Positions 1 to 64,000 of a DNA stretch of 64,000 nucleotides are shown piece by piece; position 1 is the first letter of the stretch, and each line of letters starts with the position of its first letter. A program made the position numbers and the translations under genes. Below the pieces are notes generated by a model that did no database searches, was not told where the DNA came from, and worked only from the letters and a program-made list of their open reading frames with translations. Origin of the DNA: an uncultured Alphaproteobacteria bacterium (GTDB lineage Bacteria; Pseudomonadota; Alphaproteobacteria; RF32; CAG-239); assembly GCA_944391615.1 (NCBI GenBank), contig CALXUE010000001.1:1-64000 (forward strand), in the 5' to 3' direction.

Positions 1-77
1 GTTTTACCGTGGTCTACGTGGCCTATCGTACCGATGTTGCAGTGCGGTTTGCTACGCTCAAATTTCTCTTTTGCCAT
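1..77 (-). CDS. tuf: Elongation factor Tu, N-terminal fragment
   Basis: EF-Tu carries aminoacyl-tRNA to the ribosome as a GTPase. Only the first 25 or so codons lie in the window; the gene runs off the left edge. The visible residues begin MAKEKFERSKPH and continue through the IGHVDHGK P-loop start, which is diagnostic. The start codon is preceded by a TTTGGAG Shine-Dalgarno sequence. It is the last visible gene of the str group, after fusA, but a terminator lies between them. A TATAAT-like box stands about 40 bases upstream, so it probably also has its own promoter. Confidence 0.97.
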   Translation of the reverse strand, partial: MAKEKFERSKPHCNIGTIGHVDHGK

Positions 78-363
78 TTAGATTAACTCCAAATAAAAAT
101 TATATAAAATAAATTCACTCATAAACTCAGGATCTTGTTTTTAACGAGGAAGATAGAGTGATTTCTAGTTGCGAGAAAAATCCTAATAACCGCTAAGTAA
201 AAATGCCTTTAATATGGCATTTTTATCTGCCAGGTCTTTGGAACATCTTGTTGAGCTAGGTGATGAAAATCACCACAGCGAAACTAGATGCCTAAGCAGA
301 AGCAGTACATGAATTTTTCGAGACAGCGTAAAATTGCTCTAGCTTCCCGTTAAAAACGAAATT
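78..363 (-). promoter_or_regulatory. fusA-tuf spacer with terminator and tuf leader
   Basis: This 286-base spacer holds a hairpin (199-224, stem AAAAATGCC/GGCATTTTT) able to terminate fusA transcription, followed by a tuf leader with a TATAAT-like box near 103-110 and the tuf Shine-Dalgarno sequence. A small GGTGAT/ATCACC hairpin lies near 261-276. No gene is seen in it. Confidence 0.55.
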
Positions 364-2439
364 TTAGGCGTTCTTAGCTTTCACCTTCTCAGCCACATCC
401 TTTGGAACTTCGGCATAGTGATCAAACACCATGGTGAATTGAGCACGACCTTGAGACAAAGAACGTAAGGTGTTAACATAACCAAACATATTTGCCAAAG
501 GCACTTGAGCATCAATAACACGCGCATTAGCTCTTTGATCCATACCGCTAATCAAACCGCGGCGAGAGTTCAAATCGCCAATGATATCGCCCATATATTC
601 TTCCGGAGTAACAACTTCGACTTTCATAATCGGCTCCAAGAGTCTCGGATCAGCCTGACGCATACCTTCACGGAAAGCAGCACGAGCAGCGATTTCGAAA
701 CACATAACGTTAGAGTCGACTTCGTGATAAGCACCATCATAAAGGTTGCAGTGAACACCGGTCACTGGGTATCCGGCAATAACACCTGCTTCCATAGCGG
801 AACGCAAACCTTTTTCAACACCAGGGATATATTCCTTAGGAACATTACCGCCGACAACGGTGTTTTCAAATTCAAATCCGTTATAACCTTCAATCGGAGA
901 GAATTTGATTTTAACCTTAGCGAACTGACCGGCACCACCGGATTGCTTTTTATGAGTATATTCAATATCGCAAGGTTTGGTAATGGTTTCACGATAAGCC
1001 ACCTGAGGTTCACCAACATTACATTCGACCTTAAACTCACGTTTCAAACGGTCAACAATAATTTCGAGGTGAAGTTCGCCCATACCTTTAATAATGGTTT
1101 GTCCGGAATCAGGATCAGAAGAAACCTTGAAAGAAGGATCTTCCATAGCCAAACGAGACAAAGCCAAGCCCATTTTTTCCACATCAGCTTTAGTTTTTGG
1201 TTCAACGGCCAATTCAATAACCGGATCCGGAAATTCCATATTTTCCAAAACAATCGGATGAGCTTGATCACAAAGTGTATCACCGGTTGTTGTATCTTTC
1301 AAACCAGCCAAAGCGATAATGTCACCGGCATAAGCATCTTTCAAATCCTCACGCTTATTAGCATGCATCAAAAGCATACGACCGATACGTTCTTTTTTGT
1401 CCTTAACAGAGTTATAGACATAAGAACCGGCAGTCATAACACCGGAATAAATACGTGTAAAGGTCAAAGACCCCACGAATGGGTCGTTCATGATTTTGAA
1501 AGCCAAAGCAGCTAAAGGCTGATCATCAGCCGGATGTCTGACTTCTTCTTGATCTGTTTTAGGATTAATACCTTTGATTGAAGCAATATCCACCGGAGAA
1601 GGCAAATAATCAACAACAGCATCAAGCAAAGGTTGAACACCTTTGTTTTTAAATGCGGTACCACAAAAGACCGGCACAAAATCTTGAGCCAAAGTACCTT
1701 TACGGATACATTTTTTCAAAACATCAACCGGAATTTCTTTACCTTCAAGATAGTCATTCATGGCCTCTTCATCTTCTTCGACAGCCATTTCGACCATTTC
1801 ATGATGATATTTTTCGGCTTTTTCTTTCATATCGGCAGGGATTTCCTGAATTTCAATCGGAGAATCAGCAGTATCACCGGTATAAACGATAGCCTTCATA
1901 TTTAACAAATCAATAACGCCTCTAAAATCTGCTTCAGCGCCGAGTGGCAATTGCAAGGCCATCGGGCGTGCGCCCAAACGGTCAACAATCATATCCAAGC
2001 AGCGATAGAAGTTAGCCCCGATTCTATCCATTTTGTTGCAGAAGCAAATACGAGGCACACCATACTTATCAGCTTGTCTCCAAACTGTTTCAGATTGAGG
2101 TTCAACACCGGCAACAGAGTCAAAAACGGTAATAGCACCATCGAGCACGCGGAGAGAACGTTCAACTTCAACCGTGAAGTCCACGTGTCCCGGAGTATCA
2201 ATGATGTTAATTCTGTGGCCTTTCCAGAAGCAGGTCGTAGCAGCAGAGGTAATGGTAATACCACGCTCTTGTTCCTGTTCCATCCAGTCCATGGTAGCAG
2301 CACCTTCGTGCACTTCACCAATTTTATGATTTTGACCGGTATAGTACAAAATACGTTCGGTAGTAGTTGTTTTACCGGCATCAATATGAGCCATAATACC
2401 GATGTTTCTGTACAATTCGAGTTTATGTGTACGAGCCAT
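364..2439 (-). CDS. fusA: Elongation factor G
   Basis: EF-G is the translocation GTPase that moves tRNAs and mRNA through the ribosome after peptide transfer. The 691-residue length is normal for the family. The G1 motif ([15 protein letters not shown]) is at about residues 17-31, with DTPGH near 81 and NKMD near 135. The C-terminal domains IV and V are complete. It follows rpsG by 21 bases with an ACAGGA Shine-Dalgarno sequence and is cotranscribed with rpsL and rpsG. No truncation or odd residue is seen. Confidence 0.99.
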
Positions 2440-2460
2440 TTTAATATTCCTGTCTTAACG

Positions 2461-3314
<854 letters not shown>

Positions 3315-3437
3315 CACTATTTTCCTTATTAAAAATTAAACATCTCGCATAAGACACGGAACATACAGTAAAAAACCTTTGTGCAAACACACCGAAAGTG
3401 CATAGCACAAACATCCCTTGTCTAATTGAGTCTCGGA

Positions 3438-3466
3438 ATACTAGATTCACTTCATCGTAAAGTCAA
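3438..3466 (-). promoter_or_regulatory. str operon (rpsL) promoter
   Basis: On the minus strand, TTGACT (3461-3466) and TAGTAT (3438-3443) are separated by 17 bases, a good sigma-70 match. The leader to rpsL is about 120 bases. The promoter lies inside a cluster of GANTC sites. Confidence 0.7.
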
Positions 3467-3629
3467 GTATTTTTTCAGATTTTTTTCATTTTGAGTCTAA
3501 ATAAGAGTCGATGCAAGGGTGCAATAAATTTTTAAGATTCGGCAAACAAAATGCCAGATTCGTTTTATAAGAAAATTAACTTTGCCTTAACACTTTTTAT
3601 TTAAGTCAATTTGAGTCTATTTAAATAAG

Positions 3630-3655
3630 AAAAAAAGGGAGCAAGTTGCCCCCTC
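3630..3655 (-). terminator. Terminator of the 3673-4101 gene
   Basis: On the minus strand a GGGGGCAA/TTGCTCCC stem is followed by a run of seven T. Confidence 0.65.
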
Positions 3656-3672
3656 TAAATAAAGTAAAAAAA

Positions 3673-4101
3673 TCATTTTCCGTGCTTATACACGACCAAA
3701 ACAAACATCCCGCCAAAAAACAAAACAAGACTAAAAACAGTTGCCCACGGTGCGCATAATTCATTTTGCACATTTTGAAGAACTTCATCCTTCGGCAAAG
3801 CTCCCGAAAAAACATAAACACAATCACGCTCAGCCACCTTAAGAACAGTTACTTCAAGCCCTTCATATTTCAAAACACTCGCGCCGTTTTGACTGGCCTT
3901 AACCACGGAAACATCCGCTAATTTTCCGTCCAGTTCAACATAATAAACTGGCTTTGATTTATCAATTTTCAGCGTTGTAACCCGATAATCATCAACATGG
4001 AGCGTCCGAAACTTCCAAAAAAAAGTAACTCCACCCAACACGAGCAACGAAATAACATAAAACGTAAATGTCCAAAAAATTCTTTTACTTTTCGTTTTCA
4101 T
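3673..4101 (-). CDS. Small two-helix membrane protein, unknown function
   Basis: I do not recognise this 142-residue protein. It has a basic N-terminus (MKTKSKR) and hydrophobic segments at about residues 9-28 and 118-137, with a roughly 90-residue domain between them that probably faces the periplasm. It has no Shine-Dalgarno sequence. Its leader carries TTATTATT (4126-4133), 24 bases before the start, and a TTGACA/TATAGT promoter lies upstream. A terminator follows, so it looks like a stand-alone unit similar to other accessory genes here. The product could be a membrane sensor or assembly factor, but nothing in the sequence decides this. Confidence 0.7.
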   Translation of the reverse strand: MKTKSKRIFWTFTFYVISLLVLGGVTFFWKFRTLHVDDYRVTTLKIDKSKPVYYVELDGKLADVSVVKASQNGASVLKYEGLEVTVLKVAERDCVYVFSGALPKDEVLQNVQNELCAPWATVFSLVLFFGGMFVLVVYKHGK

Positions 4102-4145
4102 AGAACATAATTTTTATGGTAACACAATAATAATTAACTACCGAA

Positions 4146-4173
4146 ACTATAACACAACGAAATTCGTTGTCAA
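4146..4173 (-). promoter_or_regulatory. Promoter with embedded palindrome
   Basis: TTGACA (4168-4173) and TATAGT (4146-4151) lie 16 bases apart on the minus strand. The spacer holds the 17-base palindrome ACAACGAAATTCGTTGT (4154-4170), placed where a repressor would block polymerase. Confidence 0.65.
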
Positions 4174-4240
4174 CATTTCCCCAATTAACCAACTTTTAAG
4201 CAATCTCTTCTATACTATTAAGCCAATAAGGAAAGACCAA

Positions 4241-4729
4241 ATGTTCAAAAGATTAGTAACACTGTCACTGTTTTTCTTAAGTGCCTGCGCCTCGAGCCAA
4301 AAGGTTGCGGAACTTGGCATTATATCAACCGAAATCACCAACATAGACCCCATGCAGCTGCAAAAAGCTGAAGTGATAAAAGGTATAAAAGCCTCAGATT
4401 CAACCGGCATAACCTTTATTTTTCCAAACGGCTATCCAAGCTTAGAATTTGCCGTGCGCCGCGCTCTGGAAAAATCAGAAGCCGACATTTTGGTAAATGT
4501 TGAAGTTACTTACGACAGCGTTTGGTTCATTCTTGGTGGCCAAAACACAATCACCGTCACGGCAGATGCCGTGAAACTCGCCCCAATGTTCTCCATTTTT
4601 GCAGAAGAACAGGCATCAGTCACTGACAAAAATTCCATATCGTCACAAGACTTAATTTCTATTCCAAAAGAACGTCCAATCCCAGAGCTTCAACCAAACA
4701 CCACCTCAGCGGGAGGCTCAAATGATTAA
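4241..4729 (+). CDS. Putative lipoprotein, unknown function
   Basis: A 162-residue protein with a lipoprotein signal peptide: MFKR, a hydrophobic stretch, then the lipobox LSAC with the acylated cysteine at about residue 16. No domain is recognised in the mature part, whose C-terminal 40 residues are rich in Ser, Pro and Ile and look disordered. A Shine-Dalgarno sequence AAGGAAAGA precedes the start, unlike the neighbouring minus-strand gene. The next lipoprotein gene overlaps its stop by 8 bases, so the two are translationally coupled and may act together in the envelope. Confidence 0.75.
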   Translation: MFKRLVTLSLFFLSACASSQKVAELGIISTEITNIDPMQLQKAEVIKGIKASDSTGITFIFPNGYPSLEFAVRRALEKSEADILVNVEVTYDSVWFILGGQNTITVTADAVKLAPMFSIFAEEQASVTDKNSISSQDLISIPKERPIPELQPNTTSAGGSND

Positions 4730-5069
4730 AAAATTACTTTTAGCCTCAATATTGCTTTTATCTGCTTGCACCACGCATGAAGGCCTCTTTGGTGTTATGT
4801 CGTCAAGACCAATGAGTTTATATAACTTAACCATTCCCAATGAAACAGTAGCCACCGGCGTTTCAGCCCAAGTAGAACAAACCCAAATCATGCTTATCCC
4901 CGTCGGAAACACACCCAAGATAGACAACGCCATTGAAGAATTGGTGCAAAAATATCAGGGAGATTATATGACGAACATCGAAGTTTTTTACCATACATCG
5001 CGCTTTTTGCCGTTTTACAGTCAAGACCGCTGGGAAATAAAAGGCGACGTAGTGCGGGTTTTGAAATAG
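4722..5069 (+). CDS. Putative small lipoprotein, unknown function
   Basis: A 115-residue predicted lipoprotein (MIKKLLLASILLLSAC, acylated Cys near residue 16). The mature part holds a segment, DYMTNIEVFYHTSRFLPFYS, that resembles the upstream lipoprotein's DILVNVEVTYDSVWFILGG. The two are therefore probably diverged paralogs from a tandem duplication. The Shine-Dalgarno sequence GGGAGG lies inside the upstream gene. Function is unknown; outer-membrane location is inferred from the signal. Confidence 0.72.
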   Translation: MIKKLLLASILLLSACTTHEGLFGVMSSRPMSLYNLTIPNETVATGVSAQVEQTQIMLIPVGNTPKIDNAIEELVQKYQGDYMTNIEVFYHTSRFLPFYSQDRWEIKGDVVRVLK

Positions 5070-5108
5070 CTCTAAAAAAGCAAAATTATCCCATAAGCTT
5101 AAAAAAAC

Positions 5109-5137
5109 TTGCTTTTAAAGTACAATCATCATATCTT
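5109..5137 (+). promoter_or_regulatory. kdsD-lpt operon promoter
   Basis: TTGCTT and TATCTT are separated by 17 bases, about 50 bases before the kdsD start. Confidence 0.5.
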
Positions 5138-5184
5138 AAACCATTAATACAATAAAAAGAATATTTTTTAAGGACGTTTTTTCT

Positions 5185-6147
5185 ATGGAAAATAAAGATA
5201 TTATTTCTGCCAAACACACCATTGACAAAGAGGTTGAAGCCTTACGCATGATGGAAGATTCGCTTAATGAAAATCTGAGCAAAGCACTTGATTTAATGCA
5301 AAAGATTGAAGGCCGCGTCATTGTCACCGGCATGGGCAAATCCGGGCATGTAGGCTCCAAAATAGCGGCCACATTGGCCTCCACCGGCACACCCTCATTT
5401 TTCGTTCACCCCGGAGAAGCCTCGCATGGTGATTTAGGGATGATAACCGAAAAAGACTGCGTGCTGGCTATATCCAATTCCGGAGAAACTAAAGAATTAT
5501 CAGACATCATAGTCTATTGCAAACGCTATGGCATCCCCTTAATTGCGATGACCAAAAATCCTGAAAGTGCTTTAGGCAAAGCCGGTGATGTTTTGTTGCA
5601 ATTGCCCGATGACGGTGAAGCTTGCCCTTTGGGCTTAGCCCCCACATCATCCACCACGGCAACCATTGTTTTGGGAGATATATTGGCCATAGCATTATTA
5701 GAGCGCAAAGGTTTTACCAAAACCGACTTCAAGCAACGCCACCCAGGAGGAAAACTGGGAGCCTTTTTGCAAAGAGTTGCAGACATTATGCATAAGGGAG
5801 CGGAAATACCTCTGGTGCAAGAAAACGCCTCTATGGAAGAAACCATTTTAACGATGACCGCCAAAATGTTAGGCTGCGTTGGTGTTTTGAACAATTCCGG
5901 AGATTTGGTCGGCATGATAACCGATGGCGACTTACGCCGCTGCATGGGAGATAATGTCATGTCACTCAAAGCCCAAGACATTATGACGCGCTCACCTAAA
6001 ACCATCACCGAAGATACAATGGTTGCTGAGGCCCTGAATATTATGAATAATACAGGCAAAGGCATCACGCAACTCTTCGTCATTAAAGACAACAAACCCA
6101 TCGGCATTATCCATATGCATGATTGCTTAAAGGCAGGAGCCGCCTAA
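5185..6147 (+). CDS. kdsD: Arabinose-5-phosphate isomerase (KdsD/KpsF family)
   Basis: Converts ribulose 5-phosphate to arabinose 5-phosphate, the first committed step to Kdo of lipopolysaccharide. The 320-residue protein has an N-terminal SIS sugar-isomerase domain (GRVIVTGMGKSGHVGSKIA, then HPGEASHGDLG) and two C-terminal CBS domains (from about 205 and 270). The length fits the family. The Shine-Dalgarno sequence AAGGAC precedes the start. It leads an operon with lptC, lptA and lptB, tying Kdo supply to LPS transport. An uncharacterised SIS-CBS paralog (GutQ type) cannot be excluded, but the context favours KdsD. Confidence 0.93.
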   Translation: MENKDIISAKHTIDKEVEALRMMEDSLNENLSKALDLMQKIEGRVIVTGMGKSGHVGSKIAATLASTGTPSFFVHPGEASHGDLGMITEKDCVLAISNSGETKELSDIIVYCKRYGIPLIAMTKNPESALGKAGDVLLQLPDDGEACPLGLAPTSSTTATIVLGDILAIALLERKGFTKTDFKQRHPGGKLGAFLQRVADIMHKGAEIPLVQENASMEETILTMTAKMLGCVGVLNNSGDLVGMITDGDLRRCMGDNVMSLKAQDIMTRSPKTITEDTMVAEALNIMNNTGKGITQLFVIKDNKPIGIIHMHDCLKAGAA

Positions 6148-6152
6148 AACAC

Positions 6153-6818
6153 GTGGAAAACAAAAAAGACATAGACGCATACTTTGCCGTAACGGGACTC
6201 AACAAAACAAACCGTATGTCCAAAGAAGACAAACGTGCACGCTTGATAAAGTTGATTGAAATAGCTTTTCCGAGTTTAGCAGCGCTTTTGCTTGGGCTTT
6301 TGATTTTAATGCCTAGTTTTAAGGAAACCAAAGACACCTTTGAACTAGACATCACCCTCCCTAAAAAGAGTGAACTTGAAAAACTGCACATGGAACAAAG
6401 TGACCTCACCATCACCGACAAAAACAACAAAGTCAACCACTTTACGGCAGATAATCTGGATGAAACCTCACCGGGTTCAAAGGTTGTAAAACTTACCAAT
6501 CCCAAAGGCTATATTCCGAGCGGCGATAAAGAAAACTATAAAATAGAGGCACCGGTAGGTTACTATAATCAAAACGCCAATACACTCACATTAGAACAAA
6601 CAGCCGTGCTTAAATACTCTGCCGGAATGACGGCAAAAACCGAAAAATTAAGCTATGATTTTGGCAAGAACTATGGTGAAAGCACCACCCCGACACACGG
6701 TGAAGGTTACTTAGGCACCTTAGATTCACAAGGGTTTAAGTTTTATAAAGACCAAAATTTAATGATTTTCACGGGCAAAACACATATTGTTATAGATGAA
6801 AAACAACTAAAGGGATAA
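6153..6818 (+). CDS. lptC: LPS export protein LptC
   Basis: LptC is the bitopic inner-membrane partner of the LptBFG extractor; it receives LPS and passes it to LptA. The protein has one membrane helix (about residues 32-50, IAFPSLAALLLGLLILMPSF) and a periplasmic beta-jellyroll. I chose the GTG at 6153 because an AGGAG lies upstream and the earlier TTG start has no ribosome-binding site; a later ATG (MSKEDKRAR) is also possible. Identification rests on topology, size (221 residues) and position between kdsD and lptA, since LptC sequences diverge strongly. Confidence 0.82.
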   Translation: MENKKDIDAYFAVTGLNKTNRMSKEDKRARLIKLIEIAFPSLAALLLGLLILMPSFKETKDTFELDITLPKKSELEKLHMEQSDLTITDKNNKVNHFTADNLDETSPGSKVVKLTNPKGYIPSGDKENYKIEAPVGYYNQNANTLTLEQTAVLKYSAGMTAKTEKLSYDFGKNYGESTTPTHGEGYLGTLDSQGFKFYKDQNLMIFTGKTHIVIDEKQLKG

Positions 6819-6820
6819 AG

Positions 6821-7624
6821 ATGAACAAAAAACTATGGACAATCATAGGACTTGGTTTGGTGTTGAGTTTTCCGAGCTTTGGCGGAGACTTAAACATCTA
6901 TGCCGACAAACAAGTTGAAATTCATCAAAACGAGCAAAAACTTGTAGCCTTAGGCAATGCCAAAGCCACGCAGGACGGACGCACGGTCATTGCCGACAAG
7001 CTAACAGCCTATTACCAAAAGACACCGGCAGGCAAAACCACTTTCAGCAAACTACAAGCCAACGGCAATGTCAAAGCCGACATCCAAAATTCAAAAGCGT
7101 TTGGCGAAGAAATGATATATGATTTAAGCAAAGACGAAGTCACCTTAACCGGCAAACCTGGAAAAGTTATTAACCCTAACGGAGACATCATTACGGCTGA
7201 AAAGAACATCATCTATTATCCCCAACAAAACAAAGCCATAGCCAACGGCAACGTTATAGCCTACAACAAAGACAATAAAGTTCATGCGGATAAAATGATA
7301 AGTTATTTCAAGAAAAACGCCAAAGGAGAGTCTGAGATTGATAAAATAGAAATTTTCGGCCACGTCAAAATCAACACCAAAGATGCCGAGGCCACCTCAG
7401 ACAGAGGGACATACCTGCCCCAAATCGGCTTGGTACAATTACACGACAATGTCGTTATCAATCAACAAGGCAACATCATCCGCGGCTCATACGCCGAAAC
7501 AGACTTAAACACCGGTATCAGCAAAATGAAATCAGGCACAAACGGCAAGCGCGTATCCGGTGTATTTAAATCCACCAAAGACAAGGCCGACAAAAGGGCA
7601 GAGGAGAACAAGAATGGAAACTAA
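6821..7624 (+). CDS. lptA: LPS transport periplasmic protein LptA
   Basis: LptA polymerises as a beta-jellyroll bridge carrying LPS across the periplasm. The 267-residue protein has a signal peptide (MNKKLWTIIGLGLVLSFPSFG) and two recognisable OstA repeats (DLNIYADKQVEIHQNEQKLVA; DIITAEKNIIYYPQQNKAIA). It is somewhat longer than the E. coli protein, with a charged, probably disordered tail (KDKADKRAEENKNGN). It starts 2 bases after lptC, and its stop overlaps the lptB start by 11 bases, indicating tight coupling. Confidence 0.88.
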   Translation: MNKKLWTIIGLGLVLSFPSFGGDLNIYADKQVEIHQNEQKLVALGNAKATQDGRTVIADKLTAYYQKTPAGKTTFSKLQANGNVKADIQNSKAFGEEMIYDLSKDEVTLTGKPGKVINPNGDIITAEKNIIYYPQQNKAIANGNVIAYNKDNKVHADKMISYFKKNAKGESEIDKIEIFGHVKINTKDAEATSDRGTYLPQIGLVQLHDNVVINQQGNIIRGSYAETDLNTGISKMKSGTNGKRVSGVFKSTKDKADKRAEENKNGN

Positions 7625-8354
7625 CGCATCCACCTCAAAACTCGAAGTATTCAACATCGGGAAAAAATACAAAAACCGACCGGTTTTACGTAATGTTTCG
7701 CTGAATGTAAAAAGAGGGGAAGCAGTTGGTCTATTAGGGCCAAACGGCGCGGGAAAAACCACCTGTTTTTATTGTGTAACCGGATTGATAACACCGGATT
7801 ACGGTGATGTGCATATTGATGGCAAAGACATCACCACCATGCCAATGTACCGCCGTGCACGCATGGGCATAGGCTACCTTCCGCAAGAAGCATCCATTTT
7901 CCGTTCTTTAAGTGTTGAAGATAATATCAAAGCCATATTGGAAATTGTGATTGACAACGAGAGTGAAAGAGAAAATATGCTCGAGCAATTGTTGTCAGAA
8001 TTTTCAATAGCCCATTTAAGGAAATCACCGGCCATAGCCTTATCGGGAGGAGAGCGCCGCCGTCTGGAAATTGCACGTGCATTGGCCAGCCAACCCAATT
8101 TTATATTGTTAGACGAGCCTTTAGCCGGTATTGACCCGATTGCGGTGGGAGAAATCCGCACCTTAGTTTCACAGCTCAAGAACAGAGGCTTAGGCGTTTT
8201 GATTACCGACCACAACGTCAGAGAAACACTTGATATCATCGATAGAGCCTATATCTTACATGGAGGCTCCGTATTAATGGAAGGCACACCGGAAGAAATA
8301 GTTGTCAACAAAGAGGTCAGAAAAGTATACCTCGGAGACAACTTCAGTATGTAA
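7614..8354 (+). CDS. lptB: LPS export ABC transporter ATPase LptB
   Basis: LptB powers LPS extraction from the inner membrane as a dimer with LptF and LptG, which are not in this window. The 246-residue protein shows Walker A (GPNGAGKTTCFY), the ABC signature (LSGGERRRLEIARAL), Walker B (FILLDEPLAGIDP) and the H-loop (ITDHNVRET). The ATG at 7614 (METNAST) was chosen over an upstream in-frame ATG because it begins close to the domain and has an AGGAGAA Shine-Dalgarno sequence inside lptA. Confidence 0.96.
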   Translation: METNASTSKLEVFNIGKKYKNRPVLRNVSLNVKRGEAVGLLGPNGAGKTTCFYCVTGLITPDYGDVHIDGKDITTMPMYRRARMGIGYLPQEASIFRSLSVEDNIKAILEIVIDNESERENMLEQLLSEFSIAHLRKSPAIALSGGERRRLEIARALASQPNFILLDEPLAGIDPIAVGEIRTLVSQLKNRGLGVLITDHNVRETLDIIDRAYILHGGSVLMEGTPEEIVVNKEVRKVYLGDNFSM

Positions 8355-8378
8355 TTTAACCCATAGGCAGAAAAGAGA

Positions 8379-9917
8379 ATGGCCGTCACGCCAAAACTTG
8401 AAATAAAGCAATCGCAGTCGCTGTTAATGACACCGCAGCTGCGGCAGGCCATATCGATTCTGCAAATGAACAATCTCGAACTGAGTACCGCAATAGAAAA
8501 CGAACTAAACAACAATCCCTTGCTTGAAAGGGAAGAAGATGTTGTAAAAGATATTGAAAATCAGAAAGATGAACAAAGCATTGATGACTATGATTCTGTA
8601 ACAAACACAACAGAAATTGAAGAAGAAAATTTCACACCGGATGTAGAAATAGACAACAGCTTTGACGATTCGGATTCTGACCGCGAGGGCTACACGACCA
8701 ACGACGGAACAAGTTGGCAAGATTACTTAGCCGGCAAATCCAAAAGCTCAAATCCGGATGAAGAATATGACTACTTTGAACAACGTCTGGCACACGAAAA
8801 ATCCCTTTACGAAATCATTGAAGAACAAATTAGTTTAAATTTCAGCCATGCGGCCGAGCGTATTATTGCCCACCGACTTTTGGAGCAACTTGACGCCAGC
8901 GGTTACTTTCTGGGCTCTGTTACGGCAATAGCCCAAAACTTGGGCGCACAAGAAACACGCGTAGAAGAAATCTTACAAAGGATGAAAGGATTTGAACCCT
9001 CCGGCATATTTGCCCAAAGCTTGAAAGAATGCATCAAAATACAGCTTGAAGACCAGAATCAATATGATAAAACGATGGCTGTTTTGCTTGAAAATTTAGA
9101 ATTATTGGGAAGTAAGGATTACAAGACCTTAAAGAAAAAAACAAATATTGATGATGAAACATTAGCCGAGTTAATCAAAAAAATAAGGGGTACAAACCCT
9201 AAGCCGGCCACAATATACAGCACCGTCAAGCCGACATATATCATCCCCGATGTTCGTGTCACAAAAACACGCTTTGGCAACTATCAAGTAGAGTTAAACA
9301 ATGATTCATTGCCAAGGGTATTGATAAATCAACGCTATTTGAGTGAAATAAAAAAACAATCTTTAAACAACAAACAAACCCAAAAATATCTAAAAACCCA
9401 ACTCAACAGCGCCAATTTTTTAGTTAAAGCAATGCACCAAAGAGCCACCACAATCTTAAAGGTGGCAGAGGCAATCGTAAATGCGCAGTATGACTTTTTT
9501 GAACATGGCATTGATTATCTAAAACCCTTAAGCTTAAAAGACATAGCTGACACAGCAGAGCTTCACGAAAGTACCATAAGCCGCGTCACCAACAACAAAT
9601 ATATGGCTACACCGCGCGGACTATTTGAGCTAAAATACTTTTTCTCCGGCGGAGCATTGTCTTATAAGGGAGAAGAAAACACCTCCACTACCGCGATAAA
9701 ACACAAAATAAAAAATTGGATAGAAAATGAAACCCCGCAAAAAATATTATCCGATGATGACATTTCAGAAAAATTAGCTATTGAAGGAATAAAAGTTGCC
9801 CGCCGCACGGTAGCCAAATACCGCGAGCAAATGGGAATTGCAACATCATCGGAACGCAAAAGAAACAAAAGACAGATTCTCAGCCCCTCCAAACAGAATG
9901 CAAGAAGTTTTTCTTGA
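8379..9917 (+). CDS. rpoN: RNA polymerase sigma-54 factor
   Basis: Sigma-54 directs polymerase to -24/-12 promoters and needs AAA+ activators. The 512-residue protein has the N-terminal glutamine-rich region I (LEIKQSQSLLMTPQLRQAI), an acidic region II (about 55-110), the core-binding domain, a helix-turn-helix (LHESTISRVTNNKY), and the RpoN box ARRTVAKYRE near residue 470. The order lptB-rpoN-hpf-ptsN matches many proteobacteria. No bacterial enhancer-binding protein is seen in this window. The gene is complete. Confidence 0.97.
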   Translation: MAVTPKLEIKQSQSLLMTPQLRQAISILQMNNLELSTAIENELNNNPLLEREEDVVKDIENQKDEQSIDDYDSVTNTTEIEEENFTPDVEIDNSFDDSDSDREGYTTNDGTSWQDYLAGKSKSSNPDEEYDYFEQRLAHEKSLYEIIEEQISLNFSHAAERIIAHRLLEQLDASGYFLGSVTAIAQNLGAQETRVEEILQRMKGFEPSGIFAQSLKECIKIQLEDQNQYDKTMAVLLENLELLGSKDYKTLKKKTNIDDETLAELIKKIRGTNPKPATIYSTVKPTYIIPDVRVTKTRFGNYQVELNNDSLPRVLINQRYLSEIKKQSLNNKQTQKYLKTQLNSANFLVKAMHQRATTILKVAEAIVNAQYDFFEHGIDYLKPLSLKDIADTAELHESTISRVTNNKYMATPRGLFELKYFFSGGALSYKGEENTSTTAIKHKIKNWIENETPQKILSDDDISEKLAIEGIKVARRTVAKYREQMGIATSSERKRNKRQILSPSKQNARSFS

Positions 9918-10012
9918 CTTTTGCAAAAAATTAAGCTTGATATAAACAAATAAAAGTATTAATTTAATACTTGAAAAGATAACGAATATATTAATTTTGT
10001 AAGGAATGAATT

Positions 10013-10588
10013 ATGCAAATTACATTTTCAGGCAAACAAGTCGACATCAGCGAAAAATTACGTAAACATGTCGAAGAAGGAGTCTTAAGCTCAGTAAACA
10101 AATATTTCCCTGCTCCCATCAACTGCACGGTAGCTTTTTCCAAAGAAGGAGATGAATTCCAAGCCGAAGTAACAGTTCATCCTGCAAAAAACATTGTATT
10201 AAAAGGCACCGGCGACAGATGTGCAGACCCATATTCAGCATTTGATTCAGCCAATCAGCACATTGCTACCCGTCTGCGTCGTCACAAAAACAAATTGAAC
10301 GACCACAAAGGAAAAGCCGGTTTAGAAGAAGCAGAGCTTCTTGCCCAGCAAGCTGTTTTCCCGATTGTTGAAACAGAAGACGAATACGACATCAATGAAG
10401 ATGCACCGTTAACCATAGCCGAAACCGAAGCCAACATACCGGTATGCTCCGTAAGCGACGCGGTTATGAGAATGGACTTAGCTGACGAATGCGCCATAAT
10501 GTTCAAAAACATCAGCAACGGACATATCAGCATGGTATATCGCCGCAAAGATGGCAACATCGGCTGGGTAGAGCCCAAAGCTCAATAG
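10013..10588 (+). CDS. hpf: Ribosome hibernation promoting factor, long form
   Basis: HPF binds the 30S decoding region and drives 100S ribosome formation in starvation. At 191 residues this is the long form: an N-terminal S30AE domain (MQITFSGKQVDISEKLRKHVEEG to about 105), a linker, and a C-terminal dimerisation domain (about 130-191). The Shine-Dalgarno sequence AAGGAATGA precedes the start. A TTGACT box at the rpoN stop suggests its own promoter. It is followed by ptsN after 18 bases. Confidence 0.94.
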   Translation: MQITFSGKQVDISEKLRKHVEEGVLSSVNKYFPAPINCTVAFSKEGDEFQAEVTVHPAKNIVLKGTGDRCADPYSAFDSANQHIATRLRRHKNKLNDHKGKAGLEEAELLAQQAVFPIVETEDEYDINEDAPLTIAETEANIPVCSVSDAVMRMDLADECAIMFKNISNGHISMVYRRKDGNIGWVEPKAQ

Positions 10589-10606
10589 AACATATAAGGA
10601 ACTTTA

Positions 10607-11050
10607 ATGAAAATTTCAGAAATAATGAAAGAAGAGAACGTTTTTTTAGGGCTTAAAGCCGGCGGAAAACGTCAGTTACTTCAGGAATTATCAGAAAAAG
10701 CATCAACTGCGACGGGGCTTGACAGCCGTACGATTTTTGATGCTTTGCTGGAAAGAGAAAGTCTTGGCACCACAGGTTTTGGAGGCAACACAGCCTTACC
10801 GCATGCTCGCCTTGAAAATTTGGACAAGATATATGGATTTTTTGCACGTTTGACCACTCCGATAGACTATGAAGCCATAGACAATCGTCCGATAGATTTG
10901 GTGTTTATGCTTTTGTCACCGGATTCGAGTGGCGCAGACCATTTAACAGCTCTAGCACAGATCTCGCGTATTCTAAAAGACGAAAATATGTGTGACAAGC
11001 TGCGCCAAGCGCAATCAAAAGAAGAAGTATATGCGCTTTTGTGCAACTAA
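10607..11050 (+). CDS. ptsN: Nitrogen-regulatory PTS enzyme IIA (PtsN)
   Basis: EIIA-Ntr is the phospho-accepting end of the regulatory PTS-Ntr relay, which tunes potassium transport, envelope stress and carbon/nitrogen balance. The 147-residue protein carries the active histidine in GNTALPHARLEN near residue 66. The family length is normal. It ends the kdsD-to-ptsN run and is followed by a strong terminator. Its partners PtsP and NPr are not in this window. Confidence 0.95.
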   Translation: MKISEIMKEENVFLGLKAGGKRQLLQELSEKASTATGLDSRTIFDALLERESLGTTGFGGNTALPHARLENLDKIYGFFARLTTPIDYEAIDNRPIDLVFMLLSPDSSGADHLTALAQISRILKDENMCDKLRQAQSKEEVYALLCN

Positions 11051-11072
11051 ATTGCAAAAGAGCCCCAATTCA

Positions 11073-11103
11073 ATCCCTCTAAAAATTTAGAGGGATTTTT
11101 TTT
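11073..11103 (+). terminator. Terminator after ptsN
   Basis: ATCCCTCT and AGAGGGAT arms enclose an A/T loop, followed by eight T. Confidence 0.88.
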
Positions 11104-11184
11104 ATGCGATTTTAATCATTATTTTAGATATTACAGATAACCTGAGAAAACAAAACCAAATAAAATAACAATCAAGGAAGAACA

Positions 11185-12246
11185 ATGTTAACATCGCTTT
11201 TCAGCTCGGCTGCGTTGGCAGACAGTATAATTTATCGCACTTTACTGGCCTTTTTCACCGCCTTAATCTTAGGTTTATTGACCGGAAAAAAATTCATAAA
11301 TTTTATGAAACATCACCAAGGCAAAGGCCAACCGATAAGAGAAGACGGCCCCAAATCGCATCTGGAAAGCAAAAAAGGCACCCCGACCATGGGCGGATTG
11401 CTGATAATAGGCACCTCATTAATAGCCACGCTATTATGGTCGAATTTAAGCAATCCGTTCATCTGGAGTCTGCTGATAATATACCTTATCTACGCTGGCA
11501 TAGGCTTTGCCGATGATTATGTAAAAGTCACCAAGAACTCATCGAACGCCATCACCGGCCCGCATAGATTGATGATGGAATTTGCAGCCAGCTTGGTAAG
11601 TATAGCCATAATAAGTTACTTTACGACAGAAGAACAAAGATTCGCTTTAACGATTCCCTATTTTAAGGATTGGCTCATAAATTTAAGTTGGTTTTACATT
11701 CCATTTGCCATGTTTGTAATTGTCGGCACAGCAAACTCAGTCAATTTAAGCGATGGACTGGATGGCTTAGCCGGCGGTTTATGCGTCATTGCCTTTGCCG
11801 CCTTTGCCGCCATTATGTTCGCCACAGGTTTAGAAGGCAATATAGACCCAACAAACAGCACTGGCCCAATAACGGCAGAAACAGTTGTCTTAATAGGCGC
11901 CGTCATAGGAGGTTGTATAGCCTTTTTGTGGTTTAACGGCAATCCTGCCGAAATTTTCATGGGAGATACAGGCTCATTAGCCCTTGGTGGCTTATTAGGC
12001 ACCATAGCCGTAGCCGGAAAACAAGAAATTTTATTAGCAATCATTGGAGGAATATTTGTGGTAGAAGCCTTATCTGACATCATACAAGTATTCTGGTACA
12101 AAAGAACAAAACGGCGTGTTTTCTTAATGGCCCCAATACACCACCACTTTGAACAATTAGGTTGGAAAGAAACCAAAGTCGTCATGAGATTTTGGATAGT
12201 AGGGCTCATTCTCGCCCTCCTTGGATTACTGACATTAATAGGCTAA
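11185..12246 (+). CDS. mraY: Phospho-MurNAc-pentapeptide transferase MraY
   Basis: MraY makes lipid I by moving phospho-MurNAc-pentapeptide onto undecaprenyl phosphate in the inner membrane. The 353-residue, roughly ten-helix protein has the acidic motifs GFADDYVKVTKNSSNAI near 115, NLSDGLDGLAGG near 190 and FMGDTGSLALGG near 265, plus the MAPIHHHFE loop near 315. It has an AAGGAAGA Shine-Dalgarno sequence. It heads the reduced division cluster here; murF and earlier dcw genes do not precede it, and ftsW follows directly where murD would normally sit. Confidence 0.98.
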   Translation: MLTSLFSSAALADSIIYRTLLAFFTALILGLLTGKKFINFMKHHQGKGQPIREDGPKSHLESKKGTPTMGGLLIIGTSLIATLLWSNLSNPFIWSLLIIYLIYAGIGFADDYVKVTKNSSNAITGPHRLMMEFAASLVSIAIISYFTTEEQRFALTIPYFKDWLINLSWFYIPFAMFVIVGTANSVNLSDGLDGLAGGLCVIAFAAFAAIMFATGLEGNIDPTNSTGPITAETVVLIGAVIGGCIAFLWFNGNPAEIFMGDTGSLALGGLLGTIAVAGKQEILLAIIGGIFVVEALSDIIQVFWYKRTKRRVFLMAPIHHHFEQLGWKETKVVMRFWIVGLILALLGLLTLIG

Positions 12247-12259
12247 AGGAGAGCAAGCA

Positions 12260-13396
12260 TTGTTCAGCTTCAAAAGAAACAGCCGCAACATAATCAGCAA
12301 CTGGTGGTGGACCGTAGACAAAGTTCTGCTAGGGTTAATAACGGTATTAATAATATTTGGCATATTCTTAAATTTTTCAGCCAGTCCGTCCGTTGCCAAC
12401 CGCATTGGGGCCGACACCTTCCACTTTGTCAAACGCCAATTGTTTTTTCTGCCGATAGCATATGGTTTAATGGTTGTTTTATCAATGCAAAACCTCAAAA
12501 TGATAAGGCGTATATCCATTTTGGGTTATGTGATAATCATTTGTTTGATGGTTTTAACCTTATTTTGGGGAGAAGCGACCAAAGGCGCCTCACGCTGGAT
12601 AAGAATATTAGGTTTTTCATTGCAACCCTCAGAGTTTGTCAAACCCGTATTTGCGGTCGTGGCAGCTTGGCTGTTTGAAGGTCAGAAGAAGCATCAAGAC
12701 TTCCCCGGAGACATTTTATCTTTTGGTTTATATTGTTTAACAATATGCCTTTTAGCCTTACAACCGGATGTCGGAATGTCAATAGTCGTCACGGCGATTT
12801 GGGGTTTTCAATTATTTTTAAGCGGACTATCCCTAACACTGGTTGGCATATTTGCCGCCGGCGGCGTGGGGTTATTGGTATTGGCTTATTTCACCTTCAG
12901 CCACGTACACACGCGTGTTGACCAATTTTTGGCCTCAGGCGGAGAACTAAGTTATCAAGTACGAAAATCCCTAGAAGCATTTGCCAACGGCCACATATTC
13001 GGGCGCGGTCCCGGAGAAGGCATTGTCAAATCAAACATTCCCGATGCGCACACAGACTTTATATTTGCCGTTGCGGGAGAAGAATTTGGGCTGTTTTTAT
13101 GTTTAATAATCGTAGGCATATATGCGGCAATTGTCATACGAGCCATGATGATATCCATGAGAGAAAACAACTTATTTATAATTTTATCGGCAGCGGGATT
13201 GTCTGCCTCATTTGGGCTCCAAGCCATAATCAATATGGCCTCAACCTTACACCTCATGCCCACCAAAGGCATGACCCTGCCCTTTATATCATACGGGGGC
13301 TCTTCATTATTAGCCACCGCCTTAGGAATGGGAATGCTATTAGCCATAACACGCAAAAATGTCAACGCGGAGGACAAAGATGACTACGAAGAATAA
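12260..13396 (+). CDS. ftsW: Lipid II polymerase / division protein FtsW
   Basis: FtsW is a SEDS-family glycosyltransferase that polymerises septal peptidoglycan with its partner PBP. The 378-residue multi-spanning protein has the SEDS signatures FGRGPGEGIVKSNIPDAHTDFIF and LPFISYGGSSL. The start is a TTG preceded by AAAGGAGAG, the best ribosome-binding site here. It follows mraY by 13 bases, with no murD between them, and its last codons overlap murG. Confidence 0.96.
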   Translation: MFSFKRNSRNIISNWWWTVDKVLLGLITVLIIFGIFLNFSASPSVANRIGADTFHFVKRQLFFLPIAYGLMVVLSMQNLKMIRRISILGYVIIICLMVLTLFWGEATKGASRWIRILGFSLQPSEFVKPVFAVVAAWLFEGQKKHQDFPGDILSFGLYCLTICLLALQPDVGMSIVVTAIWGFQLFLSGLSLTLVGIFAAGGVGLLVLAYFTFSHVHTRVDQFLASGGELSYQVRKSLEAFANGHIFGRGPGEGIVKSNIPDAHTDFIFAVAGEEFGLFLCLIIVGIYAAIVIRAMMISMRENNLFIILSAAGLSASFGLQAIINMASTLHLMPTKGMTLPFISYGGSSLLATALGMGMLLAITRKNVNAEDKDDYEE

Positions 13397-14492
13397 CCCC
13401 ACAAACAAAGCACCCTTAATAATTTTAACGGCAGGCGGCACGGGAGGTCATGTTTATCCGGCAGAAGCTTTGGCCACGGAGTTAAAAAAGCGTGGCTACA
13501 GATTAGCTTTGGTAACCGATTCCAGAGGCTTAAACAATTACCACGGAACTTTGTCTGAAATTCCTAATTTTGCAGTATTGTCAGGGGCCTTAGTTGGCAA
13601 AAACATTTTTTTCAAAATCAAAAGTTTGATAAAACTTGGGCTTGGTGTTTTACAAGCGCTATGGATAATCATCAAAGAAAAACCCGTTTGTGTTGTAGGA
13701 TTCGGAGGTTACGCATCATTTCCTTGTGCCATTGCCGCAATCATATTAGGCAAAAAGCTCGTGATACACGAGCAAAATTCAGTCATGAGCCGCACCAATA
13801 GATTTTTGAGTAAGTATGCAACATTAATAGCCAAGAGTTTTCAAAACACCAAATATGCTCCTTCAAACGTGCCTTCAGTTTTAACCGGCATGCCTGTCAG
13901 AGAAAGTATCGTCGCCTTGCACACCAACAAATACCAAGATCTACCGGAAAATAAATTTCAAATTCTTATTTTAGGAGGCTCGCAAGGAGCCAAAATATTC
14001 AGTGAAGTCATACCGCAAGCCCTTTTGTCCCTAAAAGAAGAGCAAAGGAAAAAGCTCAAAATTTTGCAACAATGCCGTGCAGCGGATGTTGAAAACCTAA
14101 AGAAGCTATATGAAGGCACAGGTCTAGACATTGAAATAGCATCATTTTTTGGCAACATGGCTGAAATTTACAGTCACAGTAATTTGATAATATCCAGAGC
14201 CGGAGCATCTTCCGTCAGCGAAATAGAAGTTTCGGGAATTCCAAGTATTTTAGTTCCCTTACCCACGGCAGCAGACGACCACCAAACCGGCAATGCCGAA
14301 GATTTAGCTCGTGTTGATGGCTGCATCTTAATCAAACAAATAGATTTCAACGTTCTGCACGCAGCTGAAGTCATCAGTGACTTAATGGTAAACAAAGTCA
14401 AGCTGATAGCAATGTCAGCCAATGCCAAAAAAGTCGCCAAAACCGATGCTGCCAAACGTTTGGCCAACGCAATAGAAGAATTAATCAAATAA
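13380..14492 (+). CDS. murG: UDP-GlcNAc transferase MurG
   Basis: MurG adds GlcNAc to lipid I to give lipid II at the inner face of the membrane. It is a GT-B enzyme of 370 residues with the N-terminal glycine loop TAGGTGGHVYPAEA, GGSQGA near 200 and the nucleotide-sugar site SRAGASSVSEI near 275. The ATG at 13380 has GGAGGA upstream and overlaps the ftsW stop by 17 bases. Next comes murB, with no murC, unlike the usual alphaproteobacterial order. Confidence 0.97.
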   Translation: MTTKNNPTNKAPLIILTAGGTGGHVYPAEALATELKKRGYRLALVTDSRGLNNYHGTLSEIPNFAVLSGALVGKNIFFKIKSLIKLGLGVLQALWIIIKEKPVCVVGFGGYASFPCAIAAIILGKKLVIHEQNSVMSRTNRFLSKYATLIAKSFQNTKYAPSNVPSVLTGMPVRESIVALHTNKYQDLPENKFQILILGGSQGAKIFSEVIPQALLSLKEEQRKKLKILQQCRAADVENLKKLYEGTGLDIEIASFFGNMAEIYSHSNLIISRAGASSVSEIEVSGIPSILVPLPTAADDHQTGNAEDLARVDGCILIKQIDFNVLHAAEVISDLMVNKVKLIAMSANAKKVAKTDAAKRLANAIEELIK

Positions 14493-14506
14493 GGCAAAAA
14501 AAGACC

Positions 14507-15430
14507 ATGTTCAATTTTTTCAAAAAGTCAGACAGCATTCTTGACCTACTGCCGCAAGTCAGAGGCCGCTACATAGAACACGAACCCATGAAAAAACACA
14601 CATGGTTTGGCGTTGGCGGTCCGGCAGAAGTCATGTATTTACCCAAAGACAGCAAAGATTTAAGCTACTTTATGGAACTCTGCCCCGAAAACATACCCTT
14701 AAGCGTTTTAGGCGGAGGTTCAAACCTGCTTGTCCGCGACGGAGGCATCCGAGGTGTCGTCATCAAGCTGGATTCACCAGCCTTCAGAACATACCACATT
14801 GAAGAAAACCGCCTAACATGCGGGGGAGGACTACGCAATGTAGACCTAACCAAAATATTAATCAAAAATGGCTTAGGCGGCTTGGAATTTTTAACCACCA
14901 TACCGGGGAGCATAGGCGGTTCGGTCAAAACCAACGCCGGTTGTTATGGCAAAGAAATAAAAGATGTGATGCTACAAGCCGAAATCATCAACCGCACCGG
15001 AGAAATAAGAACAGTTCCGGTAGAAGATTTTCAGTTATCCTACCGCAGCAGCCTTTTTCCGGAAGACTGGATAATCACCTCCATCACCTTCAAAACCGAA
15101 AAAGATAGCGGAGAAAACATTCTTGCCAAAATAAATGAAATAAAAAACAAAAGATTAAAGACACAACCGCACAATGTCAAAACAGCCGGTTCAACATTCA
15201 AAAACCCCGAAGGATTAAAAGCATGGGAGCTAATCAAAAAATCAGGCTGTGACAAACTGTCAATAGGTGGAGCCAAAGTCTCCGAACAACATTGCAATTT
15301 TTTGGTCAACACCGGCAATGCCACCGCCAAAGACCTTGAAGATTTAGGCGACGAAATCGTCCAAAGAGTCAAAGCCCAAACAGACATAACCCTAGAATGG
15401 GAAGTCAAAAAAATAGGAATAGCCAAATAA
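14507..15430 (+). CDS. murB: UDP-N-acetylenolpyruvoylglucosamine reductase MurB
   Basis: MurB reduces enolpyruvyl-UDP-GlcNAc to UDP-MurNAc using NADPH and FAD. The 307-residue size and the absence of the type I insertion indicate type II. The FAD-binding motifs are GGGSNLLVRDGG and TTIPGSIGGSVKTNAGCYG. YRSSLF supplies the conserved tyrosine/serine region, and GSTFKNPEG sits near the substrate. It starts 14 bases after murG and abuts ftsQ; the usual ddl gene is missing. Confidence 0.96.
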   Translation: MFNFFKKSDSILDLLPQVRGRYIEHEPMKKHTWFGVGGPAEVMYLPKDSKDLSYFMELCPENIPLSVLGGGSNLLVRDGGIRGVVIKLDSPAFRTYHIEENRLTCGGGLRNVDLTKILIKNGLGGLEFLTTIPGSIGGSVKTNAGCYGKEIKDVMLQAEIINRTGEIRTVPVEDFQLSYRSSLFPEDWIITSITFKTEKDSGENILAKINEIKNKRLKTQPHNVKTAGSTFKNPEGLKAWELIKKSGCDKLSIGGAKVSEQHCNFLVNTGNATAKDLEDLGDEIVQRVKAQTDITLEWEVKKIGIAK

Positions 15431-15432
15431 CC

Positions 15433-16413
15433 ATGACCAGCAAAGAAACATTTCAGGGAGAGCTTGACTTTGAAGACAGAAAAACACCTGCCTTAACAGA
15501 TTCACAACCACCAGCCCAAACACCTAAATCGGCAGAAGACACCGCCGCTGCAGAAAACTCTTCCGCCCCCGCAACACAAACCAACATAACCCAAAGCGTA
15601 AAAGTTTCTTTGCCGCAAGAATGGCCTTATCGAATGCTGGGCAATGCACTCATATTAGGTATCATATTTTTTCTGGCCTCCATCACCATCACCTTCAAAA
15701 ATGATTTGATAAACAAACGGCTGATGGACTTACAAGATTCTTTTTACGAACTAAGCTCTAAACTAGGATTCACCATCGATGACATCATCGTCAGAGGTCA
15801 CAAAAGGACCTCCATCCAAGACATCGCCAACATCATCACCAACACGCGCCAAGACAATATATTGGAGCAAGATTTAGACGAGATTCGTTATAAAATAGAA
15901 CAACTTCCTTGGGTAAAAAATGCTCTGGTAAAAAGAAGCTTTTTCCCGAATGTCATACAAATAGAAATCGAAGAACATGATGTTAAAAGTTTATGGCAAC
16001 TAAACGAAAAATTCCACCCGATAGATGAAAACGGACAAGTCATAGAGGCCCCCTTCACGCCCACCAAGCCCATCTTGCTAATTGTTGGTCTTGGAGCCCC
16101 CGAACACATCAACGAGCTTTTATCCATCATTGATGACGGCAGCGAAATTTTCAAAAGGGTCAAAGCCGCCAATTATATTTCGGAACGCCGCTGGGACATT
16201 ATTTTAGACCACATAGAAGGAGGCATCACCATCAAACTTCCGGAAAAAGGCGTCAAAGAAGCCTGGGAAAAATTAAAAAAATTAAACGAGAGCAAAAACA
16301 TTCTTAAACGTAAATTAACCAAAATCGATTTAAGGTTAAAAGGAAAAGTAATCATAACAATAGAAAAGACGCAAAAGAAAAAGCTCTCAAGAACAAAAGA
16401 AAGGAAGATTTAA
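15433..16413 (+). CDS. ftsQ: Cell division protein FtsQ
   Basis: FtsQ links early and late divisome proteins through its periplasmic domain. The protein has a 60-residue Pro/Ala/Ser-rich cytoplasmic tail, one membrane helix (about 70-88), a POTRA domain (DDIIVRGHKRTSIQDIANI onward) and an FtsQ-type beta domain (KRSFFPNVIQIEIEEH). I place the start at 15433 just after the murB stop; a start at 15397 inside murB is possible. The ribosome-binding site is weak, so coupling to murB is likely. Confidence 0.9.
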   Translation: MTSKETFQGELDFEDRKTPALTDSQPPAQTPKSAEDTAAAENSSAPATQTNITQSVKVSLPQEWPYRMLGNALILGIIFFLASITITFKNDLINKRLMDLQDSFYELSSKLGFTIDDIIVRGHKRTSIQDIANIITNTRQDNILEQDLDEIRYKIEQLPWVKNALVKRSFFPNVIQIEIEEHDVKSLWQLNEKFHPIDENGQVIEAPFTPTKPILLIVGLGAPEHINELLSIIDDGSEIFKRVKAANYISERRWDIILDHIEGGITIKLPEKGVKEAWEKLKKLNESKNILKRKLTKIDLRLKGKVIITIEKTQKKKLSRTKERKI

Positions 16414-16415
16414 CT

Positions 16416-17669
16416 GTGACGCACACATTTAATCGACTGACAACGGTAGCCGCATTAGATATAGGTTCCTCAAAAGTCTGCTGTATCATAGCCAAAATAA
16501 GCCGCGACAAAAAAATAAAAGTTGTCGGCTATGGTTATAATGCATCAAAAGGCATAAAAAACGGCGTTATCACAGATTTAAATCAAGCCACATTATCCGT
16601 TTGCAACGCGGTAGAAACAGCCGAACAAATGGCCAACGAGCGCATAGACCGCGTTATAATTAACGTATCGGGAGATAAAATCAAAAGCGTTATCAAGAGT
16701 GCTTCTATATCAATAAATAAAAACAAACCCATAAGTGAAGCCGACATAAACAAAGTCATAGAAAAAGGCATTCACAAAATTAATGTTGAGGGCAATGAAC
16801 TGATTCACTGCCTTCCGATGAGCTACCATTGCGACAATGGCGAAGAGATCAAAGACCCGCGTAACATTTATGGCTCTGAATTATCGGTAGATATATTGCT
16901 GGGCATGATTCCGGACATTTTGTTCCGCAACGAACAAACCATAATAGAAAACGCACATTTAGAGATAGCGGAAAAAGCCTTTTCAGCTTATGCCTCAGGA
17001 CTGGCCTGTTTAGTTGAAGACGAAATGGAAATCGGCTCCACAATTGTTGACATTGGCGGCGGAACAACAAGTATTTGTTCCTTCAAACACGGCCACCCGA
17101 CATATTTTGCCGCATTACCGGTTGGAGGCAACAATGTTACCAACGACATTGCCTGGGGCTTAACAACATCCTTCACCCATGCCGAAAGACTAAAGACCCT
17201 ACACGGCTGTGCCTTTATGACCAGCAAAGACAAGGAAGAGCTGATTAACGTCTATCCGGTAGGAGAAGAAGATGACAGCCTAATCAAACAAGTTCCAAAA
17301 GCAGAATTAATCAGCATCATCACCCCTAGGATAGAAGAAACATTCGAGCTCGTAAATCATAAGCTGATGGAACAAGGCCTAGGCGGCATAAACAGCCACC
17401 GCGTTGTGTTAACCGGAGGCGGTAGTTGCTTATCCGGCATACAAGATGTTGCCACCATGGTTTTAGACAAGCAAGTCCGGTTAGGAAAACCGCGCAATAT
17501 ATTGTCGTTACCGGACAACTTGTATAATCCATCATTTTCAACAGCCATCGGCTTATTGCTGTTCGCCATAAATTATACCGAAAAAAAGCCCGGAAAAATC
17601 ATCAACAAACCTTCGGGCGGTACGACCAGTTTCAGCAAAATTTTCAGCTGGATGAAACAAAATTTCTAA
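16416..17669 (+). CDS. ftsA: Cell division protein FtsA
   Basis: FtsA is an actin-like ATPase that tethers FtsZ to the membrane and recruits the divisome. The 417-residue protein shows the phosphate-1 motif ALDIGSSKVCC, phosphate-2 DIGGGTTSI near 210 and the adenosine motif VVLTGGGSCLSG. Its C-terminus (SFSKIFSWMKQNF) is a typical amphipathic membrane helix. The GTG start has AAAGGAAGA upstream and lies 2 bases after ftsQ. A terminator follows, so ftsZ is transcribed separately. Confidence 0.96.
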   Translation: MTHTFNRLTTVAALDIGSSKVCCIIAKISRDKKIKVVGYGYNASKGIKNGVITDLNQATLSVCNAVETAEQMANERIDRVIINVSGDKIKSVIKSASISINKNKPISEADINKVIEKGIHKINVEGNELIHCLPMSYHCDNGEEIKDPRNIYGSELSVDILLGMIPDILFRNEQTIIENAHLEIAEKAFSAYASGLACLVEDEMEIGSTIVDIGGGTTSICSFKHGHPTYFAALPVGGNNVTNDIAWGLTTSFTHAERLKTLHGCAFMTSKDKEELINVYPVGEEDDSLIKQVPKAELISIITPRIEETFELVNHKLMEQGLGGINSHRVVLTGGGSCLSGIQDVATMVLDKQVRLGKPRNILSLPDNLYNPSFSTAIGLLLFAINYTEKKPGKIINKPSGGTTSFSKIFSWMKQNF

Positions 17670-17704
17670 CAAAAAAAGCCTTGAGCAAAAAACTCAAGGC
17701 TTTC
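17670..17704. terminator. Bidirectional terminator between ftsA and the 17710 gene
   Basis: GCCTTGAG and CTCAAGGC arms have a T-run on one side and an A-run on the other, so the hairpin can end both converging genes. Confidence 0.85.
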
Positions 17705-17709
17705 ATTTT

Positions 17710-18231
17710 TCAAAGTTCTTCTTCCAGAAAAATCACCGGCCGCACATAAGCTAGTTCAGATCTGTCATAATAATCAGATGCCTGATTGCAAAACGCCACA
17801 ATCCAAGCCAACGACTTTTCCTGTAGATGATTGTCAGCGGCCCAATAGCCATTGTTTTCAAGGGCTTTAAGGGGCTCACCGCCAAACTTCACCAGCATTT
17901 CATTTAAGGCCTCAAACACGGCTGATACAGATTTTTCCAAACCAACATTTGGCAAACAACATTCTTTATCGCCGATTTTCTGCTTTTTGCAATAATCCCA
18001 GGCATGATTAAAATTCATCTGAGCAGGCGCATCATGCAAAGCAAACACCACGTTTCCGAATTGGATTCCGACAACCTTCCCGTGATAAACATAGGGTTTA
18101 GGTAGATTCTCCTCATTCCAAGTCCAATCATCTAAAGGAGCCAAAACCCTGCACAGCAATTTTTGACACCCCCAAACAGCCGCCAGCGAAACACCAATTC
18201 CGCAAACAAAACCGGATAAAAACTTTTTCAT
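17710..18231 (-). CDS. Secreted DUF1566/C-type-lectin-like family protein
   Basis: A 173-residue protein with an N-terminal membrane anchor or signal (MKKFLSGFVCGIGVSLAAVWGC), possibly a lipoprotein at that cysteine. Its second half resembles the C-terminus of three other genes in this window: an ALHD segment, a short Cys pair, then GYWAADN, and a closing strand YVRPVIFL. This pattern is typical of DUF1566/C-type-lectin folds, but the assignment is by eye. It lies between ftsA and ftsZ on the opposite strand. It has no Shine-Dalgarno sequence, and TATTATT stands 18-25 bases upstream. An in-frame TTG two codons earlier is a less likely start. Confidence 0.7.
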   Translation of the reverse strand: MKKFLSGFVCGIGVSLAAVWGCQKLLCRVLAPLDDWTWNEENLPKPYVYHGKVVGIQFGNVVFALHDAPAQMNFNHAWDYCKKQKIGDKECCLPNVGLEKSVSAVFEALNEMLVKFGGEPLKALENNGYWAADNHLQEKSLAWIVAFCNQASDYYDRSELAYVRPVIFLEEEL

Positions 18232-18271
18232 AAGCAAAAATAATTAAAAAATAATACATAAATTAACCACA

Positions 18272-18300
18272 TGTTTAATCAAGATACGGGCAAAAGTCAA
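18272..18300 (-). promoter_or_regulatory. Promoter of the 17710-18231 gene
   Basis: TTGACT (18295-18300) and TAAACA (18272-18277) are 17 bases apart on the minus strand; the leader contains TATTATT at 18250-18256. Confidence 0.55.
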
Positions 18301-18407
18301 ACACAAAAAAATATCAAGATAAATTTTAATGCTAACCATTATTTAATTAATTTTTGCCATACTGATTCCAACTGAAAAAAACAACAGAATTTGGAGTAAA
18401 AAAAATA

Positions 18408-20171
18408 ATGTCCATCAAGTTAGCAGTACCGGAAACCAACATCACCCATCTGAAACCACGTATATCCGTAATCGGCGTCGGCGGTGGCGGCGGCAACGCG
18501 GTCAATAACATGATAGCGCAACATCTTGAAGGCGTAGACTTCATTGTTGCCAACACGGATTCGCAGGCATTGGCCAATTCATCAGCCAGCCGCAAGATTC
18601 AGTTAGGTCTCCAAACCACACAAGGTCTGGGAGCCGGCGCACGTCCGGAAATCGGCCGTCAAGCAGCCGAAGAAGCCAAAGAAGAAATAGAAAAAGAGCT
18701 TGAAGGAGCCAACATGGTCTTCATCACAGCCGGTATGGGCGGCGGCACAGGCTCAGGCGCAGCTCCTGTTGTTGCAAAATTAGCCAAGGAAAAAGGCATT
18801 TTAACCATCGGCGTTGTCACCAAACCATTCCAGTTTGAAGGCCGCAAGAGAATGGAAACAGCAGAGGCCGCCGTTGAAGAATTTACCAAATCGGTGGACA
18901 GTATCATCATTATTCCAAACCAAAACTTGTTCCGTATAGCAGACAAAAAAACCACTTTGGCTGATGCATTTATTATGGCCGACAATGTTTTGTATTCTGG
19001 CGTACGCTCTATTACCGACTTGATGATAATGCCTGGTCTGATAAACCTGGACTTTGCCGACATCAAATCCATCATGCAGGACAAAGGCAAAGCCATTATG
19101 GGTACGGGTGAAGCCGAAGGCGAAGACCGCGCGGTTAAAGCCGCTGAACAAGCCTTGTCCAACCCATTGTTGGATGATTGCAATATGCATGGAGCCAAAG
19201 GTGTATTAATCAACATAACCGGCGGGTCAGATATCACCTTGTTTGAAATTGACGAGGCCGCCAGCCGTATTAAGGAAGAAGTTGATGAAGAAGCCAACAT
19301 CATTTTTGGTTCCAGCTTTGATGAGGCATTGGCAGGCAAAATCCGTGTATCAATCGTTGCCACCGGTGTCGGAGCCAACACACAGGCCGCCCCCAAACAA
19401 CCTCAAGCGGCCAAAATAGCCAGTTACATTGAGCAAAGCTATCAGTTGAACAACATCGAAAAACCCATAACCCCGTCAGCTGAAATTGACTCAAACCTCG
19501 AAAAATTTTCCGCCACAAAACTTGTTGAAGAATCAACATTAGTCAATCAAAAGATTGAAGTGGAAAACCCAATGCGCGACACCGCCTCTGAACCAATAGA
19601 CATCATAGAGGATGAAATTTCAGAAGAGATAGTTGCCGCCCCCTTAGCAGAGACTGAAGTACAAAACGCCGTTAAAACTTCCGAGCCGGAAACCGTATCG
19701 GAAACTGTGATCGCTGAAGAAGAGTTTAATCCGATAGACAACTCAGCCGTCATCAACGAAATGCCTAAGGCTTCCTCTTTGTTCAAGGCTATTATTAACA
19801 ACAAGCCGGAAGATGCCAGTGCAAGTGCGCAGCTAGAAAACGCACTTTCATCAAACGAAAACACCTTCACGGCTAAAAGCAGCTTGCGTTCGGTAGAAGC
19901 AGAACCGGAATTGTTCCCAAAACAAAATCCATCCGTTTTTGCCGCCAAACCAGCCGCTGAAGAACCCGAAAAATTAATCGTTGAAGAAGAAGACGAAGAA
20001 TACACCCCGACCCTAATCGAGCGTGTAACCGGTTTTTCAATAGCCAAGCGCAACCGCAAAAAGAAAGAAGCCATGGAACGCTATGAACAAATGGCCCCAA
20101 GCTTTGACTCTGCGGAAAACGATGACAGCAAGCTCAACTTGGAGATTCCGTCTTTCTTAAGACGCCGCTAA
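18408..20171 (+). CDS. ftsZ: Cell division GTPase FtsZ
   Basis: FtsZ forms the cytokinetic ring. The 587-residue protein has the tubulin signature [10 protein letters not shown] near residue 107, [14 protein letters not shown] near 23 and the T7 loop [12 protein letters not shown] long, acidic, variable linker (about 330-570) and the C-terminal peptide [10 protein letters not shown] are typical of alphaproteobacteria; the peptide binds FtsA and other partners. The Shine-Dalgarno sequence is TTTGGAGTAA. Unusually, a divergent accessory gene separates it from ftsA. A bidirectional terminator follows. Confidence 0.98.
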
Positions 20172-20200
20172 AGATTATGTCTGAATTATAAAAAGGGAAA

Positions 20201-20237
20201 AGCCCCGAGTAAAAGTAAAGAACTCGAGGCTTTTTTG
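20201..20237. terminator. Bidirectional terminator after ftsZ
   Basis: GCCCCGAGT pairs with AACTCGAGGC, followed by TTTTTTG on the plus strand. On the other side it also serves the tiny minus-strand gene at 20254. Confidence 0.85.
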
Positions 20238-20253
20238 TTTTTGCGATGTTGGA

Positions 20254-20346
20254 TTAAGCGGTCAGAGGGCCATCAAAGAAATCCAACATATCAGGGATTG
20301 AAGTAATAACTTCGTCTTCTTGAATTAAATAATAATTTTTTTTCAT
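20254..20346 (-). CDS. Predicted 30-residue peptide, unknown function
   Basis: A 30-codon reading frame: MKKNYYLIQEDEV at the start, an acidic middle and a DFFDGPLTA end. The protein itself gives no family match. Support comes from its setting: a TTGCAT/TATAAC promoter with 17-base spacing, the TTATTAT leader motif about 22 bases before the ATG, no Shine-Dalgarno sequence, and a terminator just downstream, the same plan as the other accessory genes here. It could be a regulatory or signalling peptide; its function is unknown. Confidence 0.5.
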   Translation of the reverse strand: MKKNYYLIQEDEVITSIPDMLDFFDGPLTA

Positions 20347-20391
20347 ATATTTTGTTTTTTTAAGTTTATAATAATTTGCTTTACAATTATA

Positions 20392-20420
20392 GTTATACCA
20401 AAAATTCGCCCCACATGCAA
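20392..20420 (-). promoter_or_regulatory. Promoter of the 30-residue peptide gene
   Basis: TTGCAT (20415-20420) and TATAAC (20392-20397) have 17-base spacing on the minus strand; TTATTAT at 20368-20374 follows. Confidence 0.5.
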
Positions 20421-20513
20421 CCCCTCAAATTGTGAACTTTTTGTTACAAACCACCTAAGCCCCCCATAAAACGCCCTAAAACAAGCCACCAATCCCCTTT
20501 TTGAACAAAAAAA

Positions 20514-20537
20514 TACCTTCGGCACAAACCGAAGGTA
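20514..20537 (-). terminator. Terminator of the 20562-21911 gene
   Basis: TACCTTCGG/CCGAAGGTA stem followed by a run of T on the minus strand. Confidence 0.85.
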
Positions 20538-20561
20538 CTTTTTAATCACATAAAAATTTCT

Positions 20562-21911
20562 TTAATGATGCGTAGGATAAAAAGCCTGTTGAGGTACTTT
20601 TTCTGTTTCACGATTGGTTGTTCCTGTCTCCAAATGCCAATAAAATAACTCTGGCAAGAATCCAGCCACAACGTTTGGCTTATACAAATAAGGATAATTT
20701 ACCTTTGGATAGCGACCATTTTTGATGTTTTCCATCACAAAATACAACACTTCCGGCAAATAATTTTCGACTCCAAAAATCTTTTCATTAAATTTTTGAT
20801 AAGATTCAGGAATATCCTTAAATGTCATACAAGAGAACCGCACACAAGCTTCACTGTCAGCCAAATTGCCATAAACAACATCAGAGATTTTCTCATTAAT
20901 TTTCACATCTTTGAAAATTCTGTGCCATTGATAATCCGGATTATCATTTGGCTCACTCAACAAGCGCAAAATCTGATTTGTAGAGTAGAAACGACAATCC
21001 GCGACCTCATCACAAAGGATAAAGCTGTTCATTTGTTCCTGCTCACGGATAAAGAAATCAAACATCTCAATCAAGGAAGGGATAAGCGCCTCACCAAGAG
21101 GAATTCCCAGTTTTTCCAAGCTTTTACGACGCAAATCAAACACCAACACCGGCCCATGATAGTCAGATTTTTTCAAAACCACGCTAAACTCTTTTTTATA
21201 TTTAGCAAAAAGTTCATCGTAATTTTCTGTTTTTTGCGAGCAAGCCACCTTTTGCGGAAGCACACTTTCTTTCCAATTGGTAGACCCGGTGTCAAGATGC
21301 CAATAGACCAACTCTGGCAAAAAACCGGCCACCACATTTGGTTTATACAAATAAGGATAATTCACATTCGGATAACACCCTTTTTTGATATTTTCCATCA
21401 CGAAATACATCACTTCCGGCAGATAATTTTCAACGCCCAAAATTTCTTCATCGAACTTTTTGTATGAAATAGGAATTTCCTTAAAAGTCATACAAGCAAA
21501 ACTATTTCCGTGTTGAGCATACCATTCAGCCAAAGCAAAATTAGCATGAGCATCATTCGGAACTGCCCCATGAATTTCCACCTTTGGAAAAATCTTGTGC
21601 CAATTATAATCCAAATTAAAGTTCTGCCCATTCAGCAGGCGCAAAATCTGGTTAGTAGAATAGAAGCGGCAACGAGCCACATCATCACACAAGATAAAGC
21701 TATTCATCTGCTCTTGTTGACAGATAAAGAAGTCAAACATTTCAATCAAAGAAGCAACCAATTCTTCAGAATAAGAAATATTCAAGTTCCACAAGCTCTG
21801 ACGGCGCAAATCAAAAAACAAGACTGGCCCATTATAATCAGACTTATCCAAAATCACACCGAACTCCTTTCCATATCTGGAAAAAAGCTCTTCACAGTTT
21901 TTTCTCTGCAT
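20562..21911 (-). CDS. Unknown protein made of two tandem ~220-residue repeats
   Basis: I recognise no family. The 449 residues are two clearly homologous halves, about 1-220 and 225-445. Each half starts with an E-L-F-x-x-Y-x-K-E-F segment, then GPVL-F-FDLRR, an SLIEMFDFFI helix, EQMNSFILCD, a CRFYSTNQILRLL segment, CMTFK, ENYLPEV and YPYLYKPNVVAGFLPEL. There is no signal peptide or membrane helix, so it is probably cytoplasmic. It has no Shine-Dalgarno sequence; TATTATTAAC lies 22-29 bases upstream. The strong similarity between halves argues for a recent internal duplication. Confidence 0.72.
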   Translation of the reverse strand: MQRKNCEELFSRYGKEFGVILDKSDYNGPVLFFDLRRQSLWNLNISYSEELVASLIEMFDFFICQQEQMNSFILCDDVARCRFYSTNQILRLLNGQNFNLDYNWHKIFPKVEIHGAVPNDAHANFALAEWYAQHGNSFACMTFKEIPISYKKFDEEILGVENYLPEVMYFVMENIKKGCYPNVNYPYLYKPNVVAGFLPELVYWHLDTGSTNWKESVLPQKVACSQKTENYDELFAKYKKEFSVVLKKSDYHGPVLVFDLRRKSLEKLGIPLGEALIPSLIEMFDFFIREQEQMNSFILCDEVADCRFYSTNQILRLLSEPNDNPDYQWHRIFKDVKINEKISDVVYGNLADSEACVRFSCMTFKDIPESYQKFNEKIFGVENYLPEVLYFVMENIKNGRYPKVNYPYLYKPNVVAGFLPELFYWHLETGTTNRETEKVPQQAFYPTHH

Positions 21912-22044
21912 AATATTTTTTTATTTAAAGTTAATAATAGGGATAAAAATAACACTCTAACAATAGGAATATACCAAAGAAAAAAATAATCAAGTAAATT
22001 ATGCAACAAAGACCAAAATTTCCCTCCAAATATAGAATAAAAAA

Positions 22045-22066
22045 AAGCCGAAGACTACTCCGGCTT
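22045..22066 (-). terminator. Terminator of the 22088-23410 gene
   Basis: AAGCCG/CGGCTT stem followed by eight T on the minus strand. Confidence 0.8.
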
Positions 22067-22087
22067 AAAATAAGAAAAGAACAAAGC

Positions 22088-23410
22088 TTATAAAGCCCTC
22101 TCTTTCAAAAAGTCCTTATTATCGCCATCTTTCAAAATCTCCAAACCATACAAATCAAAGAAAGCGCATATATTTTGTATATCAAAAGAAGCATTCCATT
22201 GATTGTCCCATTTAACATTTTCAATCGCAATGCCTTGTTCTTCAGCAGCCTGAGCAAGTCTCAAAAACATCCACAAACCATACAATTCCTCATAAGCGGA
22301 ATCTTGAATTTTCTTAACAGCTTCAGGATTAGAAAACATAATCTGTTCAACATCTTTCAAGCTCACCCCATTGTTAAGCAATTGCTCTTTTAATTTAAGA
22401 ATATCTGCCGCATAATACTCAGAAAAAACATTTGGATAATTTTTCAAGACATAGCCGTTTTGCGCACACACTTGAGAGTAAACTTTCGTATGGCGGTAAA
22501 TAAAACCAACAGATTGCGCAATTTTAATCTGCTGTTCTTCAGAATATGAATCAAAAAAACTGTTTTTATTATTCGGGAACAAAAGCGAGACAATAAACAC
22601 CCCCCAAGTCAAGGCAAAAGTAATCACCACAAAGACGATACCGCCAACATCTTTTTCAGCCTTTTCACCACCATGAGCAAGATTATAACGATTAATGGCG
22701 GCTTGAACGCTGGCTAAACAACATGTAGCAACAATCACGCTTGAAACAGAAAACACACCCTCAAACACAGGATTATTTAAAACATCAAGATTCACAAAAG
22801 ACTCCGTAAACCAAAATAGATAGATTGCCAAATAGACACACCCCTGCCACAAAAAGTTAGATTTAGCCTCAACAGAATAAGCAATTTTTCTAAACAGCAA
22901 CAGAATTGTAACCGGAAAAAATATTGCTCTTGCAAGAGGATAGACATCATCTTTTGTAGCTTCACTGTATTTCTGCCAATTTTTAAAACCCCAATAAAAC
23001 CCGTAAAGTCCATAAGATAAAACTAAATATAAAACAAACTTACCCAAAGGCATAGAAGAGTAGACGGCGCGTATTGACGTATCAACGTCTTTATGCTCTT
23101 GCACAAATCTTTGCTTAAACTTTTTATAATTCGGATTAGCAATAAAAGCCGCAACAAAATGGAAAATAATAAATAAAAACGGGAAACAATCTCCCTGAGC
23201 AAGGGCCAAACCAAAAACACGAGCCAAAGCGGTAAATATTATATCTAAAAGCAACGGTGAAAAGAAAAAGATAAGGAAGTGGCCATACATTCTGACATAG
23301 AAAAAATACAAAGAAGAAAACAGAAAAGCCCAAATATTAAAAGGCGCATTATTTTTCTTATTTTCAGCCAATTCTTTTTGATAACGTTTTACATAATCAG
23401 TTGTATCCAT
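22088..23410 (-). CDS. Multi-spanning membrane protein, DUF2628-like N-terminus
   Basis: A 440-residue protein. The N-terminus (YVKRYQKELAENKK, then FNIWAFLFSSLYFFYVRMYGH) resembles DUF2628, a small membrane domain of unknown role. Several hydrophobic helices follow between about residues 25 and 275, and the last 160 residues are soluble and helical. It has a good Shine-Dalgarno sequence, AGGAGGG, unlike most of its accessory neighbours, and a terminator. The domain match is by eye. No function can be assigned. Confidence 0.72.
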   Translation of the reverse strand: MDTTDYVKRYQKELAENKKNNAPFNIWAFLFSSLYFFYVRMYGHFLIFFFSPLLLDIIFTALARVFGLALAQGDCFPFLFIIFHFVAAFIANPNYKKFKQRFVQEHKDVDTSIRAVYSSMPLGKFVLYLVLSYGLYGFYWGFKNWQKYSEATKDDVYPLARAIFFPVTILLLFRKIAYSVEAKSNFLWQGCVYLAIYLFWFTESFVNLDVLNNPVFEGVFSVSSVIVATCCLASVQAAINRYNLAHGGEKAEKDVGGIVFVVITFALTWGVFIVSLLFPNNKNSFFDSYSEEQQIKIAQSVGFIYRHTKVYSQVCAQNGYVLKNYPNVFSEYYAADILKLKEQLLNNGVSLKDVEQIMFSNPEAVKKIQDSAYEELYGLWMFLRLAQAAEEQGIAIENVKWDNQWNASFDIQNICAFFDLYGLEILKDGDNKDFLKERAL

Positions 23411-23489
23411 AAGACCCTCCTATATATATTAGTAAAACATAGAATAACAGATTTTTTTAATATTTAAACCCTAAAAAAATACAGCAAAA

Positions 23490-23517
23490 AAAGGCCGGAA
23501 AATTACCTCCGACCTTT
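23490..23517 (-). terminator. Terminator after the 23596-23700 small ORF
   Basis: AAAGGTCGG/CCGGCCTTT stem followed by T7 on the minus strand, about 80 bases past the small gene. Confidence 0.75.
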
Positions 23518-23595
23518 GAAACCATGCATCAATATGAACGGAACTTCACCCTTTACCATCAAACAACACCTTATAGTTATACCCAACGACAGATT

Positions 23596-23700
23596 TCATA
23601 CCAAAGAACTCAAAAGATTTACAAGCTTAAAACTCATGATAACAAAAATGATGAGAACAATACAACCCAGCATTCCTAAAACATCGTAAGATAAATACAT
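23596..23700 (-). CDS. Predicted 34-residue membrane peptide
   Basis: A 34-codon frame, MYLSYDVLGMLGCIVLIIFVIM then a short polar tail, forming one membrane helix. It lies 32 bases after the 23733-24020 gene on the same strand. The gap carries AGTATTAAC, a variant of the leader motif, and no Shine-Dalgarno sequence. A terminator follows. Two further 17-18-codon frames overlap its end, but nothing supports them. Function unknown. Confidence 0.45.
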   Translation of the reverse strand: MYLSYDVLGMLGCIVLIIFVIMSFKLVNLLSSLV

Positions 23701-23732
23701 ATAAAAAAGAAATTTAAGTTAATACTAGGAAA

Positions 23733-24020
23733 TCACTTATCAGGAAAAAACGTAAAGTTAATTTTCCGTGCCAAATTTTTCTCATTAAGAGTTTCAGCGT
23801 CATCGGCAAAACCAATAACTTCGCGGTGACCAATATCATCTTGCAAATTTTCAAGAATCTCACGGCATTTTTCTTGCCCCACCTTACGAAGAAACAAATT
23901 TAACATTCCTTCGTTTGCTTTCAAATTTCGTTTTACCATGTTTAAGCGCACAAATAAAAACGAAATCACGATAGCAGCAATAAAAACAACCGCAATCAAA
24001 ACATAAACTAAATAATACAT
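23733..24020 (-). CDS. Small single-helix membrane protein
   Basis: A 95-residue protein with one N-terminal membrane helix (about 4-26) and a charged, probably coiled, cytoplasmic part. It has no known family that I recognise. Its promoter (TTGACA/TACTAT, 17-base spacing) is strong. The leader has TATTATTGTTTAAC, identical over 13 bases to that of the 36621-37313 gene, and there is no Shine-Dalgarno sequence. It is probably cotranscribed with the 34-residue membrane peptide downstream. Confidence 0.68.
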   Translation of the reverse strand: MYYLVYVLIAVVFIAAIVISFLFVRLNMVKRNLKANEGMLNLFLRKVGQEKCREILENLQDDIGHREVIGFADDAETLNEKNLARKINFTFFPDK

Positions 24021-24044
24021 ATAAAAAATAATATTAGGTTAAAC

Positions 24045-24093
24045 AATAATAGTTAATTGCCCTTATAGTACAAAATTACATTTTTTTTGTCAA
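24045..24093 (-). promoter_or_regulatory. Promoter and TATTATT leader, 23733-24020 gene
   Basis: TTGACA (24088-24093), 17 bases, TACTAT (24065-24070), then TATTATT at 24045-24051. This is one of the clearest examples of the shared layout. Confidence 0.65.
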
Positions 24094-24131
24094 CAAAAAA
24101 TCATACCAACCATGCGCCAAAAACACAAAAA

Positions 24132-24157
24132 ATCCGGCGGCACTTCACCAACCGGAT
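24132..24157 (-). terminator. Terminator of the 24176-24850 gene
   Basis: ATCCGG/CCGGAT stem followed by T6 on the minus strand. Confidence 0.7.
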
Positions 24158-24175
24158 ATAAAATGAAATAAACAA

Positions 24176-24850
24176 TCAAAAAGCCACCACTGGACAGACG
24201 TAACCACCACTACATTTACTATGATGATTTTTACCAACAAAACCAGTACTAAAATATTGGTACCAAGCATAATCAACAGAAAATTCAGAAGAAGACCAAT
24301 AGTACCAGTCATTAAATAAATCAGCACCTTTTATTAAAGCCAATTTTGCATTAATAAGAGTCTTATTACCATAAAGACTTTTAAGCTCATCAATACTGGG
24401 CAAAAAAGCTTCTCCTGTTTTAACACCATCAACAGCGTATTCTGCACAATACTCCGCAGCCTCTGCCGCTATCCAGTTATCTTTAGCAACATTTAAAATC
24501 AAACGAGTATTTTCTTTTCCACTCAATCCATTAGGCATATCAAAAAACAAACCAGCATTGGCCCAAAACAACAGCTTTTGATGCAAAAGCACAATCAATC
24601 CATGCACACCAGTTTCATCTACATACCCCACAACACCGGAAACGGTTTTGTTAGGAATAAGTTCTTCGGAAAAAGACTTATCTTCGGCATAATAAAACAT
24701 CCCGATTTTCTTTTTCTGAATTTTCTCTTTAGGCGCAGGATTTATCTCACCTGAAAACCACCAAAGCCTCAGCTCTCGGCATAAAGACTGAAAGTCCAAA
24801 GCAATTTCTTTCAAAATTTCCTTTTTTGACTTTTTTTCTTTAACTTCCAT
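24176..24850 (-). CDS. DUF1566/C-type-lectin-like family protein
   Basis: A 224-residue protein with a lysine-rich start and no signal peptide. From about residue 48 it follows a pattern shared with the 36621-37313 gene: MFYYAEDKSFSEELIP, VSGVVG-VDETG, HGLI-LLHQK, LSGKENTRLI, AAEYCAEYAVDG, the YYWSSSE motif and the terminal YVCPVVAF. YWSSSE with a final hydrophobic strand is typical of DUF1566-type C-type-lectin folds; the match is by eye. It has no Shine-Dalgarno sequence, and the TATTATT leader lies at 24879-24885. Its role is unknown; ligand binding or display is plausible. Confidence 0.75.
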   Translation of the reverse strand: MEVKEKKSKKEILKEIALDFQSLCRELRLWWFSGEINPAPKEKIQKKKIGMFYYAEDKSFSEELIPNKTVSGVVGYVDETGVHGLIVLLHQKLLFWANAGLFFDMPNGLSGKENTRLILNVAKDNWIAAEAAEYCAEYAVDGVKTGEAFLPSIDELKSLYGNKTLINAKLALIKGADLFNDWYYWSSSEFSVDYAWYQYFSTGFVGKNHHSKCSGGYVCPVVAF

Positions 24851-24878
24851 AATAATATAATTTAAAATTACAAACTAA

Positions 24879-24927
24879 AATAATAAACTCTTATGGCAAC
24901 CCTATTAAATTTTTCTAATTTTGTCAA
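24879..24927 (-). promoter_or_regulatory. Promoter and leader of the 24176-24850 gene
   Basis: TTGACA (24922-24927) and TAGGGT (24899-24904) are 17 bases apart; TATTATT lies at 24879-24885. Confidence 0.55.
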
Positions 24928-24987
24928 CATAAATTCTAAGCCACATTTTCTTTATTTCAACGAAATCTCTCTATTTTGATACCTAAG

Positions 24988-25043
24988 TCTTTTCTTTCCT
25001 TCTCTCTCCCTCCCTCTCTGTTCTTAGACAAAATTAGCCACAA
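24988..25043. repeat. Pyrimidine tract plus 20-base sequence shared with 38 kb
   Basis: A C/T-rich tract (24988-25025) is followed by TTAGACAAAATTAGCCACAA (25024-25043). The same 20 bases recur at 38052-38071, also beside a pyrimidine tract. Both lie just past the ends of split ribosomal/RNA-polymerase units. Confidence 0.7.
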
Positions 25044-25053
25044 AAATCATCCA

Positions 25054-25085
25054 CAAAAAAAGGAAGATGGATTTCTCCACCTTCC
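25054..25085 (-). terminator. rpoC terminator
   Basis: GGAAGGTGGA/TCCATCTTCC stem followed by seven T on the minus strand. Confidence 0.9.
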
Positions 25086-25109
25086 TCAAAATTCAAACCT
25101 AAGGTCGAA

Positions 25110-33490
<8,381 letters not shown>

Positions 33491-33674
33491 TAGCATTCAT
33501 CCTTTTGAGAAAAAAATCTGCAGCAATTCTATTGGCGCAAGCCAAATCCCGACTGCAGAGGGTTACAAAAATCTAGATTTATCAAGAGAACCGCGCCACA
33601 CCGCTGACACAAAAGAAAACCCCTTGGCGCAGATTCGCACAATAATAAAAAAACTTCAAAAAAAATTCTGATTA

Positions 33675-33702
33675 TTTATACGCCAAGAGTCCAAAAAAGC
33701 AA
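33675..33702 (-). promoter_or_regulatory. rpoB-rpoC promoter
   Basis: TTGCTT (33697-33702) and TATAAA (33675-33680) have 16-base spacing on the minus strand, about 185 bases before rpoB. Confidence 0.6.
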
Positions 33703-33794
33703 GTATTTTTTTCAAAATGAGTCAAGTTTTTTTATTTTTATCCCAAAGAAATATTTTAAAACCATTTAAACCCGCTGCACAACCCAAGAAAAGA

Positions 33795-33844
33795 TTGACA
33801 AAATTTTTGTCTTATGCTATAAACTAATCAATTCACATATTATT
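33795..33844 (+). promoter_or_regulatory. Promoter, palindrome and TATTATT leader
   Basis: TTGACA (33795-33800), 17 bases, TATAAA (33818-33823). The -35 box and spacer overlap the palindrome GACAAAATTTTTGTC (33797-33811). TATTATTAAC follows from 33838, about 20 bases before the ATG. Confidence 0.7.
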
Positions 33845-33864
33845 AACGTTAAAAACATACAATT

Positions 33865-33963
33865 ATGATTATTACAATTATCGGCACCATTTTCGCCACT
33901 CTAACAGGAATCAGGGCTTATAAAATCAAAAACAAAGCCGATTTAGGAAACCTCATAGGCTAA
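33865..33963 (+). CDS. Predicted 32-residue membrane peptide
   Basis: A 32-codon frame, MIITIIGTIFATLTGIRAY followed by a basic-acidic tail. It makes one membrane helix with a short cytoplasmic tail. There is no family match by eye. The near-consensus promoter, palindrome and SD-less TATTATTAAC leader support it as a gene. The next gene starts 38 bases later with its own TATTATT leader and no visible promoter, so the two probably share one transcript. Confidence 0.5.
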   Translation: MIITIIGTIFATLTGIRAYKIKNKADLGNLIG

Positions 33964-34001
33964 AGCTTTTTATTATTATTCACTTTTCAAATCATACTAT
34001 T

Positions 34002-34544
34002 ATGAAAACAAAAGAACAGGCACTTGCCGCCATACAAAAAATTATGGAGCAGAGCGGATTAACTAAAGAAGACGTCATTTCCGCATGGAACATTAACGTA
34101 CCAACAACAGAAAAATCAGAATACGAAATTCTCTACACGGACGGCACGCATTCAGTGTCATTACAAACCGACAAGACTCCGTGGGGCGTAATCATCTTCG
34201 GCTGTGCCATTCATCTCAATGAAATCCCTGACAAAATGGGCTACCCCAAAGCCCAAAACTTTTGCTCAAAAACAATTTTTAAAAGCAAAAAATGCAACTG
34301 CGGCTCAAGGATTTTTTGGACAAGGGTAATCAGCCTAAGCGAAGAAATGTTAGAAAAGCTCAATGCTTTTATCATCTCAATCAAAGGACAACCACTAAAA
34401 GGAGACTACTGGACAACAGGAAAATGCCATAAGAATGACGCTTGGATTGCTTACATTCACAAGGGGCAAAAAGGCATCTCCAGTGCCAACATCCACAAAA
34501 GGATAAAAGTTCGCCAAATTATTGAAATTGCCGAACTGAAATAA
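34002..34544 (+). CDS. Divergent DUF1566/C-type-lectin-like family protein
   Basis: A 180-residue protein without signal peptide. Its N-terminal helix (KEQALAAIQKIMEQSGLTKED) resembles that of the 36621-37313 gene. The latter half follows the same plan as the 17710-18231 gene: W-G-V-I-I-F-G, a paired-cysteine segment (CNCG), GDYWTTGK, and a terminal KVRQIIEI strand. The family link is by eye and weaker than for the other members. No Shine-Dalgarno sequence; TATTATT lies at 33971-33977. A terminator follows. Confidence 0.65.
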   Translation: MKTKEQALAAIQKIMEQSGLTKEDVISAWNINVPTTEKSEYEILYTDGTHSVSLQTDKTPWGVIIFGCAIHLNEIPDKMGYPKAQNFCSKTIFKSKKCNCGSRIFWTRVISLSEEMLEKLNAFIISIKGQPLKGDYWTTGKCHKNDAWIAYIHKGQKGISSANIHKRIKVRQIIEIAELK

Positions 34545-34556
34545 CTCTTAACCCAA

Positions 34557-34586
34557 ATCAGCTTCAACAAAGGAGCTGATTTTTTT
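34557..34586 (+). terminator. Terminator of the 34002-34544 gene
   Basis: ATCAGCT/AGCTGAT stem followed by T7. Confidence 0.75.
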
Positions 34587-34646
34587 CTTTATTAAAAGAA
34601 AAAAACAAAGTAAAATAAAACAGCATAAACAAATAAGGATAAGACC

Positions 34647-34988
34647 ATGAAAAGCAAAATTCTTCTTATAGCCGCCCTTTTCTGCGCCGCATGTAGTACA
34701 GGCAAACATTACGCCATTTATCAATATGACAACGGCAATGATTACATCAAAGACGGCACCATTCGCATTGTTGACACCCAAAGCGGTAAAATGGGCTACG
34801 CCACCGCTGACGGAAAAATGCTCATCAAACCACGCTTTGCCTTTGCCCACCCATTTGAAAACGGCATTGCTAAAGTCACCTACACCGGAGAGTCTAAAAC
34901 CGTAGGCGATTCTTATGGCGAATATCACTATTGGGACAGTGATGATTGGTTTTATATCAACAAACAAGGGCAACAAATTCAACCTTAA
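34647..34988 (+). CDS. WG-repeat-like lipoprotein
   Basis: A 113-residue predicted lipoprotein (lipobox CAAC, acylated Cys near residue 17). The mature part has one WG-repeat-like unit: KMGYATADGKMLIKPRF, then FAHPFENGIAKV. It ends with a second partial unit, FYINKQGQQI. Such repeats form beta-rich surface or binding modules. An AAGGATAAG Shine-Dalgarno sequence is present, unlike adjacent genes. Function is unknown; outer-membrane attachment is inferred. Confidence 0.75.
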   Translation: MKSKILLIAALFCAACSTGKHYAIYQYDNGNDYIKDGTIRIVDTQSGKMGYATADGKMLIKPRFAFAHPFENGIAKVTYTGESKTVGDSYGEYHYWDSDDWFYINKQGQQIQP

Positions 34989-34993
34989 AACAA

Positions 34994-35027
34994 AAAATCC
35001 CTGAAGATATTAACATCAGGGATTTTT
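34994..35027. terminator. Bidirectional terminator between convergent genes
   Basis: AAATCCCTGA/TCAGGGATTT arms with T on one side and A on the other. Confidence 0.8.
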
Positions 35028-35032
35028 CAAAT

Positions 35033-35773
35033 TCAAAGCAACTGTTTTTCAGCCCACTTTGAAGCTTTACGCAAAAACGCATGGCATTTTTCCAGAGAAA
35101 GATGTTCATTCTCATCTTCCAAACCCTTCTGCGCATCAATATAAAATTCCGCTTTGGCAGGCAAAACTTGCTTAATTTGATTAAGCGTTTGCAACACGTT
35201 CTTCGGGGACAAACCACCGGCATACCCTTGAACTACATCGGAAAACGCAGGTGATTTTCGCTTGTTTGGAACAATCCCTTTTCCGAAAGATTCGTCATAC
35301 AAACAATCAAATTCAATATCCTCAACTTGATACAACTGGTCAATAATTTCTTTGTTACTGTCATTATAAGACAAGATAAACCTTTGAGAATCATAAAACC
35401 TAATCATATCTGCCAATCGCGCCACATCAGGCGTTTTCTCACGTCCGACCTTAAAGTTGAGTTGCACCCGAGATATAACCGGCAAACCATTTTGATGCCT
35501 AAACTCAAGAAAAGTTTTCAATTCATTCGGGACATTCCCTGCGCAAAAATCTTCAACCCAGTCTTTGTTCAAATGCAACGCAATTTGCGTCATAGGCGTT
35601 GCATAAAAACACAAAGCCCAAATCCACCAATAGCGCGCCATTCCAAAAGCCGCCTTATCGCCTGAAACCTGAACACCTATCTCAGCCAAAGGATACTTTT
35701 CACAAATTCTAAGCAAAGCTTTGATATCCGTAAACTCATTCGCACCGGAAACCGTAATTACAGTTAGTCGCAT
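35033..35773 (-). CDS. TrpF-like TIM-barrel protein, unknown substrate
   Basis: A 246-residue soluble protein. Alternating strand-helix units and the late segment GYAGGLSPKNVLQTL followed by FYIDAQKGLED resemble the phosphate-binding end of phosphoribosylanthranilate isomerase (TrpF). The early LTVITVSGANE differs from the usual K-x-C-G-x-T start, and no other trp gene is near, so the reaction may be different. The start at 35773 is preferred over an upstream hydrophobic extension. It has an SD-less leader with TATTATT and a TTGACA/TATGTT promoter. Confidence 0.6.
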   Translation of the reverse strand: MRLTVITVSGANEFTDIKALLRICEKYPLAEIGVQVSGDKAAFGMARYWWIWALCFYATPMTQIALHLNKDWVEDFCAGNVPNELKTFLEFRHQNGLPVISRVQLNFKVGREKTPDVARLADMIRFYDSQRFILSYNDSNKEIIDQLYQVEDIEFDCLYDESFGKGIVPNKRKSPAFSDVVQGYAGGLSPKNVLQTLNQIKQVLPAKAEFYIDAQKGLEDENEHLSLEKCHAFLRKASKWAEKQLL

Positions 35774-35805
35774 AACATAAAAATTTTTAATAAATAATAT
35801 AAAAA

Positions 35806-35855
35806 AATAATACACTCTCAAGCGCAAACATACAAAGAGAGCCAAACATTGTCAA
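35806..35855 (-). promoter_or_regulatory. Promoter and leader of the TrpF-like gene
   Basis: TTGACA (35850-35855), 17 bases, TATGTT (35827-35832), then TATTATT at 35806-35812. Confidence 0.6.
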
Positions 35856-35875
35856 GTCAAACAAAACGACAAAAA

Positions 35876-35909
35876 AAGCCTTTCATCCACAATCAGATGA
35901 AAGACTTTT
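35876..35909 (-). terminator. Terminator of the 35929-36228 gene
   Basis: AGTCTTTCATC/GATGAAAGGCT stem followed by T7 on the minus strand. Confidence 0.8.
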
Positions 35910-35928
35910 GCTTATCACAATGCTTTTT

Positions 35929-36228
35929 TTATTGCGCAGCCCGCAAACTGTTGATGATGTTTGTGGCAATCGTTTGTGCTTCAGAGTCAATACCCGCCGC
36001 TTCAAGAGCCATTTTCTTAATACAGGTGCTGACAATTTCATCTTTGGTTGCAGTCAAACTTTTAGTAAAGAGTGTACCGTTTTGTAACATTGAGTTTGCC
36101 TCAGTCAAAGCGCAAGCTCTAAATTTTTCTTGAGCAGAAGCGTTTGCGCCAACATTCATATATTTATCAAGTTGTTCGCATCCGCTTAACAACACGGCCA
36201 AACCCAAAATCAAACAATATTTTTTCAT
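35929..36228 (-). CDS. Small lipoprotein, unknown function
   Basis: A 99-residue predicted lipoprotein: MKKYCLILGLAVLLSGC, with the acylated cysteine near residue 17, then a mostly helical mature domain rich in Ala, Thr and Ser with two further cysteines. No family is recognised. AGGGGAAA is a good Shine-Dalgarno sequence for the ATG at 36228; the in-frame TTG one codon upstream is unlikely. It is monocistronic with its own terminator. Confidence 0.75.
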   Translation of the reverse strand: MKKYCLILGLAVLLSGCEQLDKYMNVGANASAQEKFRACALTEANSMLQNGTLFTKSLTATKDEIVSTCIKKMALEAAGIDSEAQTIATNIINSLRAAQ

Positions 36229-36318
36229 CAAATTTCCCCTTTTGAATAATAAAAGACATATAAAAGATAAATCAAACTGTTTAATTTTTTATAACTCTCA
36301 CAATTTTTTTACACAAAA

Positions 36319-36352
36319 AATGAGTGGCAAGCGCATAGCTTCACCACTCATT
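36319..36352 (-). terminator. Terminator of the 36377-37313 gene pair
   Basis: AATGAGTGG/CCACTCATT stem followed by T4 on the minus strand, just past the 36377 stop. Confidence 0.75.
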
Positions 36353-36376
36353 CTTAACTTAAAATTCAGTTTTGCT

Positions 36377-36601
36377 CTATTGCTTACTACTTTCGGCCTT
36401 ATCACCGGTCAACGCATGATAAAATTCGCATTGCCCAACACCGGCAGAGGTTATCCGCCAAGTACCGCAACCCAATACAACAAAACCGAGAGACTTAAAA
36501 CTCTCAACCAAATTCGGCGCAATCGCCTGAATCAAATCGCTAATCTTTCCTTGTTGTTTTTGCTTCAAAAGCAACAAAGCTTCTTTTCTGTCAGTAATCA
36601 T
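36377..36601 (-). CDS. Hypothetical 74-residue protein
   Basis: Starts MITDRKEALLLLKQKQQGK and has a helical N-terminal half, then a GFVVLGCGTWRI segment with one cysteine. There is no signal peptide and no recognised family. It lies 19 bases after the DUF1566-like gene at 36621 and shares its terminator, so the two probably form one transcript. The intergenic TTCTAATTATT replaces a Shine-Dalgarno sequence. A longer reading upstream would run through the neighbouring gene and is rejected. Confidence 0.6.
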   Translation of the reverse strand: MITDRKEALLLLKQKQQGKISDLIQAIAPNLVESFKSLGFVVLGCGTWRITSAGVGQCEFYHALTGDKAESSKQ

Positions 36602-36620
36602 AATAATTAGAATTATAAAG

Positions 36621-37313
36621 TTAAAAAGCCACAACCGGACAAACATACAATTTAGCCCACTTACCGATAGACCTATCCACAAAAGCCTGTTTTCCGTTAA
36701 CAAACATAGCTTTTCCGGACTGTTTTTCGGAAGACGTCCAATATTCATGAGAATCAAGCAGCACATCAGCCCCTTTTATCTGACAGAGAGCCTCATTAAC
36801 CAGTTTATAATTTTTACAAACACGAGACATTTCATAATGACTGGCAAAAAATGCCTCACCGACTTGAATACCATCCAAAGCATAATTTGCACAATACTCG
36901 GCAGCCTCAGCTTTTTGTTTTTGCAAACCAGCCGTTTCCATAATCAAGCGTGTATTTTCTTTTCCGTTCAGTCCATCAGGCAACCCAACGGATAATTCAT
37001 CACTTGACCATGGCAAAATTTTTTGATGAAGCATAGTAATCAACCCATGTCGGCCGGTTTTATCAACATCACCAACCACACCGGACACCTGCTTACAAGG
37101 GATCAACTTTTCAGAAAAAGTCTTGTCTTCGGCGTAATAAAACATTTTAACTTTAATGTTACCGCTATCGGCTTTAAGCAATGTTATGCCGCACAACAAA
37201 CTTTGCAAAAACTCCTGACTAAGTTCTTTTTCGTGCCACCAATATCGAACCACATCTTCAACACTCAAGCCCAGTTCCAGAGCCTTAGCTTTTAAGATTA
37301 CAAATTTTTCCAT
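36621..37313 (-). CDS. DUF1566/C-type-lectin-like family protein
   Basis: A 230-residue protein, closest to the 24176-24850 gene. The shared blocks are FYYAEDKTFSEKLIP, VSGVVG-VDKTG, HGLI-MLHQK, LNGKENTRLI, EAAEYCANYALDG, HEYWTSSE and the same final eight residues, YVCPVVAF. The segment between YWTSSE and YVCP differs strongly. ATG at 37313 was chosen because the longer reading would run into the promoter. Promoter TTGACA lies at 37383-37388 and the leader TATTATTGTTTAAC at 37339, with no Shine-Dalgarno sequence. Function unknown. Confidence 0.75.
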   Translation of the reverse strand: MEKFVILKAKALELGLSVEDVVRYWWHEKELSQEFLQSLLCGITLLKADSGNIKVKMFYYAEDKTFSEKLIPCKQVSGVVGDVDKTGRHGLITMLHQKILPWSSDELSVGLPDGLNGKENTRLIMETAGLQKQKAEAAEYCANYALDGIQVGEAFFASHYEMSRVCKNYKLVNEALCQIKGADVLLDSHEYWTSSEKQSGKAMFVNGKQAFVDRSIGKWAKLYVCPVVAF

Positions 37314-37338
37314 AATGCATATAAAATGATTGTTAAAC

Positions 37339-37388
37339 AATAATAAAAATTCATCGCACAAGCTATAAAATTTAGCCTCTTTTGTCAA
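37339..37388 (-). promoter_or_regulatory. Promoter and leader of the 36621-37313 gene
   Basis: TTGACA (37383-37388) is followed by TATAGC or TAGCTT (37360-37367). TATTATTGTTTAAC begins at 37345 on the minus strand. Confidence 0.55.
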
Positions 37389-37774
37389 TCCGAAAAATAA
37401 ACAAAATTCCACAAACCTTGCTTACCGGATAGTTTAACAGGATTTTTCAAAACTTTGATGTTTTCAAGTTTCCAAGCAAAACGCCCGACGCGCCAGTCCC
37501 CGAAATCACGCTCAGCTTCGCTCTGCGCTTTAATAAATTCATCCGTCATCAAAATACAATCAACCAAATCGGCCACAGCAATCACCTCGCCCAAAGGACA
37601 ATCTTTGATATTATACTTTTCCACCAAGAGCTTACGCTCTTTTGACAACGGCTTGAGTGAGGCATGAATAGCAAGCTTGCCGCGATACTTCGTCGGCCAA
37701 GAGCGCGTTTCAAACTTTTTCAACCCCAGCATAATCGCTTGAGCATAAGGCTGCCAAATAGTAATCGCCTTCAT
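37385..37774 (-). CDS. ASCH-domain protein
   Basis: A 129-residue single-domain protein starting MKAITIWQPYAQAIMLGLKKFETRSW, the typical ASCH opening; KYRGKLAIHAS follows. ASCH domains are beta-barrels related to PUA, bind RNA or modified nucleosides, and some members are nucleases or amidohydrolases for modified cytidines. AGAGGGTG is the Shine-Dalgarno sequence. The ATG at 37774 is preferred over a TTG one codon earlier. The exact substrate is unknown. Confidence 0.85.
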   Translation of the reverse strand: MKAITIWQPYAQAIMLGLKKFETRSWPTKYRGKLAIHASLKPLSKERKLLVEKYNIKDCPLGEVIAVADLVDCILMTDEFIKAQSEAERDFGDWRVGRFAWKLENIKVLKNPVKLSGKQGLWNFVYFSD

Positions 37775-38051
37775 CAAACACCCTCTGATTCATTATACAA
37801 ACCAATCCTACCCCATAAATTTTTTCTTGAAAAGAACAATCTTTTCTTTTTTTCAACTTACCCCTATTCGCTTTTCTCTTGCTTCTCACCATATCATCTC
37901 TCTCCCTCCCTCTTCACTATCCTCTCTCCCCCTTTTCTCTCCTCTCTTCGCAATCACCCTCTTTACCTTTCCGACCCTGTCGCCCCTCTCTGCTTACTTC
38001 CACTTACCTCCCCCCTCTACTCTGCCTCTCTTAACACTTTCCCCTTAGGAT

Positions 38052-38071
38052 TTAGACAAAATTAGCCACAA
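38052..38071. repeat. 20-base repeat shared with 25024-25043
   Basis: Exact second copy of TTAGACAAAATTAGCCACAA, again adjoining a C/T-rich tract downstream of a ribosomal/RNA-polymerase unit. Confidence 0.75.
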
Positions 38072-38194
38072 TAAAATCAAGACCTTCTCGTCCCATCATA
38101 CATCAACCATTACTAAACATCACCGCGCACATCGGCCACACCTAACGCCACCTTTCGCTTTATTCCAACCTCATCCCATTTCAAACACAAAAAA

Positions 38195-38226
38195 CCCGAC
38201 CAGTCGCAACCTACGACTTAGTCGGG
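38195..38226 (-). terminator. rplL terminator
   Basis: CCCGAC/GTCGGG stem with additional inner pairing (AGTCG/CGACT), followed by T6 on the minus strand. Confidence 0.85.
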
Positions 38227-38269
38227 ATTTCAAATTCTGATTAATTCTCAGAAAACAAATAAAGAAGAA

Positions 38270-38638
38270 TTACTTCAATTCAACTTTAGCACCAGCGGCT
38301 TCAAGTTTCTTCTTGATTTCTTCAGCTTCAGCCTTAGCAACGCCTTCTTTAACAGTTTTAGGAGCACCATCAACCAAATCTTTAGCTTCTTTCAAGCCCA
38401 ATTGAGTGATAGCACGGATTTCTTTAATAACATTAATCTTGTTAGCACCAGCTTCAGCAAGAACGATAGTGAATTCGTCTTTTTCTTCAGCAGCGGCAGC
38501 ACCACCAGCAGCACCGGCAACAGCAACGGCAGCAGCGGCAGAAACGCCCCATTTTTCTTCCAACATTTTAGCAAGATCAGCAGCTTCCATAACAGTAAGA
38601 GCTGACAATTCATCAACTAACTTGGCTAAATCGGCCAT
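38270..38638 (-). CDS. rplL: 50S ribosomal protein L7/L12
   Basis: L7/L12 forms the flexible stalk that recruits translation GTPases. The 122-residue protein has the N-terminal dimerisation helices ([19 protein letters not shown]), an Ala/Gly-rich hinge (about 34-52) and the conserved C-terminal domain ([20 protein letters not shown]). It follows rplJ by about 120 bases and ends at a strong terminator, so rpoB is not read from the same transcript. Confidence 0.99.
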
Positions 38639-38761
38639 AATTTTTCTCCAAAAAATAAATTAAATCTAAAAAATTTTCAAAAATCACAAAATTTTGCTCT
38701 TAACTTAGGCTCCATCTTCAAACAGCGAATACCCAACCCGCACGCTTGAAAGATAAAAAGA

Positions 38762-39244
38762 CTAAGCAGCTTCTTTTTCGCTGTAAGCTTTTGCAAGGCG
38801 AGCCAATTGAGCTCCCGGAGCTTGCAAAAGACCAATGATTTTGGCACGCAATTCGTCCATAGAAGGAATGCTTGCCAATTTTTTGATGTCATCAATAGAG
38901 AGAACACCTTCAGAATTTGCGCCACCCATAATGACTAATTTTTCATTGTCTTTAGCGAAGTTAACACAAGCTTTGCAGGCAGAAACCGGATCATTAGCAA
39001 AAGCAATGGCCGTCGGACCAGTAAAGAGGTCAGCAATACCTTCAAACTTTGTGCCTTTAAGAGCAAGACGAGTAATGCGATTTTTAGTAACCTTGAAACC
39101 AGCACCAGCTTCTCTGATTTTATCTCTGAGTTCAGAAACTTCTTTTACCGTCAAACCTTTATAGTGAGCAACGATAACGAGTTCAGAACCAGAAAGCAAT
39201 CCGTTCAATTCGCTGAGTAACTGAGATTTTTCTTCGCGATTCAC
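38762..39244 (-). CDS. rplJ: 50S ribosomal protein L10
   Basis: L10 anchors the L7/L12 stalk to 23S rRNA and represses its own operon through the leader. The 160-residue protein starts MNREEKSQLLSELNGLL and has the RNA-binding VTKNRITRLALKGT segment near residue 55 and a C-terminal helix that binds L12 dimers. A leader matching the L10 autoregulatory structure lies 350-500 bases upstream, with an unusual tandem repeat between leader and gene. Confidence 0.97.
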   Translation of the reverse strand: MNREEKSQLLSELNGLLSGSELVIVAHYKGLTVKEVSELRDKIREAGAGFKVTKNRITRLALKGTKFEGIADLFTGPTAIAFANDPVSACKACVNFAKDNEKLVIMGGANSEGVLSIDDIKKLASIPSMDELRAKIIGLLQAPGAQLARLAKAYSEKEAA

Positions 39245-39308
39245 TTGTTGTCTCCAATTTTAAGCACCACTCTTAACGCATCAAATAAAACAGAAGCATT
39301 TCAATTTT

Positions 39309-39497
39309 CAAACGCTAAAAAAGCAAGACCTCGTCCCACTTCAAACATCTGGAAGAAACAACACTGTCCTTCTCAAACGCTCAGAAGAAAAGACCTCGCC
39401 CCTCTTCAAACATTAAAAGAAACAACACTGTCCTTCTCAAACGCTCAGAAGAAAAGACCTCGCCCCTCTTCAAACATTAAAAGAAACAGCACTCTGC
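39309..39497. repeat. 64-base tandem repeat in the rplJ leader
   Basis: Two near-identical 64-base units begin at 39354 and 39418. A diverged partial copy lies before them (39309-39353) and a partial copy after (from 39482). Each unit contains a CTTCT/AGAAG inverted pair. Confidence 0.85.
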
Positions 39498-39599
39498 TTC
39501 ACTCAAGCGCACCCAAAGCAATGCCACTTTTTTTACACAATTGCAAGGCCGCAAAACTGCAACCAAGCAAGACCTAATCTGTCCAGGAGAAAAAAGACA

Positions 39600-39752
39600 T
39601 TTATAGAAAAAAATTCTCTACTCCCGTCTGCGTAGGATATTAAGAAAAGCATTTGATAAAGTCCCGTTTTAAGAAGCCAACTTCTTAAACCCCAAGTCTT
39701 AAACGCAAATACCCACCACCTACGGTCTTGGACAGTTTTAAAAAGCAATTAC
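39600..39752 (-). promoter_or_regulatory. L10 autoregulatory leader
   Basis: The transcript carries ACCGTAGGTGG (39716-39726) and, downstream, ATCCTACGCAGACGG (39624-39638); CGTAGG and CCTACG pair at long range. This matches the known ribosomal-protein L10 leader layout. L10 (with L12) would bind here to repress rplJ-rplL. Confidence 0.75.
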
Positions 39753-39758
39753 GCACAA

Positions 39759-39787
39759 TAGATAAAACAAATTTATAATCATGTCAA
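39759..39787 (-). promoter_or_regulatory. rplJ-rplL promoter
   Basis: TTGACA (39782-39787) and TATCTA (39759-39764) are 17 bases apart on the minus strand, immediately before the L10 leader. Confidence 0.7.
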
Positions 39788-39912
39788 CAATAATTGCTTT
39801 TTGATTTGGGAAGGACGCCAAACAAACGCCCCTCCCCAAACTTCAATCTAAGGCTTAGTCAGCAAACACCTACCTAAAGAGATATTATGCCAACCGCACC
39901 TTTAACCCAACC

Positions 39913-40596
39913 TTAGAGTTGAGCAGCGTCAACCTTAACGCCGACACCCATGGTACTGCTCAAAGAAATTTTCTTCACATAAGTACCTTTGGCACCAGCC
40001 GGTTTAGCTTTGATAATGGCATCCATAAATGCTTTAGCATTATCATAAATTTTATCTTCAGAAAAGCTTGCTTTGGCAACACCGGCATGAACAATACCGT
40101 TTTTCTCAACACGATATTGAACTTCACCAGCCTTAGCTTTAGCAACTGCATTAGCCACATCGGTTGTAACAGTACCGAGTTTCGGGTTCGGCATCAAGCC
40201 TTTCGGACCCAAAACACGAGCAACTTTACCGGCCAATCCCATCATATCAGGGGTAGCAATACATCTGTCGAAATCAATTTTACCGCTCAAGATAGAGTCG
40301 ATAAGGTTTTCAGCACCAACCAAGTCAGCACCGGCAGCCTTAGCTTCATCAGCTTTTTCACCTCTAGCCAAAACAGCAACGCGAACGGTTTTGCCATTAC
40401 CATGAGGCAAAGCGCAAACACCGCGCACCATTTGGTCGGCATATTTTGGATCAACACCGAGGTTGATTGCCAAATCAATTGTTTCGTCAAATTTTGCAGT
40501 AGCATTTTCTTTAACGATTTTAACAGCTTCTTTCAAAGAATAAGCCTTTGACTTATCAACTGTTTTATAAGCGTTTACAATTCTTTTTCCCTGCAT
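39913..40596 (-). CDS. rplA: 50S ribosomal protein L1
   Basis: L1 forms the mobile stalk at the E site and is often a translational repressor of rplK-rplA. The 227-residue protein starts [11 protein letters not shown]; a longer start inside rplK is unlikely because GGAGTAA is the well-placed Shine-Dalgarno sequence. The signature [14 protein letters not shown] is near residue 130. It lies 4 bases after the rplK stop. Confidence 0.97.
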
Positions 40597-40600
40597 CGTC

Positions 40601-41038
40601 TTACTCCACAACCTTAATGCCCATAGAAACAGCCTGACCTTTAACCATATTCATTGCAGATTCAACTGTAGAGCAGTTCAAATCCGGCATTTTGGTGGTA
40701 GCAATTTCTTTAACTTGAGCCATAGTAATTTGACCGGCAAAAGACTTACCCGGTTCTTTAGAAGCAGACTTAACATTAGCAGCTTTTTTGATGAAATAAG
40801 AAACCGGAGGAAGTTTTGTAACAAAAACAAAAGACTTATCCTCATAAGCGGTAATAATAACCGGCACAGGAATACCCGGTTCCATTTTCTGAGTAGCAGC
40901 ATTAAACTGTTTGCAGAAATCCATAATATTCAAGCCTTTTTGACCCAAAGCAGGACCAACCGGAGGAGAAGGGTTAGCTTTTCCAGCCGGAATTTGAAGC
41001 TTGATTAAACCTAAAATTTTCTTTTTAGACTTAGCCAT
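40601..41038 (-). CDS. rplK: 50S ribosomal protein L11
   Basis: L11 binds the GTPase-associated centre of 23S rRNA and is needed for RelA activation. The 145-residue protein has the N-terminal [19 protein letters not shown] loop (residues about 17-35) and a C-terminal RNA-binding domain. It has its own promoter because mscL and a terminator separate it from nusG. Confidence 0.98.
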
Positions 41039-41160
41039 TTCAAAAACCTCTTTAATAGGATCGTGGTTGAACTAGACGATGGCTCGCCTCCCACGAAATT
41101 ACGTTAAAATACAAGATTCGCTCTTAAGTTCAGACACAAATCTCCCTTAAGAGTCGCTTT

Positions 41161-41188
41161 TATATACCACATTAATTTTATTTTACAA
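41161..41188 (-). promoter_or_regulatory. rplK-rplA promoter
   Basis: TTGTAA (41183-41188) and TATATA (41161-41166) with 16-base spacing on the minus strand. Confidence 0.55.
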
Positions 41189-41211
41189 GCATTTTTTTCG
41201 CAAAAAAAACT

Positions 41212-41244
41212 AAAAAATAGGGCTGAACAGATTCATTTCAGCCC
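41212..41244 (-). terminator. mscL terminator
   Basis: GGGCTGAA/TTCAGCCC stem followed by TATTTTTT on the minus strand. Confidence 0.85.
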
Positions 41245-41352
41245 ATTTTTGCAATTTTAATTCTGTCTAACCAGATTACGAATGCATCCGCCCACCGCAT
41301 TCACGCGACAATCTTTTCCGCATAAAACGATTGATATTTTGCTAGCCAAAAC

Positions 41353-41835
41353 TTACTTTTTCAAATCACTGGTGCAGTGTGGACATCTAACAGCCGCCAC
41401 CGGAATTTCCGAACAACAATAAGGACAAGTCTTTGTTTTCGGCGCCGCTGCAGCAGCATCTTTAGCATCTTGCTTATCCATTTTAGCCCGTAAATTATTA
41501 ATCCCTTTAATAAGAATAAAAACAGCAAATGCCACAATCATAAAACTGATAACAGCATTGATAAACAAACCATAATTCAGCGTCACAGCTCCGGCTGCCT
41601 GAGCCGCAGCCAAAGAATTATAAGCCCCATCGCCGACACCATCTTTAAGCACCAAATAAAGGTTTGAAAAATCCACCTTACCCAAGAGCAACCCGATAGG
41701 CGGCATAATAATATCTTTAACAAGGGAGTCGACAATTTTACCAAACGCCGCGCCGATAATAATACCGACAGCCATATCAATCACATTGCCGCGCATGGCA
41801 AATTTTTTGAACTCATTCATAAAACCTTTAAGCAT
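41353..41835 (-). CDS. mscL: Large-conductance mechanosensitive channel with zinc-ribbon tail
   Basis: MscL opens under membrane tension to release solutes in osmotic downshock. The 160-residue protein has the conserved [27 protein letters not shown] first helix, a periplasmic loop and a second helix (about 73-98). Unusually, the cytoplasmic end carries CPYC...CPHC ([18 protein letters not shown]), a zinc-ribbon-like module. The start at 41835 has AAGGAGG upstream. It lies between nusG and rplK, where no gene is normally found, and ends at its own terminator. Confidence 0.93.
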
Positions 41836-41901
41836 AGACTGCCTCCTTAGAGTCAACAAAGGGGCTCGTTCAACGAACCCCTTAACCTAACCATAAAAAA
41901 C

Positions 41902-42435
41902 TTACTTAATTTTTTCCACCTGAGAAAACTCAAGTTCAACCGGCGTTGACCGCCCGAAGATAGAAACCGAAACCTTAACACGCATTTTTTCGGTATCAAC
42001 ATCTTCCACAAACCCGATAAAGGATGCAAACGGTCCATCCGTAACTCTAATTTGTTCACCAACCTCAAAATCAACAGCGGTACGCGGACGCTCCACACCT
42101 TCGCTCATTTGTTTCATAATACGCTGAGCCTCAGCTTCGGTAATTGGTTGGGGTTTGTTTCTGCTCCCCAAAAAGCCACTAACACGTGGAGTATTGCGAA
42201 TAATGTGCCAAACATCATCAGACATCACCATTTTCACCAACACATAACCGGGGAAGAACTTGCGTTCGCTGTTAACTTTCGTACCTTTACGCATTTCAAC
42301 CACTTCTTCAGTCGGGACCATAACGTCAATAATTCTGTCTTCCAGCCCTTTAAGAACAGCTTGTTCCTTAATAGATTCGGCCACTTTTTTCTCCGAACCG
42401 GAATAAACGTTCACCACATACCAACGAGCTTCCAT
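41902..42435 (-). CDS. nusG: Transcription antitermination/elongation factor NusG
   Basis: NusG rides on RNA polymerase and links it to Rho or ribosomal protein S10. The 177-residue protein has the NGN domain (ARWYVVNVYSGSEKKVAESI) and a C-terminal KOW domain (VGEQIRVTDGPFASFIGFVEDV). It starts 3 bases after secE. It is followed by mscL rather than rplK. Confidence 0.97.
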   Translation of the reverse strand: MEARWYVVNVYSGSEKKVAESIKEQAVLKGLEDRIIDVMVPTEEVVEMRKGTKVNSERKFFPGYVLVKMVMSDDVWHIIRNTPRVSGFLGSRNKPQPITEAEAQRIMKQMSEGVERPRTAVDFEVGEQIRVTDGPFASFIGFVEDVDTEKMRVKVSVSIFGRSTPVELEFSQVEKIK

Positions 42436-42438
42436 AAA

Positions 42439-42636
42439 CTAAACTCCCAAATCCAAAATTAACTTTACAATCCAACCCAGAATCTGGTCAACAAAGAAGA
42501 AGAAAGTAGCAGCGATTGCCACCAAAACAATCACCACGATAGAAGTTTGCGTAACTTCTTTTCTGGTCGGCCAGGTAACTTTTTTAACTTCTTGTTTTAC
42601 CTGTCTGAAAAACTGTATCGGACTAACTTTTGCCAT
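42439..42636 (-). CDS. secE: Preprotein translocase subunit SecE
   Basis: SecE clamps SecY in the Sec translocon. The 65-residue single-span protein begins MAKVSPIQFFRQVKQEVKKVTWPTRKE, the family hallmark, with one membrane helix near residues 37-58. I chose the ATG at 42636 because the extended N-terminus upstream is not conserved. A TTGACA/TATGTT promoter lies about 85 bases upstream. Confidence 0.94.
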   Translation of the reverse strand: MAKVSPIQFFRQVKQEVKKVTWPTRKEVTQTSIVVIVLVAIAATFFFFVDQILGWIVKLILDLGV

Positions 42637-42719
42637 GAACTCAAAATCCATAAAATAAAAATTCAAAAAAGCAGAACACACCAAACGAACAGGTTTGATG
42701 CACTCAACCCAATGACGAC

Positions 42720-42748
42720 AACATATTAAATTATTTTATATCTGTCAA
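42720..42748 (-). promoter_or_regulatory. secE-nusG promoter
   Basis: TTGACA (42743-42748) and TATGTT (42720-42725) are 17 bases apart on the minus strand. Confidence 0.65.
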
Positions 42749-42810
42749 TAACTATATTTTCATAATGAAATAAATAATTTTCCGCCACCATTTCACCCGC
42801 GCGCAAACAA

Positions 42811-42892
42811 AAAAGGCGGTGGATGTCGTTAACTACAATCTCAATGAAAATAGCCCGCTTATTCGCGCAAGCCTTATCTCGCGACATCCACC
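42811..42892 (-). terminator. Terminator of the 42929 gene with a long inserted loop
   Basis: GGTGGATGTCG and CGACATCCACC form an 11-base-pair stem (42818-42828 with 42882-42892) followed by GCC and T6. The loop is about 53 bases, far larger than usual, and contains AATAAGCGGG, also found in the 44509-44560 hairpin. Confidence 0.65.
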
Positions 42893-42928
42893 TAAAAAAC
42901 ATACAGCCATAATATGATATTATAACAA

Positions 42929-43180
42929 TTAGGCAAGATTAATAATTTGTTTTCCGCATTTTTCAGCAATCGGCTCATCTTTATGAATAAGAGCCACCAC
43001 CGCGACCGCCTCATCAAAACATGATACAACTTTTAAATTTTTATCGACCAGAAGATATCTTTTTGCATGAGCATTTTGAAACGCTTCCGTTTTTTTGGCA
43101 AACACCTCTTCTACCGCCGCTAAAGCCTGTTCTTTAGATAAGCGATGTAACGTAATAATTTTTTTCAAATTCTTTAACAC
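42929..43180 (-). CDS. Hypothetical 83-residue protein
   Basis: A small soluble protein, helical at first (LSKEQALAAVEEVFAKKTEAFQNAH) and then with short strands (KRYLLVDKNLKVVSCFDEAVAVVAL). I recognise no family. The start is uncertain: GTG at 43180, or a TTG four codons in. An ATG four bases upstream is out of frame. The leader has TTATTATT (43206-43213), a TTGATT/TTAAAA promoter and no Shine-Dalgarno sequence. It ends at the long-loop terminator. Confidence 0.6.
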   Translation of the reverse strand: MLKNLKKIITLHRLSKEQALAAVEEVFAKKTEAFQNAHAKRYLLVDKNLKVVSCFDEAVAVVALIHKDEPIAEKCGKQIINLA

Positions 43181-43205
43181 ACATAATAAACAAATTTAAT
43201 AGATT

Positions 43206-43256
43206 AATAATAAGTTTTCTGCTTGAGGTTTTAACAAACTTTGTTCTCAAAATCAA
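43206..43256 (-). promoter_or_regulatory. Promoter and leader of the 42929-43180 gene
   Basis: TTGATT (43251-43256), 16 bases, TTAAAA (43229-43234), then TTATTATT at 43206-43213. Confidence 0.5.
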
Positions 43257-43366
43257 GCGTAATCATTTTTTGCTTTGCCGCCCAAAAGTTCTTTACATTC
43301 TTCTCCCCCTTTTTATAATACAAGCACAAATAAAATTAAGATATAGGACAAAAAAGAGAAGAACGA

Positions 43367-44071
43367 ATGAATAAGAAAACAATAGTTGCCGTTGGCGGTG
43401 GAGAAATTGGCAGAATAAAAATTTTGCCTGATGGAACAACTTATCAAACAGAAATAGAAACGACATTAATAGATAAATTTATTGTTGAAGCATCTGGCAA
43501 AAAAAATCCCAAAATGCTTTTTATCGGAACGGCTTCAAATGATAAAGCTAGTTATCTTGATGTGATAACAACACATTTCAAAGATAGATTAGGCTGTTCA
43601 TGCGTAGAACCGCTAAATTTGGTAGGAACAAATATTTCCTTTGAAGAGATAAGACGCAAAATATTTTCAGCCGATATTATATATGTTGGAGGCGGCGACA
43701 CCACAACAATGCTAAAGATATGGAAAGAACTTGGTGTTGATAAGCTTTTATTTGAAGCTTACAACAAGGGAATTATTTTATCTGGGATATCCGCAGGAGC
43801 AATTTGTTGGTTTGAATATTATGATAATGGAGATGATATTGATAATATAGAACAACTGGACATCATTTCCGGATTATCTTTTATTAAAGGTTTTGGCGTA
43901 CCTCATTATAATTGCCTGACACCGAAAGAAAAGAAAAAAATAAATGATAAACTTAAAGATAAAAATATTAAAGGCTGGAGTATCGATGACTGTGTCGCAT
44001 TAGTTTTTCAAAATGATGAACTAAAAATCATTTCATGTCGACCGGATCGTACAGCAACTCCAATACCTTAA
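43367..44071 (+). CDS. Peptidase E-like serine hydrolase (S51 family)
   Basis: A 234-residue protein of the class I glutamine-amidotransferase-like fold. The nucleophile elbow is GISAGAICWFEYY with the serine near residue 142; GGGDTTTMLKIW precedes it, and VPHYNC supplies a likely histidine. S51 peptidases cleave Asp-X dipeptides, but related cyanophycinases are also in the family, so substrate is uncertain. Codons are more AT-rich than in the neighbours, and it sits beside tRNA-Trp remnants, both hints of transfer. GAGAAGAA is the Shine-Dalgarno sequence. A terminator follows. Confidence 0.85.
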   Translation: MNKKTIVAVGGGEIGRIKILPDGTTYQTEIETTLIDKFIVEASGKKNPKMLFIGTASNDKASYLDVITTHFKDRLGCSCVEPLNLVGTNISFEEIRRKIFSADIIYVGGGDTTTMLKIWKELGVDKLLFEAYNKGIILSGISAGAICWFEYYDNGDDIDNIEQLDIISGLSFIKGFGVPHYNCLTPKEKKKINDKLKDKNIKGWSIDDCVALVFQNDELKIISCRPDRTATPIP

Positions 44072-44080
44072 TATACCCCC

Positions 44081-44123
44081 AAAGAGCCGCCCATTCGGAC
44101 GGCTCTTTTGTTGCTAGCAGGGG
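44081..44123. repeat. Terminator plus tRNA-Trp 3'-end remnant
   Basis: These 43 bases match 44774-44816 at 41 positions. They comprise the GAGCCGCC/GGACGGCTC terminator hairpin and eight bases (CTAGCAGGGG end) of the tRNA-Trp 3' end. The hairpin can end the peptidase E transcript. Confidence 0.75.
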
Positions 44124-44158
44124 TCGTAAGATAATGCACGGACTTTGAACACAAAAAA

Positions 44159-44187
44159 TGCCGTACTGCAAATAAAGCAATACGGCA
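44159..44187 (-). terminator. Terminator of the zinc-ribbon remnant
   Basis: TGCCGTA/TACGGCA stem followed by T6 on the minus strand. Confidence 0.75.
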
Positions 44188-44206
44188 AATAAAATTCAGA
44201 AAATCT

Positions 44207-44327
44207 TTAATACAAAATAAAACCGCAATGGGAACACTCAATATATCCTGGGCGGATTAGATAAGCAATTCTACCGCACTCCGGACAAATAACAATACGA
44301 AAATAGCCATGTTCTTTTTTTAGACAT
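44207..44327 (-). pseudogene. Small zinc-ribbon protein gene, frameshifted
   Basis: One frame begins ATG TCT at 44327 and stops early. The adjacent frame, entered after an A7 run, reads HGYFRIVICPECGRIAYL then IECSHCGFILY and a stop at 44207. Removing one A from the A7 run joins them into a 39-residue CPxCG...CSHCG zinc ribbon. A promoter (TTGATA/TATATA, 17 bases), an AT-rich leader with ATTATTG, and a terminator frame the unit. It is either a pseudogene, a sequencing error in the homopolymer, or programmed frameshifting. Confidence 0.6.
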
Positions 44328-44376
44328 CATAATTTTAAATAATTTAAGTGATACAATAATTTTATTTAGTATTTTT

Positions 44377-44405
44377 TATATATACATATTTCTATTAAAT
44401 ATCAA
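44377..44405 (-). promoter_or_regulatory. Promoter of the zinc-ribbon remnant
   Basis: TTGATA (44400-44405) and TATATA (44377-44382) have 17-base spacing on the minus strand. Confidence 0.5.
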
Positions 44406-44616
44406 GTAAATTATTCATCATGATTTAGCTGCTTATTTCAAGCGTCCCAAAACAAAATATAATTTCATCTAATTAACTACTTATAAATCATAGAATTTTG
44501 TTTTGATTAGTCCGTATAATAAGCGGGAACTGATGTCTATAACGACACCTTACACGGACTCAAATAACTTATTGATTTAAAAAGAAAAAAGACGCATTAA
44601 AGCGTCTTCATCTTGA

Positions 44617-44635
44617 TTGGCAGGGGCAGAAGGAT
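44617..44635 (-). repeat. 19-base copy of the tRNA-Trp 3' end
   Basis: TGGCAGGGGCAGAAGGATT is identical to 44808-44826, the CCA end and acceptor/T-arm side of tRNA-Trp. On the minus strand it is followed by its own terminator (44588-44607), as a displaced tRNA end would be. Confidence 0.8.
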
Positions 44636-44772
44636 TGTCCGCGACATTGCGTTCCGCAATGCTTGTTCCTTCTCGCTCATTCGCTTGTGCTCACCGGCGT
44701 TCTTTAAGCCCACCTTTCACTTGACGTCGAACCCTCTTGCCGGTTTCGAACCTTCGCCTTTCTCTCAACAAC

Positions 44773-44803
44773 AAAAGAGCCGCCCCTTCGGACGGCTCTT
44801 TTG
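44773..44803 (-). terminator. tRNA-Trp terminator
   Basis: AAAAGAGCCG and CGGCTCTTTT arms around CCCCTTCGGA give a strong symmetrical hairpin with T-rich ends. Confidence 0.8.
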
Positions 44804-44807
44804 TTGC

Positions 44808-44883
44808 TGGCAGGGGCAGAAGGATTCGAACCCTCGACACTCGGTTTTGGAGACCGATGCTCTACCAACTGAGCTATACCCCT
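44808..44883 (-). tRNA. tRNA-Trp (CCA)
   Basis: A 76-base cloverleaf. The acceptor AGGGGTA pairs with TGCCCCT and the CCA is encoded. The D-arm is AGCTCAGTTGGTAGAGC. The anticodon stem TCGGT/ACCGA holds loop CTCCAAA, with anticodon CCA. The T-arm is GAGGGTTCGAATCCTTC. In many alphaproteobacteria it sits directly upstream of secE; here about 2 kb of accessory DNA intervenes. Confidence 0.96.
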
Positions 44884-44976
44884 AACAAATTTGGCGGTTA
44901 TATCAAACCAAACTGCGTATATTGTGATACACAACTCCGCATAATAAATCAAGAACTTTTTTCAAATATTTGCAAA

Positions 44977-45005
44977 AATAAAAAGGAGATGTAATTTTCA
45001 TCTCC
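44977..45005 (-). terminator. Terminator downstream of the hppA palindromes
   Basis: GGAGATG/CATCTCC stem followed by TTTTTATTTTT on the minus strand. Confidence 0.75.
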
Positions 45006-45047
45006 ATTTAGACCATTATCCAAGCTCAATAAAAGGTCGGAGAACGA

Positions 45048-45138
45048 GGCAAATAATAAGATTTTAGGGGGACAACACCGGAGCGTACAAAGAAGTACGT
45101 GAGGATGTCGTCACCCCGCAAAATCTGTATTAGTTGCC
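45048..45138. repeat. 91-base palindromic element, copy A
   Basis: Arms GGCAA/TTGCC, TAATA/TATTA, AGATTTT/AAAATCT, GGGGGAC/GTC-A-CCCC and GCGTAC/GTACGT fold into one long hairpin with loop AAAGAA. It has exactly the same length as copy B. Confidence 0.8.
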
Positions 45139-45172
45139 CGTTATACAAGATAAACAAAAGCTCGTTATGTGA

Positions 45173-45263
45173 GTCGAATAATAAGATTTAAGAAAAATTG
45201 TGAAGGAGTGTACACAAGAGTACATGACTGAACAATTTATTCGCAAAATCTGTATTAGTCGAC
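45173..45263. repeat. 91-base palindromic element, copy B
   Basis: Arms GTCGA/TCGAC, TAATA/TATTA, AGATTT/AAATCT, AAATTGT/ACAATTT and GTGTAC/GTACAT enclose loop ACAAGA. It shares CGCAAAATCTGTATTAGT with copy A and is itself nested in an AAAAGCTCGTT/AACGAGCTTTT stem (45156-45279), probably the hppA terminator. Confidence 0.8.
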
Positions 45264-45291
45264 CACAGAACGAGCTTTTATACGAACTTTT

Positions 45292-47718
45292 TTATTCGTT
45301 TACATTAATCCTCATCGCATAGAACGAACGCCATACGAAGATTAACGCAATCAGCATAAAGACCGCACCCAAAATCAAAGATACATGTCTCGGAGCTGAA
45401 ACGGCAATTTCAACCGCCAACAAACCGAATAAGGTTGTAAATTTGATAATTGGGTTGAGGGCAACGGATGAGGTGTCTTTGTAAGGATCACCAACCGTGT
45501 CGCCAACAACGGCAGCAGCATGCAAATCCGTACCTTTTTCATTGAGGTCAACTTCAACCACCTTTTTGGCATTATCCCAAGCACCGCCGGCATTAGCCAT
45601 ATAGAGGGCTTGGAACAAACCAAAGACCGCAATTGAAATCAAATAACTGGCAAAGAGGTTTGGATCAAAACAAGCAAACGCAAGCGTGAAAGAGAAAATT
45701 GCCACAAAGATGTTCAACATTCCCTTTTGTGCATAGAGAGTGCAAATTCTCACAACTTCTTTGCTGTCCTCAACAGAGGCTGCTTTTTTGGTATTCAGTT
45801 TAATGTGCTTTTTGATATAATCAACAGCGCGATAAGCACCGGTTGAAACAGCTTGCATAGAAGCACCGGAGAACCAGTAAATAACCGCACCACCCAAGAT
45901 AATACCAAACAAAACTTCCGGAGCAAGCAGCGACAATTTAAGGTTAAGCAACAAAATGATAGAGAAAATCATCGTTGCCGCACCAATAACTGCCGTACCG
46001 ATAAGCACCGGTTTTGCAGTTGCCTTAAAGGTGTTTCCGGCCCCATCATTGGCTTCAAGGAAGTGTTTCCCGTTTTCAAAATCAGGTTTAAAGCCGAAAT
46101 CGGTTTCAATTTCTTTTTTAATACCTTTGATGTTTTCAATCTGAGAGAGTTCATAAACAGATTGAGCATTATCGGCCACCGGACCATAGCTGTCAACAGC
46201 GATGTTAACAGGTCCCATACCGAGCATACCAAAGGCCACCAAACCGAAGGCAAAAATGCTAGGATAAACCATATAGGCATCCAAACCTTCCCGCGCGGTC
46301 ACATAGGCAATTGCCATCAAGGCAACCATCACGATTCCCTGCCAAAAAGCGGAGAAGTTACCGGACACGATACCGGAAATAATGTTCAAAGAAGCACCGG
46401 CTTCACGGCTTGAATTAACAATTTCTTGAACATGTTTTGACTTTGGTGAAGTAAAGATTTTGGTAAATTCCGGAATAATAGCTGCAGCCAAAGTACCGCA
46501 AGAAATAATCACGGAAAGTTTCCACCACAAATCCGGCCCCATACTGCCAATCATCACATAAGAAACACCGAATGTCACTAAGATTGAGATGATGGAAGTC
46601 AACCAAATCAGGCTGGTCAAAGGCTTTTCGAAATCAAAGATTTTTTCATTACCATAGCGAGCTTTAGACAACACGCCGTTCAGCCAATAAGACACCATGG
46701 ATGTCACAATCATCAACAAACGCATTGTGAAAATCCACACGATCAAACGAGCCTGAATATCAATACCATTGGCCATCAAAGCAAGTTGTCCGTCAGGCAT
46801 ATACATCATACCCGCACCAAGAACGATAAAGCTGATAAGAGCCACACCGGTCACACCATATGTTTCAAAACCATCGGCAGTCGGGCCGACAGAGTCACCG
46901 GCATTATCACCTGTACAATCGGCAATCACACCAGGGTTACGAGCATCATCTTCATCAATTTTGAAAATAATTTTCATCAAATCGGCACCGATATCGGCGA
47001 TTTTAGTAAAGATACCGCCGCAGATACGCAAAGCAGCCGCACCAAGAGATTCACCAATGGCAAAACCGACAAAGCAAGCACCGGCACTGTCTCTGGGCAC
47101 AAAGAGCAAGATGGCAATCATCATCACCAACTCAACACAAATCAGCAACACGCCGATAGACATGCCCGAGCGCAACGGCAAACTCATCACCGGATAAGCC
47201 TTACCCTGCAAAGAAAGGAACGCAGTACGGGAGTTAGCATAAGTATTGATGCGCATACCAAACCACGCCACGCAGAACGAGCCCAAAATACCCAAGATAG
47301 ACCACATCAAAATAGTCAAAACCTTAGACATCGGTGTAGAGTTAAGGTAATAGAAATAATAAAAGATACAAGCGGCAATAAACAACTCTAAAATCACCAA
47401 GAGTTTAGATTGCTGCTTCATATAGGTTTTGCAGGTTTCATAAATTGTGTTAGAAACATTCAGCATCGCCTTATGAGCGGGAATAGCTCTGATATTGAAA
47501 AATTCATACAAACCAAAGCAAACGCCCAAAACACAAATCACCAGACCATAGAGCAAGATTTGACTTCCGGTCAAAGACAGACCGAAAATTTCATAACCAA
47601 CACCCAAATCCGGCACTTTCAAATCGATTTCAGAAGCACAAGCTTGAGAAAGACCGGCAGCCAGCACGGCAAAAACTGCGAGTGCGAAGGAACCGATTTT
47701 TTGAAATGCTTTCATCAT
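45292..47718 (-). CDS. hppA: Membrane-bound ion-pumping pyrophosphatase
   Basis: Couples pyrophosphate hydrolysis to proton (or sodium) export. The 808-residue protein has about 16 helices after a signal-like N-terminus. Substrate-site motifs are DDARNPGVIADCTGDNAGDS, FETYGVTG near 330 and VGDTVGDPYKDTSS near the end. GNTFKAT has lysine at the position that marks potassium-independent enzymes; the coupling ion cannot be decided by eye. I reject the 46-residue upstream extension because it reads through the promoter region and AAGGAAAA precedes 47718. Confidence 0.95.
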   Translation of the reverse strand: MMKAFQKIGSFALAVFAVLAAGLSQACASEIDLKVPDLGVGYEIFGLSLTGSQILLYGLVICVLGVCFGLYEFFNIRAIPAHKAMLNVSNTIYETCKTYMKQQSKLLVILELFIAACIFYYFYYLNSTPMSKVLTILMWSILGILGSFCVAWFGMRINTYANSRTAFLSLQGKAYPVMSLPLRSGMSIGVLLICVELVMMIAILLFVPRDSAGACFVGFAIGESLGAAALRICGGIFTKIADIGADLMKIIFKIDEDDARNPGVIADCTGDNAGDSVGPTADGFETYGVTGVALISFIVLGAGMMYMPDGQLALMANGIDIQARLIVWIFTMRLLMIVTSMVSYWLNGVLSKARYGNEKIFDFEKPLTSLIWLTSIISILVTFGVSYVMIGSMGPDLWWKLSVIISCGTLAAAIIPEFTKIFTSPKSKHVQEIVNSSREAGASLNIISGIVSGNFSAFWQGIVMVALMAIAYVTAREGLDAYMVYPSIFAFGLVAFGMLGMGPVNIAVDSYGPVADNAQSVYELSQIENIKGIKKEIETDFGFKPDFENGKHFLEANDGAGNTFKATAKPVLIGTAVIGAATMIFSIILLLNLKLSLLAPEVLFGIILGGAVIYWFSGASMQAVSTGAYRAVDYIKKHIKLNTKKAASVEDSKEVVRICTLYAQKGMLNIFVAIFSFTLAFACFDPNLFASYLISIAVFGLFQALYMANAGGAWDNAKKVVEVDLNEKGTDLHAAAVVGDTVGDPYKDTSSVALNPIIKFTTLFGLLAVEIAVSAPRHVSLILGAVFMLIALIFVWRSFYAMRINVNE

Positions 47719-47729
47719 ATTTTCCTTAT

Positions 47730-47843
47730 AAGAGTTAACACAAAAAAACAATAAACCAAAATCACCACAAACCCAAGTTGAGTGATTCTTTTTTATTATG
47801 ACGGTATGATAGATTCCTGAGTCTAAAAAATGTGTTAACTCTT
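47730..47843 (-). promoter_or_regulatory. hppA upstream region with inverted repeat
   Basis: AAGAGTTAACACA (47730-47742) and TGTGTTAACTCTT (47831-47843) are exact inverted copies, 88 bases apart, both around GTTAAC. They could be paired operators or the stem of a leader RNA. GANTC sites lie in and beyond this region. Confidence 0.55.
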
Positions 47844-47925
47844 TAAAATGATTCAAAAAAATCGCCTAAACGTATGAAAAAGAATCACAATTTTTTTGCA
47901 TTTTGGATTCTTTTTTTTCACAAAA

Positions 47926-47955
47926 AAAAGCTGAAGAGTAAACTCCTCAGCTTTT
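47926..47955 (-). terminator. Terminator of the 47966-49018 gene
   Basis: AAAAGCTGA/TTCAGCTTTT arms followed by a T-run on the minus strand. Confidence 0.82.
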
Positions 47956-47965
47956 AAAACATAAA

Positions 47966-49018
47966 TTAATCATAATCAGCCAACAAGCACATCGCCTGCA
48001 CAAATTGATTAATAGCTTCTTCATTAACAAATCCGGTCAATTTTTGTTGATATTGACCAGACTGAACGTTTTTAAGTGCCGTCAAAAGCTGCTGCCGACT
48101 ATCAACCAGCAAAGATAACCCCATAGCAGCCAAAGGCTCACCGGTGCTTTTCTTTCTGTCAATAATGAAAGAAATAGCTGTTCCGCCGATTGTTGCCACA
48201 TCAAACAACAACGGAGAAGAGAAAGAACAAACCGCTCCTCTACCCTCCTGTGTTAAGGCCTTCAAAGCAAGAATGGTTGAACAATACCCAACATCAAGCA
48301 GCTTTGCATCGGGCAGTTTCTGCATTGTATCTTGAATAAAATCTTCATCATCTTTGGGATGAAACGACAACAAGATTTTAACATTTTTACACTTTCCTGC
48401 CACAAACGACAAATAGGCAACAAGCTGTTTGTCATACTCCGAATGGGAAGACAAAAAAATCAGCGGGAATTCGCCTTGATTCACACCATTGAGTGTTCTC
48501 AAAGCTGCATTAAAAGGCCCGTTCAGCGTCTGAGCATAGGCATAATATGCAAACTTTGGCATAGACAAAGTATACACATTGTCAAAAACGCCCAAAACCG
48601 CCTGCAACTTAAGCCGCATCATATCGGATGCAACCACAAAAAAATCCGGTAAAACTCTTTGGGTTAAGATTTTTTTCAAACATTCATCACGATACAAAAC
48701 CTTGTCCAAAATTCCAACCGTGTGAATTTGCAACTTTTGTGAGGCTTTAATTGCCGCATCTTCAAGCCCGTTTTCAACCGGTGCAGACAAACTCGTCACC
48801 ACCAAATCAGGTCTAAGCAACGCCATTTTTTTACTCAGAGCCATTTTTCCTTTAGAATCAAGCTTTTCGGTTTTGGCAAAATGTTCATACAGATGGGCAT
48901 AAACCATACCATCATCACACCAAACCGCAATCTCACAATATTTTGCCAAATAAGGCAAAGCCCAAATAATTGCATGAACCACACCTATGTCAGTCATGCA
49001 AAAAAGTATTTTCTTCAT
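47966..49018 (-). CDS. GT-B-like glycosyltransferase/epimerase-fold protein
   Basis: A 350-residue soluble protein. The start MKKILFCMTDIGVVHAIIWALP and the middle FPLIFLSSHSEYDKQLVAYL then ILLSFHPKDDEDF look like two Rossmann halves of a GT-B fold, as in CDP-glycerol glycerophosphotransferases and UDP-sugar epimerases. No decisive active-site motif is seen. It neighbours an LTA-synthase-like gene, so an envelope-sugar role is possible. The SD-less leader has TATTATTAA at 49032, and the promoter holds a palindrome. Confidence 0.55.
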   Translation of the reverse strand: MKKILFCMTDIGVVHAIIWALPYLAKYCEIAVWCDDGMVYAHLYEHFAKTEKLDSKGKMALSKKMALLRPDLVVTSLSAPVENGLEDAAIKASQKLQIHTVGILDKVLYRDECLKKILTQRVLPDFFVVASDMMRLKLQAVLGVFDNVYTLSMPKFAYYAYAQTLNGPFNAALRTLNGVNQGEFPLIFLSSHSEYDKQLVAYLSFVAGKCKNVKILLSFHPKDDEDFIQDTMQKLPDAKLLDVGYCSTILALKALTQEGRGAVCSFSSPLLFDVATIGGTAISFIIDRKKSTGEPLAAMGLSLLVDSRQQLLTALKNVQSGQYQQKLTGFVNEEAINQFVQAMCLLADYD

Positions 49019-49031
49019 ATATAATATAATT

Positions 49032-49080
49032 AATAATAAAACAACGAAGTTAAACTATCATTATGACAAAATTTTGTCAA
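49032..49080 (-). promoter_or_regulatory. Promoter, palindrome and leader, 47966-49018 gene
   Basis: TTGACA (49075-49080), 17 bases, TAGTTT (49052-49057). The palindrome GACAAAATTTTGTC (49065-49078) overlaps the -35 box, and TATTATT lies at 49032-49038. Confidence 0.6.
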
Positions 49081-49096
49081 GATAAATTTCCGTCAA

Positions 49097-51001
49097 TTAT
49101 TGAGCTTTTTCAGGCACCAAAGGCAAATAAGTCTCCCATTCATCAGCTTGCTGATAAAAAGCAATACCCTCAGCCATCAATTTATCTTGCTCTTCTTTAG
49201 AAATCTCTTTTCCTTCAAAAGAAAAATCTTTAAGTGGTTTTAAGATAACATCCGTGCCATTTTTAACATAGCCAACCTTTTGATAATTGCTGACAAAAAA
49301 GCGCGACTCATAATTAGGCTTCAAAATATCCTGTCCCCAAAAACTGCTGACATAATCAAAATTGAGGATTCCCAACAAGGTAGGCAAAATATCCATCTGG
49401 CTGACAGCTGTATCTATTTTTTGCGGTTTAATCAATTTAGGTGCATAAATAATTGCCGGAATACGATGCCCCTCAAGATTGATTTCTTCCTTACCTGCAG
49501 CACCGGCCGTATGATCAGCCACAAACACAAATACCGTATTGTCAAACCAAGGTTTGGTCTTAGCTTCTTCAATAAATTGCCCGATAGCATAATCGGCATA
49601 CAACACTGCACCTCTGCGCTTATGTTGTCCGGATTTGAGCGGTAAATTTTCATCCGGATAAGTATAAGGCCTATGGTTTGAAATAGAGAGCATGACTGAC
49701 AAGAAAGGTTTACCTTTGGCATAAGATTCGTCAGCTTCTTTAATCAGCTTTTTATAAGTATCGCCGTCACAAGCGCCCCAAGCATTGGCAAAACTAACTT
49801 CACCTTTGTCCCAAGTACCTCTGTCCACCACTTCAAAACCATTATTTGCAAAGAAATAGTTCATATTATCAAAATAACCAAAGCCGCCATAAAGCCATTT
49901 GTTTTCATAACCTTTTTCCGCAAAAATAGACCCGACGGAGCGCAAATTTTCATTATTATCACGACGCACGATAGACATCCCAGGCAACGGCGGAACAGCA
50001 AGGGTCAAAGCCTCAATTCCTCTCACCGAACGTGTACCCGTAGCATACACATTGCTCAAATACAATCCTTGTGTTGCCAATTTATCAAGATTCGGCGTAA
50101 GTTTCACCAGCGTTCCATCAGGAGCCGGTTCTTTCATCTCCAAATATTTAGCGCTCAAACTTTCCATCAACACAATAACCACATTGGCTTTAATTTCAGG
50201 TTTATCGGCAGAAATTTTGCGCACAATATTTTCATCCGGATTCAAAAATGTCACATTTTTAGCTTGAAATTTTTTCTTAAGCAGTTCCAAATTAGCTTTT
50301 TCATCACGCACCGGATAAAAAGTTTTGTAATCCAGTTCATTTTTCAAAAAAGCGCTAAACAAGCTAAAAGTTCCTTGTTTTCCGGCTTCATTGTTAAAGC
50401 GGTTGGATGACCATTCGAGCTTAGTCATATCAACACTATAATAGCTCAACACCAACACCAAAACATAGCAACAAACACCAACCAAACGTTTGCTGAAAGT
50501 AACATCAGATTCATCCGAAAACAAAAATCTATAACTCAGCTTAAAGATAATCAAAGAAACAATCAAAATAGCCAAGAGCAAAGCATTAACTGGATAAGAT
50601 TGATAAATATTCTCAATCACCTCATGGGTATACACCAAATAATCCACGGCAATAAAATTAAAGGCAGAATTAAATTCATCCCAAAAGATTTGCTCAGCCA
50701 CCACCCCAAACAAATTAGCATACACAAAAATAAAAAAGATGACAGAAGTCACAATTTTATCAAGTTTGGAATTAACTTTGCGAGCCGGCAAAAACAACAA
50801 ATAAAACAAATAAGGCAACATCATATACAAAAAAGCAATAACCGAGGTCAAAGCCAAAACCCCGAGAGTTGCCGCCATATTTAAGGGAGAAAGACTAACA
50901 CCTTCCCAACTCTGGACAAATTTTCCGCACAAGCTTAAAACTTGAAATCCAACAAAACAAAACAAAAAAGGTTTAAACCTTGACCAAAAAAATTTTACCA
51001 T
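49097..51001 (-). CDS. LTA synthase family phosphoglycerol transferase-like protein
   Basis: A 634-residue membrane sulfatase-fold protein. Five N-terminal helices (to about 205) are followed by an extracytoplasmic alkaline-phosphatase-like domain. Key features are IVLMESLSAKY (metal-site Glu), the nucleophile region ATGTRSVRGIEAL (Thr), SNHRPY and VADHTAGAAG near 530. Gram-negative relatives add phosphoglycerol to periplasmic glucans or modify LPS. AAGGAATGA precedes the ATG at 51001; the longer start is rejected. Confidence 0.88.
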   Translation of the reverse strand: MVKFFWSRFKPFLFCFVGFQVLSLCGKFVQSWEGVSLSPLNMAATLGVLALTSVIAFLYMMLPYLFYLLFLPARKVNSKLDKIVTSVIFFIFVYANLFGVVAEQIFWDEFNSAFNFIAVDYLVYTHEVIENIYQSYPVNALLLAILIVSLIIFKLSYRFLFSDESDVTFSKRLVGVCCYVLVLVLSYYSVDMTKLEWSSNRFNNEAGKQGTFSLFSAFLKNELDYKTFYPVRDEKANLELLKKKFQAKNVTFLNPDENIVRKISADKPEIKANVVIVLMESLSAKYLEMKEPAPDGTLVKLTPNLDKLATQGLYLSNVYATGTRSVRGIEALTLAVPPLPGMSIVRRDNNENLRSVGSIFAEKGYENKWLYGGFGYFDNMNYFFANNGFEVVDRGTWDKGEVSFANAWGACDGDTYKKLIKEADESYAKGKPFLSVMLSISNHRPYTYPDENLPLKSGQHKRRGAVLYADYAIGQFIEEAKTKPWFDNTVFVFVADHTAGAAGKEEINLEGHRIPAIIYAPKLIKPQKIDTAVSQMDILPTLLGILNFDYVSSFWGQDILKPNYESRFFVSNYQKVGYVKNGTDVILKPLKDFSFEGKEISKEEQDKLMAEGIAFYQQADEWETYLPLVPEKAQ

Positions 51002-51176
51002 AGTATCATTCCTTAAATAAAAAATTTGAGGTAAAAATAACAAAAAATTTAACAAAATCAAGTATAGAAAAAACTATCCACGATATACAGTCAAACTTTT
51101 TTGCTCTTGCAAATAAAAAAGATAGATGTATATCTCACACAGAAAAATTAAGAAAAACTTATGAGATGAAAAAAAG

Positions 51177-52541
51177 ATGATACAGAGCTTAACTTCCGGC
51201 AATCCGACCAAATTAATCATACAATTCACGATTCCGTTGCTGATAGGCAACATCTTTCAGCAGCTTTACAGCATATCCGACACCATCATAGTCGGACGTC
51301 TTCTGGGCGTGAATTCTTTGGCAGCCGTTGGCTCAACTGGACCGTTATTTTTTCTAATCACCGCCATCACGATTGGTTTCACAGCAGGTTTAACGGTTAT
51401 CACGGCACAAAGGTTCGGTGCCGGAGATGAGGAAGGAGTCCGCAAATCAGCCGCCGCCTCCATTGTCATCTCAACCATATACACCCTTTCTGTCTCCTTC
51501 ATTATGTTAGGCTTAATCACCCCGATATTAAAGTTAATGAACGTCCCTCAAGAAATTTTCACCGAAGCCAAAGCCTTCATCTCCATGATAACCATGGGAC
51601 TGATAATGATAGTTTTTTACAATCTATTAGCCAACATCATCCGCGCCTTAGGCGACAGCAAAACACCTTTATACTTTTTGATATTTTCAGCTCTGCTAAA
51701 CATTGTTCTAAATTATATTTTAATCAAATATTTTGGATTCGGAGTTGAAGGCTCAGCCCTTGGTACTATCATATCCTTAAGCATATCCGTAATATGCTGC
51801 TATTTTTACATCATAAAAAAATATCCCCTGCTGCACCTACATAAAAGCGACTGGAAACTCGACTGGAACTTTTGCAAGCAACACATCATCATCGCTTTGC
51901 CGATGGGCATACAATTTTCCATCATAGCCCTAAGCAGCATAGTGATGCAAAGCGTATGCAACACCTTTGGCCCCACCACCATCGCCGCCTTCACTTCAGC
52001 AATGAGAATAGAACAAGTCGCCACGCAACCCATGGCCTCATTTGGCATAGCCATGGCCACCTACACCGCCCAAAATTACGGAGCCGGCTACATTGGGCGT
52101 ATCAAGAGAGGCGTTTTTAATTGCTCAATGATATCTTTGGGCATTTCCGTTGTAATGGGCATTTTAATGTATACGGTTGGTGAAAATATGGTTGGCATAT
52201 TTATCAAAGACCACAACGAAGCCGTTATCTCCCAAGCACAAGCATATTTGAATATCTCCGTTTTGTTCTACTTTTTCTTAGGCCAAATATTCATATACCG
52301 CAACGCGCTTCAAGGATTCGGCAAGCCGATTATTCCGCTCATATCAAGTGTTGCCGAATTATTAATGCGTTCATTTGCAGCCATCGTTTTAGCCGCCCAC
52401 ATCGGCTACATCGGCGTCTGCATAGCCAGCCCGATTGCTTGGGTCGGTGGAGGAATTGTTGTTAGTATCGGCTATTACTATACCTTAAGACAAATCAGCA
52501 AACAATACTGCGCCCAAAAACCGACATTATGCAAAAACTAA
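51177..52541 (+). CDS. MATE-family multidrug/cation antiporter
   Basis: A 454-residue inner-membrane exporter with about 12 helices in two MatE halves. It opens LTSGNPTKLIIQFTIPLLIGNIFQQLYSISDTIIVGRLLG, a classic MATE start. The equivalent in the second half is ITIALPMGIQFSIIALSSI. It exchanges drugs or other cations for sodium or protons. There is no clear Shine-Dalgarno sequence. It is divergent from the LTA-synthase-like gene across 175 bases. Substrate unknown. Confidence 0.93.
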   Translation: MIQSLTSGNPTKLIIQFTIPLLIGNIFQQLYSISDTIIVGRLLGVNSLAAVGSTGPLFFLITAITIGFTAGLTVITAQRFGAGDEEGVRKSAAASIVISTIYTLSVSFIMLGLITPILKLMNVPQEIFTEAKAFISMITMGLIMIVFYNLLANIIRALGDSKTPLYFLIFSALLNIVLNYILIKYFGFGVEGSALGTIISLSISVICCYFYIIKKYPLLHLHKSDWKLDWNFCKQHIIIALPMGIQFSIIALSSIVMQSVCNTFGPTTIAAFTSAMRIEQVATQPMASFGIAMATYTAQNYGAGYIGRIKRGVFNCSMISLGISVVMGILMYTVGENMVGIFIKDHNEAVISQAQAYLNISVLFYFFLGQIFIYRNALQGFGKPIIPLISSVAELLMRSFAAIVLAAHIGYIGVCIASPIAWVGGGIVVSIGYYYTLRQISKQYCAQKPTLCKN

Positions 52542-52645
52542 CCACTAACGAATATTTCTGTTTATTAAACGAAATACCAATTGCAAAACAAAAACAAAGT
52601 AATAGCATAGAAATAAATATTAAACCACATAAAGGGAATAAAGAA

Positions 52646-53182
52646 ATGAAAGAAGACATTGCAAGAATAATCGCCTTGTTAAAAACATTAACAATTGCCG
52701 GTTTCAAAAATGGATTAGTTAGCTTAATAGCCGACCTCAAAACAATTAATGCAGAAAATATCAAAAGCAACTTTATGAAATACGGCGTTGATACTTTGAA
52801 GAACCATTACTTTGACTTTCGCGGACGCAGCAGCCGTCGCGCTTATTGGTTTTTTATGTTGTATTATTTCATCATTGCCTTTGCCGCAGGATTAATTTCA
52901 GGATTTTTATCAGCCCCGATTATCTATTTGATTGTTATTTTAGCAATGGTATTGCCATATCTGGGGGTAACAGTTCGTCGTTTGCATGACTTAGGTTTAA
53001 GCTGGATGGTTTTGCTCATCAGCATTGTACCGGGAATTTTGATGGGCTTATTTGCCTATATTATACCGGCATTATCTTCCTTATTTGGTTTATTGCAAAC
53101 ACTTGGCAACATCATCTTGGTTGTGCTTTTCTGCCTCAAAGGAGAGGACAAAGCCAACGGATGGGGAGCTGTTGACAAATAA
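52646..53182 (+). CDS. DUF805 membrane protein
   Basis: A 178-residue protein with a helical N-terminus and a DUF805 domain: YFDFRGRSSRRAYWFFMLYY, helices, then VTVRRLHDLGLSWMVLLISIVPG, and a closing CLKGEDKANGWG. DUF805 proteins are small inner-membrane proteins of unknown role. I chose the ATG at 52646 with AAAGGGAA upstream; an extended reading overlaps the MATE gene. A second DUF805 protein follows. Confidence 0.88.
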   Translation: MKEDIARIIALLKTLTIAGFKNGLVSLIADLKTINAENIKSNFMKYGVDTLKNHYFDFRGRSSRRAYWFFMLYYFIIAFAAGLISGFLSAPIIYLIVILAMVLPYLGVTVRRLHDLGLSWMVLLISIVPGILMGLFAYIIPALSSLFGLLQTLGNIILVVLFCLKGEDKANGWGAVDK

Positions 53183-53206
53183 GCACGAATTTCGAACAAA
53201 CAAAGC

Positions 53207-53240
53207 AAAAAAGCCGTCATTCAAAATGCGGCTTTTTTTA
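53207..53240 (+). terminator. Terminator after the first DUF805 gene
   Basis: AAAAAGCCG/CGGCTTTTT arms around CATTCAAAATG, followed by T-rich sequence. Confidence 0.82.
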
Positions 53241-53305
53241 TTTTACAAAAAAACAAAAGCATCCTAAAATACTTTCAAATCATAAATTAAAAGGACACAA
53301 GCAAG

Positions 53306-54226
53306 ATGAAAAAACTTTTTTTAGGCATTATAAAATCAATCTGGCAAGAATATCTTGATTACCTAAAAAAATACTTCAAAACCTCCGGCCGGGCTAGCCG
53401 CCACCAATTTTGGGCCGTATTAATCGTCAATTTTATCATTGCAATGAGCTTAAAATACATTCCTTACGGGAGCGAAACCTTTTCAGCCTTGACTATCATT
53501 CCTTCATTTACGCTATACATCCGCCGTTTTCATGACATAAATTACGGCAAAAAACAAATCAACTTAATTTTAATCCCTATAATTCTCGGCCTCATATTCG
53601 GATACCAAAATAGCTATATATTACTTAGTTTAATACTATATGTACTGGGATTATGTTTATTTGCCGCCATAGCCAAGGGCAACAGCAAAGCAAACAAATT
53701 TGGTCTGGCACCAAAATACAACGATTCTAAGCACCAAAAATTATACATAACCACAGCCTTAATCTATACCCTCATAGAGCTTATAAGCCTATACGACCTC
53801 GCGAGCGAAACCATAAAAATATCGCAAATGCTCCAAAAGGCCGAAAATTTATCTCAAGGCTACGCACAAGTTTTAGATACCCAGCTTTTCACACCGATAT
53901 ATCAAGCCTATCCGCAAGGAAATTTTCCGCAAAATATGCAACAAACACTCTTAGAAAAAGCTCAAATATCAGCCGGAATGAAAGAATTTATCAAAAGTGG
54001 AGAAATAAAAATCATCGGTCAAGGACAAACTTTTGCAGTTATATTTAACAATTTATCACCTAAATTATGCTTTCTGACTCTCACCTATCAGGGGCAGCAT
54101 CCCCATGAGCTCCCCATCGCCCATAACGAAAGCATAACAAAAAATGTTTTAGAGGGAAAAGACTTTGCTAATGGCTGCACATGCCAAGGAAATCATTGTT
54201 CTGTTGCTTTTATTTTCAAAAGATAG
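53306..54226 (+). CDS. DUF805 protein with an extra C-terminal pilin-like domain
   Basis: A 306-residue protein. Residues 10-135 are a DUF805 domain (YFKTSGRASRHQFWAVLIV; YIRRFHDINYGK). It then has an added hydrophobic helix (LYITTALIYTLIELISLYDLA, about 146-166) and a soluble domain with Cys pairs near its end (CTCQGNHCSVAFIF). A helix running into a small domain ending with a disulfide and a V-x-F strand recalls type IVb pilins, but this is a tentative reading. Its 3' end overlaps the convergent AlkD-like gene by 34 bases. Confidence 0.72.
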   Translation: MKKLFLGIIKSIWQEYLDYLKKYFKTSGRASRHQFWAVLIVNFIIAMSLKYIPYGSETFSALTIIPSFTLYIRRFHDINYGKKQINLILIPIILGLIFGYQNSYILLSLILYVLGLCLFAAIAKGNSKANKFGLAPKYNDSKHQKLYITTALIYTLIELISLYDLASETIKISQMLQKAENLSQGYAQVLDTQLFTPIYQAYPQGNFPQNMQQTLLEKAQISAGMKEFIKSGEIKIIGQGQTFAVIFNNLSPKLCFLTLTYQGQHPHELPIAHNESITKNVLEGKDFANGCTCQGNHCSVAFIFKR

Positions 54227-54912
54227 CGTAGATTTTTAATTTTCTCTCTCTGGATTTGAGATATTTGCCTGGATTCCAAAATTTTTTGCAGCGTTTTGGC
54301 ATAAACGATTGTTGATACCTTATGGCTTGTCAAAAAATCCAGCACGGATTGCGGAAATTTCACATAGAGCATAGATAAGAGCCAAGCTTGAGCCATCACC
54401 ACATAATAAGCCGGAGAAGAAATATTTTCGACCAGCCTCAAAACATCTTCCAAATATTTTTCTTCCAAAAAATGATTAAGCGCCATCACCAAAACAAAAC
54501 GCAATTCAAACTCTGCCGTAGACTTTGCATAATTTTTAAGTAAAAAGGCCCACAATTTTTTCTTATCCTTAAACTTTAGACTGACACAAACACAATCACA
54601 CACCGACCAACAATCGATTTTAGGTACAAACTTAAGCAAATATTCAAATTTTTGTTCATCCGTTAAAGGGGCATAGCCAATCAACATACCATAAACCATT
54701 TTTTCTTCCATAGTAGAGCCGATTGAACTATTTAAAACGATAGAATACGCCCCGTTTTTAACCATATTTTTAGCCAAAGTTCTAAGCTGTGGCAACCGAA
54801 CGCCAATAACCGTTTTTCGCACGGCATCAGGCAAAAGCTTACAAGAAAAGAGCCGATATTTTTCATCCGCCATTGAAGATAAGATAGCAAACAAATCCAT
54901 ATTTTTCATCAT
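54193..54912 (-). CDS. AlkD-like DNA alkylation repair protein
   Basis: A 239-residue HEAT-repeat protein. RKTVIGVRLPQLRTLAK and the EEKMVYGMLIGY and DCWSVCD segments match the DNA alkylation repair (AlkD/AlkC-like) family, glycosylases that remove bulky alkylated bases without base flipping. The start is uncertain among GTG 54915, ATG 54912 and ATG 54909. It converges on the DUF805 fusion gene with a 34-base overlap. Catalytic Asp and Trp candidates lie in DCWSVCD. Confidence 0.8.
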   Translation of the reverse strand: MMKNMDLFAILSSMADEKYRLFSCKLLPDAVRKTVIGVRLPQLRTLAKNMVKNGAYSIVLNSSIGSTMEEKMVYGMLIGYAPLTDEQKFEYLLKFVPKIDCWSVCDCVCVSLKFKDKKKLWAFLLKNYAKSTAEFELRFVLVMALNHFLEEKYLEDVLRLVENISSPAYYVVMAQAWLLSMLYVKFPQSVLDFLTSHKVSTIVYAKTLQKILESRQISQIQREKIKNLRYLLKIKATEQ

Positions 54913-54988
54913 CACCGCTCTACAAATAAAAGATTAAAGAACTATTTTATAATAAAAACAACTCACCCCCAAAAACAAGATAAAAAAA

Positions 54989-55489
54989 ATGCCAACCATA
55001 ATAGTTAACGACAAAATGCAAACGGGCTATTCTTATCACCTCTCCGCCCGAGAAGGAAAAGACTTTGCCCCAGACTTTCAACCGGAACTCACCCCTAAAC
55101 AAATGCTGGAAATGGGCGTTTTTGAAGGCCATTATCTAACCGATTGTCAGTCAGAATTTCCTAAAGATTGGTTTGAAAAAGCAAGGATTAATCCCGAGTA
55201 TCCGGACGAAAGCCTAAATTATTTTGGCATAAAATCAAGATTACCGTTAAGAGAGTGGCAAAACAGGGGCTGGATAATTGCCCCTGATGTCAGAGGCTGG
55301 TTTCAATGGTATTGCCGCTACTATATGGGGCGCAGACTTCCTTTAATAGATTCGCTTCAAATCAAAAGATGGAAATCTTTCAAGCGCCACAAAGCGCAAA
55401 TCATCAAAAATTGCTATATGGGAGACATCAATTGCCGCAAAAAGCAACGACAGGCATTATTGCAATGGGCCTATAATCCGCTTTTTTAG
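54989..55489 (+). CDS. Conserved hypothetical protein
   Basis: A 166-residue soluble basic protein rich in Trp and Tyr: GYSYHLSAREGKDFAPDFQPELTP, then FPKDWFEKARINPEYPDE, GWIIAPDVRGWFQWYCRYYMGRR, and a basic C-terminus. This looks like a conserved family of unknown function found in varied bacteria; I assign no role. There is no Shine-Dalgarno sequence. It is divergent from the AlkD-like gene. Confidence 0.75.
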   Translation: MPTIIVNDKMQTGYSYHLSAREGKDFAPDFQPELTPKQMLEMGVFEGHYLTDCQSEFPKDWFEKARINPEYPDESLNYFGIKSRLPLREWQNRGWIIAPDVRGWFQWYCRYYMGRRLPLIDSLQIKRWKSFKRHKAQIIKNCYMGDINCRKKQRQALLQWAYNPLF

Positions 55490-55645
55490 CAACAACTTTT
55501 TTTCATAACAAAGGCCCCACATTTTATGATAGCTTTCTTTCATACCTCCAACCTTTTTTGCGATTAAAATACTCAAACTTGAAATTTCATTTTTTTGCTT
55601 GTAACCAAATAAAATATGGAGTAAAAGAATAAACCGAAAGAAGAT

Positions 55646-55722
55646 GTATCCGTAGCTCAACTGGATAGAGTGTCGGCCTCCGACGCCGAAGGTTGTGGGT
55701 TCAAGCCCCGCCGGATACGCCA
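55646..55722 (+). tRNA. tRNA-Arg (CCG)
   Basis: A 77-base cloverleaf. The acceptor GTATCCG pairs with CGGATAC, and G73 and an encoded CCA follow. The D-arm is AGCTCAACTGGATAGAGT. The anticodon stem TCGGC/GCCGA holds loop CTCCGAC, with anticodon CCG reading CGG. The T-arm is GTGGGTTCAAGCCCCGC. A terminator follows. Confidence 0.95.
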
Positions 55723-55732
55723 ATGAATAGAA

Positions 55733-55762
55733 TATACCTGCCCCAAAGCAGGTATATTTTTT
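55733..55762 (+). terminator. tRNA-Arg terminator
   Basis: TATACCTGC/GCAGGTATA stem followed by T6. Confidence 0.85.
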
Positions 55763-55847
55763 ATAAGCCAACCCTCATCTCAAACAAGACAGACATTTTT
55801 TAACACATTCAGATTAATACCCACCAATTTTCACCACAAAAAAACGC

Positions 55848-55909
55848 TAGACAAAATAGAAAAAACGTAATATATAATACCCTGAAGAGATTACAATTAA
55901 CATATTATT
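55848..55909 (+). promoter_or_regulatory. Promoter and leader of the 55932-56291 gene
   Basis: TAGACA (55848-55853), 17 bases, TATATA (55871-55876), then TATTATTAAC from 55903, 22 bases before the ATG. No Shine-Dalgarno sequence. Confidence 0.6.
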
Positions 55910-55931
55910 AACCCAAAAAAAATTTTTATTT

Positions 55932-56291
55932 ATGGAAAAGCTAAATGAAAGAGAGGCTCAAAACCTCGTTGCTTCCAAAAATCTAACACAAGTGTTCAAC
56001 TTTGCCTCAACCAACAAAGGTTTGTCAGCAGACTGTGAAAACATTATGTTGCACCGCGTGTGCTCTTTTTTACAAAATCATGATGCCTCACTTCCTGGGA
56101 GACACACTGATTGCTTAAATTACGCCCGCACCTGCAGCCATCTCAAAAAGCAGCTAGGCTGTTACATAAAAGATTTCGGGCTTCATACCGAAAATCTGGA
56201 ATACTTAAAACAAGGCAAAGAAGGAGAATATAATGCCGGCGCGGCAAACTTCATCTTGGAAAAGCACCAAGAAATCACCGCAAAGAAATAA
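55932..56291 (+). CDS. Hypothetical 119-residue helical protein
   Basis: A soluble, mostly helical protein (MEKLNEREAQNLVASKNLTQ at the start) with five cysteines spread along it. No signal or membrane helix, and no recognised family. It follows tRNA-Arg and has the stand-alone layout typical of the accessory genes here: own promoter, TATTATTAAC leader without Shine-Dalgarno sequence, strong terminator. Function unknown. Confidence 0.68.
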   Translation: MEKLNEREAQNLVASKNLTQVFNFASTNKGLSADCENIMLHRVCSFLQNHDASLPGRHTDCLNYARTCSHLKKQLGCYIKDFGLHTENLEYLKQGKEGEYNAGAANFILEKHQEITAKK

Positions 56292-56315
56292 AAAAAAGAG
56301 CACCTCTGTTAATTC

Positions 56316-56356
56316 AAACGTATCGGAACACAAACGATTCCGATACGTTTTTTTAT
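56316..56356 (+). terminator. Terminator of the 55932-56291 gene
   Basis: AAACGTATCGGAA/TTCCGATACGTTT stem followed by T7. Confidence 0.88.
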
Positions 56357-56394
56357 GAAAAAGCTGCAAAACACCAATGGAAAGCATTTTTTTC

Positions 56395-56423
56395 TTGACT
56401 TTATCAAATTTTGCGTCTATTAA
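56395..56423 (+). promoter_or_regulatory. rpmB promoter
   Basis: TTGACT (56395-56400) and TATTAA (56418-56423) with 17-base spacing. Confidence 0.6.
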
Positions 56424-56469
56424 AGGGCAACAAGTTTATGTTTTGTTGAGAAATTTAAAGGATAGAATC

Positions 56470-56745
56470 ATGTCTAAAAAATGTGAAATTTCAGGAACCG
56501 GCGTTATGAGCGGCAACAAAGTCAGCCACGCAAATAACAGAACACGCCGTCGTTTCTTGCCTAATTTGCAAGTAGTTTCACTGTTCAGTGAAAAATTGGG
56601 CAAAATCTTCAAGATGAAAGTTTGCTCCAAAACTTTGCGTTCAATCGAACACAATGGTGGTTTGGATGCTTATTTGACCTCAACTTCTAACACCAAATTG
56701 TCAGAAGAAGCTCAAAAAATCAAAAAAGAAATTGCTAACGCATAA
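56470..56745 (+). CDS. rpmB: 50S ribosomal protein L28
   Basis: L28 is a late-assembling 50S protein. The 91-residue protein starts MSKKCEISGTGVMSGNKVSHANNRTRR and has NLQVVSLFSEKLGKIFKMKV, matching the alphaproteobacterial long form. The ATG at 56470 has AAAGGATAG upstream; an upstream in-frame extension is rejected because it covers the promoter. Confidence 0.97.
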   Translation: MSKKCEISGTGVMSGNKVSHANNRTRRRFLPNLQVVSLFSEKLGKIFKMKVCSKTLRSIEHNGGLDAYLTSTSNTKLSEEAQKIKKEIANA

Positions 56746-56783
56746 TCAATAATAATAAAAAAACACTTCTCCTAAGTAAAAAA

Positions 56784-56815
56784 AATCTTATCCGACAGCG
56801 GGTAAGATTTTTTTA
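56784..56815 (+). terminator. rpmB terminator
   Basis: AATCTTA/TAAGATT arms followed by a T-run. Confidence 0.72.
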
Positions 56816-56850
56816 TCCCCAATATTCACAAAGAGGTGCCAAATAATCCA

Positions 56851-56879
56851 TTGCCAAGGCAAAAAAAATTAGCTATAAC
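56851..56879 (+). promoter_or_regulatory. dnaB promoter
   Basis: TTGCCA (56851-56856) and TATAAC (56874-56879) with 17-base spacing, 37 bases before dnaB. Confidence 0.55.
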
Positions 56880-56915
56880 ACAGCTATTCAAACCAACAAA
56901 AAGGACTCTAAGGTT

Positions 56916-58391
56916 ATGGACACAAAGATAGATCCGGCACTTTTACCCCAAAATCTTGAAGCAGAGCAAGCTTTGCTCGGCGCCATTTTGGTCAACAACA
57001 AAGCTTTTGAAAAGGTCTCCGAATATCTAAAACCTTACCATTTTGCAGATTCTATTCATGCCAAAATATTTGAGGTCATGTCCAACCTAATTCAAAGAGG
57101 ACACATTGCCGATGTTATAACCCTAAAAAATTACTTTGAACAAGAAGGCACCTTAAACGAAGTCGGCGGCCATAAATATCTATTAAAATTGGCAGACAGT
57201 GCTTCTCCGTTAACCAACGTTGAGTATTATGGCCAATTTATTTATGACAAATACCTAAGAAGAGAGCTCATAGCCACAGGATATGACATTGTTAACGCCG
57301 CTATGACCGAAGACATAGATTCGGACGCCAATGACCAAATCGAACAAGCCGAAAAAAAACTCTTTGAACTCTCCAATCAAGGAGATATTAACGGGGGGTT
57401 CGTCTCCTTTGGAGAAGCTCTGACCAGTTCACTAAATTTAATTGAACAAGCTTACCAAAAAGAGGGCAAACTTTCGGGACTTCCGACAGGCTTGGACGCA
57501 CTGGATGCCAAAACCGGCGGGTTGAACAATTCTGACTTAATCATCATTGCCGGCCGACCAGCCATGGGAAAAACAGCATTGGCCACAAACATAGCGTTTA
57601 ATGTTGCCGAATATATGTCGCGCGCCAAAGATTTAGATGAAAAATCCAAAGGCGTGGCCTTTTTCTCACTCGAAATGTCAGCCGACCAATTAGCCAGCCG
57701 TATTTTATCAACCGTAACCCAAACGTCCAGTCACAAAATGCGCACCGGCGAGCTGGAAGAATCAGAGTTTATCCGCGTGGCCGCCGGCGTAAGAGAACTT
57801 GAAAAAATACCACTGTATATAGACGATTCTCCTGGGGTCAACATCAACACCATCCGCACGCGCGCCCGCCGTCTGAAACGCAACAAAGGTTTGGGGCTGA
57901 TTGTTATCGACTATATCCAACTCATCAGCGGTAGTGGCTCCAAAAGAACTGAAGGCAACCGCGTGCAGGAATTGTCTGAAATTTCACGTGGTCTGAAAAT
58001 TTTAGCCAAAGAGCTAAACCTACCGGTCATAGCTTTGTCACAATTAAACCGCGGCGTTGAACAAAGAGATGACAAGCGCCCTGTCATGTCTGACTTGAGA
58101 GAATCAGGTTCTATTGAGCAAGATGCCGATATTGTAATGTTTGTCTTCCGCGAAAATTACTATATCAAGAATGAAGAGCCTAAACAACACGCCGGCGAAA
58201 CACCTGAGCATTTCCAAAACCGTATTGAAGAGTGGGAAAACCGCCTCCGTAAAACCGAAAACTTGGGAGAAGTTATTATCGGAAAACAGCGTCACGGCCC
58301 CACAGGAACAGTCCAACTATTCTGGAACGGCGAGTTTGCCCAGTTTGGCAATCTTGTCAGAGAAGAAAATTTACCGGATCAAATCGGCTAA
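56916..58391 (+). CDS. dnaB: Replicative DNA helicase DnaB
   Basis: DnaB unwinds the replication fork as a hexamer. The 491-residue protein has the N-terminal primase-binding domain (LPQNLEAEQALLGAILV) and the RecA-like C-terminal domain with Walker A (AGRPAMGKTALATNIA), Walker B (LIVIDYIQL) and SDLRESGSIEQDAD. No intein is seen. The length is normal. It is monocistronic; the following gene is convergent. Confidence 0.97.
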   Translation: MDTKIDPALLPQNLEAEQALLGAILVNNKAFEKVSEYLKPYHFADSIHAKIFEVMSNLIQRGHIADVITLKNYFEQEGTLNEVGGHKYLLKLADSASPLTNVEYYGQFIYDKYLRRELIATGYDIVNAAMTEDIDSDANDQIEQAEKKLFELSNQGDINGGFVSFGEALTSSLNLIEQAYQKEGKLSGLPTGLDALDAKTGGLNNSDLIIIAGRPAMGKTALATNIAFNVAEYMSRAKDLDEKSKGVAFFSLEMSADQLASRILSTVTQTSSHKMRTGELEESEFIRVAAGVRELEKIPLYIDDSPGVNINTIRTRARRLKRNKGLGLIVIDYIQLISGSGSKRTEGNRVQELSEISRGLKILAKELNLPVIALSQLNRGVEQRDDKRPVMSDLRESGSIEQDADIVMFVFRENYYIKNEEPKQHAGETPEHFQNRIEEWENRLRKTENLGEVIIGKQRHGPTGTVQLFWNGEFAQFGNLVREENLPDQIG

Positions 58392-58465
58392 TGAAAATTT
58401 TTTTGCAAAACATAGCTAACACCTTGCTGATTTTTGCTTTAATGCTCGGCAAAAGTTGCTATGTA

Positions 58466-58867
58466 CTAGGAATTTTTATCTTGAGTTTTGCGAAAAACAT
58501 TCTGAGCCGCATTATCGGACTGGGGCGTTCTGTTTTGCAAATCAAAATGCGCCGAAAGTGAAGTTGAGGCAAACACCATCCCGTCATAATTATAAGAAGG
58601 CGTAACGGAGGCAGATTCTTTGTGCCCGCAAGAACATTCGTGTCCTTCATCATGATGACAACAATGCCCATCACCATTGCCGCAATGGCAAGCTCCGTCT
58701 CCGCAGCAAGATTGCCCATCATTCATGGCATCATCAGGAACATCAGCACCATTTTCAGCCAAAATTTCTTTTTGCATCTGCCGCAGTTTTGCCCGATGAG
58801 AAGCCCCGCAAGCGCAAGTTCCCTGCACGGGTGAATTAACAATTAAATTGGCCAGCCATTTAAACAT
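58466..58867 (-). CDS. Cys/His-rich small protein, possible metal-binding
   Basis: A 133-residue protein. After a helical N-terminus it has CACG near residue 18-21 and a dense block of cysteines and histidines (CCGDGACHCGNGDGHCCHHD, then ECSCGH; about 74-103), followed by a Ser/Asn-rich tail. This composition suggests binding of zinc, copper or nickel, but no named family is recognised. AAGGAGAAA is a good Shine-Dalgarno sequence. It is divergent from two cysteine-rich YcgN-like genes. Confidence 0.68.
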   Translation of the reverse strand: MFKWLANLIVNSPVQGTCACGASHRAKLRQMQKEILAENGADVPDDAMNDGQSCCGDGACHCGNGDGHCCHHDEGHECSCGHKESASVTPSYNYDGMVFASTSLSAHFDLQNRTPQSDNAAQNVFRKTQDKNS

Positions 58868-58938
58868 TTTTGTTTCTCCTTAAAAATTTTGTGTTATAGT
58901 ATCACAACTTGATTACAAAAGCCTTAAAAGGAAAAACC

Positions 58939-59322
58939 GTGAACAAAAAAATAAACGAATACACACAAGAAGAATGGGAAAACATCTGTAACCATTGCGG
59001 CAAATGCTGCCTTTTGAAACTCCAAAACGAAGACACGGGAGAAATTTATTATACAGATGTTGTCTGCCGCTATTACGACCAAGAGCAGAGTCGTTGCAGC
59101 ATATACGAAAAACGTTGTGAGATTGTGCCCGAATGCCTAAAGTTGACCCCTGAAAATATTGATAAAATCGAATGGATGCCCCAAAGCTGCGCATATAGAC
59201 GCTTGTTTGAGGGCAAAAAAGATACCGGAAAAACCACCACCATCAAAGACCGCTGCATATCCGAAGACCTTGTTAAGGAAGAAGAGCTTGAAGACCATAT
59301 CATTGACTGGGAAGATTTATAA
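58939..59322 (+). CDS. YkgJ/YcgN-like cysteine-cluster protein
   Basis: A 127-residue protein with the family's cysteine cluster: CNHCGKCCLLKL, then VVCRYYDQEQSRCSIYEKRCEIVPEC, and PQSCAYR. These form a metal site (zinc or iron-sulfur in related proteins); the biological role is unknown. GTG at 58939 follows AAAAGGAAAA and is preferred over an earlier ATG. It is 127 residues, shorter than the tandem paralog downstream, from which it is separated by 3 bases. Confidence 0.85.
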   Translation: MNKKINEYTQEEWENICNHCGKCCLLKLQNEDTGEIYYTDVVCRYYDQEQSRCSIYEKRCEIVPECLKLTPENIDKIEWMPQSCAYRRLFEGKKDTGKTTTIKDRCISEDLVKEEELEDHIIDWEDL

Positions 59323-59325
59323 ACC

Positions 59326-59832
59326 ATGACGGAAAAAGATATGAAAATAGAAGATTCGTATGATGAAACCGCCCGCTTTGCCAAATTAAGCGAGGTTGAG
59401 CCAAGGTTTTGGGAAAAGAAAAAACTTGAAGAGATGAACAAAACCGAATGGGAATTACTCTGTGACGGCTGCGGCAAATGCTGTCTGAATAAATTGGAGA
59501 TAAAAGGCAAAATCAAATTCACCAACACCCATTGCCGATTCTTAGATTGCCAAACGTGCTTATGCAAAATCTATGAACATCGTTTTGAAAAAGTTTCCGA
59601 TTGCCGCGACATTGACCTCCAAGCCATCAGAGAAAAGCCGCGTTGGCTCCCCAAAACTTGCGCTTATTGGCTGTTAGATAACGGCTATGACTTACCGCCA
59701 TGGCACCCTTTGATGAGTGGGCGAGCCGATTCGGTACATGAAGCAAAAATGTCGCTCAAAGGCAGAAATATCGTATCAGAAAGTGGAATAGAAGATTATG
59801 AAAATTACATTGTTGACTGGCAAGACCTATAA
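59326..59832 (+). CDS. UPF0260 (YcgN-like) cysteine-cluster protein
   Basis: A 168-residue member of the UPF0260 family, with FWEKKKLEEMNKTEWELLCDGCGKCC, THCRFLDCQTCLCKIYEHR, SDCRDI and LPKTCAYWLL. It aligns along its whole cysteine pattern with the preceding gene, so the two are tandem paralogs. The C-terminal HPLMSGRADSVHEA is typical of the longer form. The next gene starts within its last 35 bases. Confidence 0.9.
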   Translation: MTEKDMKIEDSYDETARFAKLSEVEPRFWEKKKLEEMNKTEWELLCDGCGKCCLNKLEIKGKIKFTNTHCRFLDCQTCLCKIYEHRFEKVSDCRDIDLQAIREKPRWLPKTCAYWLLDNGYDLPPWHPLMSGRADSVHEAKMSLKGRNIVSESGIEDYENYIVDWQDL

Positions 59833-60508
59833 TATTGAGCAAAAATTTGCATTTCCGCTAAAGATAATCAAGTCTGCCCGCGCCCGCAAATTAACCTTAA
59901 GGATTGACACCAAAGAACGAATGGCAGTGTTAACTTTGCCGCGTTATTGCGCCCAAAAAAAGGCGGTAGAATTTGTAACCCATCATCAAGAATGGATAAA
60001 ATCTTCTTTAGCGCAAATACCTGCGGCAAAATCATTTCAAAACGGCGACAAAATATCTCTATTCGGGCAAGAAGTCACCATCAGCCATGAACCAAGCCGA
60101 AGACTGGGCGCCAAACAGGAAAATACCAAATTAATCGTCAGTGGCGAAAAAGAATTCATCAACCGCCGCGTCAAAGACTATATTAAGAAAAAAGCCGCAG
60201 AAGAATTTGGCAAACGCGCGCGCCGTTATGCTAAAAAGCTAGGAGTCAAAATACACGGCATCACCATTAAAGACACCAAATCCAGATGGGGCAGTTGCTC
60301 AACATTAAACAACCTTAACTTTAGCTGGCGCGTGGCCTTAGCGCCCAATTATGTTATAGATTATTTAATGGCGCACGAGGTTTCACACCTTGTTCATCAC
60401 GACCATTCCCCCAACTTTTGGCAAACCGTTAAAAGTTTGAATGCTGATTATGAAAAAGGAGAAAAATGGCTCAAAGACCACGGCAAAGAGTTATACAGTT
60501 ACGAATAA
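59798..60508 (+). CDS. YgjP-like M48-type metallopeptidase
   Basis: A 236-residue protein of the YgjP/DUF45 family. The zinc-binding HEVSHLVHHDHSPNFW (HExxH plus distal His) is near residues 190-205, with TKSRWGSCSTLNNLNFSW before it, the family signature. It is probably a cytoplasmic zinc protease or a WLM-like protein. The ATG overlaps the YcgN-like gene by 35 bases, suggesting coupled translation. Confidence 0.88.
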   Translation: MKITLLTGKTYNIEQKFAFPLKIIKSARARKLTLRIDTKERMAVLTLPRYCAQKKAVEFVTHHQEWIKSSLAQIPAAKSFQNGDKISLFGQEVTISHEPSRRLGAKQENTKLIVSGEKEFINRRVKDYIKKKAAEEFGKRARRYAKKLGVKIHGITIKDTKSRWGSCSTLNNLNFSWRVALAPNYVIDYLMAHEVSHLVHHDHSPNFWQTVKSLNADYEKGEKWLKDHGKELYSYE

Positions 60509-60515
60509 GCAAGAG

Positions 60516-60544
60516 TTGATTTTGGCAAAAAAGTACCCTATATT
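60516..60544 (+). promoter_or_regulatory. Promoter of the Bax-inhibitor-1-like gene
   Basis: TTGATT (60516-60521) and TATATT (60539-60544) with 17-base spacing. Confidence 0.55.
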
Positions 60545-60582
60545 AAATATAGTCACTGAAAAAAGATAGGAGAAAAAATCAG

Positions 60583-61308
60583 ATGATAAACAATACCCAA
60601 ATACAAGAAAGAACCGCCATAGATGAAGGCTTGAGAAATTATATGCTCAAAGTCTATAACTTCATGGCTGGCGGCTTGTGTGTAACAGCTTTGGCAGCTT
60701 ATGTGTTAATGAGCAGCCCATCATTTATGAAAATATTTTACAACTTTAACTCTGCCGGTTATGTCACCGGAATGTCCGCCTTGGGTTGGATAATATTATT
60801 TGCACCGTTGGTTATGGTATTTGCCTTTAACTGGGTTGTTGCCCGCGGCACACCTCAACAAGTCCAAATGCTCTTTTGGGGCTTTTCGGCAGTTATGGGC
60901 ATTTCATTAGCTCCGACCTTGATGATATACACCGGAGCCTCGGTTGCCCGCGTATTTTTAATCACGGCGGCTATGTTTGGCGGTATGAGTTTATACGGCT
61001 ACACCACGAAAAAAGACTTAAGCGGCATGGGCTCATTCTTAATCATGGGCGTATGGGGTATCGTCATTGCCTCAATTGTTAACTTGTTTATGCAAAGCCC
61101 AGGGTTGTCTTATGCAATTTCGATTATAGCTGTTATTGCCTTCACAGGCTTGACCGCTTATGACACCCAAAAGATTCGCCAAATCTATTTTTCTGGTGAC
61201 AGCAGCGATGTTTACACCAAAAAAGCGATATTGGGCGCATTGGAATTGTATTTAGATTTCATCAATATGTTTATAGCCTTGCTGAGATTATTCGGCGACC
61301 GCCGCTAA
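60583..61308 (+). CDS. Bax inhibitor-1 / YccA-YbhL family membrane protein
   Basis: A 241-residue protein with seven predicted helices. Family features are LRNYMLKVYNFMAGGLCVTALAAYV at the start, MSLYGYTTKKDLSGMGSFLIMG, and the C-terminal YDTQKIRQIY, ALELYLDFINMFIALLRLFGDRR. Bacterial members act as pH-sensitive calcium leak channels or interact with FtsH. ATAGGAGAAA is the Shine-Dalgarno sequence. Confidence 0.95.
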   Translation: MINNTQIQERTAIDEGLRNYMLKVYNFMAGGLCVTALAAYVLMSSPSFMKIFYNFNSAGYVTGMSALGWIILFAPLVMVFAFNWVVARGTPQQVQMLFWGFSAVMGISLAPTLMIYTGASVARVFLITAAMFGGMSLYGYTTKKDLSGMGSFLIMGVWGIVIASIVNLFMQSPGLSYAISIIAVIAFTGLTAYDTQKIRQIYFSGDSSDVYTKKAILGALELYLDFINMFIALLRLFGDRR

Positions 61309-61327
61309 TCTCTAAGCAAAAAAACAA

Positions 61328-61357
61328 AGCCGCAAGTTCAAAACTTGCGGTTTTTTT
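61328..61357. terminator. Bidirectional terminator between convergent genes
   Basis: CCGCAAGTT/AACTTGCGG stem followed by T7 on the plus strand and A-rich sequence on the other side. Confidence 0.85.
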
Positions 61358-61360
61358 ATG

Positions 61361-63169
61361 CTAAAACGGCAGCCATTTCCAACGTTTTATTTTAATGTGC
61401 TTACCAAACAAAATTAAAACAAAGCGTTTTTTCCGCCGATAAACAGATAAATATTTAGAATAAAAAATAGGCCAAACATCTTCATAATCATCTGCGCTAT
61501 GCGCCACGCTCAAACATCTGTTTAAAGCACCTAATTCTCGCATTTCACGCTTATTTAATGACAAAAGCAAATAATGATAAATCTGCAAAAAATCATTTAA
61601 AACAAATAATTTATAGTCTAAGAGTTCAGTCCGAGCAGTTAAAGAAAACTTCAAAAGATTCTCAGTATTATCCAAAGCAAGATTACATTTAAAATCTTCA
61701 TTATTTCCTTCCACAAAAACTGGAGCAAAAGAACCATCATCATTTTTTTTGACAGCTGCAATTGGATTTTCAGGAGAAGTAACATAACTTTCAATCACTG
61801 AAAATTCAGGTACTCCGCAATTAGGATAATTAACAGCATCAACATCTTTATAGCCGCACCAAAAATACAAGCCTAAAACAGAAGGTATAAATTTTTGCAA
61901 AAAACGCTGCGAAGTAGCACGTAAAGAATACGTATCGACAAGAGTCACCTCATCACCAAGCAGGTTCAAAGACCGTAAATAATCTTGATAAATAAGTTTT
62001 AATTTTTCAGCATATTTTTTCAACAAAGGTAATTTTTCATCAAACAAGGCTCTGAGCTGTTCATCTGATTTATGAGAAAAATCCAATTCAGAAGCAATTT
62101 CAGGAAAGTTTTTTTGATAAAACGCCAACGTTGACTTTAAATCACCGATAACAGTTCTTGTACCTTTACCATAATCCAAATCAATATTCCGCACAAGCAA
62201 CCTCGGAGCGTAAAGATAAGGGCAATTAAAAACGCCATCAACATTATATTTAGCCATAAACAATTTTTGCATCATATAACCATCACGCGCCACAAAAGCC
62301 ACATTTTTCAATTTTTTGGATTGCAACACATCATGCACAAAATCCACAAAGAAGTTAAGAACAAAAGCCCATGACATAGAAAATATTTTCTGATGTAACC
62401 CCAAGCCATCCCAAAATCCGTCTTTATAAAGCAGAGCCATAACCCCTAGTTGATAAGAGGCTTGATAACGAGCAATAACATTTTTCTTATTATTTTTCTT
62501 AACATTTTTCCAAAATTCATAAGCAAAAGTAAACCTTTTATCTTTCCAAAAATCCGCCATCAAATTCGGATAAGCCCAAGCATCTAAGCCTTTATTTTGA
62601 GCCTGAGCAATATCTGAATGCAAATTATCGCCGATATGCAGCCACTTGCATTGAGGTTCAATTTTCAATTTTTCACGCACAACATCAAAAAGTTTTCCGC
62701 TTCTTTTAGTAACCCCCTCTTCGGCAGAAACAAAAATCTCATCAAAACCATCCACGCCGTTTTTAGCAAGCAGCTTTACCAAAAAATCTTTGCTAAAATA
62801 CATATCAGAAATAATAATCACCCGTTTTTTCTGAGATTTAGCCTCATTGAAAGCTCGCACCATTTCCGAGTTAGGCGTAACAAAGTCAAGCTCAGCCTTT
62901 TCCTCCACACTTTGCATAAATTGCCACTTTTGTGGTAAAAGCGCATACATTTGTGCCAACAAAACATCTTCTTTAGCATTTTCGGCACGCAATTTTTTTG
63001 CCGCATCTTTGCGCGCCCGATACCAACCAATCACATCATATTTAACTTCTAGATATCTAAGTAAATCATCACCGGAAACAAAAGGCCGAAAAAGTAATGT
63101 ATCAAAAACATCAAAAGACACAACATCATAAAGAGAGAAATCAAATTGATTATTATTTAACTTGAGCAT
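61361..63169 (-). CDS. HAD-superfamily hydrolase with long C-terminal domain
   Basis: A 602-residue protein. The N-terminal 215 residues are a HAD phosphatase: VVSFDVFDTLLFRP (motif I Asp pair), VIIISDMYFSKDFL (motif II), and WLHIGDNLHSDI (motif IV). The rest is a helical domain seen in COG5610-like HAD proteins, often in capsule or glycan clusters. GGAGGTG upstream decides the start at 63169; the ATG four codons earlier contains that ribosome-binding site. No membrane helix. Substrate unknown. Confidence 0.85.
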   Translation of the reverse strand: MLKLNNNQFDFSLYDVVSFDVFDTLLFRPFVSGDDLLRYLEVKYDVIGWYRARKDAAKKLRAENAKEDVLLAQMYALLPQKWQFMQSVEEKAELDFVTPNSEMVRAFNEAKSQKKRVIIISDMYFSKDFLVKLLAKNGVDGFDEIFVSAEEGVTKRSGKLFDVVREKLKIEPQCKWLHIGDNLHSDIAQAQNKGLDAWAYPNLMADFWKDKRFTFAYEFWKNVKKNNKKNVIARYQASYQLGVMALLYKDGFWDGLGLHQKIFSMSWAFVLNFFVDFVHDVLQSKKLKNVAFVARDGYMMQKLFMAKYNVDGVFNCPYLYAPRLLVRNIDLDYGKGTRTVIGDLKSTLAFYQKNFPEIASELDFSHKSDEQLRALFDEKLPLLKKYAEKLKLIYQDYLRSLNLLGDEVTLVDTYSLRATSQRFLQKFIPSVLGLYFWCGYKDVDAVNYPNCGVPEFSVIESYVTSPENPIAAVKKNDDGSFAPVFVEGNNEDFKCNLALDNTENLLKFSLTARTELLDYKLFVLNDFLQIYHYLLLSLNKREMRELGALNRCLSVAHSADDYEDVWPIFYSKYLSVYRRKKRFVLILFGKHIKIKRWKWLPF

Positions 63170-63247
63170 TGCCACCTCCATAAATACTATATTAACAAAT
63201 CAAGAGGCAAGCAAGTTTTTAAACAACCTTTTCCGATAATTTTTCAC

Positions 63248-63276
63248 TTGACAAAACCAAGGCTTAACACTATAAA
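63248..63276 (+). promoter_or_regulatory. rpmH-rnpA-yidD promoter
   Basis: TTGACA (63248-63253) and TATAAA (63271-63276) with 17-base spacing, close to consensus. Confidence 0.75.
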
Positions 63277-63368
63277 AAAGGAGATTCCGAGGCTCAGGCA
63301 CATAGCCTGAACTTAACTAATAATAATAACCAGAGGCAGACAGCCTCACATTTAACCGGAGAAATGAA

Positions 63369-63503
63369 ATGAAACGTACCTATCAACCAAGTAAATTGGT
63401 CAGAGCACGCCGCCATGGTTTCCGTGCCCGCATGGCAACCAAAAACGGTCGTAAAGTATTGTCAGCTCGTCGCGCTAGAGGACGTGCAAAAATTTCAGCA
63501 TAA
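63369..63503 (+). CDS. rpmH: 50S ribosomal protein L34
   Basis: The smallest 50S protein, 44 residues: [22 protein letters not shown] followed by [22 protein letters not shown], fully conserved in pattern. A CCGGAGAA ribosome-binding site precedes the second of two nearby ATG codons, which is the one that gives the right protein. It leads rnpA and yidD, the usual order near many replication origins. Confidence 0.97.
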
Positions 63504-63517
63504 AGCTATTTAAGCAT

Positions 63518-63910
63518 ATGGAAATTTTCACGATAAAAAAACGTAAAGAGTTTTTAAGAGTCGCCGGCAAAGGACAGAAGGTGGTAACATCCTCGCTCGT
63601 ATTGCAGGCGGCTCAAAATTTATGTTTGGAAGAAAACAAACGTTTTGTGGGTTACACCACCACAAAAAAAATCGGCAAAGCGCACATTCGCAACCGAGCC
63701 CGCCGCCGTCTAAGAGCTGCGGTAAGACAGGTTTTTCCTTCACTTTCGCAGCCCCAAACAAGTTATGTTTTAATCGGACGCCGCAACACAGCCGATTGCG
63801 CATTCACCAAACTCTGCAAAGATTTAACCTACGCCCTAAAAAAAATACATTCGGCTCCAAATACATCAGCGGAGAAGAACAATGAACAACCGCTTGAAAC
63901 AATTGCTTAA
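63518..63910 (+). CDS. rnpA: Ribonuclease P protein component
   Basis: RnpA helps the RNase P ribozyme bind pre-tRNA. The 130-residue protein has [15 protein letters not shown] at the start, [26 protein letters not shown] (the RNR basic motif) and a final helix. It starts 14 bases after rpmH and overlaps yidD by 29 bases. Confidence 0.95.
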
Positions 63911-64000
63911 AAGCATATTTATAGCCCCGATAAGATTTTATCAATATTTTATATCTCCTTTATTTCCGGGCGTGTGCCGTTATCGCCCCACCTGTTCGCA
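63882..64000 (+). CDS. yidD: Membrane protein insertion efficiency factor YidD, N-terminal part
   Basis: The gene runs off the right edge. The 39 visible residues, [21 protein letters not shown] then [16 protein letters not shown], are typical of YidD (amphipathic helix followed by CRYxPTCS). YidD assists membrane insertion alongside YidC, whose gene normally follows. GGAGAAGAA is its Shine-Dalgarno sequence, inside rnpA. Confidence 0.93.

Follow-up and report, generated by a model that had tools for sequence, protein, structure and literature searches.

Two palindromes downstream of hppA

The window, a 64,000-nucleotide stretch from an uncultured alphaproteobacterium (source genome G000; 1.57 Mb in 32 contigs), carries on its minus strand a gene named hppA in the original prediction (45292-47856; an open reading frame [ORF] of 854 aa whose true start may be further in). 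The TAA stop codon of hppA abuts an array of palindromic elements. As had been read from the sequence, two palindromes of 91 nt each, copy A (45048-45138) and copy B (45173-45263), have CGCAAAATCTGTATTAGT and AATAATAAGATTT in common, and the differences between their stems are compensatory. Around these cores, copy A extends over 45038-45147 and copy B, together with its outer stem, over 45156-45279, both on the minus strand and B in the sense of hppA. Both belong to the subtype that we call S1, and they score 119.8 bits (A) and 115 bits (B, at 45163-45272) with R1, a covariance model built from 35 copies. The stem enclosing copy B (AAAAGCTCGTT/AACGAGCTTTT, 45156-45166 and 45269-45279) is present as described, with arms that are 94% complementary; the outer stem of copy A is kept in part only. 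On the plus strand, copy A folds with a minimum free energy (MFE) of -40.3 kcal/mol (z = -8.2) and copy B with one of -30.8 kcal/mol (z = -7.8), and for each, 0 of 200 shuffles were as good. A further element has left a remnant of its left end (TAAAAAAGTTCGTAT; 45280-45294, minus strand), which overlaps the hppA stop codon; at this place, the relative G003 has a complete element of subtype S3.

On the far side of the array, an intrinsic-terminator-like hairpin is followed by a T run (44985-45005, minus strand), and similar hairpins occur at that place in G001 and G002. As the array lies upstream of this hairpin, it is probably transcribed within the hppA 3′ untranslated region (UTR). In the original prediction, the outer stem of copy B was said to look like the hppA terminator; the conventional terminator GGAGATGAAAATTACATCTCC-TTTTTATTTT further downstream (45005-44985 on the minus strand) speaks against this, and the element probably does not serve as the main hppA terminator. 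The variable spacer is bounded on the side opposite hppA by a tRNA gene with anticodon CCA (44811-44883, minus strand; Trp, from the sequence; RF00005, E = 1e-14), which is present in most relatives too. Beyond the tRNA gene, the stretch at 44577-44820 contains another terminator-like hairpin (AACAAAAGAGCCG..CGGCTCTTTTGTT), and part of the tRNA 3′ end is duplicated there (GGCAGGGGCAGAAGGATT).

A repeat family with a constrained fold

The source genome gave 25 BLAST matches to the element, and the covariance-model search that had been proposed as a check returned 24 matches at E < 1e-9 with R1 (the E values of this and our other models are rough, as calibration was short). BLAST matches were found in 10 of 10 genomes of the same genus (6 to 34 each) and in most genomes of the family; among 15 genomes from outside the order, there were none. 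The hosts near the window are MAGs of uncultured gut Alphaproteobacteria; these are split into many contigs, whose ends truncate several copies. Within the class, 26 of 289 genomes had matches to R1. At least three subtypes have the outer loop, the apex and the size in common but not the middle stems: S1, to which A and B belong, is marked by CTAATACAGATTT, S2 by GTGCGTTGTCTGCGGG..CCCTTGACGCCTACTA, and S3 by AACAGCACATCTAGAGGCATTTTAC. The apex pattern CTCACGTAC-N4-7-GTACGCTSCG, counted as exact matches only, occurs in 17 of the 289 alphaproteobacterial genomes, with 118 copies in the 0.9-Mb genome G177 and 31 in G167; neither the backwards pattern nor a TCA-permuted one gave any match. The copies in G177 and G167 form even longer palindromes around the same apex. 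Loci L269-L279 (G177) and L280-L286 (G167) hold very long, near-perfect palindromes at high density, with MFEs down to -89 kcal/mol; many of these lie at contig ends and probably break assemblies.

Copies also stand in unusual surroundings elsewhere in the source genome. A span matched by the permuted alphaproteobacterial tmRNA models (L019, 290-1007; contig C10, ~13990-14706) encloses two copies of S1 and one S2-like copy, probably in the spacer between the two tmRNA pieces. A composite of ~600 to 700 bp recurs in at least five copies (L012, L013, L016, L017 and L018, on contigs C7, C14 and C22). Its parts are a small XRE-like helix-turn-helix gene (80 aa; family assigned by eye), an element that is either S2 or partial, and the inverted-repeat region GGCGGAGCTC..CCGTCGGCTACCTCTAACCGACAG; truncated left ends of S1 often lie on its flanks.

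Read on the minus strand, in the sense of hppA, the element consists, from the outside inward, of an outer stem, a 3x3 loop (TAT/CTC or CTC/TAT), a stem, a C·T mismatch, an AATA/TATT stem, a bulged C, a stem of the AGATTT type, a TGC/TT internal loop and a variable stem; at the apex, a TCA/CT loop is followed by a 5-bp apical stem and a loop of about six bases. With a hand-curated structure, S1 was paired in 95.9% of cells, versus 75.9% after shuffling and 40 to 48% after sliding, and 275 cells were compensated on both sides, versus 88 in shuffles. In S2 (alignment A3), pairing was 98.2%, versus 88.7% after shuffling. Several unpaired positions are nearly fixed among the 35 aligned copies: the bulged C (the bulged G of the other strand) is kept in 35, the C of the C·T mismatch (described earlier as A-G) in 33, the TCA of the apical loop in 33 to 35 and its CT in 35; the TGC/TT internal loop hardly varies either. 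Further copies and conserved pairing, on which the original prediction had been staked, are both present.

Covariation strongly supports a fold under constraint, and to this extent, the proposed selection on structure stands; it may act on RNA or on a DNA hairpin needed for mobility. Folding is good on both strands and on average slightly better for the reverse complement, so we do not claim either strand as functional. A test for an RNA strand, in which S2 had 81 G·T against 2 A·C pairs, was discarded because the structure had been predicted on that same strand.

Insertion at TA and position at stop codons

When the hppA 3′ region was compared across relatives, the spacer up to the tRNA gene differed in nearly every one. 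It contains S1+S1 in G000, S3+S1+S1 in G003 (where the contig ends inside it), S2+S3 in G001, S2 in G002, S3, S1 and S2 in G010, S1+S3 in G005, and no element in G004 and G008; where relatives lack the element, plain, unrelated hairpins stand downstream of hppA. The S3 element of G003 is reduced in G000 to its left end, beside copy B, which suggests a loss between repeated left ends. Neighboring copies form arrays, and subtypes have been gained, lost and exchanged between species; arrays and partial copies are common.

Two comparisons of filled and empty sites show that the element has TA at both ends and inserts at TA with target duplication. The filled site ATT-TAAAACTCA..TGAGTTTTA-ATTATT in G000 corresponds to the empty ATT-TA(A/G)AA in G002 and G007, where the flanks have diverged and the right border is less certain, and the filled TAAT-TAAACTGTG..CACAGTT-TA-AG in G003 and G001 corresponds to the empty TAAT-TA-AGG in G008. 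At three loci, the unit spans 124 bp from TA to TA; copies in tandem arrays often lack an intact TA on the right. The mobile unit includes the outer stem, whose arms are paired yet differ between copies (AAAAGTTCG, AAACTGTG, AATCGCC and others). A mobile palindrome of the rickettsial kind had been suggested beforehand. Its mobility is borne out by the many copies, the filled and empty sites and the TA duplication, but its type is not, as the element is ERIC-like and placed at stop codons.

We examined 58 clusters of copies with callable flanking ORFs, genes being called by a simple ORF rule. Upstream genes had the same sense in 48 clusters (binomial P = 2e-7 if independent), and 39 clusters began within 21 nt of the upstream stop codon or overlapped it, versus 4.2 expected for random place and strand; the 58 include orthologous loci and are partly dependent, so these probabilities overstate independence. 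The stop codon was TAA in 33 of the 36 closest clusters, and in several, the element's left end is formed by the TA of this stop. About ten clusters at upstream stop codons are from G000 alone. Clusters stand between genes, and no in-frame insertion in a gene was seen among them.

A probable relationship to ERIC, and alternative explanations

For comparison with ERIC, we used a consensus that was checked on real sequence (92.9% identity in Escherichia coli), together with an alignment of eleven natural ERICs from E. coli, Citrobacter, Klebsiella, Lelliottia, Salmonella and Vibrio. The primary sequence is clearly similar in subtype S2 only. An ERIC model (R2) matched an S2 copy with 29.2 bits (E = 1.1e-4 in 80 kb), further copies ranked below it in register, and five of the six best matches of an S2 model (R3) fell on ERICs at the identical position (best E = 0.005; background, 50 kb of E. 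coli). A sequence-only ERIC profile HMM (nhmmer) put S2-type copies at the top of its ranking in 340 kb (best E = 0.014), and its reversed control gave nothing under an E of 1. None of 3,000 palindrome-preserving shuffles aligned with the ERIC consensus as well as S2 did. The similarity of S1 to ERIC is weak (14.4 bits at best with R1; 9 of 3,000 shuffles as good).

In architecture, both are one long imperfect palindrome (124 bp here and 127 bp in ERIC) with TA ends and TA duplication, an apical TCA/CTC loop on a 5-bp stem, and a TGCG..CTT internal loop at a nearly equal distance from the apex; both occur in tens of copies and have longer versions with an insert. The likeness extends to position and orientation at stop codons: one ERIC (L049) stands one base behind a TAA stop and has the same orientation, and Yersinia ERICs at stop codons reportedly have a preferred orientation, as De Gregorio is said to have described in 2005. 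The present element differs in having three stem subtypes in one genome and a variable outer inverted repeat, where ERIC has a constant 7-bp terminal repeat of the TATACCC type. Its hosts, too, are Alphaproteobacteria and not Enterobacteriaceae or Vibrionaceae, the range given for ERIC in reviews (PMC10969869); the literature that we searched contained no report of ERIC in Alphaproteobacteria. Each similarity result is modest, but with the size, TA ends, TA duplication and stop-codon orientation added, common descent is likelier than convergence. Copies A and B are probably copies of a non-autonomous mobile element (MITE) of ~124 bp that is a distant alphaproteobacterial relative of ERIC. The element looks like an ERIC-like family in another class; so far, ERIC had been recorded from enteric bacteria and vibrios alone.

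Rickettsia palindromic elements (RPEs; 105 to 146 bp [PMC2229807]) are likewise alphaproteobacterial palindromic repeats, but they insert in frame inside genes, whereas the present element stands at or behind stop codons; the distinction drawn here is one of position. NEMIS/Correia elements and RUP resemble it as hairpin MITEs of 100 to 200 bp with TA ends at gene borders. However, the ends of the present element vary, while RUP is tied to IS630 by constant inverted repeats (PMC2229807), and no IS630-type transposase gene (DDE_3, PF13358) was found in G000; such genes, partly broken, are present in G167 and G177. As neither an IS630-type nor a Y1 (RAYT, PF01797) transposase gene was found in G000, nothing there is known to move the element, and its mobilizer may be gone. 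Integron attC sites were also considered, for the bulges and arrays, and were rejected by eye, as no matching core sites were seen and the arrays have no cassette genes.

The resemblance to ERIC might instead have arisen by convergence in an independent TA-inserting palindromic MITE of Alphaproteobacteria. TA ends are common to most long-hairpin MITEs (PMC2229807) and S1 itself matches ERIC weakly, but we consider this unlikely, since GTGCGTTGkCTGC, TCAC-stem-GCT and CTTGmCGCC are common to S2 and ERIC in order and register and the placement and orientation at stop codons match as well. A somewhat better, though still doubtful, alternative is a structured 3′ UTR RNA (an mRNA stabilizer, a processing site or a source of sRNA) that is selected locus by locus and whose spread is incidental. 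Such an RNA would fit the sense bias at stop codons, the strong covariation with near-invariant loops, and the separate terminator downstream of the array. It does not fit orthologous loci that lack the element or carry other subtypes, the frequency of arrays and partial copies, or folding without strand preference, and an Rfam search found no family that matches the element.

That the element is the intrinsic terminator of hppA, with copy B inserted into the terminator stem or forming it, seems improbable to us. Directly behind the stop codon there is indeed an outer stem flanked by A and T runs (AAAAGCTCG/CGAGCTTTT), but this stem belongs to the mobile unit, a classic terminator with counterparts in G001 and G002 follows downstream, and the hairpins of relatives without the element are plain and unrelated. 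Long palindromes undergo template-switch correction between their arms, and the compensatory changes could be a by-product of this process in cruciforms rather than of selection, in line with stems that change completely between subtypes. Such correction should erase mismatches and bulges, which instead vary least of all positions, and we give this explanation little credence. Least probable by far, and already disfavored, is a REP/REPIN-type repeat mobilized by a Y1 (RAYT) transposase. REPs are likewise palindromic, intergenic, numerous and arrayed in tandem, and Y1 transposases are present in the relatives G003 and G010; however, REPs are units of 20 to 40 bp, for which the size and TA duplication seen here are wrong, and no Y1 gene was found in G000 or in G177 and G167, the richest in apex copies among the genomes scanned.

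Under the preferred reading as an ERIC-like MITE, the mobilizing protein would recognize the fold itself, i.e., the stems, the TCA/CT apex and the bulges. We infer this from end and stem sequences that vary while loops persist, which points to the folded strand as what is recognized. Stem sequences could then drift freely as long as pairing and loops persist. The element mostly lands at TA on or near a TAA stop, in the same sense as the gene, and the hairpin would thereafter be transcribed as part of the 3′ UTR, where it could affect mRNA decay. An effect on mRNA is likely only by analogy with Yersinia, where ERICs beside stop codons are reported to affect mRNA via an RNase E site (PMC2229807, PMC10969869). 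Against the preferred reading stand the weak similarity to ERIC of S1, the subtype in the window, the failure to find an IS630-type or Y1 transposase gene in G000, and the outer inverted repeat, which is not constant in sequence, unlike the usual end recognized by a transposase.

ERIC is used worldwide for typing, and its origin and mobilizer are unknown (for the mobilizer, see PMC2229807). With several subtypes in one genome, sites that are filled or empty in close species, and strong covariation, a sister family from another class would offer comparative material that ERIC alone lacks and would separate features that are kept (pairing, bulges and apex) from those that are free (stem sequence and ends). 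Genomes with over 100 copies are places to seek the mobilizer. As a tentative extension, which we hold to be possible but doubtful, ERIC might be one branch of a wider Pseudomonadota superfamily of hairpin MITEs that is marked by the apical TCA/CT(C/G) loop and most expanded in small-genome Alphaproteobacteria such as G177. The folded strand, not the end sequence, would be the substrate of one shared mobilizing machinery with a preference for TA at stop codons.

At L010 (550-1330) and at L205, the hppA 3′ region of G005, a second module, CTTAGGCATCTAGTTTCGC..CCTAGCTCAACAAGATGTTCCAAAGA..hairpin..CTTAGC, lies inside the apex of S1 and S3 copies. This module may be a small element in its own right with the apex as its target, much as longer ERICs in Salmonella carry an insert. 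Its own hairpins vary with compensation.
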